Part shown: one piece after another, positions 1-50,755 of the stretch | Layout of the letters: the number at the start of each line of letters is the position of its first letter | How positions within the stretch are numbered: the first letter of the stretch is position 1 | Source: Gemmatimonadota bacterium | Lineage (GTDB): Bacteria; 4572-55; J002 | Length of the DNA: 50,755 bases | Direction of reading: 5' to 3' | NCBI GenBank assembly: GCA_003697105.1 | Contig: RFFQ01000102.1 | Coordinates: forward strand, 1 to 50,755 | Program-made: the position numbers and the translations under genes | Notes under the pieces: generated by a model | The model's database searches: none | What the model saw: only the letters and a program-made list of their open reading frames with translations | What the model was told of the DNA's origin: nothing

Positions 1-31
1 ATTTGACGCCATATTTTTTACACCACGGTTT

Positions 32-1435
32 CTATGATTTTTCAACGGGATGGATTGGATTCAGGTTGTATTTTTGTACTTTTTGCCAGAAATTTTTCCA
101 ATCCATTTTTGCTCGACGTGCCGCCTCGCGCATATTTCCATTGGATGCTTGTAGCGCTTGTTGGATATAACCCCGTTCAAATTGAATTTTGGCTTCTTTG
201 AACGGGAGTAATTCCGCAGTTACCGGAGAGGTGGCGGCGACTTCTGGTTTAAGCGGTTCTTCCGCAAACCCGAGGTCTGGGGCATCAATCATGAGGGATT
301 CAGTCATTAAAATCGCTTTTTGAATCATGTTTTCGAGTTCCCGCACATTTCCGTGCCACGGGTGATGGATCAGATGGTGCATTGCCCGTGGGGTAAACTC
401 CCGGACGGGTTTGCCCATCTGCTCGCTGTAAATCTTTAGGAAGTGTGTTGCCAAGATGGGAATATCGGTCGGTCGCTCACGGAGCGGAGGAACGCGAATG
501 GTGATCACATTGAGCCGGTAGTAGAGGTCTTCCCGGAAGCGACCCGCGGAGACTTCTTCTTTCAACCGGCGGTTGGTTGCCGCAATAAACCGGACATCCA
601 CTTTGATGGGTTGTGCCGAACCGACGCGTCGAATTTCATTTTCCTGAATTGTGCGGAGCAACTTCACTTGCATGTTGATGTTCATCTCGCCAATTTCATC
701 CAAAAAGACCGTCCCGCCGTTACTATTTTCGATGATGCCGATGGAGTGGCGATCCGCGCCGGTAAATGCCCCTTTGACGTACCCGAACAGCTCGCTTTCA
801 AACAACGTATCCGGTAATGCCCCACAATTGACGGGGATAAACGGCATTTTAGAGCGGGCACTCAACTGGTGAATTGAGCGGGCGACCAGTTCTTTGCCCA
901 CCCCGCTTTCACCTTCAATCACGACCGGTACATCTGTTTGGGAAACAACTTCTATCTGTTTGAAGACATTCTGAATTGCTGGACTTTTGCCAATAATCAT
1001 CTGCTCCAGACCGCTTTTTTGTAGTTGCAGTTTGAGCAATGCCACTTGCCGCTCTAATTTTCCGGTTCGTAGGAGTCGCTGGGCGCGGGCTTTGATTTCT
1101 TTGAGTTCAAAGGGCTTGGAAATATAGTCATCAATACCGTATTGCAACAATTCCACCGCATGGGCGATGTTTCCATGAGCGGTAATCAACAATGTGCCGG
1201 TATAGGGCGAGCTATCGTGAACCTGCTTCAGGATTTCATCCCCGGAAATATGGGGTAGTTTGTAGTCCGAAATAACGATGTCGTACACGTCCTGATTGAC
1301 CTTTTTCAAACCCTCTTTGCCGTCGGCGGCGGTATGAACTTCGTATTTTTCAAAGGTAAATAGGTCCTTAAGGGTATCCAGAATATCGGGATCATCTTCA
1401 ATGATTAACAATTTCGGGGTATGTGGTTTCATCAC
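32..1435 (-). CDS. NtrC-class sigma54-dependent response regulator
   Basis: Cytoplasmic transcription activator that works with sigma54 RNA polymerase, 467 aa, normal for the family. An N-terminal receiver (about 5-120) has the acidic pocket D14-D15, phospho-acceptor D57, T85 and K107. The AAA+ domain (about 147-385) shows Walker A GESGVGKE (175-182), the sigma54-contact loop GAFTGA (222-227) and Walker B VFLDE (243-247). A Fis-type helix-turn-helix lies at the C-terminus (about 430-460). All key residues are intact. The first codon is GTG (4-nt overlap with the kinase stop) and the next is ATG (1-nt overlap), so either may start translation; both imply coupling to the kinase upstream. The likely partner is that kinase, and a candidate target is the sigma54 promoter before the pilin genes (inference). 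The paralogue (PilR, AtoC or other) cannot be fixed from sequence alone. Confidence 0.95.
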   Translation of the reverse strand: MMKPHTPKLLIIEDDPDILDTLKDLFTFEKYEVHTAADGKEGLKKVNQDVYDIVISDYKLPHISGDEILKQVHDSSPYTGTLLITAHGNIAHAVELLQYGIDDYISKPFELKEIKARAQRLLRTGKLERQVALLKLQLQKSGLEQMIIGKSPAIQNVFKQIEVVSQTDVPVVIEGESGVGKELVARSIHQLSARSKMPFIPVNCGALPDTLFESELFGYVKGAFTGADRHSIGIIENSNGGTVFLDEIGEMNINMQVKLLRTIQENEIRRVGSAQPIKVDVRFIAATNRRLKEEVSAGRFREDLYYRLNVITIRVPPLRERPTDIPILATHFLKIYSEQMGKPVREFTPRAMHHLIHHPWHGNVRELENMIQKAILMTESLMIDAPDLGFAEEPLKPEVAATSPVTAELLPFKEAKIQFERGYIQQALQASNGNMREAARRAKMDWKNFWQKVQKYNLNPIHPVEKS

Positions 1436-4083
1436 CGGTTGTCTCCGTTGGTAGCGTGGTTTTCAGTGGGTTGGTAAGGGAAACGAATCGTAAAGGTGGT
1501 GCCTTCATGTTCTTTGCTAGTGAGGGTGATCGTGCCCTGATGTAGCTCGACCCCTTGCTGAATGATGGTCAAGCCTAAGCCGGTACCGCTAATTGTGCCG
1601 ACATTTTCGCCGCGATAAAAAGACTCAAATAGTTTTTCCTGATCGGCTTCCGGGATGCCGATCCCCTCATCCGTGACCGAGAGCCGCACATCTTCCCCTT
1701 CCCGGGCGAGGGTGAGATAGATGGATGTGCCGGATTCTGAGTACTTTATGGCATTGGAAAGCAGATTGGCAATGATGTGGTGCATTAGGTTTTCGTCAAC
1801 GTAAGCTTGGCTGAGTTCTCCGGTAGCTTCATAATGCAGGTGGTGATTTTTGCCTTGCGTCAACTGAAATTCGTGTACCAAACTTTCACCCAGTTCTGCC
1901 AGATCGATTCGTTTTGGCTTAAATTCCAGTTTACCGGCTTCGGCGCGACCCACCAGCAAGACTTGTTCTAGGAGGCGGGTAATATAGTTGACCGATTTCC
2001 GAATCCGGTTGAAGTACTTTGTCTTTTTCGCCGCATCCATTTGGTCGGCGTATTCTTCCAAGACATCGTTGGCGGCAGAAATAGCGGTTAATGGTGTGCG
2101 GAATTCGTGAGATGCTAAGGAGACAAAGCGGGTTTTTAACTGGCTCAGTTCTTTTTCCTTTTTCAGTGCTTCATTTAATTCGCGGGTGCGTTCTGCCACT
2201 TTTTTTTCCAGTTCTGCGGCGAAGGATTTTAGCGCTTCTTGTGCCTGTTTTTGCTCGGTAACATCCCGATTTAGCCCGATATTGCCGATCCAGTTGCCGT
2301 TGTTGTCATACAGGCGGGAGATCACGCTGTAGGTGATGCGGTGTTGCCCGGATTTGGTAATCACCGGTAATTCGCCTTCCCAAACACCCTCTCGATTCAA
2401 GCCTTCAAAGATGCGACGGGTGATGTCAGCGGCTTGATCCGGTGGATTCAGAAATTCGCACGTCCGGTTTAGCATTTCTGCTCGCGACCAGCCGTAAAGC
2501 CGCTCAGTGGCGGGGTTCAGGTCCACGGTGACGCCGTTGAGATCACTGATAATCACGGCTTCATTAATGCTTTCATAGACAAAATTTCGGAGTCGGAGCC
2601 GTTCCTCGATTCGTTTCCGTTCGGTAATGTCACGGATAATCCCAATAGTGCCAATGGGTTGTGGTTTGTTCCCCGGGGATATATTGGGGTCGTATAAAGG
2701 GCGGGTAATGACTTCGCCGTATTTCTGATTGGATTCAAGGGCATCTACATGGGTTTCTCGGGAGGCTTCTTCCGTCAATAACCGGATTTCAACGTGGCGT
2801 GATGCTTCTTCGGATTGCGCCGGTGAGTCTGTCACCAGTTTTGAGGCATCTTGGGGATGAATGAGCGTTGTGATTGGTTGCCCGATCAATTGTGCCGGCG
2901 AAAATCCCAGTTGCTCGACCGCGCGGTTGATAAAGGTAATCCGGTGGTCACAATCTACCCGGTAAACAATATCCGGTAGGGTTTCCATCAAGGTTTTATA
3001 CTTTTCTTCACTGGATCGCAAGGCGTGATCGGCGGACTCTAAATCTGCCAACATCCGGTTGATGGAATCTGCCAAGGCTTGTAGCTCATCCCCGCCGCTC
3101 ATGTGAATCCGGGCGGATAAATCTTGGCGGGTACCGATCTGGGTCACTTGTTGGGTCAGATTCAGGAGCCGGGAGAGCACGAATTTTTCCAAAATCACGT
3201 AGATGGCGATCAAAAATGTGACAATGACAACTGCCAGAGACCACAAAAAATAGCGGATTGCTTGCCGGGTTTGTTGGTAAATAGTCCGCAAGCTATCCAC
3301 TCGTAAGATCAAGCTAGGGTTGCCTTGAATATCCTCCAACAAGATATATCCCCCCAGTGCGACACCATAAAGGGGGTGGACGAAGATCGCGGTACGGTCG
3401 TTTAAAAGCGCCTGTTTTGCCTGCCGGAAATCATCTGGAATCAAAACATCATCCACCGGATAGATCGAAAGGGTGGTCAGCGTTTCTGCCGAAAAGCGGT
3501 CTATCACCGGCTCGGTCAAAACGCGCCCAAGCATCAGGGTGCCGCGGATTGGACCTTCGTCTTCACTGGTGATGATCGGGCGAGATGCTACCATCAGGGG
3601 AGTGTTGTTGTTCGATACAAAGCCGGCAACGCTACTTTGTGGGTTTGAGTGGTCGAGTAATACGGGATTCCGTACCAACAAGGTTTGGAGCAATGACTCG
3701 TCTAGCGGAATTTCGGTTGAATCGATCAAATCATAGGCTTTTCCGGCGACCAGAGACAAATTTTCGTCCAGAATCAACAGGAAATTGAGTCGAGACCCCG
3801 TGAACGTTTGATCCACTAGGTTGGAGGCGACATATTCGGGATTATGATCGTGCACAAATTGGTAAGTATCATCCCATGCGGCCCAATCATACGCCAAACG
3901 GTTCAAGTTCTCGACCTCTTCTTGAAGGGTTTTAGCGACCCGTTGCACGTTTCGTCGGGTGATCTGCCGTTCGACTTCTTCAAAATTTTGGATGATGATC
4001 GTCTGTGCCGAAAAATAAAGTATGACCAGTAATGCGGTGAGGGTCAAACTGACAATCAAAAATGTTTTGCGATGAAGGCTCAT
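1432..4083 (-). CDS. Membrane sensor histidine kinase (CHASE4-like, HAMP, two PAS)
   Basis: Inner-membrane sensor kinase, 883 aa. A transmembrane segment at about 7-30 is followed by a large extracytoplasmic region (about 35-280) resembling CHASE4, a second membrane helix (about 283-308), a HAMP linker, two PAS domains (about 365-500 and 510-630) and a coiled coil. The HisKA domain has phospho-accepting H659 in the ASHEFRTP box, and a HATPase_c domain follows with the N box (NLLSNAIKYS) and G boxes (DEGIGIP, GTGLGLTI). It should autophosphorylate at H659 and pass phosphate to D57 of the overlapping regulator. The signal is unknown. ATG at 4083 fits the N-terminal membrane helix; no strong ribosome-binding site is seen, so it may be translated by coupling to the lipoprotein gene 42 nt upstream. 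Confidence 0.93.
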   Translation of the reverse strand: MSLHRKTFLIVSLTLTALLVILYFSAQTIIIQNFEEVERQITRRNVQRVAKTLQEEVENLNRLAYDWAAWDDTYQFVHDHNPEYVASNLVDQTFTGSRLNFLLILDENLSLVAGKAYDLIDSTEIPLDESLLQTLLVRNPVLLDHSNPQSSVAGFVSNNNTPLMVASRPIITSEDEGPIRGTLMLGRVLTEPVIDRFSAETLTTLSIYPVDDVLIPDDFRQAKQALLNDRTAIFVHPLYGVALGGYILLEDIQGNPSLILRVDSLRTIYQQTRQAIRYFLWSLAVVIVTFLIAIYVILEKFVLSRLLNLTQQVTQIGTRQDLSARIHMSGGDELQALADSINRMLADLESADHALRSSEEKYKTLMETLPDIVYRVDCDHRITFINRAVEQLGFSPAQLIGQPITTLIHPQDASKLVTDSPAQSEEASRHVEIRLLTEEASRETHVDALESNQKYGEVITRPLYDPNISPGNKPQPIGTIGIIRDITERKRIEERLRLRNFVYESINEAVIISDLNGVTVDLNPATERLYGWSRAEMLNRTCEFLNPPDQAADITRRIFEGLNREGVWEGELPVITKSGQHRITYSVISRLYDNNGNWIGNIGLNRDVTEQKQAQEALKSFAAELEKKVAERTRELNEALKKEKELSQLKTRFVSLASHEFRTPLTAISAANDVLEEYADQMDAAKKTKYFNRIRKSVNYITRLLEQVLLVGRAEAGKLEFKPKRIDLAELGESLVHEFQLTQGKNHHLHYEATGELSQAYVDENLMHHIIANLLSNAIKYSESGTSIYLTLAREGEDVRLSVTDEGIGIPEADQEKLFESFYRGENVGTISGTGLGLTIIQQGVELHQGTITLTSKEHEGTTFTIRFPYQPTENHATNGDNR

Positions 4084-4125
4084 GCACGTTTACTATGGGT
4101 TGCTTTACTGAATGCAAGAATTGAG

Positions 4126-4572
4126 TTACTCACCGGTTGTTTCGCTGGGTGGTGCCATATCGAGATAGCTACCGTCAAACGGTTCGAGACCGAGGTCGGT
4201 CACCAGTAACTTACCGGTGGATTCGTCCACAACAATATCAAGCCGTCCTTGATACCGCTTACCATTACGGGTCATATCCTGTATTGCCCATTGGTACACT
4301 GTCCAATTATCCACTTCTACATTATCGGATCCTAAATACATAAACTGGATGTTCTGAGCAGATTCTAGCTTTTCCTGCAAATCGGCGAAAGCTTCTTTAT
4401 CGGCATCTTTTCCGAGGAGTGTTTTGGCTTGGTCAAACGCTTGTTCTGCTAATACCAATCGGGCAAATTTTTGCACCCGATTTTCGGCCGATTTTTTTGC
4501 GGAGAACATTTCACAGCCAATGGTACTTCCCAGTAGGGCTAACATTAGGCTAAGGATTAGATACGGTCTCAT
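4126..4572 (-). CDS. Small lipoprotein of unknown function
   Basis: A 148-aa exported protein. The ATG at 4572 is chosen because AGGAG lies just upstream and a lipoprotein signal peptide follows at once (basic MRPY, hydrophobic core, TIGC with C20). The frame is open further upstream to 4671, but that part runs across the predicted promoter and has no leader-like character. The mature part has a short helical, charged segment and then a beta-rich C-terminal region, with a KLLVTDLGLEPFDG stretch near the end. It is first in the minus-strand group with the kinase and the NtrC-class regulator, so it may be a periplasmic accessory to that sensor (inference). I do not recognise the family. Confidence 0.75.
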   Translation of the reverse strand: MRPYLILSLMLALLGSTIGCEMFSAKKSAENRVQKFARLVLAEQAFDQAKTLLGKDADKEAFADLQEKLESAQNIQFMYLGSDNVEVDNWTVYQWAIQDMTRNGKRYQGRLDIVVDESTGKLLVTDLGLEPFDGSYLDMAPPSETTGE

Positions 4573-4622
4573 AGGGAACTCCTCAAGCGGGTTGAAGTGT
4601 TGAATACGCGGGATATGCCATA

Positions 4623-4652
4623 AGCATAACTGCCATCCGGCATATCTGTCAA
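4623..4652 (-). promoter_or_regulatory. Sigma70-like promoter for lipoprotein-kinase-regulator group
   Basis: On the minus strand a perfect TTGACA (4652 to 4647) is followed after 18 bp by TATGCT (4628 to 4623), four of six matches to the -10 consensus. The predicted start of transcription is near 4616, about 45 nt before the ATG at 4572. It lies between the pilin operon and the lipoprotein gene, giving the two-component genes their own housekeeping expression. Confidence 0.5.
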
Positions 4653-4671
4653 TTTTTATTTGTTGGTACAC

Positions 4672-4708
4672 AAATGCCCGGCAGAACCCTTTGCTCTACC
4701 GGGCATTT
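4672..4708 (-). terminator. Stem-loop after the PilX-like gene, possible terminator
   Basis: AAATGCCCGG pairs perfectly with CCGGGCATTT across a 17-nt loop, about 32 nt past the pilX-like stop codon. On the minus strand the U-run after the stem is short (TTTGTG), so it may be a weak terminator or a 3'-end stabilising hairpin rather than a classical intrinsic terminator. It sits between the pilin operon and the next promoter. Confidence 0.45.
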
Positions 4709-4739
4709 CCCCGTACCTATCATTTGATACCGGTAAATA

Positions 4740-7157
4740 TTAGTGTTCCAGATATTGTAAGATATTTACTTTACTGTCGCCGGGGAACAGTTGAACAATC
4801 GTTTCAATTTCGCGGGTGGTTTGGTCGCGGGGATTGGTGTAGTGGGCGGATAGGGCAATTTTAGAACCACCGACATTATTGAATTGATAGACTTGTACTT
4901 CCTGATTGATACTACCGGTACGGCGAGCATCGGCGCCATTATTGGTTGCCCCAATCACCTCTTGGTAGCCATCACCGTTCAAGTCGGTCACCAGCATTCT
5001 ATTGCCGAATCCACGTTTATTTCCGGTCTGGTTGGGTCCGCAATTGGCACCGTCGGAATCGCAAGGATATAGAGTTAAACTCCCGACACTCTTTAATTTG
5101 CCATCAGCCGTTGATCCAAAGGCGGCGAATCCGGCGGCAGTACCATCGTATGATGTCCCGCTGGCAATTTCCAAACCGGGGATTTCGGGGTCCATCTCCA
5201 CAAAAACAGGCGTTCCGTTGATTCCGCCGGGAACACCCAAATCGATGCGGTAGGAAATCGGTCGATCTTCTCCATTGGGTTTAATTGCGTACCGGTAGTG
5301 CCCTTGATGATCTTTTTTCACATTATTGTTGGAGTAAAAATAGGTTGCTGTGAGGGCATCCTGCCAATCCAGATTTGCCCAATCCGCGCCTTTGTAATCA
5401 GCGGAGCTGGATTTTAAGTGCCGCTCAAAGGCGACATTGACCACGTAGAGCAAACCGGCGGAGGTCTGGATCATGATTTCCAGTAAGTCTTCCGGTACTT
5501 CTTGGGGGTCTCGATTGCCCACACCCGGCGGATGCTGTGCAAATAACTGTCCCGGGTCCACCGTGTTATCGGCATTGGCAGCGGCGGGCCACAAGGGAAT
5601 CCGGATATCATCTGCCACGTGGACATCCGTATCGTTTTTGTCGCCGTCCCAGTTGAGGTCGGCATCCAGAGCGACCTCATTCAAGACCATATCTTGATCG
5701 TCTAAGACTACCGCATGAGTGGAGGCTTCGTAGGAACGACCTCCAAACTGGGAACCGGAGTTAAAGGTGGCAATGATTTCCAAATCACCGTCACCGTCCA
5801 AATCCCAACTGGTCATGTGGTTATCCCCCACGAAGTCATCACTGGTATTGACCCGGTCGGGTATCAGATTACCGTTACCATCGGTCAGGAGCGAGCCATC
5901 CCCATCGGCTTGAGTTTGCAACCCGACCCGATACGTCCAACGGGGTTCTCGAAGATTCCACGGATTGGGGTCTGCCCCGTCATAACAGTGAATAAAATGT
6001 CCGTCATTAACAATAATATCACTCACACCGTCCCCCGTTACATCAGCAACGACTGGTTTTGCCACAAAATGTCCCCGTGAGGAAGAGGCATTACCGACAT
6101 CATCCGGGTGAATTTGCCCGCTTCCGTAGGTTTTGGCATTAATAACACCTAATGACGTCATGGTACCATCGCTGTTTTTCGAGAGAATTTCCAGTGAATT
6201 GCCGGAGGGGACGATCAGCTCATCGCCGGGTATGGAGGCATCAACGTTCCCGACTTCCAAATCCCACCAACTGGGTTGGGATGAATTTATTTGATAGGAT
6301 GCTGAAAGAATCGGGGGTTCCGTGCTATTCAAGCGGGTGTAAACATAAACATTTGTTCCATTATCACCGGTATCTTTAAAGATCAGGTCTTCGGCACCAT
6401 CTCCATCGATATCCGGTAATATTTCTTTAATCGAGCCGTCGGAAAGCATTACTTTTTTGGTCACAAAATTGCCTCGAATATCGGGGTTGCCCGGTACATC
6501 TAACCAAGGGTCGCCAATTTGTTCCAGATTATAGCACCCATCCGGACCTTGTTTAAACACATACTTCCGAATTTCCCCTTCGCTGGATGCCACCAAAATG
6601 GCTTTGTAGCAGGTGGACGGGCGATTGATGTCTTCACATTCATCGATCACAATCGGCGCTGTGAAAATATTCCCATATACCTGAGAGACATCATCCATGC
6701 AAGCATTTGTTGCGGTTTTTGCGACGGTCCCTTGAATACCCATTAAGCCCACCCAAATGGTATCATTCACACCATCTGATCCGGTGAGAACAATTTCCAG
6801 GGTATCCGGCGTGGGGGAGCCATATTCATCATTGCCCAGTAAACTTTCGTACAATTCGGTAACGCCATAAAATTCTTTATCCGTGACGGGGTCGGTATCT
6901 TTGGTTAGGGGATGGGGGTAGGTTTCATCACCGTACATAATCAAGCGAATGGCTTCTTCGATACCGGCTTCGGCGGTGTAGTAGGCTTGTGCCCCTTTGG
7001 CTTGATTATCCGCAATCCGGCTTTCGGTAGAGGTCATCATCAAAAATGCGGTCGCTAACAGAGAAAGGATAATCATAAACAGCAGAGCCATGACCAGCGC
7101 GGAGCCGCTTTCCTGAGAAACATACCAATGCGTCTTTCGCGAATGAGTCCATCTCAT
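4740..7157 (-). CDS. PilX-like minor pilin with FG-GAP/VCBS-type repeats
   Basis: Predicted type IV pilus assembly (PilX family) protein of 805 aa; ordinary PilX is roughly 150-200 aa. ATG at 7157 is chosen because AAGGAG lies just upstream; the frame runs upstream to 7208 without a better signal. The N-terminal part reads SGSALVMALLFMIILSLL, a class III prepilin-type segment with likely cleavage after G18, then TAEAGIEEA typical of PilX. The remainder contains calcium-loop motifs of the integrin-alpha FG-GAP/VCBS type: DIDGDGAED (about 252), DVTGDGVSD (about 372), DLDGDGDLE (about 455) and DLNGDGYQE (about 728). This suggests a beta-propeller displayed at the pilus tip. It is last in the pilin operon. 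Function as a tip or adhesion module is inferred from domain content. Confidence 0.85.
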   Translation of the reverse strand: MRWTHSRKTHWYVSQESGSALVMALLFMIILSLLATAFLMMTSTESRIADNQAKGAQAYYTAEAGIEEAIRLIMYGDETYPHPLTKDTDPVTDKEFYGVTELYESLLGNDEYGSPTPDTLEIVLTGSDGVNDTIWVGLMGIQGTVAKTATNACMDDVSQVYGNIFTAPIVIDECEDINRPSTCYKAILVASSEGEIRKYVFKQGPDGCYNLEQIGDPWLDVPGNPDIRGNFVTKKVMLSDGSIKEILPDIDGDGAEDLIFKDTGDNGTNVYVYTRLNSTEPPILSASYQINSSQPSWWDLEVGNVDASIPGDELIVPSGNSLEILSKNSDGTMTSLGVINAKTYGSGQIHPDDVGNASSSRGHFVAKPVVADVTGDGVSDIIVNDGHFIHCYDGADPNPWNLREPRWTYRVGLQTQADGDGSLLTDGNGNLIPDRVNTSDDFVGDNHMTSWDLDGDGDLEIIATFNSGSQFGGRSYEASTHAVVLDDQDMVLNEVALDADLNWDGDKNDTDVHVADDIRIPLWPAAANADNTVDPGQLFAQHPPGVGNRDPQEVPEDLLEIMIQTSAGLLYVVNVAFERHLKSSSADYKGADWANLDWQDALTATYFYSNNNVKKDHQGHYRYAIKPNGEDRPISYRIDLGVPGGINGTPVFVEMDPEIPGLEIASGTSYDGTAAGFAAFGSTADGKLKSVGSLTLYPCDSDGANCGPNQTGNKRGFGNRMLVTDLNGDGYQEVIGATNNGADARRTGSINQEVQVYQFNNVGGSKIALSAHYTNPRDQTTREIETIVQLFPGDSKVNILQYLEH

Positions 7158-7198
7158 GTCTCTTCTCCTTAAACACTTCGGGTATTGGCAGGGTTGAA

Positions 7199-7219
7199 GG
7201 GCAAACACTTTGTTTGCCC
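7199..7219 (-). other. Intercistronic hairpin between PilW- and PilX-like genes
   Basis: GGGCAAACA and TGTTTGCCC form a perfect 9-bp stem with a CTT loop, about 20 nt past the stop of the PilW-like gene. No U-run follows on the minus strand, so it looks more like an RNA-stabilising or processing hairpin within the operon than a terminator. Confidence 0.4.
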
Positions 7220-7238
7220 CATTTTATTAATTTTCCGT

Positions 7239-10200
7239 TTAGCGACAGGTGATAATCGCTACATAATTATTAGATTGGTTATCTTTCAAGCCAGGTAACT
7301 CAACCAATTCACCCATGTTATAATCATTGGCAAAAAGATAATATACATCGCCTGAAACACCCAGCTCATCGGGGAGCAAGTTCCAATTGCTTAACCATGA
7401 GGGGGTGTTTGCGTCCTGAGGTTTGGCGACAATTACCGTGATGTTTCGATCGGCGGTGAATTCGATCAACGTGGTATTCCAATGAACATTTGCGTCTGAA
7501 TTGGCGGTTTTAATCCACAGCCCATCTCGAACCGATGCCGGCATGGAGGTCACCCGGTAATTGAAGTCGTCAATGTAGATGGAACTTCCCGTGAGCATAT
7601 TTGCCGTATAATATGGCATCGGGTAGGACGACCCCGGTGATAAATCTGTGTACGAAATTTGATCCGTACAATTTTCATCCCGTGGAACCGGACAGACCCA
7701 GAAATTTTTGAACTGGACTTTCGATCGGTCCCCGTTTTTAAGACCAATAATGGAGGCATCAATATTCATTGTGTCCCCGACGACGATCATCCAGCCGGGT
7801 TCAGCGACGCCTTCTTCCCACGCTTTGGCGTATAAACGTTCCCCTTGCACCCGTAGTTTGATGAAATACCATGTGTTTAGTAAGGATTCATCCGGCATAT
7901 CTGCCATGTTTGCCAGACCGACGTTCCAATCCGAGGAACCCAATGTTCCGGAAAAGGTATCTTCGGACATCAGGAACATTTTATCCTTGGTAAAGAGCAA
8001 GGAGTTGAAATCGTAGTTGGTATAATCGTTGTACCGGAAGATAATCCCAACCCCATCTTTGGGTAAATCAGAGCGGCTGTTGGGAGAATTGGTGATACGC
8101 ATCATGGTACGGATTTCATACCCGTCGCTGGTCAGTGGGGTCGAAAAGGTATAAATATCGTTCGACCCACTATACCGGTTGGAGTAATAGGTGCTATCCG
8201 CTGGATTGGTTGACCACCAACTATCATTGGATTCCGTAAAGCCCAACGGCGTGCTTCCGCTGGTGAAATCATCGTGATAGATATACGGTGTACACCACAT
8301 ATCTTTTTCTGTAGGGATGGCGCCTCCATCATCTTCATAACTGGCGGGGCAAATGACAAAGTCATCCACCAGAATGTAGCCTCTATTAGGGTCACTTCCA
8401 CTGGCAGCGGCATAAATCCCTGGGGAACCGGTCAAAATCCGGTCATCGTAAGTCTCCAGAATCCAGGAGCCGGGTTCACCTAAGCCCTCGCGCCACCATT
8501 TTGCCTGATGTCGCTGTACCGGGATACCGTTTTTCTCCGTCCGGGTGACTTTGTATTTTACCCAATACCATTCGCCATTAACCGGTACAAAATCTTGCCG
8601 GTACCGGTCACCGGACTCATTTTGGTTATTTGCGTTTGTCCACGATCCATTGACCCGGCCTCGAATTTGGGCATAATTGCTTTCAAAAACTAAGCGCCAG
8701 AAATTATTTTCATCTTCATAACCAAAAATCAGCCCTTTGTAAGAGGATTCTTCTGGGAATTGGATTCGGGCTTTAATGTAGTATTCATCCCCCACGACAC
8801 TGGGTACCCAGGCGGCACCAACGCCACCACCCCCACAGCCGGAACGGGCATGGAAGTAACCGTTACAATTATCATACGGGTCGGTTTCTACCCGCCAACC
8901 CCCGCCATTGCTACACTCAGGTTTGGAGTAATACTGCCAGTCGTCATTTGTTGCCCAGGCACTGGTAATGTACCCCTGATTAAAATCATCTACGAACAAA
9001 GGATTGTCACAGATTTGGAATTGGGGTGCTGAGGTGCCCTCCACCAATACTTGCACGGTATCTGCCGCAAAACAACCTTCTGGGTTGTAGGCGCGGACTT
9101 CTATGGTCACAAAACCGCCACAGGTCGCGGGGGGCCAGTTATAGGTCAGGGTTTCTACTCCGTTGGGAGTACCATCAAATGCCATTGTGTAGGTATCGGG
9201 GTTGCCGTCACCATCCTCATCAATACTGAAGATGAATTCCACCTCACTGACATAACTGGTACCGGAGAGGTTCACATTAATGGGGGTTGATGTCCCTTCA
9301 CTACCGCCGATAATGGGGGCATGATTCGGATACGATTCGGGTGAGGTAATTTCCACGGTGGCGGGTACACAGGGTGCCCGATAGACGAAAAAGTCATCCG
9401 CACAGCCATCCTCACCGGCGTAGATTCCGGCGGCGCCCCAGAGCAAGGCATCCGGTGCCCACGCCTGACCGGAACGCCAACTGGCGATATCATCCCACGT
9501 AATGTGATGATCCCACGAATTCCGATCCGCTGGAGGGGTACCGCTATCATCACCAGGGAACCAGACATAGATGTTGTCGTCCAACACCCGGATAGCCATG
9601 CGCCACCAGTTGAAGTATTCGCTCACGGTTGAAGGTGTCGGGTTCTCGGGATCGTAAGGGTTACCTTGCTCACCGTTAAAACTACCATCTGGGTCCATCC
9701 AATTGAGGGTCTCTAGCGTGTGGTAGGTTTCTTCGTTTTGATATTCGACCAGTAGATCCAGTGTATAACTCGTTTTGTTTTGCCGCCGGACCACCACCGC
9801 GATGTAATTGTCCCGATTTTGCAAACGGGCAATTAACCCCATTTGGTGAATACTGCCGGAATAATCTTTGTCGGGATCGCCTTTTAGACGAGCGATGACA
9901 ATGTAATCATCATTATAATCCGTCTGGTATTTTTCTTCATCTTTTACGGCTCGTCGTTCGTCGTTCCACATGCTACCGTTGTAATAATAGACCCGATTGT
10001 TACAAAAAGCGTCATTACAGGCGACGTTCGTGGGTCCGGTAGCCGGAACGCCTTTCACGTCCCAGCGGCTGCTACTGGATAGGTCGCGCCAGTCGGAAGA
10101 GCGGGGATATTGCCAAAAACTTTCCTGCCGGTCGGTGAAATTATCGGCAACAATAATATTTTCTTCTGCTACGTTCAATTCAGACCACGTGGCACCTTCA

Positions 10201-12635
10201 CACGGATCACCATCACCACACCCCCAATTGTAGATCGACATTTCGTAATCACTAAAGAAGCCGTTGGTATCCCATGCTCGTACCAGCAGGTAGTGTGTCC
10301 CGGGCGGTACCGGCGGGTCAAGATAGCCCGGTTCCCCCGGATTGGCGTAGAAATCAACGATCCCATCCCCAAAAATCAGGAAACGGCTGGCACTTTTGAC
10401 TCCAATTTCCCCACCGAAATTGTAATCACCGGTTTCATAAACGGTGGTTTGGGTATCATAATGGACCCATTCCCCCGCATTATCATAATCGATGAAGAAC
10501 TGGACACTATCGATACCGCGATCATCCCATACCCACGCATCATAGATGAACGTGCTGTTACAATTGACTTCATCCCCGTAACTGGGAGAGTCAATTTCAA
10601 CCACAGGGGGTGTATTCCCTGCCGTGACATTTAGGATGCAGCGCTGCTGCCATCTACAGCCGGTTTTATCTTGTACCTCAAACCAGAAGGTATAAGGGCC
10701 CTCCGCCATGCCGATAAAATTCATTGGGACATCCGGTTTGCTGGTATTGCTTTCATTCATGCGGAAATGAATTTGTTCTTCTCCATTGCGCATGACCACA
10801 TCACTGCTACTGTAACTATCCCAATACCCATTAAGGGTCGGATCATCGGAGATATTACCCAGGCGGGCGCTCCACGGCAGGTTTGTTCCTTCCGGGTAGG
10901 CGCCTTGATAAATACGGAAGTACCCGTTATTCATAATAGGTGAGCCGTTGGGGTGCGGGGTAACATAAGCGTGCCAGGTAATCGCTTCGTCAGAACTGAA
11001 TTCCGCGGTTTGTCCATCTTCACACCCTAAGTTGGGTGAACCTCCGGTAAAGACAAATTCGATGGTGGGGCGAAGTTGTTCGCATTCAAAATTGCGGATG
11101 GTGACCTCGATTTCTTCTTCTGCCACATGATTGGCATATTCAACATCATACTCTCCGCTTTCGGGGTCGCTGTGTTTATTGTAACTGATGGCACGCAGGT
11201 AGTAAACATCGTCCACATATTGGGTGGTGTTGAAGGGAATTTGCAAATAACAATCTTGTGCCGTAATATTGCCCCCAAAATCTGCCGCGTAGATGGTGGT
11301 CAGCAGGGTATCTACCCCATTTCCGTTTTTGGATTCCAGGTAGAGTTCCACTTTAGTGATGCCGGCGAGTTCTTTTTTAAGGGTAATTTGGATGCTATCT
11401 TCACCGGCAATTTCCTGGTTGTCCACCGGATAGACCAAATCCACATTGGGCCAATTGTCCACATAGATGGTGTGGATGGGTGACGTGGATGTTTTACCAC
11501 CGGTTTCATAGGCTTTTGCCTGAATGACCATCGGTGTATTCAAGGGAGCATCTTTGTCGAGCGGTAGGGTGTTGATGGTGCCCTCAAACGGAGCGCCGGT
11601 ATCCGTTTCATGCAGGTTCAGCTCAAACATACTCGCCCCCATATAGAGTTCTATTTTTTCAATAGAACACTGATTACAGGGTCCGGGGATACTGGCGGAA
11701 GCCGCCCATTCGGCAATCCCGTGTAATCGATTGACCCCGCCCGGATCATGGGCGGGATAGGCAATTGACACAATGGGACTGTAGGGGCAAAGGGTGCAAT
11801 TGTCACAGTCTGCCGGCCGGTTCGGATCGCCTTCAGGATACGCTAAACAGGGATCGACGTCCTGATCGTCCGGGCGGATGACTTCATTAGCGACAAAGTA
11901 CCCGTAACTTCGGGGACGGATGCTCTGTTGGACGGCAAATTTAGCACTGCCTTCCGTGATGAGAAATGCCAAGTCCACCCGACGAATATTTTGTAGATGC
12001 CAACCAGTTATCGGCATTCCCGGATAATTTTCGGTATATTCAATGAGGGAATCGGGATTGGAGGGGTCTGCGGGTCCAAAATAGCGCAGTTTGAAGCCTT
12101 TCACCCCAGAGACAATTGGTGCCGGTTGGGGGAAGATGCGGGCACCGCTGCTATCCACCGCCATATCTTCGCGGTATAAAGTAAAGGTGCTATCTTCGGT
12201 CATGTCGGCAATAAAATACCGGATGTGTTCACCGGGGTCATTCACATCGCTATCCCCGTAAAGCGGCCGGTCATCGGCATCGACGTTCCGGTAGCGTCTG
12301 GCATTTTCCGCTTCTACCGGGTCTAAGACACCATTGCCATTGAGGTCTTCGGAGTTAAAATCCCCCACAAACTCAATGGTGTCTTGCGACGCAATTTTGA
12401 AGGTCGCATCAAACGCATTGAAAGGGTCGCTCCCTGCTTGGCGCATATCTTCGGTGATCAAGTCTAACACGGCACGTCCATTTTGCTGGACTTCAATTGC
12501 TCGTTGACCCCGGTCGTAAGTGTCCCGGCTGTGGATGTTCATCATGATGAGTGTTCCCACAATCAAGCTGAAGATAACGATGGCGATCATCACTTCTGCC
12601 AGTGTGAAACCGTGTCTGTTGAGTTGGAATCTCAT
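7239..12635 (-). CDS. Giant PilW-like minor pilin with Ig-like and lectin-like modules
   Basis: A prepilin of 1798 aa, several times longer than usual PilW proteins (about 300-400 aa). The start at 12635 has AGGAGG upstream. The leader ends RHG/FTLAE (cleavage after G9, mature glutamate E14), followed by a hydrophobic pilin helix and a PilW-like body to about residue 270. After that come a Cys-rich stretch with CLAYP and CDNCTLCPYSP, several Ig/Big-like beta domains (about 290-810), and three modules that look like laminin-G/concanavalin-type jelly rolls starting at FTDRQESFWQ (about 830), VDDFNQG (about 1210) and HDDFTSG (about 1455). A last unidentified domain covers about 1680-1798. The likely role is a pilus-tip or pseudopilus-tip adhesin assembled with the neighbouring minor pilins (inference). 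Domain calls are by pattern only. Confidence 0.85.
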   Translation of the reverse strand: MRFQLNRHGFTLAEVMIAIVIFSLIVGTLIMMNIHSRDTYDRGQRAIEVQQNGRAVLDLITEDMRQAGSDPFNAFDATFKIASQDTIEFVGDFNSEDLNGNGVLDPVEAENARRYRNVDADDRPLYGDSDVNDPGEHIRYFIADMTEDSTFTLYREDMAVDSSGARIFPQPAPIVSGVKGFKLRYFGPADPSNPDSLIEYTENYPGMPITGWHLQNIRRVDLAFLITEGSAKFAVQQSIRPRSYGYFVANEVIRPDDQDVDPCLAYPEGDPNRPADCDNCTLCPYSPIVSIAYPAHDPGGVNRLHGIAEWAASASIPGPCNQCSIEKIELYMGASMFELNLHETDTGAPFEGTINTLPLDKDAPLNTPMVIQAKAYETGGKTSTSPIHTIYVDNWPNVDLVYPVDNQEIAGEDSIQITLKKELAGITKVELYLESKNGNGVDTLLTTIYAADFGGNITAQDCYLQIPFNTTQYVDDVYYLRAISYNKHSDPESGEYDVEYANHVAEEEIEVTIRNFECEQLRPTIEFVFTGGSPNLGCEDGQTAEFSSDEAITWHAYVTPHPNGSPIMNNGYFRIYQGAYPEGTNLPWSARLGNISDDPTLNGYWDSYSSSDVVMRNGEEQIHFRMNESNTSKPDVPMNFIGMAEGPYTFWFEVQDKTGCRWQQRCILNVTAGNTPPVVEIDSPSYGDEVNCNSTFIYDAWVWDDRGIDSVQFFIDYDNAGEWVHYDTQTTVYETGDYNFGGEIGVKSASRFLIFGDGIVDFYANPGEPGYLDPPVPPGTHYLLVRAWDTNGFFSDYEMSIYNWGCGDGDPCEGATWSELNVAEENIIVADNFTDRQESFWQYPRSSDWRDLSSSSRWDVKGVPATGPTNVACNDAFCNNRVYYYNGSMWNDERRAVKDEEKYQTDYNDDYIVIARLKGDPDKDYSGSIHQMGLIARLQNRDNYIAVVVRRQNKTSYTLDLLVEYQNEETYHTLETLNWMDPDGSFNGEQGNPYDPENPTPSTVSEYFNWWRMAIRVLDDNIYVWFPGDDSGTPPADRNSWDHHITWDDIASWRSGQAWAPDALLWGAAGIYAGEDGCADDFFVYRAPCVPATVEITSPESYPNHAPIIGGSEGTSTPINVNLSGTSYVSEVEFIFSIDEDGDGNPDTYTMAFDGTPNGVETLTYNWPPATCGGFVTIEVRAYNPEGCFAADTVQVLVEGTSAPQFQICDNPLFVDDFNQGYITSAWATNDDWQYYSKPECSNGGGWRVETDPYDNCNGYFHARSGCGGGGVGAAWVPSVVGDEYYIKARIQFPEESSYKGLIFGYEDENNFWRLVFESNYAQIRGRVNGSWTNANNQNESGDRYRQDFVPVNGEWYWVKYKVTRTEKNGIPVQRHQAKWWREGLGEPGSWILETYDDRILTGSPGIYAAASGSDPNRGYILVDDFVICPASYEDDGGAIPTEKDMWCTPYIYHDDFTSGSTPLGFTESNDSWWSTNPADSTYYSNRYSGSNDIYTFSTPLTSDGYEIRTMMRITNSPNSRSDLPKDGVGIIFRYNDYTNYDFNSLLFTKDKMFLMSEDTFSGTLGSSDWNVGLANMADMPDESLLNTWYFIKLRVQGERLYAKAWEEGVAEPGWMIVVGDTMNIDASIIGLKNGDRSKVQFKNFWVCPVPRDENCTDQISYTDLSPGSSYPMPYYTANMLTGSSIYIDDFNYRVTSMPASVRDGLWIKTANSDANVHWNTTLIEFTADRNITVIVAKPQDANTPSWLSNWNLLPDELGVSGDVYYLFANDYNMGELVELPGLKDNQSNNYVAIITCR

Positions 12636-12687
12636 GAAAATAACCTCCTGATAAGGTCGTTATACTCGGATACTTATGATTTCTTTA

Positions 12688-13278
12688 TTATGTCCCTAAT
12701 TTATAAGGGGTTCGTACTGTATTTAGTCGGTATTCCTGCATCTGGGAGCGTCCTCGCCATTCCACAATGACTTCGATGTACATAGGGGGTACGGGACCAT
12801 CACCGGGGCAGGGTCCTAACGGGTCAACGTGCCCAATGCTTTCATCCACATGCGCGGGCAGTGCATTGCGGCTAATTGAAAGTGTTTGCAAATTATCCGG
12901 ATTTCCCGGCGGAGAGTGACAGACGACCACTTTTTGCCCATTATTTTGAAAGAGTTCGCTTTCAATGACCCACCGGCGAACAAACGGCGCGGGTTCGGTT
13001 TGCGGGTCGCCGTCCACATCGATATAAACGGTATCGGCATGTTCTCCATGGTCTAAGATGCAGTCATTCCGGATGAAACACTTTCCGTCTAAGGGTTCGG
13101 TTTTTAATTTTTCCATCAGGTCTCGTGCGAGATAGACGGCACGGCTCTTCCGAGCGGCGTAATTAATTTCGCTGTAGCTCTCCGGGAACAGTTGGAAAAT
13201 AGCAAGCAAGCCAAAAGCGAGGATCGCCGCCGCAATAATTACTTCAACTAGATTGAATCCGAATTCATTTCGTCGCAT
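12688..13278 (-). CDS. PilV/GspI-like minor prepilin
   Basis: A 196-aa type IV prepilin-like protein. The leader MRRNEFG is cut before FNLVE (mature E5 is E12), followed by the hydrophobic helix VIIAAAILAFGLLAIFQLFP. The C-terminal globular part has C-rich loops (KCFIRNDC) and an EYRLNTVRTPY tail. The family forms the initiation complex at the pilus or pseudopilus tip with FimT/GspH-, PilW- and PilX-type proteins, all encoded next to it in the same order on the same strand. The ribosome-binding site AAGGAG lies 7 nt before the ATG and sits in a 20-bp direct repeat (13277-13316), so the site is present twice. Confidence 0.88.
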   Translation of the reverse strand: MRRNEFGFNLVEVIIAAAILAFGLLAIFQLFPESYSEINYAARKSRAVYLARDLMEKLKTEPLDGKCFIRNDCILDHGEHADTVYIDVDGDPQTEPAPFVRRWVIESELFQNNGQKVVVCHSPPGNPDNLQTLSISRNALPAHVDESIGHVDPLGPCPGDGPVPPMYIEVIVEWRGRSQMQEYRLNTVRTPYKLGT

Positions 13279-13316
13279 GGTTTATCTCCTTACTTAATGG
13301 TTTATCTCCTTACTTA
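13277..13316. repeat. Perfect 20-bp tandem duplication at the PilV-like start
   Basis: ATGGTTTATCTCCTTACTTA occurs twice in a row (13277-13296 and 13297-13316, plus-strand reading). On the coding strand each copy holds an AAGGAG ribosome-binding site. The start codon ATG exists only at the copy adjoining the gene, because the other copy reads ATT at the same place. Confidence 0.9.
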
Positions 13317-13332
13317 AAGGGGTGTCTCGTAG

Positions 13333-13929
13333 TTATTCTTGGGTTTGAAGGCGGGTAATCTCTTTATTTTTGACAAAACCGCCAATGCTGACCTCAATAT
13401 CAGCGGTATAGCGGTTGCTTTTATGTTGTAACTGAATTCGTGCCGGAAAGCCGTTACGCAGATTATCAATTTTCACGGTACCTTTGGGTTCAAAAATCAC
13501 GTAATATTCTGTAGAATCACTAAATACAATATGCTGTGGTAGAAAGATCATGGCGTCTTCTACGGTCGCGTTACCACTTCGTTCAATGATTTGGTCGGAT
13601 CGCTCGGTACGGACAAAATTATTAATGGTTTGCCACCGCCCCGAACTTAAAATCGGAGCACCATCTCCGCCAAAACAACCTCGCCGGCAGGTGCGCACCA
13701 GATAGGCATTGCTGAAATTAGAGAAATCCAGCATATAAAACCGGCGGGTTCGTGTTGCTTCCTCCCGCGCGAGTCGTAAATGGCTTGACACCTGCATTTG
13801 GGCGGATTCGATACCAGCACGCTGAACCCGGCTCACCAGCATGTAAACTGATGAGGAAGCAATCAGCCCGATAATAACCGCCACGAGCGATAATTCCAGC
13901 AGAGTAAAGCCTTTGGATGTTCGGATCAT
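13333..13929 (-). CDS. FimT/GspH-like minor prepilin
   Basis: A 198-aa prepilin, first gene of the pilin operon. The leader MIRTSKG is followed by FTLLELSLVAVIIGLIASS (mature E5 is E12), then LRLAREEATRT, a typical GspH/FimT helix end, and a beta-rich C-terminal domain. ATG at 13929 is chosen because AGGAGG precedes it by the usual distance. The frame is open up to 13983, but that upstream part overlaps the -12 element of the sigma54 promoter and would lie outside the predicted transcript. It should act with the three downstream pilins in starting assembly of a type IV pilus or type II-like pseudopilus; no motor or secretin gene is in the window. Confidence 0.88.
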   Translation of the reverse strand: MIRTSKGFTLLELSLVAVIIGLIASSSVYMLVSRVQRAGIESAQMQVSSHLRLAREEATRTRRFYMLDFSNFSNAYLVRTCRRGCFGGDGAPILSSGRWQTINNFVRTERSDQIIERSGNATVEDAMIFLPQHIVFSDSTEYYVIFEPKGTVKIDNLRNGFPARIQLQHKSNRYTADIEVSIGGFVKNKEITRLQTQE

Positions 13930-13979
13930 GGGACCTCCTAATGTATTACAGGTTAAAACAATCGTTTGGCTCCCTCTAC

Positions 13980-13994
13980 GCAATGTGCGTGCCC
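13980..13994 (-). promoter_or_regulatory. Sigma54 (-24/-12) promoter of the pilin operon
   Basis: On the minus strand the sequence is GGGCACG-CACA-TTGC (13994 to 13980). The invariant GG and GC are separated by exactly 10 nt, as in the consensus TGGCACG-N4-TTGC, with only the first T changed to G. Transcription would begin near 13968, about 40 nt before the FimT-like ATG. A sigma54 promoter requires an NtrC-class activator, and one is encoded at 32-1435. Confidence 0.72.
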
Positions 13995-14300
13995 TTCCGT
14001 AATTATGTTTATAACGTATTATTTATCAAATGGTTATCGGATTTTATTCTGGAAGACCTTAAAGCAACATAACGCTGGTAGTTTAGTTGCTTTACTGTTA
14101 ATAACTTGCTGAAAATAAAGTTGTTATCGTTAAACACTGCAGAATAAGTTATTATGTAATACACTTCCCTAGGGGTGGGAAACCGGTTACATAATTCGGC
14201 GGTTGTGGGTACCGCATCGATTTTCTATTGATTCCCATCTGAAAAACCATTAACGTGGGGGGAATTCGCTCTTCATGAGTTTTGTTACCCGGATGAAACG
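13995..14300. other. AT-rich divergent regulatory region with inverted repeats
   Basis: No gene is visible between the sigma54 element and the plus-strand barrel gene. The stretch is clearly richer in A+T than its surroundings. It contains TAAAGCAAC/GTTGCTTTA (14060-14068 and 14086-14094, 17-nt spacer) and a second perfect 9-bp inverted pair, TAATAACTT (14099-14107) and AAGTTATTA (14146-14154). I see no convincing sigma70 promoter for the plus-strand gene; a weak TTGTGG lies near 14204. Confidence 0.6.
14060..14094. promoter_or_regulatory. Candidate enhancer (upstream activator site) for the sigma54 promoter
   Basis: A perfect 9-bp inverted repeat, TAAAGCAAC ... GTTGCTTTA, with a 17-nt spacer. 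Its centre is about 109 bp upstream of the predicted sigma54 start site, inside the normal range for NtrC-class activator sites. Function is inferred from position and symmetry only. Confidence 0.4.
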
Positions 14301-16577
14301 ATGCGCAAAAAAATTGTGGTTGTTTGGTTATGTCTTTTTGGTCTGATGGGTACTCGCCCAGTACCGGCGGTGGAAGACCTTCCGGTGGGTGCCCGGGCTA
14401 TCGGCTTGGGCGAAGCGTTTGTTGCGTTAGCCGATGATGCCAATGGCATTCAGTGGAATCCCGCCAGTAGCGCCACGCTGAACCGGTATGAACTTACCAC
14501 TACTTACACCGATTTGTATGGGCTAGGGTTACCCCACATTTACCTTTCGGGAGTGTTACCGTTAGGACAACGGTTGGCGCTGGGGCTGGATTGGTCTCAT
14601 TTAGGCTACGAAGACAAGGCACTTTTTTTTGGTGAGGATATTCTGAGTGTTAATTTTGCTTACCGAAAGTGGGAGTGGTGGAGTCTTGGGTTAAATGTAC
14701 GCTGGTTGCAACGGACAATTGATAGTCAGGAGCGATTGAGCGGTACAGGATGGGGCTTTGATGCCGGACTCCTAATTCGTCCCTCGCCCGCGTTCCAGAT
14801 GGGCTTGACGGTAAAAAATATTGGCGGTACGCGGCTAACCTATAATACCGGCGCCACCGAGGTGACCCTCTCGCAGAACCTCAAAGGCGGTATCGCCGTT
14901 TTCCCCCATGTGGACTGGATCGTCTCCGCAGAAGTTGATGACCGCTATCATGTGGGGGTCGAATACCGGTTGCATCCCCTCCTGAGTGTGCGGGGGGGCA
15001 TCCAAAAACAGATTGATGTGGATCAAGATTGGATTTTCTCGCTGGGTATCGGTTTGCGGCAAGCCCCGTTAACATTTGACTATGCCTATCGGCGCGACCC
15101 CAATTTAAATGACACCCACCTGTTTAGTGTGACCACCTTTTTCGACCGCTACCAGTCACCGCTGGCAATTTCAGTACATCTTGATGATATTTTTCCGGTA
15201 AATTATAAGCGTTATATTCACCACCCTGTGGGCTATGCTCAGGTGCAAAATCGTTCCACTCGACCGGTCATTTTGCGGAAAATCAGGCTGAAGATTAACG
15301 GCGTATCCCTTGATTATGCCGATACCCCTTTGAGCCAAATCCTCGCTCCGGGAGAACAAACCGATTTACCACTGAATGCCCTTTTTTCCACTGCCTTACT
15401 CAATATGACGGAAGAACAGATCGCCCGTGCCCAACTGGAACTGGTTTATAAGGATTCTAAACCCCGCCGGATGACAACCCGTGAAAACGTGCTGATCCAC
15501 ACCAATCGCGCTATTGTGTGGGATGATGTGCGGAAGGTTGTGGCGTTTGTGGTGCCGCAATCCCCGGTAGTTGCCCAATTTACCCGCACCGTGCTGGATC
15601 AGAGTATCAACGTGCCAGCGTACCTCCCGGAAAATCTGTTTCATACCATGCGGGTTTTTGATGCCATGTCCGCACAGCATCTCCGGTATACCCTGGACCC
15701 CAATTATCCCGAGGTGTACCATCGGGATATTGTCGATGTGGTTCAACGCCCGGCGGAAACTCTATGTACCCAAAGCGGGGATTGTGATGATTTGGTCGTA
15801 TTGATGGCATCTTGTCTGGAAAATATCGGGGTGGCAACGGCTATTGTGGATGTGCCGGGGCATTTGTTTTTATTGGTTGATCTAAACCGCGATCTGGATG
15901 ACCCCTTTATTTCCGCGTATGAACGCCAATTTTTGGTGGAATATCGGGACCGGTTCTGGTTACCGGTCGAAACCACCGACGTGGGTCGTTCCTTTATCGA
16001 CGCATGGCAAAATGGGTATCAGCAGTACCAGCATTTTATCACTGAAGGCACTCTGGGTATTTATCCAACTGCCGAAGCGTGGGAAGCGTATCCACCAACC
16101 ACGCTTTCCGGCGAATCATGTCTGATCCAGCCCCGAGCTCCCCTATTTCTTGGCGAGGATTTAGACCGGTTACGTCGTGAAAAAATCAAGGCGGTGCGAG
16201 AAGCCTATTACCTCAACCGGAAATCGCCGGAAATCTCTATCACGCAACGGTTACGGTGGGGGATCGGTCTGGCAGAAAGTGGCTTGTATGATGAGGCAGA
16301 AGCCGAATTTTTGGCGGTGATCTCCCTAGATTCAACCAACACGCGGGCTTACAGTAACTTAGGGGTTATTTATTCCCTAACAGGACAAATGGAAAAGGCG
16401 AAAGAGACGTTGCAAAAGGCGCTGGAATTGAATCAAACCGATGCGGAAATCTGGATCAATTTAGCCTTGGTCTATTATGAATTACACCAGTGGGAAAACG
16501 CACGCCAAGCCTATCGGCAAGCCATTGCGCTCCAACCCGAATTCAAAACGGTTTATCATTTTCTGGAGCAACCGTAA
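14301..16577 (+). CDS. PorV-like barrel fused to transglutaminase-like and TPR domains
   Basis: An exported 758-aa protein in three parts. A signal peptide (about 1-23) is followed by a PorV/UPF0164-type outer-membrane barrel (about 24-290), recognisable by LPVGARAIGLGEAFVALADD and NGIQWNPA near its start. The middle region (about 300-580) contains SGDCDDLVVL with C495 and GHLFLLVD with H521, spaced as in transglutaminase-like cysteine proteases. The C-terminal part (about 640-758) holds two to three TPR units (AYSNLGVIYSLTGQMEKA, IWINLALVYYELHQWENA). The barrel family carries or anchors secreted proteins in type IX-like systems; what this fusion processes is unknown. It is transcribed divergently from the pilin operon. 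Start at 14301 fits the signal peptide, but no clear ribosome-binding site is seen. Confidence 0.85.
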   Translation: MRKKIVVVWLCLFGLMGTRPVPAVEDLPVGARAIGLGEAFVALADDANGIQWNPASSATLNRYELTTTYTDLYGLGLPHIYLSGVLPLGQRLALGLDWSHLGYEDKALFFGEDILSVNFAYRKWEWWSLGLNVRWLQRTIDSQERLSGTGWGFDAGLLIRPSPAFQMGLTVKNIGGTRLTYNTGATEVTLSQNLKGGIAVFPHVDWIVSAEVDDRYHVGVEYRLHPLLSVRGGIQKQIDVDQDWIFSLGIGLRQAPLTFDYAYRRDPNLNDTHLFSVTTFFDRYQSPLAISVHLDDIFPVNYKRYIHHPVGYAQVQNRSTRPVILRKIRLKINGVSLDYADTPLSQILAPGEQTDLPLNALFSTALLNMTEEQIARAQLELVYKDSKPRRMTTRENVLIHTNRAIVWDDVRKVVAFVVPQSPVVAQFTRTVLDQSINVPAYLPENLFHTMRVFDAMSAQHLRYTLDPNYPEVYHRDIVDVVQRPAETLCTQSGDCDDLVVLMASCLENIGVATAIVDVPGHLFLLVDLNRDLDDPFISAYERQFLVEYRDRFWLPVETTDVGRSFIDAWQNGYQQYQHFITEGTLGIYPTAEAWEAYPPTTLSGESCLIQPRAPLFLGEDLDRLRREKIKAVREAYYLNRKSPEISITQRLRWGIGLAESGLYDEAEAEFLAVISLDSTNTRAYSNLGVIYSLTGQMEKAKETLQKALELNQTDAEIWINLALVYYELHQWENARQAYRQAIALQPEFKTVYHFLEQP

Positions 16578-16598
16578 ATCCGGCGGTGTAAATCGCGG

Positions 16599-16627
16599 TT
16601 GACAGGTTTTTCATGTTGATGTATTAT
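16599..16627 (+). promoter_or_regulatory. Strong sigma70-like promoter before the pseudo-receiver kinase
   Basis: TTGACA (16599-16604), a 17-bp spacer and TATTAT (16622-16627): a perfect -35, ideal spacing and one mismatch in the -10. Transcription would begin near 16634, about 43 nt before the ATG at 16677. It probably drives the kinase and the tightly linked genes downstream. Confidence 0.65.
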
Positions 16628-16676
16628 GTGAAAAATCGTTTCGGTTCGTTACTTTTCGCAAATTGAGGCTAAGCTT

Positions 16677-17978
16677 ATGTCTTCAGGCACAAATTACCGG
16701 GTGTTGGTCGCGGATGATGACCCAAACGTTCGTAATGATATTCTCCAGCGGTTGCTCCTCGATAACTATGAGGTTGATGCGGTGGATTCTGGGATTATCG
16801 CTATGGATTATATGAATTCCCGTGAATATGATCTGGCATTTTTCAGTGTGAATCTATTTGATATGAACGGGCTGGTGTTGACCCAAATTGCGCGGGAAAA
16901 TGGTAAGGATTTTCGGATTATCATCATCAGTGACCGGGAAAATCTGGAAACCGCCATCGATGCCAAGAGTATGGGCGCCAATGATTTTATTATTCAACCG
17001 TTTGAAGACCTTAAAGATATTAATGCCGTTGCCTACCGTGCGCTGGAAAATAAGCGCCTAGAAGAAGAGAAAGAACGGCTATTTCGCCAACTCCAACAGT
17101 CTAACCGGGAATTAGCCGCGGCGAAACAAGAGATTGAAGCTTGGAGTCACGAGTTGGAACGAAAAGTCCAAGAGCGAACGTATGAACTGGAACAATCACG
17201 CCGGCAAATCCAAAAATATGCCGAAGAATTGAAACGCAGTAATGAAGAATTAAAGCAACTCGATGCGATGAAGACCGACTTTCTGGCAAATATCAGCCAT
17301 GAATTGAAAACCCCACTGACCGCTATTTTGGGTTACAGCGAAATTTTTATGATGGGGGATGAAAATAACATCTCACCCCAATTCAAAGAATTTGCCTCGA
17401 TGATCAATGATAGCGGTAAACAACTTTTGACCCTGATTACCGACATCCTCTCCTTCTCGGAAATTGAACGGGGTGTGATGGAACTGAACTTACAACCGGT
17501 GCATATCCATGAGATTATTGAGCCAGCGGTTGATGAGATTCAAGATAAAGCAGATCAGAAGCAGATCCACCTGCATTTTGAACGCCATGATGAATATCCG
17601 GCGGTCAATGCGGACCCCGCTAAATCAAAACTTGCCTTGCTTAAATTGCTGGACAATGCTGTCAAATTCACGCCAGAGGGGGGTTCGGTGACAATCCGTA
17701 CCGAAATCAAAGGTAATTTTTTATGGACTCATGTTCGAGATACCGGTATTGGTATCCCCGCCGACCAATTTGATGTCATCTTTCAGCGGATGCGGCAAGG
17801 GGATGGCTCTTCCACCCGGGAATATGGCGGGTTGGGGGTGGGTCTCTCTATGGCGAAAGAACTCATCGAACTGCATAATGGCAGCATCACCGTTGAAAGT
17901 GAGGTTGGTCGCGGAAGTTGTTTTTCGTTCAGCTTGCCGTTAGTTGATCCTACTTCAGACGATTACGGTTTTAATTGA
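16677..17978 (+). CDS. Histidine kinase with N-terminal degenerate receiver domain
   Basis: A soluble 433-aa kinase. The receiver-like domain (about 5-120) keeps the acidic residues D13-D15 and the fold pattern, but the phospho-acceptor position is S57 (FFSVNL where LLDVNL is expected) and the conserved lysine is Q107 (IIQPF for KPF). It is therefore probably a pseudo-receiver that cannot be phosphorylated in the usual way. A long coiled coil (about 125-195) leads to HisKA with H208 in NISHELKTP, then HATPase_c with NAVKF, DTGIGIP and GLGVGLSMA. The transmitter looks functional, so the receiver may act as an allosteric or binding module. No cognate regulator is adjacent. GAGG lies 9 nt before the ATG. 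Confidence 0.92.
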   Translation: MSSGTNYRVLVADDDPNVRNDILQRLLLDNYEVDAVDSGIIAMDYMNSREYDLAFFSVNLFDMNGLVLTQIARENGKDFRIIIISDRENLETAIDAKSMGANDFIIQPFEDLKDINAVAYRALENKRLEEEKERLFRQLQQSNRELAAAKQEIEAWSHELERKVQERTYELEQSRRQIQKYAEELKRSNEELKQLDAMKTDFLANISHELKTPLTAILGYSEIFMMGDENNISPQFKEFASMINDSGKQLLTLITDILSFSEIERGVMELNLQPVHIHEIIEPAVDEIQDKADQKQIHLHFERHDEYPAVNADPAKSKLALLKLLDNAVKFTPEGGSVTIRTEIKGNFLWTHVRDTGIGIPADQFDVIFQRMRQGDGSSTREYGGLGVGLSMAKELIELHNGSITVESEVGRGSCFSFSLPLVDPTSDDYGFN

Positions 17979-17979
17979 T

Positions 17980-18438
17980 ATGCAACGCGCATGGGGCGTT
18001 ATCATTTTCGCCAGCTTGATGGGTCTAGGGCTTATTCAGTGTAAAGGATCCGGGTTGAAACCCTGTCAGGTGGAGATCATCCGTACCGAGGTCAATCCCC
18101 TCAGTGAAAATGATGTATTTGTCATTGTGTATGTTGCCGTGACCAATCCCAACCCCAAAGTGTTGCGTCTGACCTCCATTACCACAGACTTAATTGTTTC
18201 CCGTAAAAAAGTTGGTTCCAGCCATATTTCCGAGCCGTTACAACTTTCCCCGAATATCCCCACTCGTTTGACGATTTCGTTTTTTATCTCCTACACCGGT
18301 CTTCATGAAGACCCGGCGTTTACCCTTCGCCATCATAACGGAAATCTACCCTGCCAGTTAGAGGGTGAAGTCACCGTGAATGATGCCGGAGGAAGTGTTA
18401 CGTTTCCCTTTCGATCCAATGAGTTTGGTTCACCGTAA
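17980..18438 (+). CDS. LEA14-like (WHy domain) exported protein, possible lipoprotein
   Basis: A 152-aa protein starting one base after the kinase stop, so translation is probably coupled. An N-terminal hydrophobic segment (GVIIFASLMGLGLIQC) looks like a signal peptide. The cysteine would be the lipidation site, but glutamine at -1 is atypical for a lipobox. The rest resembles the LEA14/WHy beta-sandwich: VAVTNPNPKVLRLTSI with the asparagine-proline repeat, followed by strands ending in GGSVTFPF. Such domains occur in envelope lipoproteins of many bacteria and may protect against stress or bind membranes. Its connection to the kinase is only positional. Confidence 0.7.
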   Translation: MQRAWGVIIFASLMGLGLIQCKGSGLKPCQVEIIRTEVNPLSENDVFVIVYVAVTNPNPKVLRLTSITTDLIVSRKKVGSSHISEPLQLSPNIPTRLTISFFISYTGLHEDPAFTLRHHNGNLPCQLEGEVTVNDAGGSVTFPFRSNEFGSP

Positions 18439-18459
18439 CCCCCAATAAGTTGTGTACCA

Positions 18460-19704
18460 ATGCCGACACCCCTTTCTGAACAGCACCTTATTTATGATTG
18501 GAATGAATGCCATCGAGCGGCGGTACAGGTGAATTCCATTGAATTGGTTGATGAAACTCTGCGTGACGGGTTGCAATCCCCTTCTGTAACCGACCCCACT
18601 ATTGAACAAAAGATCAAATTAATACACTTAATGGTCGAACTGGGTATTGCAGGAGTGGATTTAGGGTTACCGGCATCAAGTTCGCGCGCCCTCGCGGATG
18701 TGATCAGTCTGGGACGGGAAATCGTGGACCAAAAACTACCGCTGCGTCCGTATTGTGCCGCCCGAACGCTAAAATCGGATGTCCGGGCAATCCTCCGCGC
18801 TTCCGATAAAATCGGCAAACCGTTGGAAGCGGCGTTGTTTATTGGTTCAAGCCCTATCCGGCAATATGCTGAAAATTGGACTCTCGACCAACTTTTGCAC
18901 CACACGGAAGAGACCGTTACATATGCGGTTAAGCAGGGGTTGCCGGTGATGTTCGTGACTGAGGATACAACCCGCTCGCATCCAGACACACTCCGGCAGT
19001 TGTATAGCACCGCCATTGAATGCGGTGCCCGGCGAATCTGTATCGCGGATACTACCGGCCATGCCAGCCCCCACGGCACCCAGCAGATTATTGCATTTAT
19101 CCGGCAGATCGTCGCGGAAAGCGGTGAAGCGGTCAAAATCGACTGGCACGGTCACCGGGATCGGGGCTTAGCTGTTGCCTGCTCCATTGCCGCGGTGGAA
19201 GCCGGGGTAGATGCCGTCCATGGCACCGGCTTGGGCGTTGGGGAACGCTGTGGCAATACGCCGCTGGAATTGCTCTTGATCAATTTCCGCCTGTTGGGTT
19301 ATATTGATAACGATTTATCACAATTGAACAACTATTGCCAACTCATTGCCAGTGCCTGCCAATTGCCGGTACCGGTCAACACACCGGTTGTGGGTAAGGA
19401 TGCCTTCCGGACGGCAACAGGCGTACACGCTGCCGCACTCATTAAAGCGATGGAAAAAGGGCATCATTGGTTAGCGGATCGCGTCTATTCGGCTGTTCCG
19501 GCAAGCTGGGTGGGGCGGGAACAAGGGATCGAAATCGGGCCCATGAGCGGTACATCCAATGTGATTTATTGGCTGCGAACGCACGGTTATGGCGCCGAAA
19601 GTAAATTAGTAGAGCAAATTTTCCGCGTTGCCAAGCACTATAATCACACCCTTAGCGACGAGGAAATTTTAGCGATTGTCCGCTCTGCTCAAATGTGGGT
19701 TTGA
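18460..19704 (+). CDS. Isopropylmalate/homocitrate synthase-like DRE-TIM enzyme
   Basis: A 414-aa acyl-CoA aldolase of the DRE-TIM metallolyase superfamily. The catalytic barrel shows DETLRDGLQS (R35, D36, Q39), the metal ligands H230 and H232 in WHGHRD, and GTGLGVGERCGNTPLE, the signature shared by 2-isopropylmalate, homocitrate and citramalate synthases. The helical region after it is present (FRTATGVHAAAL, GPMSGTSNV), but the LeuA-type C-terminal regulatory domain is absent, so feedback control by leucine is unlikely. The reaction should be condensation of an acyl-CoA with a 2-oxoacid; the acceptor cannot be read from sequence. No leu, nif or lys genes are nearby. Confidence 0.85.
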   Translation: MPTPLSEQHLIYDWNECHRAAVQVNSIELVDETLRDGLQSPSVTDPTIEQKIKLIHLMVELGIAGVDLGLPASSSRALADVISLGREIVDQKLPLRPYCAARTLKSDVRAILRASDKIGKPLEAALFIGSSPIRQYAENWTLDQLLHHTEETVTYAVKQGLPVMFVTEDTTRSHPDTLRQLYSTAIECGARRICIADTTGHASPHGTQQIIAFIRQIVAESGEAVKIDWHGHRDRGLAVACSIAAVEAGVDAVHGTGLGVGERCGNTPLELLLINFRLLGYIDNDLSQLNNYCQLIASACQLPVPVNTPVVGKDAFRTATGVHAAALIKAMEKGHHWLADRVYSAVPASWVGREQGIEIGPMSGTSNVIYWLRTHGYGAESKLVEQIFRVAKHYNHTLSDEEILAIVRSAQMWV

Positions 19705-19776
19705 GGGGGGATTTCACAATGGTCAGACTAAAACTTTTAATTCTATCAAAATATTTAGGAAGTCTATCGCCAGAAT

Positions 19777-20574
19777 ATGCCAGAGCTACCCGAAGTTGAA
19801 ACTATCGTCCGGGAACTCCGCCAACCGCTGGTGGGGCGTACTTTCACCCAAGTAATTGTCCGCTGGGAAAAGACGATCCAAACACCGGTTGCGGAATTTA
19901 AGCACAATCTGCCGGGCAAACAAATTGAGTCAATCCGGCGACGGGCAAAATATATCTGGTTTCATTTGTCCGGTGGATGGTCGCTGTTTATTCATTTGAA
20001 AATGAGTGGGAATTTGCAGGTATTACCCGTTTCTACGCCTTGCGAGAAGCATGTTCATACTATTTTGAGGCTGGATAACGGCCATGAGGTACGGTTTAAG
20101 GATACACGCAAGTTTGGTCGAGCTTATTTGACGCGCGATCCGGAGACGGTGACAGGACATCTCGGACCGGAGCCCCTCGCCGACAATTTTACCTTGGCAG
20201 ACTTTAAGGCGCTGTTTCACCGCAAAAAAGGGCGGTTGAAACCTTTATTGTTGAATCAAGCATTTATCGCCGGTTTAGGTAACATCTATGCCGACGAAGC
20301 CTGCCATGATGCGGGAATTCTCCCCAACCGTACCGCTGATACCCTCTCTGCCGTAGAATTAGAGCGGCTGTATCACAGCATCCGTAAGGTGCTGAATCAC
20401 GGCATCATGCACCGGGGCGCCACGTTTGATGAGGTCTATCCCGGTGGTAAATTTCAAAACTTTTTTCAGGTGTACGGGCGTACCGGTGAGCCGTGCCGCA
20501 CCTGTGACCAACCCGTTGAGCGGATTGTCCTCAGTAGCCGCTCCACGCATTTTTGCCCGAATTGCCAGAGGTAA
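19777..20574 (+). CDS. mutM: Formamidopyrimidine-DNA glycosylase
   Basis: DNA repair enzyme that removes 8-oxoguanine and ring-opened purines and nicks the abasic site; 265 aa, standard length. P2 and E3 follow the initiator methionine (MPELPEVET), giving the catalytic N-terminal proline after processing. K58 in RRAKYIW is the conserved active-site lysine, HLKMSG and the H2TH region GLGNIYADEA are present, and the C-terminal zinc finger has C240, C243, C260 and C263. The start is fixed by P2. The gene lies 3 nt before the RqcH gene, whose AGAGG site overlaps its end, so the two are co-transcribed. Confidence 0.97.
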   Translation: MPELPEVETIVRELRQPLVGRTFTQVIVRWEKTIQTPVAEFKHNLPGKQIESIRRRAKYIWFHLSGGWSLFIHLKMSGNLQVLPVSTPCEKHVHTILRLDNGHEVRFKDTRKFGRAYLTRDPETVTGHLGPEPLADNFTLADFKALFHRKKGRLKPLLLNQAFIAGLGNIYADEACHDAGILPNRTADTLSAVELERLYHSIRKVLNHGIMHRGATFDEVYPGGKFQNFFQVYGRTGEPCRTCDQPVERIVLSSRSTHFCPNCQR

Positions 20575-20577
20575 CCG

Positions 20578-22326
20578 ATGGACCGTTTTGTATTGCAACA
20601 GATTACTCAGGAACTCCGAACAACCCTGTCCGGTATGCGAATCACGAACCTGAGCCACGTGGATCAAAATACCGTGCAACTGGGGTTTTCCGGCGGGCTG
20701 TCCGCCATCCTTTCAATTGACCCGAACTTGCCGCGCCTTTACCAAACCACAGCAACACTGGAAGCCACCGGAAAGCGAACCCCCTTTACATCAAAACTGG
20801 AACATGCCCTATTGGGGGCAACGCTGACGGAAATCTCCATGCAAGAGACCGACCGCATTGTGGAGTTCTTAGGGGAACGGGTCAATAAAATTGGTGTGGT
20901 GCACCGCTTTCGACTGGTCTTTGAGATCATGGGGCGGATGTGTAACCTCTTGTTGGTTGACCCTAAAGAACATCAAATTATTGATTGTCTGAAACGATCC
21001 GAGCGAGGGGGGCGACGTCAATTTCCGGGGGAACCATACCAGTTTCCAAGCCCACCCTCGGGAATTTCCATTGCCGGTTTGGAACGAGACCAACTTCAAA
21101 CCGAATTAGAACAGCGACCCACCCAGACCATCCGTTCCGCTTTGATGCAGGCGGTGCAGGAATTTTACCCGCAACTGGTTGATGAGATATTGTATCAAGC
21201 GCAGGTGGATAAAGCCCGGCGAGTAGAGGCGTTAACGGTGCGACAGTGGTCGCAGGTGATGGAAGCGACCATGGCGTTCATCAATCGAATTCATTCGGGA
21301 CAGTTTGAACCCACAATCATGGTGGATGCACACGATAAATTGATTGCCCTTTCGGCGTTTCCGTTGCATCATGTGGGGGAGGTTGCTCGGTCCTTTCCCA
21401 CCATGAATGCCGCTGCCGAGACCTTTTACCAGACCACTCAGGCGCAATTCATGGAGGCAGAATTGCGCCGCCAGTTACAACATATTATTGAGAAGAACAT
21501 CCAAAAATTGGAAGGGCTAAAACACCAGCTTGAAATCGACCTAAAACAAGCAGAAAATGCCGCTGAATTTCGCTTAAAAGGGGAGTTGATCACCGCCAAT
21601 CTGCATCGCCTCAAACCGGGGTTGAAGACCGTTCGTCTGCCAAACTATTACGAACACCCGCCAGTAGAGCTTGAGATCGAACTTGACCCCACGATCAGTC
21701 CGCAAAAAAACGCCGACCGGTATTTTCGGAAATACCGCAAAGCTCGGGATGGGCGGGAGATTATCGCGGCTCGCCGGATTGAAATCAAAAAGAGTTTGCA
21801 GGAGTGGAACCAATTTCGTAACGAGCTTGAACAGGCGATTCATCTTTCCGATTTGCAAGTGTTAGAAGCAAAATTGAAACGCGGGGGTGAAATTCGACCC
21901 AAAGATGAGCGCCGCCGACGTAAAAGTAAAAAGTCATTGGAAGAAGTCATCCGTCCCCACCAATATACCACGTCAGAGGGGTGGACTGTGCTGGTTGGAC
22001 GCAACAACACCGAAAACGATGTGTTGACCTTGCATATTGCCCGGAAAAACGATATTTGGCTCCACGCCCAAGGTGTGCCGGGTTCGCACGTGGTGTTACG
22101 CCGGGACGGGCGACGCGAGATCAGTCCTAAGGCATTGGAAGAAGCCGCCGCGATCGCGGCATTCCATAGCCGGGCAAAGCATTCTGAGCATGTACCGGTG
22201 ATATACACGGAGCGCCGGTATGTGCGCAAACCCCGTGGCGCCGCGCCGGGACAAGTCACGTGCTCGCAGGAAAAATCGATTTTTGTGAAACCAAAGCGAC
22301 CAACCGTCGGAGCAAATCGTGACTGA
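20578..22326 (+). CDS. rqcH: NFACT-family ribosome quality control protein RqcH
   Basis: A 582-aa member of the RqcH/Rqc2/NEMF family, which binds stalled 60S/50S-tRNA complexes and directs alanine tailing for degradation of unfinished proteins. The NFACT-N domain contains the conserved D92-R93 pair (TDRIVEF), and a central coiled coil runs over about 285-450. The C-terminal NFACT-R domain shows TSEGWTVLVGRNNTENDVLT, NDIWLHAQGVPGSHVVLR and the ERRYVRKPRGAAPGQV tail. These proteins are often annotated as fibronectin-binding. It overlaps the following cheR start by 8 nt, an unexpected neighbour. Confidence 0.92.
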   Translation: MDRFVLQQITQELRTTLSGMRITNLSHVDQNTVQLGFSGGLSAILSIDPNLPRLYQTTATLEATGKRTPFTSKLEHALLGATLTEISMQETDRIVEFLGERVNKIGVVHRFRLVFEIMGRMCNLLLVDPKEHQIIDCLKRSERGGRRQFPGEPYQFPSPPSGISIAGLERDQLQTELEQRPTQTIRSALMQAVQEFYPQLVDEILYQAQVDKARRVEALTVRQWSQVMEATMAFINRIHSGQFEPTIMVDAHDKLIALSAFPLHHVGEVARSFPTMNAAAETFYQTTQAQFMEAELRRQLQHIIEKNIQKLEGLKHQLEIDLKQAENAAEFRLKGELITANLHRLKPGLKTVRLPNYYEHPPVELEIELDPTISPQKNADRYFRKYRKARDGREIIAARRIEIKKSLQEWNQFRNELEQAIHLSDLQVLEAKLKRGGEIRPKDERRRRKSKKSLEEVIRPHQYTTSEGWTVLVGRNNTENDVLTLHIARKNDIWLHAQGVPGSHVVLRRDGRREISPKALEEAAAIAAFHSRAKHSEHVPVIYTERRYVRKPRGAAPGQVTCSQEKSIFVKPKRPTVGANRD

Positions 22327-23140
22327 AGAGCAGGCGTACCAGAGCATCTTAAATAAAGTACGGGACATTGTGCGGTATGACTGCACCCAATACAAAGAAA
22401 AATGCCTGCGACGACGCCTTACGGTGCGGATGCGAGCACATCACGTAACCACATTCGAGGATTATCTGGAAATTTTAGAGCGTAATCCGAACGAATTTCA
22501 GGAATTAAAACGTGTATTGACCATCAACGTCAGCCGCTTCTTCCGAAATAAATCGGTCTTTGATTATATCTTCCAGCACCTTATGCCGGATATTATGGAA
22601 CAAAAAAGACGGTCGCGCTCCCGCTGTTTACGGTTTTGGAGTGCCGGATGTGCCGGGGGGGAAGAACCCTACTCCTTAGCAATTATGTTGCACCAGTTTT
22701 ATCCCTATGTGTTCAGCCGTTATGACCTCAGCATTGTGGGCACAGATATTGACGAAGAAAGTTTGCAACGTGCCCGAACCGGTGTTTATGATGATATGGC
22801 AATGGAGGAAGTCCCCGCCGAGTGGATAGACCGCTATTTTGAAGGAAAAAAACAGTATCGCCTGATTCCCACCATCAAAGAGAAAGTCACCTTTCAGATT
22901 CTGGATTTAGTGCAGGATGCGGCTTTGGAGCCGTGCGATTTAATTTTGTGCCGCAATGTGATGATCTACTTTGGGCGCGAACTTCAAGAAAAGGTTTTTA
23001 ATAAATTGGCAAATGCACTTCTGCCCGGCGGTTACATCGTTTTAGGCAAAACCGAAACGACCATCGGTTTTCATACCGAACCGTTTATAAAATCCGTGAA
23101 TTTACGCGAACGGATTTACCAGCGACAAGACCATCGCTAG
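22319..23140 (+). CDS. cheR: Chemotaxis protein methyltransferase CheR
   Basis: Transfers methyl groups from S-adenosylmethionine to glutamates of chemoreceptors; 273 aa, cytoplasmic. The N-terminal helical domain includes NVSRFFR (70-76), the SAM-binding site is SAGCAGGEEP (108-117), and the family signature CRNVMIYF is at 211-218. Translation starts at GTG inside the end of rqcH, giving an 8-nt overlap. cheD and cheB follow at once, so methylation, deamidation and demethylation enzymes form one transcription unit. No receptor or CheA gene is in the window. Confidence 0.96.
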   Translation: MTEEQAYQSILNKVRDIVRYDCTQYKEKCLRRRLTVRMRAHHVTTFEDYLEILERNPNEFQELKRVLTINVSRFFRNKSVFDYIFQHLMPDIMEQKRRSRSRCLRFWSAGCAGGEEPYSLAIMLHQFYPYVFSRYDLSIVGTDIDEESLQRARTGVYDDMAMEEVPAEWIDRYFEGKKQYRLIPTIKEKVTFQILDLVQDAALEPCDLILCRNVMIYFGRELQEKVFNKLANALLPGGYIVLGKTETTIGFHTEPFIKSVNLRERIYQRQDHR

Positions 23141-23153
23141 AAAAGAGGGAAAC

Positions 23154-23630
23154 ATGGCACTTACAGTCCGAATATCAGATATTCAAGTGGCGAAAGCACC
23201 GGAAATTCTCGTCACCTACGGCTTAGGGTCGTGTATTGCACTGATGCTCTACGACCCGCTGGAACAGATCGGGGGTATGAGCCATTACATGCTACCGGAT
23301 TCTACCACGATGAGCCGCCGTCGCCCAGAAGCCTATGCCGATACCGCACTCGTATTGCTGAAAACGAAGCTTCTACACTTAGGCGGGTCCCCGGCCCGCT
23401 TACGCGCCAAGATCGCCGGTGGCGCCAGCATGTTTGCCGATATTTTCCCAAATCCGGCACTGAGCATGGGCAACCGCAACATTGAAGCCGCGCATACCTT
23501 ATTGCGTGAACACAATATACCGCTCATGGCGGAAGATGTCGGTGGGATTATCGGTCGCTCCGTCTATTTTGATGTGGCTACTGGCAAGGTCCGCATCCGG
23601 TATGTCTCACGGGAAGAAACGACCATTTGA
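23154..23630 (+). CDS. cheD: Chemoreceptor glutamine deamidase CheD
   Basis: Converts specific glutamines of chemoreceptors to glutamates; 158 aa, standard length. The catalytic residues T21, C27 and H44 fall exactly where the family has them (VTYGLGSCIALM and GGMSHYMLP). AGAGGG precedes the ATG. It lies between cheR and cheB; in many bacteria CheD activity is modulated by CheC or CheY-P, neither of which is encoded here. Confidence 0.96.
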   Translation: MALTVRISDIQVAKAPEILVTYGLGSCIALMLYDPLEQIGGMSHYMLPDSTTMSRRRPEAYADTALVLLKTKLLHLGGSPARLRAKIAGGASMFADIFPNPALSMGNRNIEAAHTLLREHNIPLMAEDVGGIIGRSVYFDVATGKVRIRYVSREETTI

Positions 23631-23639
23631 GGTAGGTGC

Positions 23640-24728
23640 ATGACGAAAAAGACGGCTCCGATTCGGGTACTGATTGTCGATGACTCGCTGTTTATGCGAA
23701 CGCTGTTGACCGAGATCATCAAAAGCGATCCGCGTCTGATCGTCGTCGGGACGGCGAAAGATGGCTATGAAGCTATTGAAAAAGTCACCCAACTCCACCC
23801 GGATGTGATCACGATGGATGTAGAAATGCCCAACTTAGATGGGCTACAAGCACTCGGATACATCATGAGCGAGTGCCCCACGCCGGTCGTGATGCTGAGT
23901 GCCCACACCCATGCCAATGCTGAGGTCACGTTTAAAGCGCTCGATTATGGCGCCGTCGATTTTGTCCCCAAACCGGCTGGGAGTATCTCTTTGAATATCA
24001 AAGAGATCAAACCGATGTTGATTGATAAGTTGGTCGTAGCAAGTCACGCGGATATTACCAAAATACCCCTCCGGGTGGATGCCCCCCATATTCCGTTCAA
24101 ATCTACGAAACGTGCCGCACCCACTCAGCGAGACCACCTCACTTCCACAATATCAACGGTTGTTATTGGGGCTTCCACTGGAGGCCCCCGGGCACTCACC
24201 GATATTTTGACCGCCCTACCGGGATATTTACCCGTTAGTATCGTGGTGGTACAACACATGCCGCCAACGTTCACCCACTCTTTTGCCAATCGCTTGAATG
24301 CGATCAGTGAATTGGAGATCAAAGAGGCGGAAGCGGGCGATTTTCTACAACCGGGGTACGTTTACGTCGCTCCCGGCGGGTTTCATCTAGAACTGGAAGC
24401 CGCCGCCGGTGGACACCGTATCACCCTTAACCGTAAGCCCGCTTTGCACGGTGTCCGCCCCTCTGTGGATATAACGATGACCTCTGTGGCGGAGCATCTG
24501 GGACCCGCCGTGTTGGGTGTTTTGCTGACCGGAATGGGCAAAGATGGTGCGAAAGGTATCCAAACGATCAAGAAAAAAGGGGGAAGAACCCTCGCCCAAA
24601 ATCAAGAAACCTCGGTGGTGTTTGGGATGCCACAAGCCGCGATTGCGACCGGTGCTGTCGATAAAATAGTGCCTTTGTCTGAAATGGCGAAAGAAATTGT
24701 AACCACTATCAAACAGAAACACACATAA
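23640..24728 (+). CDS. cheB: Chemotaxis response regulator methylesterase CheB
   Basis: Removes methyl groups from chemoreceptors when phosphorylated by CheA; 362 aa. The receiver domain has D14-D15 and phospho-acceptor D60 (TMDVEMPNLDG). The catalytic domain has the triad S179 (GASTGGP), H206 (VVQHMPP) and D302 (GMGKDGAKG). GAGG lies 7-8 nt before the ATG, 9 nt after cheD. Confidence 0.97.
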   Translation: MTKKTAPIRVLIVDDSLFMRTLLTEIIKSDPRLIVVGTAKDGYEAIEKVTQLHPDVITMDVEMPNLDGLQALGYIMSECPTPVVMLSAHTHANAEVTFKALDYGAVDFVPKPAGSISLNIKEIKPMLIDKLVVASHADITKIPLRVDAPHIPFKSTKRAAPTQRDHLTSTISTVVIGASTGGPRALTDILTALPGYLPVSIVVVQHMPPTFTHSFANRLNAISELEIKEAEAGDFLQPGYVYVAPGGFHLELEAAAGGHRITLNRKPALHGVRPSVDITMTSVAEHLGPAVLGVLLTGMGKDGAKGIQTIKKKGGRTLAQNQETSVVFGMPQAAIATGAVDKIVPLSEMAKEIVTTIKQKHT

Positions 24729-24741
24729 ATACGGAGGATTT

Positions 24742-25965
24742 ATGGCGATATCATCTTCTGCTTTACGTCTCAGTAGTCGAATAGCAATGATTTTCATCGG
24801 GTTGGTTTATGTGGTGGCTGGTGCCGTCAAAGCAATAGAACCGGTCGTGTTCGCATATGAAATTCAGGCGTTTGCAGAAGTATTGGTTCCGGCAATTGAG
24901 AGTGCCGATGCCCAAGTGTGGTATTTATATGCCGCTCTGTTGATGATTGCGGTGGAACTTTTGCTCGGGCTGGCATTGATCATTAATTATCGTTCCAATG
25001 TGACGATCCCGCTTGCCGGTATCATAATGCTCTTTTTCATCATTATTTTGATTAGTGCATGGGATCAGGTGGAAAACTGTGGCTGTTTTGGTTCGCTGTT
25101 TGATCGCACACCGGTACAGTCGGTGATTGAAGATGTCATTTTTCTGGGCGTGATCCTTCTGGCGTGGTTTGGGCGGCGCGGGATGCCCGTCGTGCATACC
25201 AAACTTCAGGCGTATACGCTACTAGGGATGTTTTGTGTCGCTGTTTTGGCGCCGCTTTATTTTGTTCAACATCCGAACTTTTTAGCAATTTTAGAAGAAG
25301 GGATGGATTTATCTCAAGAATTACAGGAGCAGGTGTCGGATATCCGGCAGTATGCGCTCACCCCGCTGGACACAACTCAAGTGGATAGCACCGTCCAAGA
25401 TACCACCCGCTATCTTCCGTTACGGTTCCATGACCCGGTCAAAAATGAATGGATTTTCCTGAAATTAGCACATTACCCGACGGCAGTGGATACGATGAAT
25501 TTAGCCCAAGGGGAGTATCTGATTTTCTTGATCAGTCCCACTTGCGAACATTGTCGGGCATCGGTGCCGGTTATCAATCAATTGTATATGATGTATCACG
25601 CCGGCATTTTACCGGTGCGGGTGGTGGGGCTGTTCCGCTCGTTACCGCCGGCTCGACCTGAGATTGCCGCCCGGGAAAAAGACCAACGCCAGCGGTTTCG
25701 GATGGGGCGCTATCGCGATGAAAACGGAAATTGGAGTCAGGAAGACCGCTATGGCTTGCTCCATGAAAGTGCGCTGTTCCCTATTGGATACCTCGACCGG
25801 AAGTTACACGCGGATTTAGCCCGGCAAGTTCCGCGAGTGTTCACGGTCTCCAATGGGATTGTCGGGCATATTTGGGATGACATCCCCACTTTTGCCGATT
25901 TGGCTGAGGTATATCCCACTTTAAATCCCTATTTACAGGCGTTTCAAGCCTCCAATACCCAATAA
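24742..25965 (+). CDS. MauE/DoxX-like membrane protein fused to thioredoxin-like domain
   Basis: A 407-aa inner-membrane protein. The N-terminal half (about 10-190) has four to five membrane helices of the MauE/DoxX type with the characteristic ENCGCFG motif near the third helix and SVIEDVIFLGVILL after it. The C-terminal half (about 230-400) is extracytoplasmic; the segment EYLIFLISPTCEHCRASVPV contains a CEHC redox pair as in thioredoxin-like domains. A role in disulfide metabolism or periplasmic reductant supply is likely (family knowledge plus inference). GGAGG precedes the ATG. It is followed by the uracil phosphoribosyltransferase gene with a 13-nt gap. Confidence 0.8.
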   Translation: MAISSSALRLSSRIAMIFIGLVYVVAGAVKAIEPVVFAYEIQAFAEVLVPAIESADAQVWYLYAALLMIAVELLLGLALIINYRSNVTIPLAGIIMLFFIIILISAWDQVENCGCFGSLFDRTPVQSVIEDVIFLGVILLAWFGRRGMPVVHTKLQAYTLLGMFCVAVLAPLYFVQHPNFLAILEEGMDLSQELQEQVSDIRQYALTPLDTTQVDSTVQDTTRYLPLRFHDPVKNEWIFLKLAHYPTAVDTMNLAQGEYLIFLISPTCEHCRASVPVINQLYMMYHAGILPVRVVGLFRSLPPARPEIAAREKDQRQRFRMGRYRDENGNWSQEDRYGLLHESALFPIGYLDRKLHADLARQVPRVFTVSNGIVGHIWDDIPTFADLAEVYPTLNPYLQAFQASNTQ

Positions 25966-25978
25966 AATGAGGTTTCGG

Positions 25979-26602
25979 ATGAGCAAAATTCACGTGGTTG
26001 ACCATCCCCTGTTGCGACATTCTCTGACGATTATCCGGGATAAAACAACGAATACGGATGATTTTCGTCGCCATACGGCAATTGTCTCTCAAATTATGAT
26101 CATGGAGGCGACCAAGTCCCTTAAAACGTTTCCGAAACGCATTGAAACCCCTTTAGCACCGATGGACGGGCACGAGATACAGAAATCGATCGTCTTTGTG
26201 CCGGTATTGCGGGCAGGCATTTCGATGCTTTTTCCGGCACGGGATTTCCTGCCGTGGGCGTCTGTGGGGTTCATTGGTTTGGAGCGGGATGAAGAGACGG
26301 CAATCGCCCGCGAATACTATCAAAAATTCCCGCCTCATTTGGCAGAAAAACTGGTATTGGTGCTAGACCCCATGCTGGCAACCGGCGGCTCCTTTGCGGA
26401 TACCATTTCGGCTCTCAAAACAAAGGGCGCAAAAACGATCAAAGCGGTCTGTATTGTGGTGGCACCAGAAGGGGTTGCCCATTTACAACAACAGCATCCC
26501 GACGTGGATATTTACACGGCGGCGCTGGACTCCCATTTAAACGAGAAAAAATACATCGTACCCGGTTTGGGTGATTTTGGAGATCGCTATTTTGGGACGT
26601 AA
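25979..26602 (+). CDS. upp: Uracil phosphoribosyltransferase
   Basis: Pyrimidine salvage enzyme: uracil plus PRPP gives UMP. At 207 aa from the ATG at 25979 it has the standard length; an ATG 12 nt further upstream is less likely because it has no ribosome-binding site. Signature elements include HPLLRHSLTIIRDKTT at the N-terminus, PVLRAGISM, the PRPP loop LDPMLATGGS and the C-terminal PGLGDFGDRYFGT. A terminator-like hairpin begins 11 nt after the stop. Confidence 0.96.
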   Translation: MSKIHVVDHPLLRHSLTIIRDKTTNTDDFRRHTAIVSQIMIMEATKSLKTFPKRIETPLAPMDGHEIQKSIVFVPVLRAGISMLFPARDFLPWASVGFIGLERDEETAIAREYYQKFPPHLAEKLVLVLDPMLATGGSFADTISALKTKGAKTIKAVCIVVAPEGVAHLQQQHPDVDIYTAALDSHLNEKKYIVPGLGDFGDRYFGT

Positions 26603-27317
26603 ATCCGAAAGACGCCGGTGGGTACACCGGTGTTTCTTTTTTTCGTTGATGCTGGTTGGGTTCGCTTGTAGCGGGGATGATAGCTCCGTACCGCCCGCCG
26701 AGATTATCGTCACGTCACCCCTTCCCCAGACGGTCGTGTGGGATGTCGTAGAGATCACCGTCGAGGTGGAAAATGATGTGCCGGTGGAGCGGGTCGATAT
26801 CTTTATTGATGACTATTTTCTGGGACGAGACCAGACCGAACCTTTTCAGTTACAATGGGATACCAATGTTGTACCCTCCAAAACCTACAGTGATCGCTCG
26901 CATACTATCAGTATCAACGCCGTAGATCTGCGTGGCCATTTCATTCGCACCGAGGTACCGGTCAATGTTCGCCGGTTTACCAAAACGAATGCCGAAGGGG
27001 CGATTATTGGACCCCCCGATCCCAACGATTGGTGTAGTGGTGAGATCGGATTATGGGCCTACCCCAATCCGGCTCGAAATACGGTCAATTTTCAATTGGG
27101 ACTCACTCAGGAAAGTCTTGTCCAGTTAGAAATTGTTGATCTTGAGGGACAACCGGTTCGTATTCTCATTGATGACGAACCCATGAGCGCCGGTCAATAT
27201 CTCATCCGGTGGGAGGTGAACCGCGATGATGTTGTTGTGCCGGCGGGGATGTATCGCGCCATTCTAACAACCGCAGAAGCACATTGTTATGGTGATATTG
27301 TTGTGGTGAAAGATTAA
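26571..27317 (+). CDS. Lipoprotein with Ig-like and FlgD/Por-type C-terminal domain
   Basis: Up to 248 aa. Possible starts are GTG 26571 and TTG 26592 (GGAG 9 nt upstream; both overlap upp) or ATG 26649. The TTG keeps a basic n-region (KSERRR) and hydrophobic core ending FAC, giving a lipoprotein signal. The mature part has a Big/Ig-like domain (about 43-135: IIVTSPLPQTVVWDVVEITV) and a C-terminal fold (about 158-248) resembling FlgD-Ig or type IX sorting domains (YPNPARNTVNFQL, VVPAGMYRAIL). The combination of lipid anchor and sorting-type fold is unusual. An intrinsic terminator lies inside the signal-peptide coding part. Confidence 0.75.
   Translation: MILEIAILGRKSERRRWVHRCFFFSLMLVGFACSGDDSSVPPAEIIVTSPLPQTVVWDVVEITVEVENDVPVERVDIFIDDYFLGRDQTEPFQLQWDTNVVPSKTYSDRSHTISINAVDLRGHFIRTEVPVNVRRFTKTNAEGAIIGPPDPNDWCSGEIGLWAYPNPARNTVNFQLGLTQESLVQLEIVDLEGQPVRILIDDEPMSAGQYLIRWEVNRDDVVVPAGMYRAILTTAEAHCYGDIVVVKD
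26614..26644 (+). terminator. Intrinsic terminator after upp, inside the next gene's 5' end
   Basis: GCCGGTG, loop GGTA, CACCGGT, then a run of 10 T in 12 bases. The stem is six G-C/A-T pairs plus one G-T. It lies 11 nt past the upp stop and would end the upstream transcript, yet its T-run also encodes the FFFS of the lipoprotein signal peptide. Confidence 0.6.
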
Positions 27318-27346
27318 CATGTTAGCTTGTTTTCAGGGAACGAACG

Positions 27347-30283
27347 ATGACACCCTCTGCACTCCCCGATTTTTTAAATGACCTCCGTCCCCGTATTGCG
27401 GGTGAACTTCGCACAGACCTTTACAGCCGGTTATTTTACAGCACCGATGCCAGCATTTACCAGATGATGCCGCACGGTGTGCTGATTCCTCGTCACATGG
27501 ATGATGTACAGGCGGCGGTGGAATTGGCTCACCAGTACCGCATTCCGATTTTGCCGCGAGGGGGCGGTAGTAGCCTTGCCGGTCAAGGAGTAAATGAGGC
27601 TCTGGTCATTGATTTTACGCCGTATTTGCATCAAGTGGTGGAAATCAATCCGGCGGAGCAGTGGGTACGGGTTCAGCCGGGCATTGTGCTCGACCAACTC
27701 AACTTGCAGGTACGTTCTTACGGGCTTCAATTTGGTCCCGATCCGGCAAGTAGTAACCGTGCCACCCTCGGTGGTATTGTCGCGAACAACTCCACCGGCA
27801 GTCACTCCATTTGTTACGGTATGACCGCCGATCACGTCCTTGACCTCACCGCCATTCTCAGTGATGGCTCCATCGCTTTTTTTGATGCCATTGCCCCGGC
27901 GACGCTACCCCAACATTTACGCAAATCCGGTTTGGAAGGTGATATTTACCGGCAGATTCACCAGATCATCACCGATTATGCGGAGACGATCCGGCAGGGC
28001 ACACCCCAACATTGGCGACGGGCAGGCGGTTATAATCTGGATCGATTTATTGCGGGGGTGTCGCGCACACCCTACCAACCGGATGCGCCGCCCGCATTTA
28101 ATTTAGCCCAACTCATTTGTGGTTCAGAGGGTACTTTGGGCCTCATTAAAGAGGTCAAGCTGAATCTGGTGAAACGTCCGCACCATAAGGGGCTGGCAAT
28201 TGTCCACTTTGATGACCTATACCATGGTTTGGAAAGTGTCCCGGTGATTTTAGAGACCCAGCCCACGGCAGTCGAGTTGCTGGATCATTTTGGTTTAACC
28301 ATGTGCCGCTCCGTTCCGGCATACGCCCGGTTATTGCCGAGCTTCATTGAAGGTGACCCGCAAGGGATTCTCATCACAGAATATTACGGCGAAAATGATG
28401 CTGAATTGCGGTCTAAAGTCGATCACTTGCGTGTTCATCTAAAGCAAAACGGGGTACAGGCAACAATTGTTCCGGCGATTGACCCAGCGGTGCAAGCAAA
28501 TGTTTGGCTCGTGCGGAAGGAGAGTTTAGGGCTGGTGATGTCGCTGCGAGGTGACCACAAACCGATTCCGATGATTGAGGATATGGCAGTTCCGGTGGAG
28601 CATCTGGCGGCATACATCCAAAAGGTGGAAGCGTTTTGCCGGGAACATCATACCAAAATCGGTTATTATGCTCACGCCAGTGCCGGTTGCTTGCATGTAC
28701 GCCCGCATCTGAACACCAAATCCGCCCAAGACCTTGCCAAAATGCCCGTACTGACCCAGTTTTGTGCCGATTTAGCCGGTTCGTATGGTGGCGTGATGTC
28801 CAGTGAACATGGTGACGGGCGCGCGCGGGGGTGGCTCAACGAACGGTTTTTTGGTACAGATTTATACCAATTATTCCGGCAAGTCAAAGCCGCTTTTGAT
28901 CCCTACAATCTGATGAACCCGGGTAATGTGGTTGATGTCGGCTCCATGACCGATCATTTGCGCGTGGCAGCGCCGTACCGCCCCTTGCCCCTCACGGAAA
29001 AATTGGATTTTTCCGGCGATCAGGGTTTTGTTCGGGCAGTGGAGATGTGTAACGGATCGGGAGTGTGTCGCAAAACCACGACCGGCACGATGTGCCCCTC
29101 CTTCATGGCAACCCGTGAGGAAGAGCACAGCACCCGCGGGCGGGCAAACGCACTCCGCGCGGCGCTCACCGGTAAGATTCCGCCGGAAGAATTCACCGCC
29201 ACGCGAATGTTTCAGGTACTTGATTTATGCCTTTCGTGTAAAGCGTGTAAGTCGGAATGCCCCTCCTCAGTTGATATGGCAAAAATTAAACTGGAATTTT
29301 TAGGGCATTACTATGAACACCATCCGCTACCCTTCCGGTCGAAATTGTTTGCGGATATTCCCCGTTACAGTCGATTGAATTCAGGAATGTGGGCGCCGTT
29401 CATCAACGCCATCGGTAAAACGGGTCTTGTACGCGGTGTGATTGCCAAAGCACTCGGAATCACGCCCCAACGGAACTTGCTCGCGTTTGCTAAAGAGCCG
29501 TTTACCCGTTGGTTTGAGAAAAGACGCCGGGAGCTAGAAGCTAGAGACCCGAAACCGCAAGTCGTCCTGTTTAACGACACCTTTAATACCTACCATGATC
29601 CCCATATTGCCATTGCTGCCACGCAAGTGCTTGAAACGTTAGGGTTTACCATCCATTTGCCCCGACATTACTGTTGTGGTCGTCCGGCGCTTTCTAAAGG
29701 GCTTATTGCTCAGGCACAGCACTATGCGAACGGTACCCTTGCCGCGCTGTTGCCTTTTGCCGAACAAGGCATTCCAATTGTTGGTTTGGAGCCGAGTTGC
29801 TTGCTTTCTATGCGCGATGATTATCACTATCTATTAAAAGGGGATGATCGCGTTCAGATCGTTTCCGATCAGTGCTTTACGTTTGAAGAATTTCTCACGG
29901 AGCGGGTAAGTGCCGGTCTATTAGAGGCGGCGCTGGGGCATTATCAAATACAAAAAACGGCGCTATTGCATGGCCACTGCCACCAAAAAGCGATCACTGG
30001 AACGGAAGCGGCGCATCGATTGTTAGAAATCGCCGGGTTCACCGTAGAGGAAATTGATACCAGTTGTTGCGGTATGGCAGGATCATTTGGGTATGAGGTG
30101 GAACATTACGACATTTCCGTAAAGATGGCGGAACGGCGTTTGTTGCCGGCAATCCGTGCGATGGACGCCACTACGGTTTTAGTGGCGGCAGGGACAAGCT
30201 GCCGGCATCAAATTCAGGATTTAACCGGAAAACGGGCAAGGCATCCGGCGGAAGTCCTATGGGATGTACTGAAGACGGGTTAA
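27347..30283 (+). CDS. FAD-linked D-2-hydroxyacid dehydrogenase with Fe-S and CCG domains
   Basis: A single-chain 978-aa dehydrogenase of the GlcD/GlcF fusion type, like E. coli YdiJ. The FAD-binding PCMH domain begins about residue 45 with LPRGGGSSLAGQG (about 68-80); the FAD-linked oxidase C-terminal domain extends to about 540. Cysteine-rich ferredoxin-like parts follow (C568 region and C628, C631, C634, C638 in CLSCKACKSECP), then two CCG-type heterodisulfide-reductase repeats (C776-C777 and C907-C908). It should oxidise a 2-hydroxyacid such as D-lactate, glycolate or D-2-hydroxyglutarate and pass electrons to the quinone pool or a carrier. The substrate is not readable from sequence. It is last in the plus-strand run. 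Confidence 0.92.
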   Translation: MTPSALPDFLNDLRPRIAGELRTDLYSRLFYSTDASIYQMMPHGVLIPRHMDDVQAAVELAHQYRIPILPRGGGSSLAGQGVNEALVIDFTPYLHQVVEINPAEQWVRVQPGIVLDQLNLQVRSYGLQFGPDPASSNRATLGGIVANNSTGSHSICYGMTADHVLDLTAILSDGSIAFFDAIAPATLPQHLRKSGLEGDIYRQIHQIITDYAETIRQGTPQHWRRAGGYNLDRFIAGVSRTPYQPDAPPAFNLAQLICGSEGTLGLIKEVKLNLVKRPHHKGLAIVHFDDLYHGLESVPVILETQPTAVELLDHFGLTMCRSVPAYARLLPSFIEGDPQGILITEYYGENDAELRSKVDHLRVHLKQNGVQATIVPAIDPAVQANVWLVRKESLGLVMSLRGDHKPIPMIEDMAVPVEHLAAYIQKVEAFCREHHTKIGYYAHASAGCLHVRPHLNTKSAQDLAKMPVLTQFCADLAGSYGGVMSSEHGDGRARGWLNERFFGTDLYQLFRQVKAAFDPYNLMNPGNVVDVGSMTDHLRVAAPYRPLPLTEKLDFSGDQGFVRAVEMCNGSGVCRKTTTGTMCPSFMATREEEHSTRGRANALRAALTGKIPPEEFTATRMFQVLDLCLSCKACKSECPSSVDMAKIKLEFLGHYYEHHPLPFRSKLFADIPRYSRLNSGMWAPFINAIGKTGLVRGVIAKALGITPQRNLLAFAKEPFTRWFEKRRRELEARDPKPQVVLFNDTFNTYHDPHIAIAATQVLETLGFTIHLPRHYCCGRPALSKGLIAQAQHYANGTLAALLPFAEQGIPIVGLEPSCLLSMRDDYHYLLKGDDRVQIVSDQCFTFEEFLTERVSAGLLEAALGHYQIQKTALLHGHCHQKAITGTEAAHRLLEIAGFTVEEIDTSCCGMAGSFGYEVEHYDISVKMAERRLLPAIRAMDATTVLVAAGTSCRHQIQDLTGKRARHPAEVLWDVLKTG

Positions 30284-30307
30284 AAGCCATTTCGTAAACC
30301 GATTTTA

Positions 30308-30940
30308 TTAGCGAAAAGAGCCTTTCACGGCTCCCCAATCGACGGTATTGGTTCGTTGGTCCTGCCAATATTGAATTTTCCAAAAGCCGGCGTCGTCTTC
30401 AATTAACGTAAAAATGGCAATACCTTGGGCCGAGGTCTCAAACGGAGGATTCGGCTGGGGTGGTGTGAGTTCCAAGGCGTACATCCGGTATAAAATGGCA
30501 GTTCGTCCCGAAATATCATCGTCTCGGTCAGGTAACCGCGAGAAAAAAAGGGAAATTCCACCCGCTTCAATCGCTTCAAATATGGCTTGGGTGACATCCT
30601 GTTCGACCTCGAATGTCCAGTTGGTATATAAATTTCCGAGCGGACCATCACGCTCAAAGGGATCGGCTTCAAAGATGAAGGTGGTATCCAAGCATTGCTG
30701 GTAATTTTCCAGATGGCGCCCTTCATAGGCATGTTTCAGGTTTGTTAATACGATTTGCGGTGATACCGGTTGTTCCCATGTAAATGGGTCTTCATTGGGG
30801 GGCGTTGGGGTGCGGGTTTCAAAAGGATTGGAACAGGCACTAAACCCGATAATGACCAGCAACATTGGAACAAAATTCGCTTGCCTTTTCCACCATTTCA
30901 ACCTATTTTTAGCGCTCTCAATCGGGAAATTCTCATGCAT
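30308..30940 (-). CDS. Lipoprotein of unknown function
   Basis: A 210-aa protein with a long basic N-terminus and lipobox FSAC (lipidated Cys near residue 36), followed by a proline/threonine-rich linker (RTPTPPNEDP). The remainder looks like a small alpha+beta domain: LKHAYEGRHLENYQQCLDTTFIFEADP, then strands ending FTLIEDDAGFWKIQYWQDQ, reminiscent of SnoaL/NTF2-like folds but not identifiable with certainty. ATG at 30940 has AAGGA upstream. It is divergent from the MglA-like gene with only 29 nt between them, and it converges on the dehydrogenase gene. Confidence 0.75.
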   Translation of the reverse strand: MHENFPIESAKNRLKWWKRQANFVPMLLVIIGFSACSNPFETRTPTPPNEDPFTWEQPVSPQIVLTNLKHAYEGRHLENYQQCLDTTFIFEADPFERDGPLGNLYTNWTFEVEQDVTQAIFEAIEAGGISLFFSRLPDRDDDISGRTAILYRMYALELTPPQPNPPFETSAQGIAIFTLIEDDAGFWKIQYWQDQRTNTVDWGAVKGSFR

Positions 30941-30969
30941 ACTTTACGTTCCTTACCGGGGGATAGGGT

Positions 30970-31566
30970 ATGGCGCTGATTAATTTTGCCCAGCGTCAAA
31001 TTATGACCAAGATTGTGTATTATGGTCCAGGGATGTCGGGCAAAACCTCCAATTTGGAATATATTTACAGCAAAGTACCAGAAGCGCAACGTAAAAAGAT
31101 GGTCTCTGTCGCTACTGAACTGGAGCGGACGATCTTCTTTGATTTTTTTCCAATGGATGTGGGCACCATTGCGGGCTTAAAAGTGATCTTTCAGTTATAT
31201 ACCGTGCCGGGGCAGGTCTATTATTCCTCTACCCGCCGGTTGGTGCTGGATGGGGCGGATGGGATCATCTTTGTGGCAGACTCCCAAGCCTTCCGCTTAC
31301 AAGCCAATATTGAAAGTTTTCGCGATTTGTATGAGAATCTTGCCAGTTATAAAGTGGATATTCGTAAGATTCCCATCATCATTCAATACAATAAGCGCGA
31401 TTTGGATACCGCGCTACCCGTTTCGGAGTTAGAAGAAAAGCTCAATTACCGCTATTTACCCTCTTTTGAAGCCACCGCACACACCGGCGAAGGTGTGTTT
31501 GAGACCCTCAAAGCGGTCACGACCCGTGTGTTAGATAATCTCCGCAAGGAATTTGACCGCAAATAA
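30970..31566 (+). CDS. MglA-like small Ras-type GTPase
   Basis: A 198-aa cytoplasmic GTPase of the MglA family, which sets cell polarity and controls type IV pili or gliding in several phyla. P-loop GPGMSGKT spans 19-26, the MglA-specific TVPGQ (78-82) replaces DxxG, and NKRD is at 141-144. The switch region includes the YYSSTRRL stretch typical of MglA. The usual GAP partner MglB (roadblock protein) is not adjacent. Its presence in the same window as a minor-pilin operon fits a role in pilus polarity (inference). Confidence 0.9.
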   Translation: MALINFAQRQIMTKIVYYGPGMSGKTSNLEYIYSKVPEAQRKKMVSVATELERTIFFDFFPMDVGTIAGLKVIFQLYTVPGQVYYSSTRRLVLDGADGIIFVADSQAFRLQANIESFRDLYENLASYKVDIRKIPIIIQYNKRDLDTALPVSELEEKLNYRYLPSFEATAHTGEGVFETLKAVTTRVLDNLRKEFDRK

Positions 31567-31574
31567 ACCTATTA

Positions 31575-32426
31575 CTAAATAAACAAAATTTCCAGCACCC
31601 GTTTGATCGGATCGACGACCACCCGGAAGCGCTCACCGTGTACCATTGTTCCACCTAGATGTGCAGTTATTCCGACCAGTAGCGCACTCCCAAAGATGAG
31701 TATCCGGTACCAAAACAGACTTTTGTACCGGCTGAACCGGAGGTCTAAAAACCGGATACCCGTAGCGATGCCGATCAAAAGGGTGGAGAGAATCCCCAGA
31801 TTTTTGTGGCTATTCAGCAACTGATGCCCCCGCTCTGTGGCGTAAATCACACCGCTAGCGGAGGTCACTATCGCGGAGACAATGGCAATCCCCAATAACC
31901 CCCAAATGATGTGTTCATACCATGCTGGCGGCTGGCGGAATAAAAAGATCAACTCCAGCAGTGCCACTAAAGAGACGAAGGCAATCGGAAAATGAAGCAC
32001 CAGCAGATGAAATCGTCCGAATAAAACCACCCCAAGGGGGCGCTTTTCCTCCGGTGCCACCGGTTGCGCCGCCGTCGGAGATTGCCGCAGGGCTTCTTGT
32101 TGGGCGATCCGGTTCAGTTCTGTTCGCAAGATGAGGTAATCCAGGAGAAGGGTACGTTCTTCGGTAGTTAGCAAGTTATCTTTTTTTTTCATCATTTGAT
32201 CGATGACGTGATTCCATTCCGTATAATCATACAGATGCTTATCAACCCGATTGGCATCATGGCATTCGCTACAGCGTTCCTCCAGTATTACCGCTCCGTG
32301 ATCGGCGGCTCGTGTGAGTCGATCTGCCGGGTCGAGCTGGTTTTGGGCTATTGCCCAACTTCCGCTTAGATGGAGACTCAGGATAAGCACTCCGGCGAGC
32401 CGCCTTACACTAACGCAATGGTTCAT
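31575..32426 (-). CDS. Cytochrome c-like and DUF2231 membrane protein
   Basis: A 283-aa protein with an N-terminal signal (about 1-27), a single c-type haem site CSECH (52-56) in a short domain, and then a C-terminal membrane region of about four helices (about 130-275) matching DUF2231 in layout (FGRFHLLVLHFPIAFVSLVALLE with the conserved histidines). Such proteins are usually linked to respiratory or planctomycete-type cytochromes. AAGGAGG lies upstream of the ATG. The stop of trkH is 15 nt before it, so it is the last gene of the trk transcription unit. Confidence 0.85.
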   Translation of the reverse strand: MNHCVSVRRLAGVLILSLHLSGSWAIAQNQLDPADRLTRAADHGAVILEERCSECHDANRVDKHLYDYTEWNHVIDQMMKKKDNLLTTEERTLLLDYLILRTELNRIAQQEALRQSPTAAQPVAPEEKRPLGVVLFGRFHLLVLHFPIAFVSLVALLELIFLFRQPPAWYEHIIWGLLGIAIVSAIVTSASGVIYATERGHQLLNSHKNLGILSTLLIGIATGIRFLDLRFSRYKSLFWYRILIFGSALLVGITAHLGGTMVHGERFRVVVDPIKRVLEILFI

Positions 32427-32441
32427 GATTTCTCCTCCTTG

Positions 32442-33935
32442 TTATCTGCGCCAAAAGTCAGGGACGATGAGTACCAGCAAGGTGTAAAATTCCAGCCGCC
32501 CTAAAATCATACAAAAAGACAAAAACAATTTGCCTATGGGGGGAATAAAGGCGAAATTCATGGTGGCGCCCACCTGTGACAATCCCGGACCAATATTAAA
32601 AAGGGTTGCCGCAACCGCCGTTGTCGCCGTCGCGAGATCGTAATCAAATAAGGTCATAAAAAGCGACCCGCCCACAAAAGTGGTTATGGCAATGACAAAA
32701 AAACCAAAAATGGAACGGATAATGTCGTCCGGGATGGTCGAATTGTTTATTTTGACCGAAATAACCCGTTGCGGGCGGAATGTCTTGTAAATTTCGTAAT
32801 GAGCGGCTTTGATCAACACGATAATACGTGACACTTTGATTCCCCCAGCGGTTGACCCTGCACTGCCGCCGATGAACATCAGGCAGACTAACAGCAATTT
32901 GGAAAAGGTCGGGTAGAGGTCAAAGTCATCTGTGCCAAAACCGGTGGTGGTGATCATTGCCGTGACCTGAAATGCGGCATGACGAAAGGCTTGAAATAGG
33001 TTTTCATGGCGGAATTCCCAGATATTTAGGGCTACCAGCACTGTCGCCGCTACCACAATACCCAAATATGTCCGAAATTCGGTATCTTTGAAGATTGCCA
33101 AAGGCGACCGCCGGGTCAATGCCACATAATAGAGCGAAAAGTTGACCCCCGCCAAAAACATAAAAAGCGTGATGACTAGATCAATCGATACACTGTTAAA
33201 ATCGGCAACACTTCCGTTTTTCGTGGAAAATCCACCGGTTGCCATCGTCGCAAAGGAGTGGCAGAGTGCATCAAACCACCCCATGTCACATACCGGTGAG
33301 ATTAAAATGAGGAATTCAATGAGGGTCAATCCCACGTAAATACGCCATAGTACCGTTGATGTCTCCTTGATTTTCGGTTTCAGCCCTTCGGTGATGGGTC
33401 CCGGGACTTCTGAACGGAAGAGATGCTTTGCTCCCACCCCAAGTTGCGGAAAAATTGCAATAAATAGGACGATGATACCCATCCCACCCAGCCAGTGGGT
33501 CAAGCTACGCCAATAATGTAACCCGTGTGATAGCTTTTCAATTTCGGTTGTCAAGACAGGGTCTAGCACGGTCGATCCGGTTGTAGTAAAGCCGGAAATC
33601 GTCTCGAAAAAGGCATCCGTGTAGTTGTGAAATAACCCGTAGCGAAAGAATACGCCATCATACAAGTACGGTAGTGCCCCGAATACGCCGATTAATATCC
33701 AGCTTAAACTCACCACAACTAATGCTTCTCGCCGAGAGATGGTGGCATGTGCATATCTTCGCCCGATAAAGAAAAGGATGCCGCCGGCGGTCAAGGTGAT
33801 AAATACAGCGTTCAGGAGGGCGTACGTGGTGTCGCGTTCGTTGAAAAGCTCGCTGAAAAAGATCGAGGTGGACATTGCCCCGGAAAGGACGATCAATAAC
33901 ACACCCAGAAGACGGGAGATGATGTGATAATTCAT
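32442..33935 (-). CDS. trkH: Trk potassium uptake channel subunit TrkH
   Basis: Inner-membrane K+ translocating subunit, 497 aa. The selectivity-filter loops are present: TTTGSTV, MATGGFST, TTTGFGT and NIGPGL, one per repeat, within about ten membrane helices. ATG at 33935 is preferred because it begins directly before the first membrane helix (IISRLLGVLLIVLSG); a TTG in frame at 34016 would overlap trkA by 38 nt and add a basic tail without membrane character. No strong ribosome-binding site is seen for either. It follows trkA by 43 nt. Confidence 0.93.
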   Translation of the reverse strand: MNYHIISRLLGVLLIVLSGAMSTSIFFSELFNERDTTYALLNAVFITLTAGGILFFIGRRYAHATISRREALVVVSLSWILIGVFGALPYLYDGVFFRYGLFHNYTDAFFETISGFTTTGSTVLDPVLTTEIEKLSHGLHYWRSLTHWLGGMGIIVLFIAIFPQLGVGAKHLFRSEVPGPITEGLKPKIKETSTVLWRIYVGLTLIEFLILISPVCDMGWFDALCHSFATMATGGFSTKNGSVADFNSVSIDLVITLFMFLAGVNFSLYYVALTRRSPLAIFKDTEFRTYLGIVVAATVLVALNIWEFRHENLFQAFRHAAFQVTAMITTTGFGTDDFDLYPTFSKLLLVCLMFIGGSAGSTAGGIKVSRIIVLIKAAHYEIYKTFRPQRVISVKINNSTIPDDIIRSIFGFFVIAITTFVGGSLFMTLFDYDLATATTAVAATLFNIGPGLSQVGATMNFAFIPPIGKLFLSFCMILGRLEFYTLLVLIVPDFWRR

Positions 33936-33978
33936 GAGTTCGTAAATATGGGGGGGTTGGGAAAACGTGAGGGATGGT

Positions 33979-35340
33979 TCATAACGAGAATGCTTTTTTC
34001 TTGAATAGCTTTTCAATGGACGGGCGAACTTCCGGGGTGGTAAAAATCACGATGGAATGGCTGGGCTTGATCACGTCATTCCCATCGGGTACAAAGACCC
34101 CATCGGCACCGGCAATCACGCCAATCACGGCGCCTCGCGGGAAATTGATGTGCCGCAGGGGACTGTTTGCCAACTTGCTATTGGCAGGTACGAGAAATTC
34201 CAGTACTTCCCCTTTGCCGTCGGCAATAATCGACATGGAAATCACTTCGCCCTCCCGAACGTACTTCAAGATGTGGTTTGCGGCCAACAGACGCGGGCTG
34301 ATCGTGGCATCGATTCCCAATTGTTCATAAATTGGTACATAATCGGGGCGGTTGACCCGTGCGATGGTCTTTTTGGCACCTAATTGGCGGGCGAGCAACC
34401 CCGACATCAAATTGACTTCGTCATAGGAACTGGCGGCGACAAACACGTCACAAACATCAATATCGTATTCCCGTAGAAGGTCAAGATTTGTACCATCTCC
34501 ATTGATAATACGGACGTTTTTGCCCAAAGTGGCTGCCAGTTCCTCGCATCGTTCGCGGTTGTGGTCAATTAGCTTGATCTCGATCGGTTCATTTTCGAGT
34601 GAGCGAGCGATGGAAGCGCCGATCTGTCCGCCGCCGACAATCACGAGCCGGCGCACCTCTCCCCGGCGGGACGCACCAAAAATCCGTTCAATACGGGGCA
34701 TACTCTCGGTTTTACCGATCACAAACACATCATCATCCGGTAGAATCATATCATTTCCACCGGGGATGATCAGCTCGTCATTGCGCAGGATGCCCACAAT
34801 CAAGCAATCTTCCGGTAGGGAAACATCCTTCAGTAATTTATTAATAATTTTGAGGTTAGCGGTGATCGGGAATTGGATCACCTCTACCCGATTATCGGCA
34901 AAGGTTTGTACCGTAATGGCGCCCATACTCCGTACTAACCGGTTGATTTCAATCGCGGTCAAAATTTCCGGTGCGAGCAGCAGATCAATCCCTAAATAGT
35001 CATAATACACCCCCCGATTTCCTTCCAGATAATCCGAACCGGATACCCGGGCAATGGCTTTGCGGGCTCCCAACTGTTTGGCGGTCAGGCTGGCAAGCAT
35101 GTTGACCTCGTCATCACTGGTGGCGGCAACCAGCAGATCCGCCTGGTGGACGTTTGCCGCCTGTAACACTTTGGGACTGCAACCGTGCCCGTGCAGTGCC
35201 ATCACATCCATGCGTTCTTCCGCTTTGGCAAGCGCTTCACTGTGGTTGTCGATGATCGTCACATTGTGACCTTCCCCCGCAAGCACCGTACTCAGATGTT
35301 TGCCGACTTCACCCATGCCAATGACGATTACGTTATTCAT
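33979..35340 (-). CDS. trkA: Trk potassium uptake regulatory subunit TrkA
   Basis: A cytoplasmic 453-aa protein with two RCK units that gate TrkH in response to NAD(H) or nucleotides. The first Rossmann motif GMGEVG is at 8-13 with the ribose-binding acidic IIDNH after strand 2; the second is GGGQIG (about 232-237). Each is followed by a TrkA-C domain (DDDVFVIGK and PSHSIVIFT ends). GAGG precedes the ATG. Gene order on the minus strand is TPR lipoprotein, trkA, trkH, cytochrome/DUF2231. Confidence 0.95.
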   Translation of the reverse strand: MNNVIVIGMGEVGKHLSTVLAGEGHNVTIIDNHSEALAKAEERMDVMALHGHGCSPKVLQAANVHQADLLVAATSDDEVNMLASLTAKQLGARKAIARVSGSDYLEGNRGVYYDYLGIDLLLAPEILTAIEINRLVRSMGAITVQTFADNRVEVIQFPITANLKIINKLLKDVSLPEDCLIVGILRNDELIIPGGNDMILPDDDVFVIGKTESMPRIERIFGASRRGEVRRLVIVGGGQIGASIARSLENEPIEIKLIDHNRERCEELAATLGKNVRIINGDGTNLDLLREYDIDVCDVFVAASSYDEVNLMSGLLARQLGAKKTIARVNRPDYVPIYEQLGIDATISPRLLAANHILKYVREGEVISMSIIADGKGEVLEFLVPANSKLANSPLRHINFPRGAVIGVIAGADGVFVPDGNDVIKPSHSIVIFTTPEVRPSIEKLFKKKAFSL

Positions 35341-35352
35341 GGTTGCCTCAAT

Positions 35353-36447
35353 TTACAGGGATTCTGCTTTTTCAAATGCCTCCGCTGCTTTTTCCGCGTC
35401 GCCCATTTTACGGTAGATATTGCCCATCAATTGGTAGGCCTCTTTGTAAGTGTTATCAATGGAAATTGCCTCTGATACGGCATTTAGGGCATCTGCCAAC
35501 TGATTTTGGTGAAGATACAAGTGGGCGAGCTGGTAATGGCTAATTTTGTCCGTGGGATCGCTTTGTATGGCTTTTTGATATGCTGTAATTGCTTGATCAT
35601 ACTCTTCTAACCATGTGGCACTGGCGCCGATACCCTGCCATGCCTTCCCATTCATGGGGGCAATGTTGGTGATGGCAGTATAATGAGCGATAGCACTTTG
35701 ATAATCGCCCTGTCGCTGTTCACAATTGGCTAGATCAAATAGTGTCGAGATCGAGAACGGATTGAGGTCGATCAGTTCCTTCAAGATGGGAATAGCGGCT
35801 TCACAATTTCCTTGTGCCAGATACGCTTTCGCCAATTTTTCACGGATTTTCGCATCGTTGGGGCGCAGTTCCATTACTTTTTGATAACTCGCGACGGCTT
35901 TATCGTACTCATGGGTCCGATTATAAAATTCTGCCAGCAGTTCATACCATTGGGGATTATCACTATCCGTTTGGGTCATCCGTTCCAACTGGTTTTTGGC
36001 TTCATCCGCCATGTTCAATTCTACGTAGGCGGCGGTGAGGTAGCGGTTTGCATCTTTATGATGGGGATCGAGCGCGACGGCTTTTTTTGCTAAATTGAGG
36101 ACTTCTGAATAGTTACCCTGCTCGGCATATTCATCTGCTTGATTGAGGTAGATGCGGATTTTGTAAGGGGTGATCAAAGCGTGCCAGAATTCTTCTTTGC
36201 TTGGATCAATGTGTGCTTCGGCTTGCTCAAAATATGCTAGTGCATTGGCATCATCTCCGTTGCGGTAATAGGCGCACGCTGTATAAAACAGCCCTTCACT
36301 GGATGTTAGATGAGAAAATTCCTCGATTGCGGTTTCAAAATCACCGGAGTTATACGCATATTGACCCCGTTCCAAGGCTTTGTTGGCACATCCACTCAGG
36401 GTAAGGCTGATCCAGCACATCAATGTAACCGGTAATACCGTTTTCAT
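35353..36447 (-). CDS. TPR lipoprotein
   Basis: A 364-aa exported protein built of about eight TPR units (for example ANRYLTAAYVELNMADEA, AKIREKLAKAYLAQGNCEAA, GKAWQGIGASATWLEEYDQA, SHYQLAHLYLHQNQLADA). The ATG at 36447 is preferred: GAGG lies 9 nt upstream and a lipoprotein signal follows (LTLSGC, C20). The frame is open to 36675, but that part crosses an intrinsic terminator and has no signal peptide. It is first in the trk transcription unit, 12 nt before trkA; a scaffolding role is usual for such proteins, the partner is unknown. Confidence 0.85.
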   Translation of the reverse strand: MKTVLPVTLMCWISLTLSGCANKALERGQYAYNSGDFETAIEEFSHLTSSEGLFYTACAYYRNGDDANALAYFEQAEAHIDPSKEEFWHALITPYKIRIYLNQADEYAEQGNYSEVLNLAKKAVALDPHHKDANRYLTAAYVELNMADEAKNQLERMTQTDSDNPQWYELLAEFYNRTHEYDKAVASYQKVMELRPNDAKIREKLAKAYLAQGNCEAAIPILKELIDLNPFSISTLFDLANCEQRQGDYQSAIAHYTAITNIAPMNGKAWQGIGASATWLEEYDQAITAYQKAIQSDPTDKISHYQLAHLYLHQNQLADALNAVSEAISIDNTYKEAYQLMGNIYRKMGDAEKAAEAFEKAESL

Positions 36448-36472
36448 ATATCGTAACCTCAATTTACGTGTT

Positions 36473-36506
36473 AAAAAAATAAAACCCCGTGAAGACGATC
36501 CGGGGT
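36473..36506 (-). terminator. Intrinsic terminator in the leader of the TPR-trkA-trkH unit
   Basis: Reading the minus strand: ACCCCG, 11-nt loop, CGGGGT, then TTTATTTTTTT. It lies only about 26 nt upstream of the TPR gene start, so it either blocks antisense readthrough or works as an attenuator for the potassium-uptake genes. Confidence 0.7.
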
Positions 36507-36702
36507 GGGGTTTGAAGGCGGGGAAGCGGGCAACATCACTCCTGCGATGGGTAAAATAGTATAAAGCCAAAAGCTGAGCAAGTGAAAAATCGGCTCGTCT
36601 TCTCTCCATTCCCGAAGCGGGCGCTACGGCGAGGATAACATGCCCAACATCCGTTTGTAAGGTGAATATCCTCATATAGTTACGCCTATAATCAGAAATA
36701 TC

Positions 36703-36731
36703 TTGACGAACCGGATTCTCTCTGGTATCAT
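36703..36731 (+). promoter_or_regulatory. Sigma70-like promoter for DUF2273-comB
   Basis: TTGACG (36703-36708), 17-bp spacer, TATCAT (36726-36731): five of six matches in both boxes. The start site would be near 36738, about 43 nt before the ATG. Confidence 0.55.
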
Positions 36732-36780
36732 AAGCCCCGGTAAATAATCAACCTATTCATTTGGTTCGCATGAGGTCATT

Positions 36781-36966
36781 ATGATACTAGGCGGTACGCC
36801 CCTGCGCGGTAAGATTATCGGCTCGGTGCTGGGTTTGGCGTGTGGGATCAGTTATCTGGCTTTTGGATTTTGGGATACCCTGATTTTATTCATGTTGATG
36901 GGTATTGGTTTTTTCATTGGAAAATTCTATGATGACCGGGCGGAGATTTTCACCGATGAAGATTGA
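36781..36966 (+). CDS. Small DUF2273-like membrane protein
   Basis: A 61-aa protein with two membrane helices (about 11-28 and 31-47) separated by a tight turn (GFWDT) and a short acidic tail (DDRAEIFTDED). Length, turn and GKFYDD ending match the DUF2273 family found in many bacteria; the function is unknown. GAGG precedes the ATG. It overlaps the start of comB by 11 nt, so the two are probably translated together. Confidence 0.75.
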   Translation: MILGGTPLRGKIIGSVLGLACGISYLAFGFWDTLILFMLMGIGFFIGKFYDDRAEIFTDED

Positions 36967-37693
36967 TGTTTTTCTGATTCCGGGTTCTATTGAGGCAGTT
37001 CCCAAGGATGTACCCGGTGTGATAATTGATGTGCTTCGCGCCAGTTCTTCCATTATCACTGCCTTGGAAAACGGTTGTGGGCGAATTATCCCCACCGATA
37101 GTACCGAATCCGCGAAAAAACTTGCGGTTTCATTGGGTGGTGGCGAAGATATTTTGCTGTGTGGGGAGCGGAAAGGGCAGTTGATTGAAGGGTTTCATAT
37201 CGGTAATTCACCCGCAGAGTACACCGCCGAGCGCGTGGGCAACCGAATCCTGATCTATACGACTACGAACGGCACCGGGGCGATTCTCCGGTGTAAAGCG
37301 GCGGAACCCCTCTATATCGGCGGTTTTTTGAATGTAGATGCGCTGGCAGACCATCTGGTACAGAACACGGATGCCTTTTTTATTTTGTGCGCCGGTAATA
37401 ATAATCAATTTTCGTTGGATGATACCGTATGCGCCGGCATGTTGGTGGGGGCAATTCAGCAGCGTGTTACGGAATTAGAACTAACCGATAGCGGGTTGGC
37501 GGCACTCAACCTGTATCAGGCTTATAAAACCAACCTGTTAGGCATGATGCGGGAGTCCGAACATGGACAGACCTTAATCAATTTGGGTATGGAAGATGAC
37601 TTATCCCTTTGTGCGCAAACCAATGTGAGCCGGGTGATTCCAACGTTTACCGATGGGCGGATTACGGCGACAGTTTCCGCCGTGCCTGATTAA
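36956..37693 (+). CDS. comB: 2-phosphosulfolactate phosphatase family protein ComB
   Basis: A 245-aa protein of the ComB family, which removes phosphate from 2-phosphosulfolactate on the way to coenzyme M or sulfolactate. Family features are VIIDVLRASSSIITALENG near the N-terminus, LLCGERKGQLIEGFHIGNSPAEY, TTTNGTGAIL and CAGNNNQFSLDDTVCAGMLV. ATG at 36956 begins right at the conserved MKIDVFLIPG; the frame is open to 36905, but that would lie inside the upstream gene. ComA and ComC are not adjacent, so the substrate in this organism is uncertain. Its 3' end overlaps the oppositely oriented TPR membrane gene by 32 nt. Confidence 0.87.
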   Translation: MKIDVFLIPGSIEAVPKDVPGVIIDVLRASSSIITALENGCGRIIPTDSTESAKKLAVSLGGGEDILLCGERKGQLIEGFHIGNSPAEYTAERVGNRILIYTTTNGTGAILRCKAAEPLYIGGFLNVDALADHLVQNTDAFFILCAGNNNQFSLDDTVCAGMLVGAIQQRVTELELTDSGLAALNLYQAYKTNLLGMMRESEHGQTLINLGMEDDLSLCAQTNVSRVIPTFTDGRITATVSAVPD

Positions 37694-39692
37694 GAAATTG
37701 GGCAATGCGACCCCGGCTGGGGGATGCCGGCGCCAATTGTAGATACCGCTCCCAGTACTGTATCGCCGCTGCAAAGTCGCCTTCTTGATAGGTTAATAAA
37801 CCCAAATATTTGTAAGGCTCCGGGTAATTTGGTGCCAGTTGTAGCGCGGTTTGATATTCAAATCGCGCTTTTTCGTTTTGTCCGGTTCGCGCGTATGCCT
37901 GCCCCAAATTACAGCGAATATCCGGCTTATCCGACCGAATTTCCACCGCTTTTTCCAAATAGGTTATCGCCTTTTCAAACTCCTGCCGGTAAAAGTAGGC
38001 TGTGCCTAAATTATTATAAACATACTCCCGGTTCAGTCCCGATTTCCCCCAATCCAACTTGACTGCCCGTTCGTAGTACTGGATCGCTGTTTCAAAATCC
38101 TGCTGGTAAAAATAGATATTGCCCAGATTTGTCAGCGTGCGGATTTGGTTTGGTTCTAATTTCAGGGATTGCTCATAATGATGTGCGGCTTGCGCCAGAT
38201 CACCCCGTTCCCGGTACACATTGCCTAAATAAAAATGAGCATGCGGGTTGTTGGGGTCAACTTTCAGCGCGGCACTCCATAGGGTGTAATTGGATTTCCA
38301 ATCGCCGTTGCGATCAATCGTTTTAAACCCATATAACCCGATTAACAGAGCCAACACGCCAATCCCGAGGGGGCGAAACCGTTTGTTAATTAGCCATGCC
38401 CACAACCCGTACCCCACCAGCAAACAAAATCCAACAGAAGGCAGATAAAGATAGCGTTCCGCTACGAAATAAGCGGCGGGAATGAGGTTGGAAACCGGTA
38501 GCAGGTTGATCAGATAAAATCCCAGTGCAAACGTAATCAAACGGGAACGACGGAAACTCCAAATCATTACACTAAGCACAAGTATGATCAAGCCAAGAGA
38601 AAAAAGCACCGCCGGTTCATACCATGATTCAGAAGGTATCAAGTATTGGTCTGCCGAGAGGTTCGCCGGAAAGATCAGAAGCTGTAAATTGTGCCAAAAG
38701 GAGCGAATGGTAGTGAACAGTACGCGATCATAGGTCAAGCCGCGTGTCTGCTCCGCGCTAAACAGATAAAGAAAGCGTTCCGTGAGATTTTTGCTGATTT
38801 GGGGTAGATGTGGTGCGTATTTGATCAGCGGAATCAACAGAAATAAACATGAGAGAGCCGCACCGGTCTTAAACAATACGCTGGTTGCTGTTGAACGGGC
38901 TGAAACCCACCGGACGATGACCGGTAAGGTTAATGCCACTAAAAAGGTTATCCCAATATAAATGGGGCGGGCACTGATGTAGTTGGCAAAGGCGAAGCCG
39001 GCAACCATAAAGTACATGATGTAACGTGGTACATAAGGTTTGATTTCCCTCCACGTCTGAATCCGAAAACAGCAATCAAAACCGATTAATACCAGCGGCA
39101 GCGTGATTGCCACCTCTTTGGAGAGTAAGGCGAAGACAAACGCCACGGTTGAGAGCATGTCCCACCCTAACCGGTTGGGCAAATAGGCGTAAAATGCGGC
39201 TAAAAAGAACACGGTTACCAGCATTTCTTTTCGGTTGGCAATTCCGGCAACGGCTTCGGTGTGAACCGGATGCGCCGCGAAGAGAAGGACAACGATTAGG
39301 GCAAATAGGAAGCTCGACGTCTCGCGCGTTTGCCAAATCCCCATCGTTTGAAGACGAACCAACCACGCATAGAGCATGAGGCACGCCAATATATGCCAAA
39401 TGACATTCCACAAATGGAATCCAACCGGATTTAAGCCCCACACCGCATAATCGATCATAAACGTCACTGTGCGCAAGGGACGCCCATCATGGAGAATTTG
39501 TTTGAGATTTCCCATATCCTGAATCAGTGGATTTTCCACAATTAGATGGGTGTCATCGTACACAAACTCAAATTCGGGGCTAAGTGTATTACCGTACAGC
39601 ACCAAATTGATCAAAATGATGATACCGCAGGCGAAAAGGTGTATGTGCGGCTGTTTCAACTGTCGCTTGGCGGGCATGGATGGTTTGGGCAT
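37662..39692 (-). CDS. Membrane TPR protein, TMTC/O-mannosyltransferase-like
   Basis: A 676-aa inner-membrane protein with about 10-12 helices (residues 18-460) and four to five TPR units at the C-terminus (about 475-670; AHFYLGNVYRERGDLAQA, IRTLTNLGNIYFYQQDFETA). The early loop YDDTHLIVENP has the paired acidic residues typical of GT-C glycosyltransferases, and HPVHTEAVAGIANRKEML matches the DUF1736/TMTC pattern. It may transfer a sugar to exported proteins. It ends the long minus-strand run, tail to tail with comB. No clear ribosome-binding site is seen; an ATG five codons later is also possible. Confidence 0.8.
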   Translation of the reverse strand: MPKPSMPAKRQLKQPHIHLFACGIIILINLVLYGNTLSPEFEFVYDDTHLIVENPLIQDMGNLKQILHDGRPLRTVTFMIDYAVWGLNPVGFHLWNVIWHILACLMLYAWLVRLQTMGIWQTRETSSFLFALIVVLLFAAHPVHTEAVAGIANRKEMLVTVFFLAAFYAYLPNRLGWDMLSTVAFVFALLSKEVAITLPLVLIGFDCCFRIQTWREIKPYVPRYIMYFMVAGFAFANYISARPIYIGITFLVALTLPVIVRWVSARSTATSVLFKTGAALSCLFLLIPLIKYAPHLPQISKNLTERFLYLFSAEQTRGLTYDRVLFTTIRSFWHNLQLLIFPANLSADQYLIPSESWYEPAVLFSLGLIILVLSVMIWSFRRSRLITFALGFYLINLLPVSNLIPAAYFVAERYLYLPSVGFCLLVGYGLWAWLINKRFRPLGIGVLALLIGLYGFKTIDRNGDWKSNYTLWSAALKVDPNNPHAHFYLGNVYRERGDLAQAAHHYEQSLKLEPNQIRTLTNLGNIYFYQQDFETAIQYYERAVKLDWGKSGLNREYVYNNLGTAYFYRQEFEKAITYLEKAVEIRSDKPDIRCNLGQAYARTGQNEKARFEYQTALQLAPNYPEPYKYLGLLTYQEGDFAAAIQYWERYLQLAPASPSRGRIAQFLNQARRKLSP

Positions 39693-39735
39693 AATCCGTG
39701 GTGTGGGGTTGGGGTGAATATAGCGAACGTCTTTC

Positions 39736-41049
39736 CTATTGGTATTGCCGGATTACGTCGTAAATCACATTTGTTCCGAATTCAATTGATTTTACCGGTA
39801 CGCGCTCATTGGCGGCGTGGATCATCTGCAACGGATTCATGTCCGGTGGGAGATTCAGCGGCAGATAGCCATAGGTCTGGATGCCCAATTTGGCAAAATG
39901 ACGACCATCTGTCACCGCCGGCATAAGATAGGGAATGGGTGTACCATCTGGATCCGCCGCTTTGAGAACAGAAGCAAGTAGATCGAATTTATCCATGTTC
40001 ATCGGGGTCGGTACCGGCTCGTAATGCAAAATTTCCAATTGACCGGTGTTGCCGATGATTTGCCGGACTTCGGTGACCATGTCATCCGCTGTAAAGCCGG
40101 GCAAGAGCCGCCCATCCATTTGCAAGGTGACTTCGCTGGGGATCACATTGATTTTTGTCCCGCCAGAAACAATCGTCGGGTTGACCACATTCCGTATCAT
40201 GGACTCAAAAAAGCGTCCTTGGCTACCGAATCCCTCTAAGGTTTGGAAGCTCATCGTGGGGTCTGCTATCTGCTCAAAAATAGCGTTCATGGGTTCGGGT
40301 AGATGGTGGGCGATGGTTTCCAACATCTGTTTGACTACCAAATTGATATGGATGGGCAACGGGTATTGGTCTAACTGTTTTAGGATATATCCTAACTGCG
40401 CCATTACGCCGCCTCGTAGCGGGACTGCGCCATGCCCCGACCCGCCGTGAATGGTCAATTTTAGTTGGCATAACTGCTTTTCTGCCACTTGAATCAGATA
40501 AAATTTGTGTTGCCCGATGTAAATCGGGAAGCCGCCAAATTCGCCGATGGCGTATTTTATTCCTTCAAAGTATTCGGGATACTCTTCCACCAGATATTTG
40601 GCACCGTGCGTACCGTGAGCTTCTTCGTCGCTGAGGGCGCAAAAAATCAGATCACCTGCCGGTTGAATTCCTTCGGCTTTGGCACGCATGAATGCCGCCA
40701 ACATCATTGCTACGCCACCCTTCATGTCGAGTGTGCCTCGTCCCCACAGGGTTTTATCAATAATCAGTCCTTCAAAGGCCGGGTAATCCCACATTTGGTC
40801 ATGGGTGGGGACGACGTCCACATGTCCGTAAAGCAGGAGCGGAGGTGCGTTTCCGCGTCCTTTTAACCGGCTGATGAGATTGGGGCGTTCCGGTTGTTCA
40901 CCCAACAAGATGGTCTCCATGCCCACACCGCGAATCAATTGTTCGATATAGTGGATGCACTCCCGTTCATTCCCAGGTGGATTGGTGGTGTCAAACCGGA
41001 TCAATTTTTGAAGCAACTCAACAGGTCGCTGATAGATGGTCGTATCCAT
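39736..41049 (-). CDS. M20-family metallopeptidase (ArgE/DapE/carboxypeptidase type)
   Basis: A 437-aa zinc amidohydrolase. Metal and catalytic residues are seen: H76 and D78 in GHVDVVP, bridging D108 in GRGTLDMKGG, general base E142 and ligand E143 in LSDEEAHG, and the dimerisation-domain histidine in GGSGHGAVP. The C-terminal ligand histidine is likely in TDGRHFAK. There is no signal peptide, so it acts in the cytoplasm on an N-acyl amino acid or peptide; the substrate is unknown. AGAGG precedes the ATG. It follows the LpxH-like gene by 24 nt. Confidence 0.88.
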   Translation of the reverse strand: MDTTIYQRPVELLQKLIRFDTTNPPGNERECIHYIEQLIRGVGMETILLGEQPERPNLISRLKGRGNAPPLLLYGHVDVVPTHDQMWDYPAFEGLIIDKTLWGRGTLDMKGGVAMMLAAFMRAKAEGIQPAGDLIFCALSDEEAHGTHGAKYLVEEYPEYFEGIKYAIGEFGGFPIYIGQHKFYLIQVAEKQLCQLKLTIHGGSGHGAVPLRGGVMAQLGYILKQLDQYPLPIHINLVVKQMLETIAHHLPEPMNAIFEQIADPTMSFQTLEGFGSQGRFFESMIRNVVNPTIVSGGTKINVIPSEVTLQMDGRLLPGFTADDMVTEVRQIIGNTGQLEILHYEPVPTPMNMDKFDLLASVLKAADPDGTPIPYLMPAVTDGRHFAKLGIQTYGYLPLNLPPDMNPLQMIHAANERVPVKSIEFGTNVIYDVIRQYQ

Positions 41050-41073
41050 GATCGTTCCTCTTTTTTCTAGTCT

Positions 41074-41802
41074 TTATCCCTCAAAGGTGTGGAGGGAAAA
41101 TCCCGCTGGGGAGAGTGTGGCGTAGGTAAATTGGTGAATCCAATCCCCCGTGTTGATGTACCATCCGTCCAGAATGGGGGTAATTTCCGGTTTATGGCGA
41201 TGTCCCATAATCACCGCCCGGCAACCTTCACCGATGCGTTCCGCGGCAAACTCGTAATAATCCTGATCGTCCAATATCTGTTGTTTAGAGGTGGTATAAA
41301 ACCGGCTGGTATGGGACGTTTTTTTAGCGATTCGGAACGCAAGGTCTGGGTGCAATAGCCGGAATAATTTGATATTAATTGGGTTGCGTAATACCCGCTT
41401 CAAAAAGCGATAGCCCCGATCCCGCTTTAAAATACCATCCCCGTGATGGAGGTAAATCCGTTGCCCAAAATGGGTTACGATGGCTTCATCCGGGTAAAAC
41501 ACAATCGGGGTTTCCTCCGCTAAAAATTGACCCGCCCAAAAATCATGGTTGCCGGCAAAAAAAGCTGTGGGAACCACCTTCGCGAGCTGTTCCAAGCGGC
41601 AAATTAACCGGAAATGCTGGCGCGGCATCACGTAAGTATAATTATACCAAAAATCGAACAGATCGCCCATGATGTAAACTGCACCGGCATGATCGTATAA
41701 ATGATCCAGAAAGCGGAACAGTTTGGCAGTGCGCTCTTTTTCCGTTTCGGAATCTGCATTACCCAGATGTACATCAGCGAAAAAATAGACCGGTTTTTCC
41801 AT
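41074..41802 (-). CDS. LpxH-like UDP-2,3-diacylglucosamine diphosphatase
   Basis: A 242-aa metallophosphoesterase resembling LpxH, which cleaves UDP-2,3-diacylglucosamine to lipid X in lipid A synthesis. The metal-binding motifs are all there: ADVHLG (D10, H12), GDLFDFW, GNHDFW, HHGDG and GHRHKP, and the family's NTGDW near the C-terminus. ATG at 41802 is chosen over a TTG at 41820 because it starts directly at MEKPVYFFADVHLG and sits 4 nt after the preceding stop. Other lpx genes are absent, so a related phosphoesterase role remains possible. Confidence 0.85.
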   Translation of the reverse strand: MEKPVYFFADVHLGNADSETEKERTAKLFRFLDHLYDHAGAVYIMGDLFDFWYNYTYVMPRQHFRLICRLEQLAKVVPTAFFAGNHDFWAGQFLAEETPIVFYPDEAIVTHFGQRIYLHHGDGILKRDRGYRFLKRVLRNPINIKLFRLLHPDLAFRIAKKTSHTSRFYTTSKQQILDDQDYYEFAAERIGEGCRAVIMGHRHKPEITPILDGWYINTGDWIHQFTYATLSPAGFSLHTFEG

Positions 41803-41806
41803 CACG

Positions 41807-42829
41807 TCATTCCACCACAAGCACTACTTTGCCGGTAGATTTGCCACTTCGCAGATGATCCACCGCCTGCGGCGCCGCGGTAAACGGGAATGACTGCCCA
41901 ATGAACGGTGGCTCTAATTCCAAGCGGTCTAATGCGTCGATCATCTCCTTGAATAAATTGACCTGATCATACAACCAAATCAGATTAAATGCCATTACCG
42001 ATTTGTTATCACCTGCCATTTTCATGGGATCGTACAACGGACGGCGCAGGTATTTTAGTGCTAGCCGGAGCGGGTTCGGGCGATCACCGTGGGGCGTAAA
42101 TTCTGCGGACCCATAGACCACCAACCGGCTCATGGGAGAAAGGAGCTTATACGTATCCTTTTGCACGTGCCCCCCAATGGCATCCAGTGCGAGGTCTAGG
42201 CGTTCCCCGTTGAGAATCGATTTTACCTGTTCGACCCAATTCGGGGTGCGCACCACGACCTGATTGAATCCCATCGTTTTGAGGCGGTCTATTTTTGCCG
42301 GATTTCCCACCGTGCCGAGAGGGTTCGCTCCCAGTTTTTGGCAGATGCGCATTGCCTGCAGTCCGACCCCACCAGCGGCACTGTGAATCAGCACATTTTG
42401 CCCCGGGCGCACATCCCCCAGTGGCTTGAGGGCATAATAGGCGGTGAGGGTTTGCACCGGATACGCCGCGCCTTGCTCAAAGCTCCAGCCTTCCGGCAGG
42501 GGGAGGCAATATGCCGGTTTAATATCGATCACGCTGGCATAGCCGCCGAAGCGCGTCACACCCATCACTGCGCTCCCAAATTTTACATCTTCCACGGCAT
42601 CCCCGGTGCAGATGACCGTGCCGGCAAATTCCAAACCGGGGATAAAATCCGTTTTCGGTGCGGCGGCATACAGCCCAATAATACCGAATATATCCGCGAA
42701 ATTCAACCCGACTGCCCGCACCTGCACCCGCACGTGATCGGGCTTCAGGGCGGGTAACGCTTCCGATTGCAATTGCAAATCGCTAAAGGACTTTGCGCGG
42801 GCGGTCTTCCATACTTGACGATGACTCAT
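41807..42829 (-). CDS. MDR-family quinone/alcohol oxidoreductase
   Basis: A 340-aa medium-chain dehydrogenase/reductase of the quinone oxidoreductase (VAT1/QOR) branch. The N-terminal GroES-like part has VRAVGLNFADIFGIIGLY and PGLEFAGTV; the NAD(P)-binding motif is HSAAGGVGLQAM (about 135-146). Structural and catalytic zinc cysteines are not evident, fitting a zinc-free reductase. ATG at 42829 overlaps the stop of the methyltransferase as ATGA; the frame extends upstream to 43027 but only inside that gene. The overlap chain with the methyltransferase and glycosyltransferase suggests it reduces a shared product. Confidence 0.9.
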   Translation of the reverse strand: MSHRQVWKTARAKSFSDLQLQSEALPALKPDHVRVQVRAVGLNFADIFGIIGLYAAAPKTDFIPGLEFAGTVICTGDAVEDVKFGSAVMGVTRFGGYASVIDIKPAYCLPLPEGWSFEQGAAYPVQTLTAYYALKPLGDVRPGQNVLIHSAAGGVGLQAMRICQKLGANPLGTVGNPAKIDRLKTMGFNQVVVRTPNWVEQVKSILNGERLDLALDAIGGHVQKDTYKLLSPMSRLVVYGSAEFTPHGDRPNPLRLALKYLRRPLYDPMKMAGDNKSVMAFNLIWLYDQVNLFKEMIDALDRLELEPPFIGQSFPFTAAPQAVDHLRSGKSTGKVVLVVE

Positions 42830-43623
42830 TGGCGTTCCCTGTAGGCGAGTAGGTCTTGATGCCCTACGATTAGGCTTAATTCCTGATGTTCCATTTGGTG
42901 TTTCCGTACCCGGCGCCATGTTTGGAGGCGATTCTGCTGTCCGGGGGGGCAGATTTCCTGCACGGCTAGACTGATCCCCGTGACGAGGGCGGTGAGCATC
43001 GGGGTATCTGCCGGGGTGATCTGCCAATCACTATCGCCGGTGTGGACGGTAAATCCCTTGTTTTTCAATATCTGGCAAACCGTGGGCACTGCACGTGCCC
43101 CCAGCGCGATGCCCAAGCCTTTGTCCTGTTGCATGTGGCGGTGAAACATTACCCGAATCCACTCGTCCAGCGGATGGGCAGGTTGCCATTGTTGCCGCCC
43201 ATCGTAGGTGAGGGTGAAGAAGAAGAGGGTGTTATTGTCACCGGTTGCCCCAACCAGCGCCGCCACCCATTCTGCCGAGACCAAATCCAGCAGCGCCGAT
43301 CCCGTAATCAGATCGACCGGATATAGCTTACGTAAATTTTCGAGATGTGTCAACTCCCATTGGTAAAATGTGCCGGACACCCCGAGTTCTTGAGCGTGCT
43401 GCAGCAGATCGGCGTCATGATCGATAAGTATCCATTGCGACGCCCGCTCCATTCGGGGTTGTAAATAGCGATAGTTTGAGCCTAAACCACATCCCAAGTC
43501 CATGATTCGGAGGGGTGACCGTTCCGGCAAGCGGGCGATCATCTGCTGGGTTAATGGGATTGAGCGGGCGGCGTGATCGAACGGCTCACGGCGGCGGAGC
43601 CACGCGGCATCAAACTGTGCCAT
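42826..43623 (-). CDS. Class I SAM-dependent methyltransferase
   Basis: A 265-aa methyltransferase. Motif I is DLGCGLGSNY (42-51), followed by LIDHD (acidic end of strand 2) and LITGSALLDLVS in the motif III-V region. Its N-terminus WLRRREPFDHAARS is distinctive. ATG at 43623 has GAGG 6 nt upstream and overlaps the glycosyltransferase stop by 14 nt; an ATG 7 codons earlier is less well placed. The methyl acceptor is unknown; the context of a QueD-like protein and glycosyltransferase points to a small-molecule product. Confidence 0.88.
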   Translation of the reverse strand: MAQFDAAWLRRREPFDHAARSIPLTQQMIARLPERSPLRIMDLGCGLGSNYRYLQPRMERASQWILIDHDADLLQHAQELGVSGTFYQWELTHLENLRKLYPVDLITGSALLDLVSAEWVAALVGATGDNNTLFFFTLTYDGRQQWQPAHPLDEWIRVMFHRHMQQDKGLGIALGARAVPTVCQILKNKGFTVHTGDSDWQITPADTPMLTALVTGISLAVQEICPPGQQNRLQTWRRVRKHQMEHQELSLIVGHQDLLAYRERQ

Positions 43624-44668
43624 AAACCGCCTCAATAAAGGCATTTGTGCTCTGTTGCCACGTGGGGAGCTGCGGGCGCACCTTTTGGCTTAAATGTGCC
43701 AACCGGCGGCGATACTCCGGCTGATCCAGCACCAGCCGCAGTGCCTCTGCCAAGGCTTCCACATCACCGGGGGGAACAAGCACTGCCGCGCCCCGCGTGG
43801 TGAAGGGAATCGCGCCACCGGTGGTACTGACCACCGGTAAACCGGCACTGATCGCCTCGGCAAGTGCCATTCCATACCCTTCGTAGAGCGAGGGAAAGAC
43901 AAACAGGTCGCTCTGGCGGTAAATCCCCCTCAATTTAGCCGGGGAAACCGCACCGGTCAGGTGGATTCGGTGGGATAACCCCTGTTTTTTGATCTGGGTG
44001 CGTAACCGCTCAACCGTTTGCGGTTCCATTGTCAGGGAACCGGCGGCGGTGAAGTGCCAATCGTACGCTTTTAACCGGGCAAGGGCATCCACCAGCACGG
44101 AGTAGCCTTTCCGGTACAGTACATTGGCAACACAGAGCAGGTGCACGGATTGGGAGCGGGACCCCCGCGCCAACCGTTGTGTATTGGTGCCGGGTAAAAC
44201 GGTTGTCACCGGTAAATCCTCCAACTGCCAGAATTGCAGTAATAGGCGCGTAAATGGGCTGGTAACAATCAGTTGATCCATCAATCGAAAGGCAGCTTGT
44301 TCCGCTTGCCGCAACCGGGCTTGCTCCGCCGCGTTGAATTCCGGTTCTTCGCTGTGGGGATGGTGAATCAAGCCGGTAAAATGCAATCGTTCTTTTTCCG
44401 GGCGGATCACCTCCGCGGCGCCTGCCAGCATCAGCCCATCTATAACGACGAGCGAGCCGTCCGGGATGTACCAAAATGCCCGGGCGAATGCCGCTTTATC
44501 TTCCGCCCGCGGGCTGGGAAATGTGCCCGGAACTTCATGTACTTCCACATAAATGCCCCGCCGCCGGATGCCATCGATGATCTGCTTGTCATACAGCGTA
44601 CCACCGGTAAGGCTCTCCAGAGAACCCGGTACTATAAAATGGAGGGGTCGATCATATTTGATTTTCAT
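43610..44668 (-). CDS. GT4-family glycosyltransferase
   Basis: A 352-aa retaining GT-B glycosyltransferase. The C-terminal nucleotide-sugar domain has the E-x7-E pair E263 and E271 in [10 protein letters not shown], preceded by FPSLY, with [15 protein letters not shown] around residue 190. The N-terminal domain contains the GG loop (LTGGTLYD). No membrane segment. ATG at 44668 is used because [15 protein letters not shown] starts the first strand; it overlaps the queD-like stop by 17 nt. The acceptor is unknown; a pterin-like acceptor is possible given the gene before it. Confidence 0.88.
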
Positions 44669-45029
44669 AGGATGCCCAGGCAATGTGCGATTCGTGCAAT
44701 GTGACTTTTAACCTGCCATTAAATTGGGGCTTGACCCGTTCGCCGAGCCGCCGGAAAATCTCTTTTGCCAAAAATTCGGTGGTGGTGTTGGTGCCGGCAA
44801 ATTCCGGCAGGTTGTCCAGATTTTGGTAGTTGAGCGGTTGCAAAACGGCTTTTAGCTGTTGCTGTGCCCAGCCAATATCAACCACCAAGCCGTGTTTATC
44901 CAGTTCCACCGCGCTAAATTCCACATCAACAATGTAGGTCGCACCGTGCATCTGTTGGGCGGGTCCGAAAATCTCGCCCTTAAAACTGTGGGCAATCATC
45001 AGGTGATCCCGTACGCCAAGGGTGTACAT
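44652..45029 (-). CDS. Divergent 6-pyruvoyl/6-carboxytetrahydropterin synthase-like protein
   Basis: A 125-aa T-fold protein of the QueD/PTPS family. Compared with classical members it keeps H14 (IAHSF), H28 (MHGATY), the GLVVDIG strand and E113 (LHESHI). It lacks the catalytic Cys (A24), the third zinc histidine (A30 in HGAT where HGHN is normal) and the histidine of the LDH motif (LNYQNL). It probably does not carry out the QueD or PTPS reaction in the usual way. I believe close relatives with the same substitutions sit beside glycosyltransferase, methyltransferase and MDR genes in some proteobacteria, from memory and unverified. AAGGAG lies 9 nt before the ATG. Confidence 0.82.
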
Positions 45030-45062
45030 AAGGGGTGACTCCTTCTGAAAAATGTACCAAAT

Positions 45063-45293
45063 CTAGCCTTCTTCTTCATGCTTCAAAAACAACTCCGGGA
45101 CAACGGGTAACCCGCACCACTGGGCAATCCGGTTGTAGTTTTTAGCGATGTCCTGCGCGTAGCCCACACCATCCTCTACTTTTTGGATGGCTTTCCCGAT
45201 ACGGGTGCTGGTATCCCCCAGTTTCTTCACAAATTTACTGACCGCGCGTTTTAACTCGTCAAAAGATTGCCGGATCGTAGCGGCAACATCAAT
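45063..45293 (-). CDS. Small hypothetical protein with non-standard start
   Basis: An open frame of 76 codons that reads like a real protein: a helical, Lys-rich segment (TIRQSFDELKRAVSKFVKKLG) followed by IAKNYNRIAQWCGLPVVPELF. It fills most of the 272-nt gap between GGT and the queD-like gene, same strand. No ATG, GTG or TTG exists at the natural N-terminus; the frame continues upstream into GGT. It would have to begin at ATT (45293) or, shortened to 55 aa, at GTG (45230). There is no visible ribosome-binding site. The function is unknown; it may be a decayed gene. Confidence 0.45.
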   Translation of the reverse strand: MDVAATIRQSFDELKRAVSKFVKKLGDTSTRIGKAIQKVEDGVGYAQDIAKNYNRIAQWCGLPVVPELFLKHEEEG

Positions 45294-45301
45294 GGCTATA
45301 C

Positions 45302-47068
45302 TTAATATCCGCGCACGGCGCCCTGTCCGCGTGGGTCGCTCATGCCCTGCAATTCTCCGGTTTCGGGGTCTATGAGGATTAGTTCTGCCCGGCCAATATA
45401 GCCCCAGTAATGCTCATCCACCCGATGCCCCTTGGCACTAAGATTTTGGATGACATCATGTGCTAACCCATATTTTTCATAGTAAATTTTATCCGGGTAC
45501 CACTGGTGATGCACCCGGGGGGCATGGAGTGCCTCGTGGGCGTTCATGCCGTGATCGATCACGTTGAGGATGATCTGCAGCACGGTAGTGATAATCGTTG
45601 AGCCGCCCGGTGACCCAACGACCATTGCCACGGTGCCATTTTTCAGCAGGATGGTGGGCGTCATGGAACTCAGCGGGCGCTTGCCCGGCGCCACAATATT
45701 GCGGTTGCCTTGCATCAAGCCGTAATAATTGGGTTGTCCGGGCTGGGTGGTGAAGTCATCCAGTTCGTTGTTGAGCAAAAAACCGGTGCCCGGCACCACC
45801 ACTTTGCTACCGTAGCTGGTATTCAGGGTATAGGTCAGGCTAACGGCGTTTCCGGCACTATCGACCACGCATAAATGGGTGGTCTCTGGGCTTTCATAGC
45901 CCGGGGGGTTGCCGGCTTTTACAGCGCGGCTGGGGGTTTTGTAATAGCGGTTGATTTTTTGGCGCAGTTTATCCGCGTAGAGCTTGCTGGTAAGCCCCTC
46001 CATAGGGACATCCACGTAATCCGGGTCACCGAGATATTCAAAGCGATCCGCATAGACGCGCCGTTCGGCTTCTGTCATCAGATGGATGGTTTCAGCAGAA
46101 TTGTGCCCCAACCATGCCAGCGGGTAGCCTTCCAAGATATTGAGGAGTTGTACTAAGGCAATCCCCCCCGATGATGGCGGCGGCATGGAGACCACCTCGT
46201 AACCGCGATAGCTGCCGTAAACCGGTTCGCGGAATTTGACCTGATAATTGGCGAAATCGGCGGCACGCATTGCCCCGCCGTGGGCGATCATGGCTTGTTC
46301 AATGCGTTGGGGAATTTCCCCGGTATAAAAACCATCCCGCCCGTACTCAGCAATTTTACGGAGGGTTTGTGCCAAATCTTTTTGATAAAACCGGTCTCCG
46401 GCATGGTAAAAATAGCGATCCTCGGTGATGAAAAGCGGTTGTCCATCCACGGGTGACGGTAGCAAGAGCGAATCCGGCGGTGTTTCCTTCAAAAAAATGG
46501 CTGCCGAGCCGGGGAAACGCGCAAATTGCGGGGCATAATAGCGCAATGAGGCGGCAAATGGGTGGGAGACTATAAAACCGCTATCTGCTAGGGCTATTGC
46601 CGGTTGCAGGAGCTCGGCTAGGGGTAATGTGCCAAATGCCTGATGCGTTTCGACCAGCATGGCAACGGTGCCGGGTGTACCGGCAGCGGTATATCCCAGC
46701 AGGCTATTGCGGGCGGTGCCATCCGGTTGGGGCAGGTAGTAGGTGGAATCCATGAGGGCGGGTGCCGTTTCGCGCCCATCGATGGCGATATTCTGCCCGT
46801 TTGCGGTGTGGAGTATCAAAAATCCCCCGCCCCCCAAATTTCCGGCAGAAGGGTAGGTAACTGCCAAGGCAAATGCCGTTGCCACGGCGGCATCCACGGC
46901 ATTTCCGCCGCGTTTGAGTACCTCTGCCCCAATATCTGCTGCCTGTGGTTCCGCACAAACCACCATCCCGTGTTGTTTTACGACTGGGAGGCGTTTCCCA
47001 TAGGCAAAACTGTTCAGTGGAAATGCCAATATGACCGTTAAAATCAATATTGATAGGCGATGTTGCAT
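45302..47068 (-). CDS. ggt: Gamma-glutamyltranspeptidase
   Basis: A periplasmic enzyme that hydrolyses or transfers the gamma-glutamyl group of glutathione; 588 aa with a signal peptide (about 1-24). The proenzyme is cut before T396 in ETTHLCVVD, which becomes the catalytic N-terminal threonine of the small subunit. Other hallmarks are GGNAVDAAVATAFAL, NLGGGGFLI, MPPPSSGGIALVQ, and GSPGGSTIITTVLQ. GAGGAG precedes the ATG. The stop codon is followed directly by a small open frame. Confidence 0.96.
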   Translation of the reverse strand: MQHRLSILILTVILAFPLNSFAYGKRLPVVKQHGMVVCAEPQAADIGAEVLKRGGNAVDAAVATAFALAVTYPSAGNLGGGGFLILHTANGQNIAIDGRETAPALMDSTYYLPQPDGTARNSLLGYTAAGTPGTVAMLVETHQAFGTLPLAELLQPAIALADSGFIVSHPFAASLRYYAPQFARFPGSAAIFLKETPPDSLLLPSPVDGQPLFITEDRYFYHAGDRFYQKDLAQTLRKIAEYGRDGFYTGEIPQRIEQAMIAHGGAMRAADFANYQVKFREPVYGSYRGYEVVSMPPPSSGGIALVQLLNILEGYPLAWLGHNSAETIHLMTEAERRVYADRFEYLGDPDYVDVPMEGLTSKLYADKLRQKINRYYKTPSRAVKAGNPPGYESPETTHLCVVDSAGNAVSLTYTLNTSYGSKVVVPGTGFLLNNELDDFTTQPGQPNYYGLMQGNRNIVAPGKRPLSSMTPTILLKNGTVAMVVGSPGGSTIITTVLQIILNVIDHGMNAHEALHAPRVHHQWYPDKIYYEKYGLAHDVIQNLSAKGHRVDEHYWGYIGRAELILIDPETGELQGMSDPRGQGAVRGY

Positions 47069-47085
47069 TCGAGAATCTCCTCAGG

Positions 47086-48144
47086 TTATTGGATGGTGTA
47101 TTCAAAATCGATATGTTTATTTGATGTTATTTTTATTTTACGGCTATAATACCAAAATTGCACGCTTTCCACATCTATTTTATCCAGATTGAGCGGCTCG
47201 CGGTATCTTTCCCGGCGATCTTCATCAAACACCCGTAAAAACGGGGTGGAAGATGTACCGCTAGGATCATCCAGTTCAAACGTAATGAGGGTTAGGTAGT
47301 GTCCCGCATCATTAATGCCGGCAAAATCAACGACACCATCAACCTCCATCTGATCGACGACCTGCAGAGAATCCCAGATCGAAATCTGCGACCGGAACGG
47401 AAGGGTTTCGGGGCGTACTTCCGCCGGATATGCTGAACTCAGAATCCATCTGCCGGAGGGGGAGACGCCAATAAAGCGGGTGGTCTGCTGGGGATTGGAT
47501 TCCAACCGCTGGATGAACTCCCCTTTCAGATTATATAAATAGCTGGTAAATGTGTGGTGATCGGGGTCAAACAGCCGGAAGCTGAATTTGTGCGCTTGTG
47601 GGTATGCTCTAAACTCTAGAGCTAACAAATTGCCGGTGGGGATTTCCCATTGCACGGCTCCGGTGGGGTCCACGGCGGTGATTTGCCATCTCTGGGTGCT
47701 ATCTAGCGGGACGAAGTGATTAATCAAGCAGAGTGAGTCTGGTAGTAGCCAGTATTCCATAAATTCCCCGTGCCAAGTGCCCAATGAATCCCCGTTCACA
47801 TGAAAAAAGTGCAGATTGTGCCCGCGCAAAATGGGGGAGGCGGCGGTCCCTGCCGGTAGGGCAATATATGTTTCGCTGGGGTCTATCTGAATCCCGTTGG
47901 AATGGGTGTGTTTGTGCCAAAGCGGTTTTCCGGCGGCATTGAGTAACGTGAATTGGTAGGTCTGCGGATCATCTGTCGGAGTCAGTTGTCCGTGATACTG
48001 GGGAGTGGAAAAGAGGAGGGTTCCCGCATGGGTGGGTGGTGGGGGTGGCGCAATTTCACCCGCGGAGCGGATAAGGGGGGCAGACCCGCAACCCAGAACC
48101 ATAACGAGCCAAAAAAAGGATAAACAGAGACGTACACGTTTCAT
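47086..48144 (-). CDS. Lipoprotein with possible beta-propeller, unknown function
   Basis: A 352-aa lipoprotein (lipobox VLGC, C19) starting 8 nt after the TPR lipoprotein stop; ATG at 48144 begins right at the basic MKRVRLCL leader. A proline-rich linker (IAPPPPPT) precedes repeated beta segments with alternating small hydrophobic residues (GTLLFSTPQY, YIALPAG, WILSSAYPAE, FAGINDAGHYLTL), suggesting a WD40/propeller-like fold. I do not recognise the family. Its place before ggt suggests a shared envelope role, without further support. Confidence 0.75.
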   Translation of the reverse strand: MKRVRLCLSFFWLVMVLGCGSAPLIRSAGEIAPPPPPTHAGTLLFSTPQYHGQLTPTDDPQTYQFTLLNAAGKPLWHKHTHSNGIQIDPSETYIALPAGTAASPILRGHNLHFFHVNGDSLGTWHGEFMEYWLLPDSLCLINHFVPLDSTQRWQITAVDPTGAVQWEIPTGNLLALEFRAYPQAHKFSFRLFDPDHHTFTSYLYNLKGEFIQRLESNPQQTTRFIGVSPSGRWILSSAYPAEVRPETLPFRSQISIWDSLQVVDQMEVDGVVDFAGINDAGHYLTLITFELDDPSGTSSTPFLRVFDEDRRERYREPLNLDKIDVESVQFWYYSRKIKITSNKHIDFEYTIQ

Positions 48145-48152
48145 TTTGTTGA

Positions 48153-48800
48153 TTATGACAGCCGGTATAGGAGGTCTTCGATAATCATTAGCAAGGCTTC
48201 GGGGTAGGTGGCGTAGGTGACACCGTTCACAACCCACGTGCTGGGGTTATTCGCATCCAATATGAGGGGGTAATCTACGGATTCGGCGACCATTTCCACT
48301 TGGTCTTGTGCCAGGTTCCATGCGGCTTGTACCCAAAAGCATTGGGCGACCAGAAGCCGGATATCCGACGCGTTGACGGTGGGATCCCCGCGAGAAAAAC
48401 GCCAACCGGCATCCAGTGCCAACACGTGCTGGGCATCGTCCAAGGCGTTAGGGATCTGATCTAGTGTCCATGATAAAAATGCCCGTACCGCTAGCGCATC
48501 CACCTGATCCGGCGGGCTGGGTTGGTGTTGCAGTGCCTGATTCGCGTATGTGAGCGCGGTGTTTTGATCGCCCAAGCGGGCATACGCCCAAGCACCGACG
48601 ACGTACGCCTCCACAAAGGTGGCGGAGAGGTTCAGGGCGGCATCGGCTTTTTCTGCCGCTTGGGTATAATCGCCTTGCTGAAAGGCACTCCACGCGCTGG
48701 CGGTTTCTGCCTCTGGGGTGGATGGATCACTGTCCCCACTGCAACCCGCCAGCCCTATGACGAAGAGGACGATGATCCATCTATTCAACCATATCATCAT
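48153..48800 (-). CDS. TPR lipoprotein
   Basis: A 215-aa lipoprotein (lipobox LAGC, Cys near residue 20) with about three TPR-like helix pairs (SAFQQGDYTQAAEKADAAL, AYVVGAWAYARLGDQNTA, DALAVRAFLSWTLDQI). Two adjacent ATG codons (48800 and 48797) start a good signal peptide; both overlap the kinase 3' end by about 20 nt, implying translational coupling. The frame extends upstream to 48872 inside the kinase gene only. Partner proteins are unknown. Confidence 0.8.
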   Translation of the reverse strand: MMIWLNRWIIVLFVIGLAGCSGDSDPSTPEAETASAWSAFQQGDYTQAAEKADAALNLSATFVEAYVVGAWAYARLGDQNTALTYANQALQHQPSPPDQVDALAVRAFLSWTLDQIPNALDDAQHVLALDAGWRFSRGDPTVNASDIRLLVAQCFWVQAAWNLAQDQVEMVAESVDYPLILDANNPSTWVVNGVTYATYPEALLMIIEDLLYRLS

Positions 48801-50118
48801 CGGTGTTGACTTTTGTTTTGTGAGTAGGAAACTCGGCGATGAACGTAGCACCTTGCCCTGGTTCGCTCTCACACCAAACCGAGCCGTGCATCGCCTCTAC
48901 CAATTTTTTGACAATGGATAGCCCTAGACCGGTGCTGTGTTCCCCGCCGGTGGGTTTGGGGCTTAATTTAGCAAATTTTTCAAATAGTTTTTTCTGATCC
49001 GATGCACTTAAGCCGGGACCTTCATCCCGTACATAGCACCGGACGTAACCGCGTGTTTTTTCCAACCGGATGTAAATCGATTTGCCGCGCGGGGAATATT
49101 TCACTGCATTGGAGACTAGATTGTCCAGTACGCGCAACGTGGCTTTTTCATCGGCATAGACCGGATATTGCACCTCCAGTGGCTCGCACACAATCTGAAT
49201 ATTTTTGCTCGATGCCGTCTGGCTGAAATTATTGACCACCATCAGCAGGGGTATGCGCAGATCAAATTCTTCAAAACGCAGATTCATTTTTCCGACTTCT
49301 AAGGCGTCCAAATCCAGCAGGTTGTTGATGAGTTCAAACATCCGGTTGGCGCCGTGTTCTATATCCAGAGCATGTTGGACGACTTCTTCCTTAGAAAGGA
49401 CATCATAAAAGGCATAAATGGATTCTGCCGTGCCCCGAATGGCGGATAACGGGTTTTTGAGGTCATGGGCGACGATACTGAGGAGTTCATTTTTCTCCCG
49501 ATTGAGGGCTTCCAGATGGTTGAGGGCTTCGGCAAGTTCGCTATTGGTACGGCGGAGTTTTTCTTCGGCGGCTTTGCGTTCGGTGATGTCTTCACAAATT
49601 GTTGCCAAGCCTAACGGGTTACCGGCGGCATCAATAATGGCATTGGAGATCAGTTGGACGGGGAATATAGAGCCATCTTTGTGTAGATTGAGGCTTTCCC
49701 GTCGCCAATTTTTGATCTGCTTCATCTCTTCGGGAGACATTTCGCGCTGAATCTCCGGGGGGGCGAACATACGAGCTGGCTGTCCGATCAGTTCTTCCAC
49801 CCGGTAACCGTGCATTCGGGCTTCGGTGGTGTTGGTGTAGATGATCCGTCCCTGTGTATCGGTGATGGTTACGCCCACTTCCACCGTTTCGATGGCGGCT
49901 TGCAGGGCATACCAAGAGATGGTTGCTCTGCCGTCTTCAATCCCCTGCGGGAAATAAGCCATAATATTTTGTAAATCCGTTAGGGCTTCTTCGATTTCCT
50001 GCCGTATATGCGTTTTAGAATCCACGGGGAGGGACTCTTGTAACCACCGTAACCGCCGTTCCAGCCGTTGTATCGGGTCTGAAATGCTGTCCATGTGGGG
50101 ATGTAACGATGTATTCAT
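48781..50118 (-). CDS. Cytoplasmic PAS-domain histidine kinase
   Basis: A soluble 445-aa kinase. The N-terminal helical region (about 10-65) is followed by one PAS domain (about 75-195; GVTITDTQGRIIYTN, GYRVEELIGQ), a coiled coil and HisKA with H218 in VAHDLKNPLSAI. The ATPase domain shows NLVSNAVKYS, DEGPGL and STGLGLSIV. No membrane helix, so it senses an internal signal. No regulator is adjacent. GAGG lies 7 nt before the ATG. It heads the long minus-strand run, downstream of a terminator at 50196-50227. Confidence 0.93.
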   Translation of the reverse strand: MNTSLHPHMDSISDPIQRLERRLRWLQESLPVDSKTHIRQEIEEALTDLQNIMAYFPQGIEDGRATISWYALQAAIETVEVGVTITDTQGRIIYTNTTEARMHGYRVEELIGQPARMFAPPEIQREMSPEEMKQIKNWRRESLNLHKDGSIFPVQLISNAIIDAAGNPLGLATICEDITERKAAEEKLRRTNSELAEALNHLEALNREKNELLSIVAHDLKNPLSAIRGTAESIYAFYDVLSKEEVVQHALDIEHGANRMFELINNLLDLDALEVGKMNLRFEEFDLRIPLLMVVNNFSQTASSKNIQIVCEPLEVQYPVYADEKATLRVLDNLVSNAVKYSPRGKSIYIRLEKTRGYVRCYVRDEGPGLSASDQKKLFEKFAKLSPKPTGGEHSTGLGLSIVKKLVEAMHGSVWCESEPGQGATFIAEFPTHKTKVNTDDDMVE

Positions 50119-50195
50119 TGTTTACCTCAGTACCAACGGGTGAGATGGGGAGCATCAACGGGGTTAAACTTATGTCAAAATGACTATAAAGGCAA

Positions 50196-50227
50196 CAAAA
50201 AAGCCCGCTTTCGCAAGGAAAACGGGC
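50196..50227 (-). terminator. Strong intrinsic terminator
   Basis: On the minus strand GCCCGTTTTC pairs with GAAAGCGGGC (one T-G) around a CTTGC loop, followed by TTTTTTG. It lies about 25 nt past the stop of the open frame at 50251-50571 and separates it from the kinase gene. Confidence 0.85.
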
Positions 50228-50250
50228 AGAAAAAGCATCGTTGTTGGGTA

Positions 50251-50571
50251 TTAGTCTGCCATGGCGCTGACCGAACCAGACCCCACCACGTGGGTCTTTG
50301 TCTGGGGATTCCCTTTATACCGTACATCACCACTACCGGTGGGGTGGTAGCGGGGGAAGATGAGTTTAGCGGGCTGGTCGCCGTTTTCGATGTGGATGAA
50401 ACTGCCCACCAGTTCCAGCATGCTATCTAGGGCGTCGCGTTTTTCCACCTGGCTGTCGTGCTGTTTTTCCAAATCCTGCCAGATACCGGGTTGGGTGGCA
50501 GTGATGAATGCCAGCACCAGTTCCCAGTCCAGTACCAGGGCGCGGTCGTAATGATTGTAGAGACGTTGCAT
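50251..50571 (-). pseudogene. Probable remnant of type I restriction subunit HsdR
   Basis: An open frame of 106 aa. Residues about 7-45 (YDRALVLDWELVLAF, ITATQPGIWQDLEKQH) closely resemble, from memory, the N-terminal part of one HsdR subfamily, which is normally about 1000 aa. After that the similarity ends and the last 60 residues are unlike HsdR. The start codon lies in the centre of the palindromic repeat at 50557-50584, with an in-frame stop four codons upstream, so the natural N-terminus was lost where the repeat is. It ends before a strong terminator. Confidence 0.4.
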
Positions 50572-50636
50572 GCAACGTCTCTACGGATAATGTGTTTCAA
50601 TTAACGTGTAATGCGCATTCACGAATGGCTCGATCA
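50557..50636. repeat. Dispersed palindromic repeat, copy 1
   Basis: Begins with a perfect 28-bp palindrome whose half is GTAGAGACGTTGCA (50557-50570), followed by about 52 bp that recur in copy 2 (GGATAATGTGTTTCAATTAA and onward to CGATCA). Similar palindromes are common as dispersed, REP-like or miniature mobile elements in several phyla (general knowledge). Confidence 0.85.
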
Positions 50637-50674
50637 TTTCCTGTCACCTGATGTTCCCGGTGGCGGTTGCGGTG

Positions 50675-50755
50675 GTAGAGACGTTGCAATGCAACGTCTC
50701 TCCGGATAATGTGTTTCAATTAACGTGTAATGCGCATTCACGAATGGCTCGATCA
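50675..50755. repeat. Dispersed palindromic repeat, copy 2 (cut by window end)
   Basis: Same element as copy 1: GTAGAGACGTTGCA, one extra A, TGCAACGTCTCT, then the same 3' flank with one base change (A to C after the palindrome). Period between copies is 118 bp, with a 38-bp unrelated spacer. The window ends at the last base of the match, so it may continue or be part of a longer array. Confidence 0.85.

Follow-up and report, generated by a model that had tools for sequence, protein, structure and literature searches.

A QueD-like protein with an altered active site in a conserved neighbourhood with a glycosyltransferase and a methyltransferase

Layout of the cassette

The stretch of DNA analysed here (50,755 nt, hereafter the window; contig RFFQ01000102.1 of Gemmatimonadota bacterium assembly GCA_003697105.1) contains a tightly packed minus-strand run of genes, listed below in the order in which they would be transcribed.

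44652..45029, minus strand: QueD-like protein (QueD*), ATG start; Pfam PTPS, 87 bits
43610..44668, minus strand: GT4-family (GT-B) glycosyltransferase (GT), ATG at 44668; Glycos_transf_1, 109 bits, 2.8e-31
42826..43623, minus strand: class I SAM methyltransferase (MT), ATG at 43623; assigned by fold and cluster homology
41807..42829, minus strand: PIG3-type NAD(P)H:quinone reductase-like medium-chain oxidoreductase; Pfam ADH_N/ADH_zinc_N, TIGR02824 5.7e-52 (below cut-off)
41074..41801, minus strand: LpxH-like calcineurin phosphoesterase; PRK05340 9.2e-31 (below cut-off)
41049-39736, same minus-strand run: M20 peptidase, 24 nt past the LpxH-like gene

The initial annotation described the first four of these as mutually overlapping, and this is confirmed: all lie on the minus strand between 45029 and 41807, with overlaps of 17 nt (QueD*/GT), 14 nt (GT/MT) and 4 nt (MT/oxidoreductase, ATGA). 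Only 5 nt separate the oxidoreductase stop from the start of the LpxH-like gene, and with that gene and the M20 peptidase following so closely the transcript may extend beyond the four-gene cassette; the LpxH-like phosphoesterase is probably part of it.

A profile of GT compared with the PDB is nearest to a cyanobacterial protein, Tll1590, and to MshA and PimB-type glycosyltransferases, neighbours that are not decisive for its role when judged from sequence profiles. MT falls just short of the Pfam Methyltransf_25 cut-off (26.7 against 27), while its AlphaFold2 model (pLDDT 96) matches class I SAM methyltransferases in the PDB; the predicted fold can thus be assigned to class I with confidence, with PDB neighbours too broad to name a substrate.

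QueD* and its altered active site

SCO6650 of Streptomyces coelicolor (PDB 3d7j) matches QueD* over its whole length (residues 1-123; phmmer E 8.1e-44, 152 bits) and is its sole strong relative of known structure, true PTPS structures appearing at E of about 0.001. The score of QueD* against the QueD equivalog model TIGR03367, 42.1 bits, lies well under the cut-off of 89.25. The 3d7j entry is titled 'uncharacterized protein' and names no function, and SCO6650 is not known to carry zinc or to have PTPS activity.

QueD* was aligned with 82 relatives and with 13 other PTPS matches from unrelated genomes, the active site being numbered on the E. coli QueD sequence. Two of its three zinc-ligand His, the first and the second, are kept, as is the Glu that anchors the pterin; Ala replaces both the catalytic Cys and the third zinc-ligand His (the second His of HGH), and Asn-Tyr stands where PTPS has an Asp-His pair. 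None of the 82 relatives departs from the window protein in either Ala substitution or in keeping the Glu, while the catalytic Cys is present in 9 of the 13 other PTPS proteins of the comparison set. So uniform a pattern indicates a stable subfamily and not decay. QueD and the PTPS-I, II and III subfamilies of COG0720, whose motifs are set out in PMC5041015, have the T-fold family and the pterin-anchor Glu in common with QueD*, which differs in missing their signatures: its motif region reads GPAQQMHGA, and CxxxHGH, CxxxxxHGH and ExxHGH are all absent. On sequence grounds QueD* is a member of the SCO6650 family, an orphan T-fold group, and not a QueD. Automatic annotation will nevertheless call such proteins QueD or pterin synthases, a label that the missing active-site residues contradict.

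These features bear directly on whether QueD* simply makes 6-carboxytetrahydropterin for ordinary queuosine synthesis. A profile search of this genome found no second PTPS-family protein, a point in favour of that role, and a search for QueC returned one weak, partial match just above the cut-off (25 bits, 59 of 210 positions). Loss of the catalytic and zinc residues across the family, including the CxxxHGH motif, together with the sub-threshold equivalog score, a genome with a single PTPS-family protein and so weak a QueC, disfavours the queuosine role, and the neighbours of QueD* in its relatives are not queuosine genes. We give this explanation almost no credence.

The neighbourhood in relatives and in this genome

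A scan of contigs for relatives of QueD* recovered at least 80 loci, with QueD* proteins about 56-64% identical to that of the window. Genes within 8 kb of queD* were counted at 80 loci among the matches listed, as follows; the counts are lower bounds, since contig ends cut some flanks, and, with nearly half of the loci coming from Streptomyces, they lack independence.

BchC-like dehydrogenase, directly upstream of queD*: 79 of 80 loci
GT: 76 of 80
MT: 73 of 80
CDP-alcohol phosphatidyltransferase (CDP-OH_P): 68 of 80
LPG_synthase_TM (LPG_TM), flippase-like: 60 of 80
GTP cyclohydrolase II (GCHII): 56 of 80
Creatininase-family hydrolase: 54 of 80
RibD_C reductase: 36 of 80

QueD*, GT and MT co-occur on one strand and in one order at 73 of these 80 loci (among the matches listed), in both Actinobacteria and Proteobacteria, and the trio is found in at least six separate lineages. 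The window GT is 34-41% identical to the glycosyltransferases directly following queD* (76 of 80 among the matches listed), and the window MT 30-37% identical to the methyltransferases following GT (73 of 80, likewise). In six Halomonadaceae/Oleiphilaceae loci (L036, L056, L060, L068, L070 and L081) GT and MT form a single open reading frame, as they apparently also do in L074. The 80 loci, among the matches listed, lie in Streptomyces and one other actinobacterium (36 together), in Halomonadaceae (15, among them a probably mis-binned contig that carries the label of an archaeal metagenome-assembled genome and clusters with Halomonas), in Myxococcota (2) and in Bacteroidota (1), with Granulosicoccus, Thauera, other Gammaproteobacteria, Alphaproteobacteria and unspecified Proteobacteria making up the remainder. 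GCHII is outside the flanks at most alphaproteobacterial loci, and CDP-OH_P is likewise absent from the flanks of most of them. The Myxococcota and Bacteroidota loci hold QueD*, the dehydrogenase and a phosphatidyltransferase, without a recognisable GT or MT, and these three genes may therefore be the oldest core of the pathway. Among 386 surveyed genomes, most of them the sole representative of their family, QueD* was detected at E <= 1e-20 in just three, this one included, which marks it as an accessory trait.

The oxidoreductase does not share this history. Its sequence does not significantly match the dehydrogenase conserved in the clusters, and among the matches listed PIG3-like genes lie near 4 of the 80 loci, never at the cassette position; an LpxH-like gene is absent from all 80 loci examined among those matches. 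Judged by this comparison the PIG3-type reductase, which is not conserved alongside the trio, was added locally, and together with the LpxH-like phosphoesterase it could supply a lineage-specific step or be a bystander. The initial proposal of four genes in one pathway thus stands for QueD*, GT and MT, which are conserved in two phyla, and fails for the fourth; 'three conserved genes plus local addition' is the better description.

It might be argued that the overlap is fortuitous, QueD* being a degenerate leftover beside ordinary cell-envelope GT and MT genes. The lost catalytic residues are in keeping with this, as are the two genes not conserved with the trio and the position of the window in a FastTree of concatenated QueD*, GT and MT, where its branch is long and arises within the proteobacterial group (nearest-neighbour support 0.43). 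However, the trio recurs in order across two phyla, with GT and MT fused in some members, and the altered active site is invariant in 82 proteins, unlike decay. The argument is largely contradicted already and we consider it very improbable: a grouping that recurs in the same order and on the same strand in most of 80 relatives is not chance. With local support in the tree this weak, the placement makes it possible that the trio was acquired from Proteobacteria.

Compared with Streptomyces, in which relatives share the queD*-GT-MT order and clusters unite the dehydrogenase, CDP-OH_P, LPG_TM, a GCHII with Met at a catalytic position and the creatininase, the window has the trio alone, followed by the PIG3-type reductase. 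The gene upstream of QueD* is a gamma-glutamyltransferase and not the BchC-like dehydrogenase, and no GCHII, CDP-OH_P, creatininase or flippase-like gene was found among the genes around the cassette. The window is a compact, partly rearranged copy of the conserved pathway cluster. Two orthologues lie on other contigs of the genome: that of the conserved dehydrogenase on C185, 53% identical to its Chromohalobacter counterpart, and that of the CDP-alcohol phosphatidyltransferase on C77, with 47-50% identity. A genome-wide search found no creatininase, and the best match to the flippase-like protein, on C49, was rejected as an orthologue at about 21-24% identity. GCHII genes are present on C124, the single intact copy, and on C105, where the GCHII half of a RibBA is degenerate. 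We considered C124 as a pathway-specific enzyme and rejected it: it is of the ordinary Tyr type and has a counterpart in one genome of the same class without QueD*, and so cannot be assigned to the QueD* pathway. It is probably shared with riboflavin synthesis, the pathway drawing on the riboflavin pool. On contig C97 a FolE2/MptA-type cyclohydrolase gene lies beside a RibD_C reductase; equating the latter with the RibD_C of the clusters is not supported, as it is about as distant from ordinary RibD. With unlinked dehydrogenase and phosphatidyltransferase orthologues, neither creatininase nor flippase, and an ordinary GCHII, the pathway appears from gene content to be present here in dispersed form.

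A pathway from a riboflavin precursor

The conserved pathway is real, widespread and uncharacterised, and is built round a protein easily misannotated as QueD. We found no study of the SCO6650-type cluster among open-licence papers, an absence that is in itself weak evidence. The conserved neighbourhood offers a concrete hypothesis about the pathway of a family that has a solved structure (3d7j) and no named function. The initial annotation had suggested looking for linked GTP cyclohydrolase or RibD-type genes, and both are linked to queD* in relatives (GCHII at 56 and RibD_C at 36 of the 80 loci among the matches listed). GCHII is the riboflavin-type cyclohydrolase and yields a diaminopyrimidine, not a pterin. 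The neighbourhood thereby supports the original idea of an undescribed pathway, now starting from a GCHII product, and the neighbouring genes in other bacteria suggest a sugar-decorated, methylated compound made from a riboflavin precursor.

The cluster GCHII occurs in two types. At the position of the catalytic Tyr105 of E. coli RibA (KIRAY), Met is found in 33 of 33 Streptomyces cluster copies, and Tyr in the copies from Proteobacteria (21) and in that from Bacteroidota; GCHII genes unlinked to the cluster in two Streptomyces-type genomes, read as a control, carry Tyr. The Met type is that of SCO6655, an enzyme reported to halt at the formylated pyrimidine (Spoonamore 2006, cited in PMC3509567). 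The creatininase-family protein of the clusters scores 122 bits against MftE, 90 against creatininase and 27 against ArfB, each below cut-off, and is thus closer to MftE than to ArfB. In Sinorhizobium and Brucella a creatininase-family protein removes the formyl group of the GCHII intermediate, a deformylase activity proven in Sinorhizobium (PMC9478397). In Streptomyces clusters the Met-type GCHII is likewise accompanied by a creatininase-family gene, here a putative deformylase, as in the SCO6655-type GCHII and BrbF/ArfB systems; this genome differs in having no creatininase and a GCHII of its own that is Tyr-type.

We propose that the trio is the core of a conserved accessory pathway that starts from the GCHII product or a related pterin-like compound, a proposal whose chances we regard as evenly balanced. 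The starting compound would be 2,5-diamino-6-ribosylaminopyrimidinone phosphate. In Streptomyces the Met-type GCHII would stop at the formylated intermediate, on which the adjacent creatininase-family formamidase would act, so that both GCHII routes would converge on 2,5-diamino-6-ribosylamino-4(3H)-pyrimidinone 5'-phosphate. The RibD_C protein may reduce the pyrimidine phosphate; QueD* would bind the heterocycle through its Glu and either carry out non-PTPS chemistry or serve as a scaffold; the BchC-like dehydrogenase would oxidise a side-chain alcohol, GT4 attach a sugar and MT a methyl group. At loci that also carry the phosphatidyltransferase and the flippase-like protein, the resulting compound may end up attached to lipid or transported through the membrane. 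The single GT-MT reading frames, the uniform active-site pattern (82 of 82) and the linkage of GCHII (56 of 80 among the matches listed) speak for the pathway. On the other side stand the presence here of just three conserved genes together, the lack of a creatininase or clear flippase orthologue in this genome, the position of GCHII outside the flanks in most alphaproteobacterial loci, and the leaning of the cluster creatininase towards MftE.

It is tempting to go further, and to suppose that QueD*, its zinc site incomplete, catalyses a new reaction with a pyrimidine of the riboflavin pathway as substrate, and that in at least four phyla the product of the cluster is a hitherto undescribed pyrimidine or pterin, glycosylated, methylated and possibly linked to lipid; this we put forward as a tentative suggestion that could easily prove wrong. 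Hosts such as Streptomyces, Halomonas and Chromohalobacter are tractable, and work in them could bring to light a new natural product derived from GTP, which might even be a membrane lipid of a new type.

The initial annotation had guessed at a pterin-derived glycoside, as known from cyanobacteria and green sulfur bacteria. On this reading a GTP cyclohydrolase I product would be processed by a PTPS-like protein and then glycosylated and methylated. If that idea holds, GT would glycosylate a GTP-derived heterocycle, like the pteridine glycosyltransferases of Chlorobium tepidum (CtPGT, PMC5683033) and of cyanobacteria. The T-fold of QueD*, with its pterin-anchor Glu kept in 82 of 82 relatives, the adjoining GT and MT, and the FolE2/MptA-type cyclohydrolase beside a RibD_C reductase on C97 are consistent with such a product. 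However, QueD* has lost the PTPS catalytic Cys, one zinc ligand and the Asp-His pair, and the cyclohydrolase linked in relatives is GCHII, the riboflavin type, which makes a pterin glycoside the less favoured reading and indicates the GCHII branch; a lipid-type transferase and a flippase-like protein are linked as well. The guess now seems unlikely, though it deserves some weight.

The lipid-type genes raise a further alternative, a pyrimidine-headed membrane lipid in which CDP-OH_P would join a ribityl or ribosyl pyrimidine to phosphatidyl, the product then being glycosylated, methylated and flipped. We know of no membrane lipid of this kind. Most alphaproteobacterial loci are without CDP-OH_P in their flanks, and GT4 similarity is broad. 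The GT profile lies near inositol and phosphatidylinositol glycosyltransferases, a point in favour of a lipid. Such a lipid is on balance rather improbable. Its case draws on the frequency of CDP-OH_P and LPG_TM (68 and 60 of the 80 loci among the matches listed), on the Myxococcota loci that hold QueD*, the dehydrogenase and CDP-OH_P without GT or MT, and on the CDP-OH_P orthologue kept in this genome.

A small open frame beside queD*

Upstream of queD*, the QueD-like gene of the SCO6650 family, and flanked by it and a gamma-glutamyltransferase gene, lies an open frame without a clear ATG that looks like either a small protein or a gene remnant; its translation is IRQSFDELKRAVSKFVKKLGDTSTRIGKAIQKVEDGVGYAQDIAKNYNRIAQWCGLPVVPELFLKHEEEG.

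Window 45063-45270, minus strand: open frame, about 70 codons

Orthologues of the usual neighbours elsewhere in the genome

On contig C185, the conserved BchC-like dehydrogenase gene overlaps the end of another gene, whose product is, by eye, a radical SAM protein that resembles a methyltransferase in its C-terminal part. On C77, the CDP-alcohol phosphatidyltransferase orthologue follows a gene for a UbiA-like membrane transferase resembling, again by eye, decaprenyl-phosphate phosphoribosyltransferases.

L110:6760-9590 (C185): BchC-like dehydrogenase and radical SAM protein genes
L116 (C77:16620-20072): UbiA-like transferase and CDP-alcohol phosphatidyltransferase orthologue

Cyclohydrolases of the same genome

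A FolE2/MptA-type GTP cyclohydrolase gene immediately precedes a RibD_C/archaeal-type pyrimidine reductase gene on C97. The GTP cyclohydrolase II (GCHII) half of the RibBA-type protein is degenerate, its zinc cysteines absent, and the sole intact GCHII of the genome is a separate gene on C124.

L105:258-2190 (C97, around 25545): FolE2/MptA-type cyclohydrolase and RibD_C/archaeal-type reductase
L083 (C105:15821-16309): RibBA-type gene, adjoining ribH

A cluster copy under an archaeal label

Among the relative loci, the cluster copy of L059 resembles those of Halomonas but sits on a contig labelled as a Natrialbaceae archaeon MAG, in which this contig is probably mis-binned.
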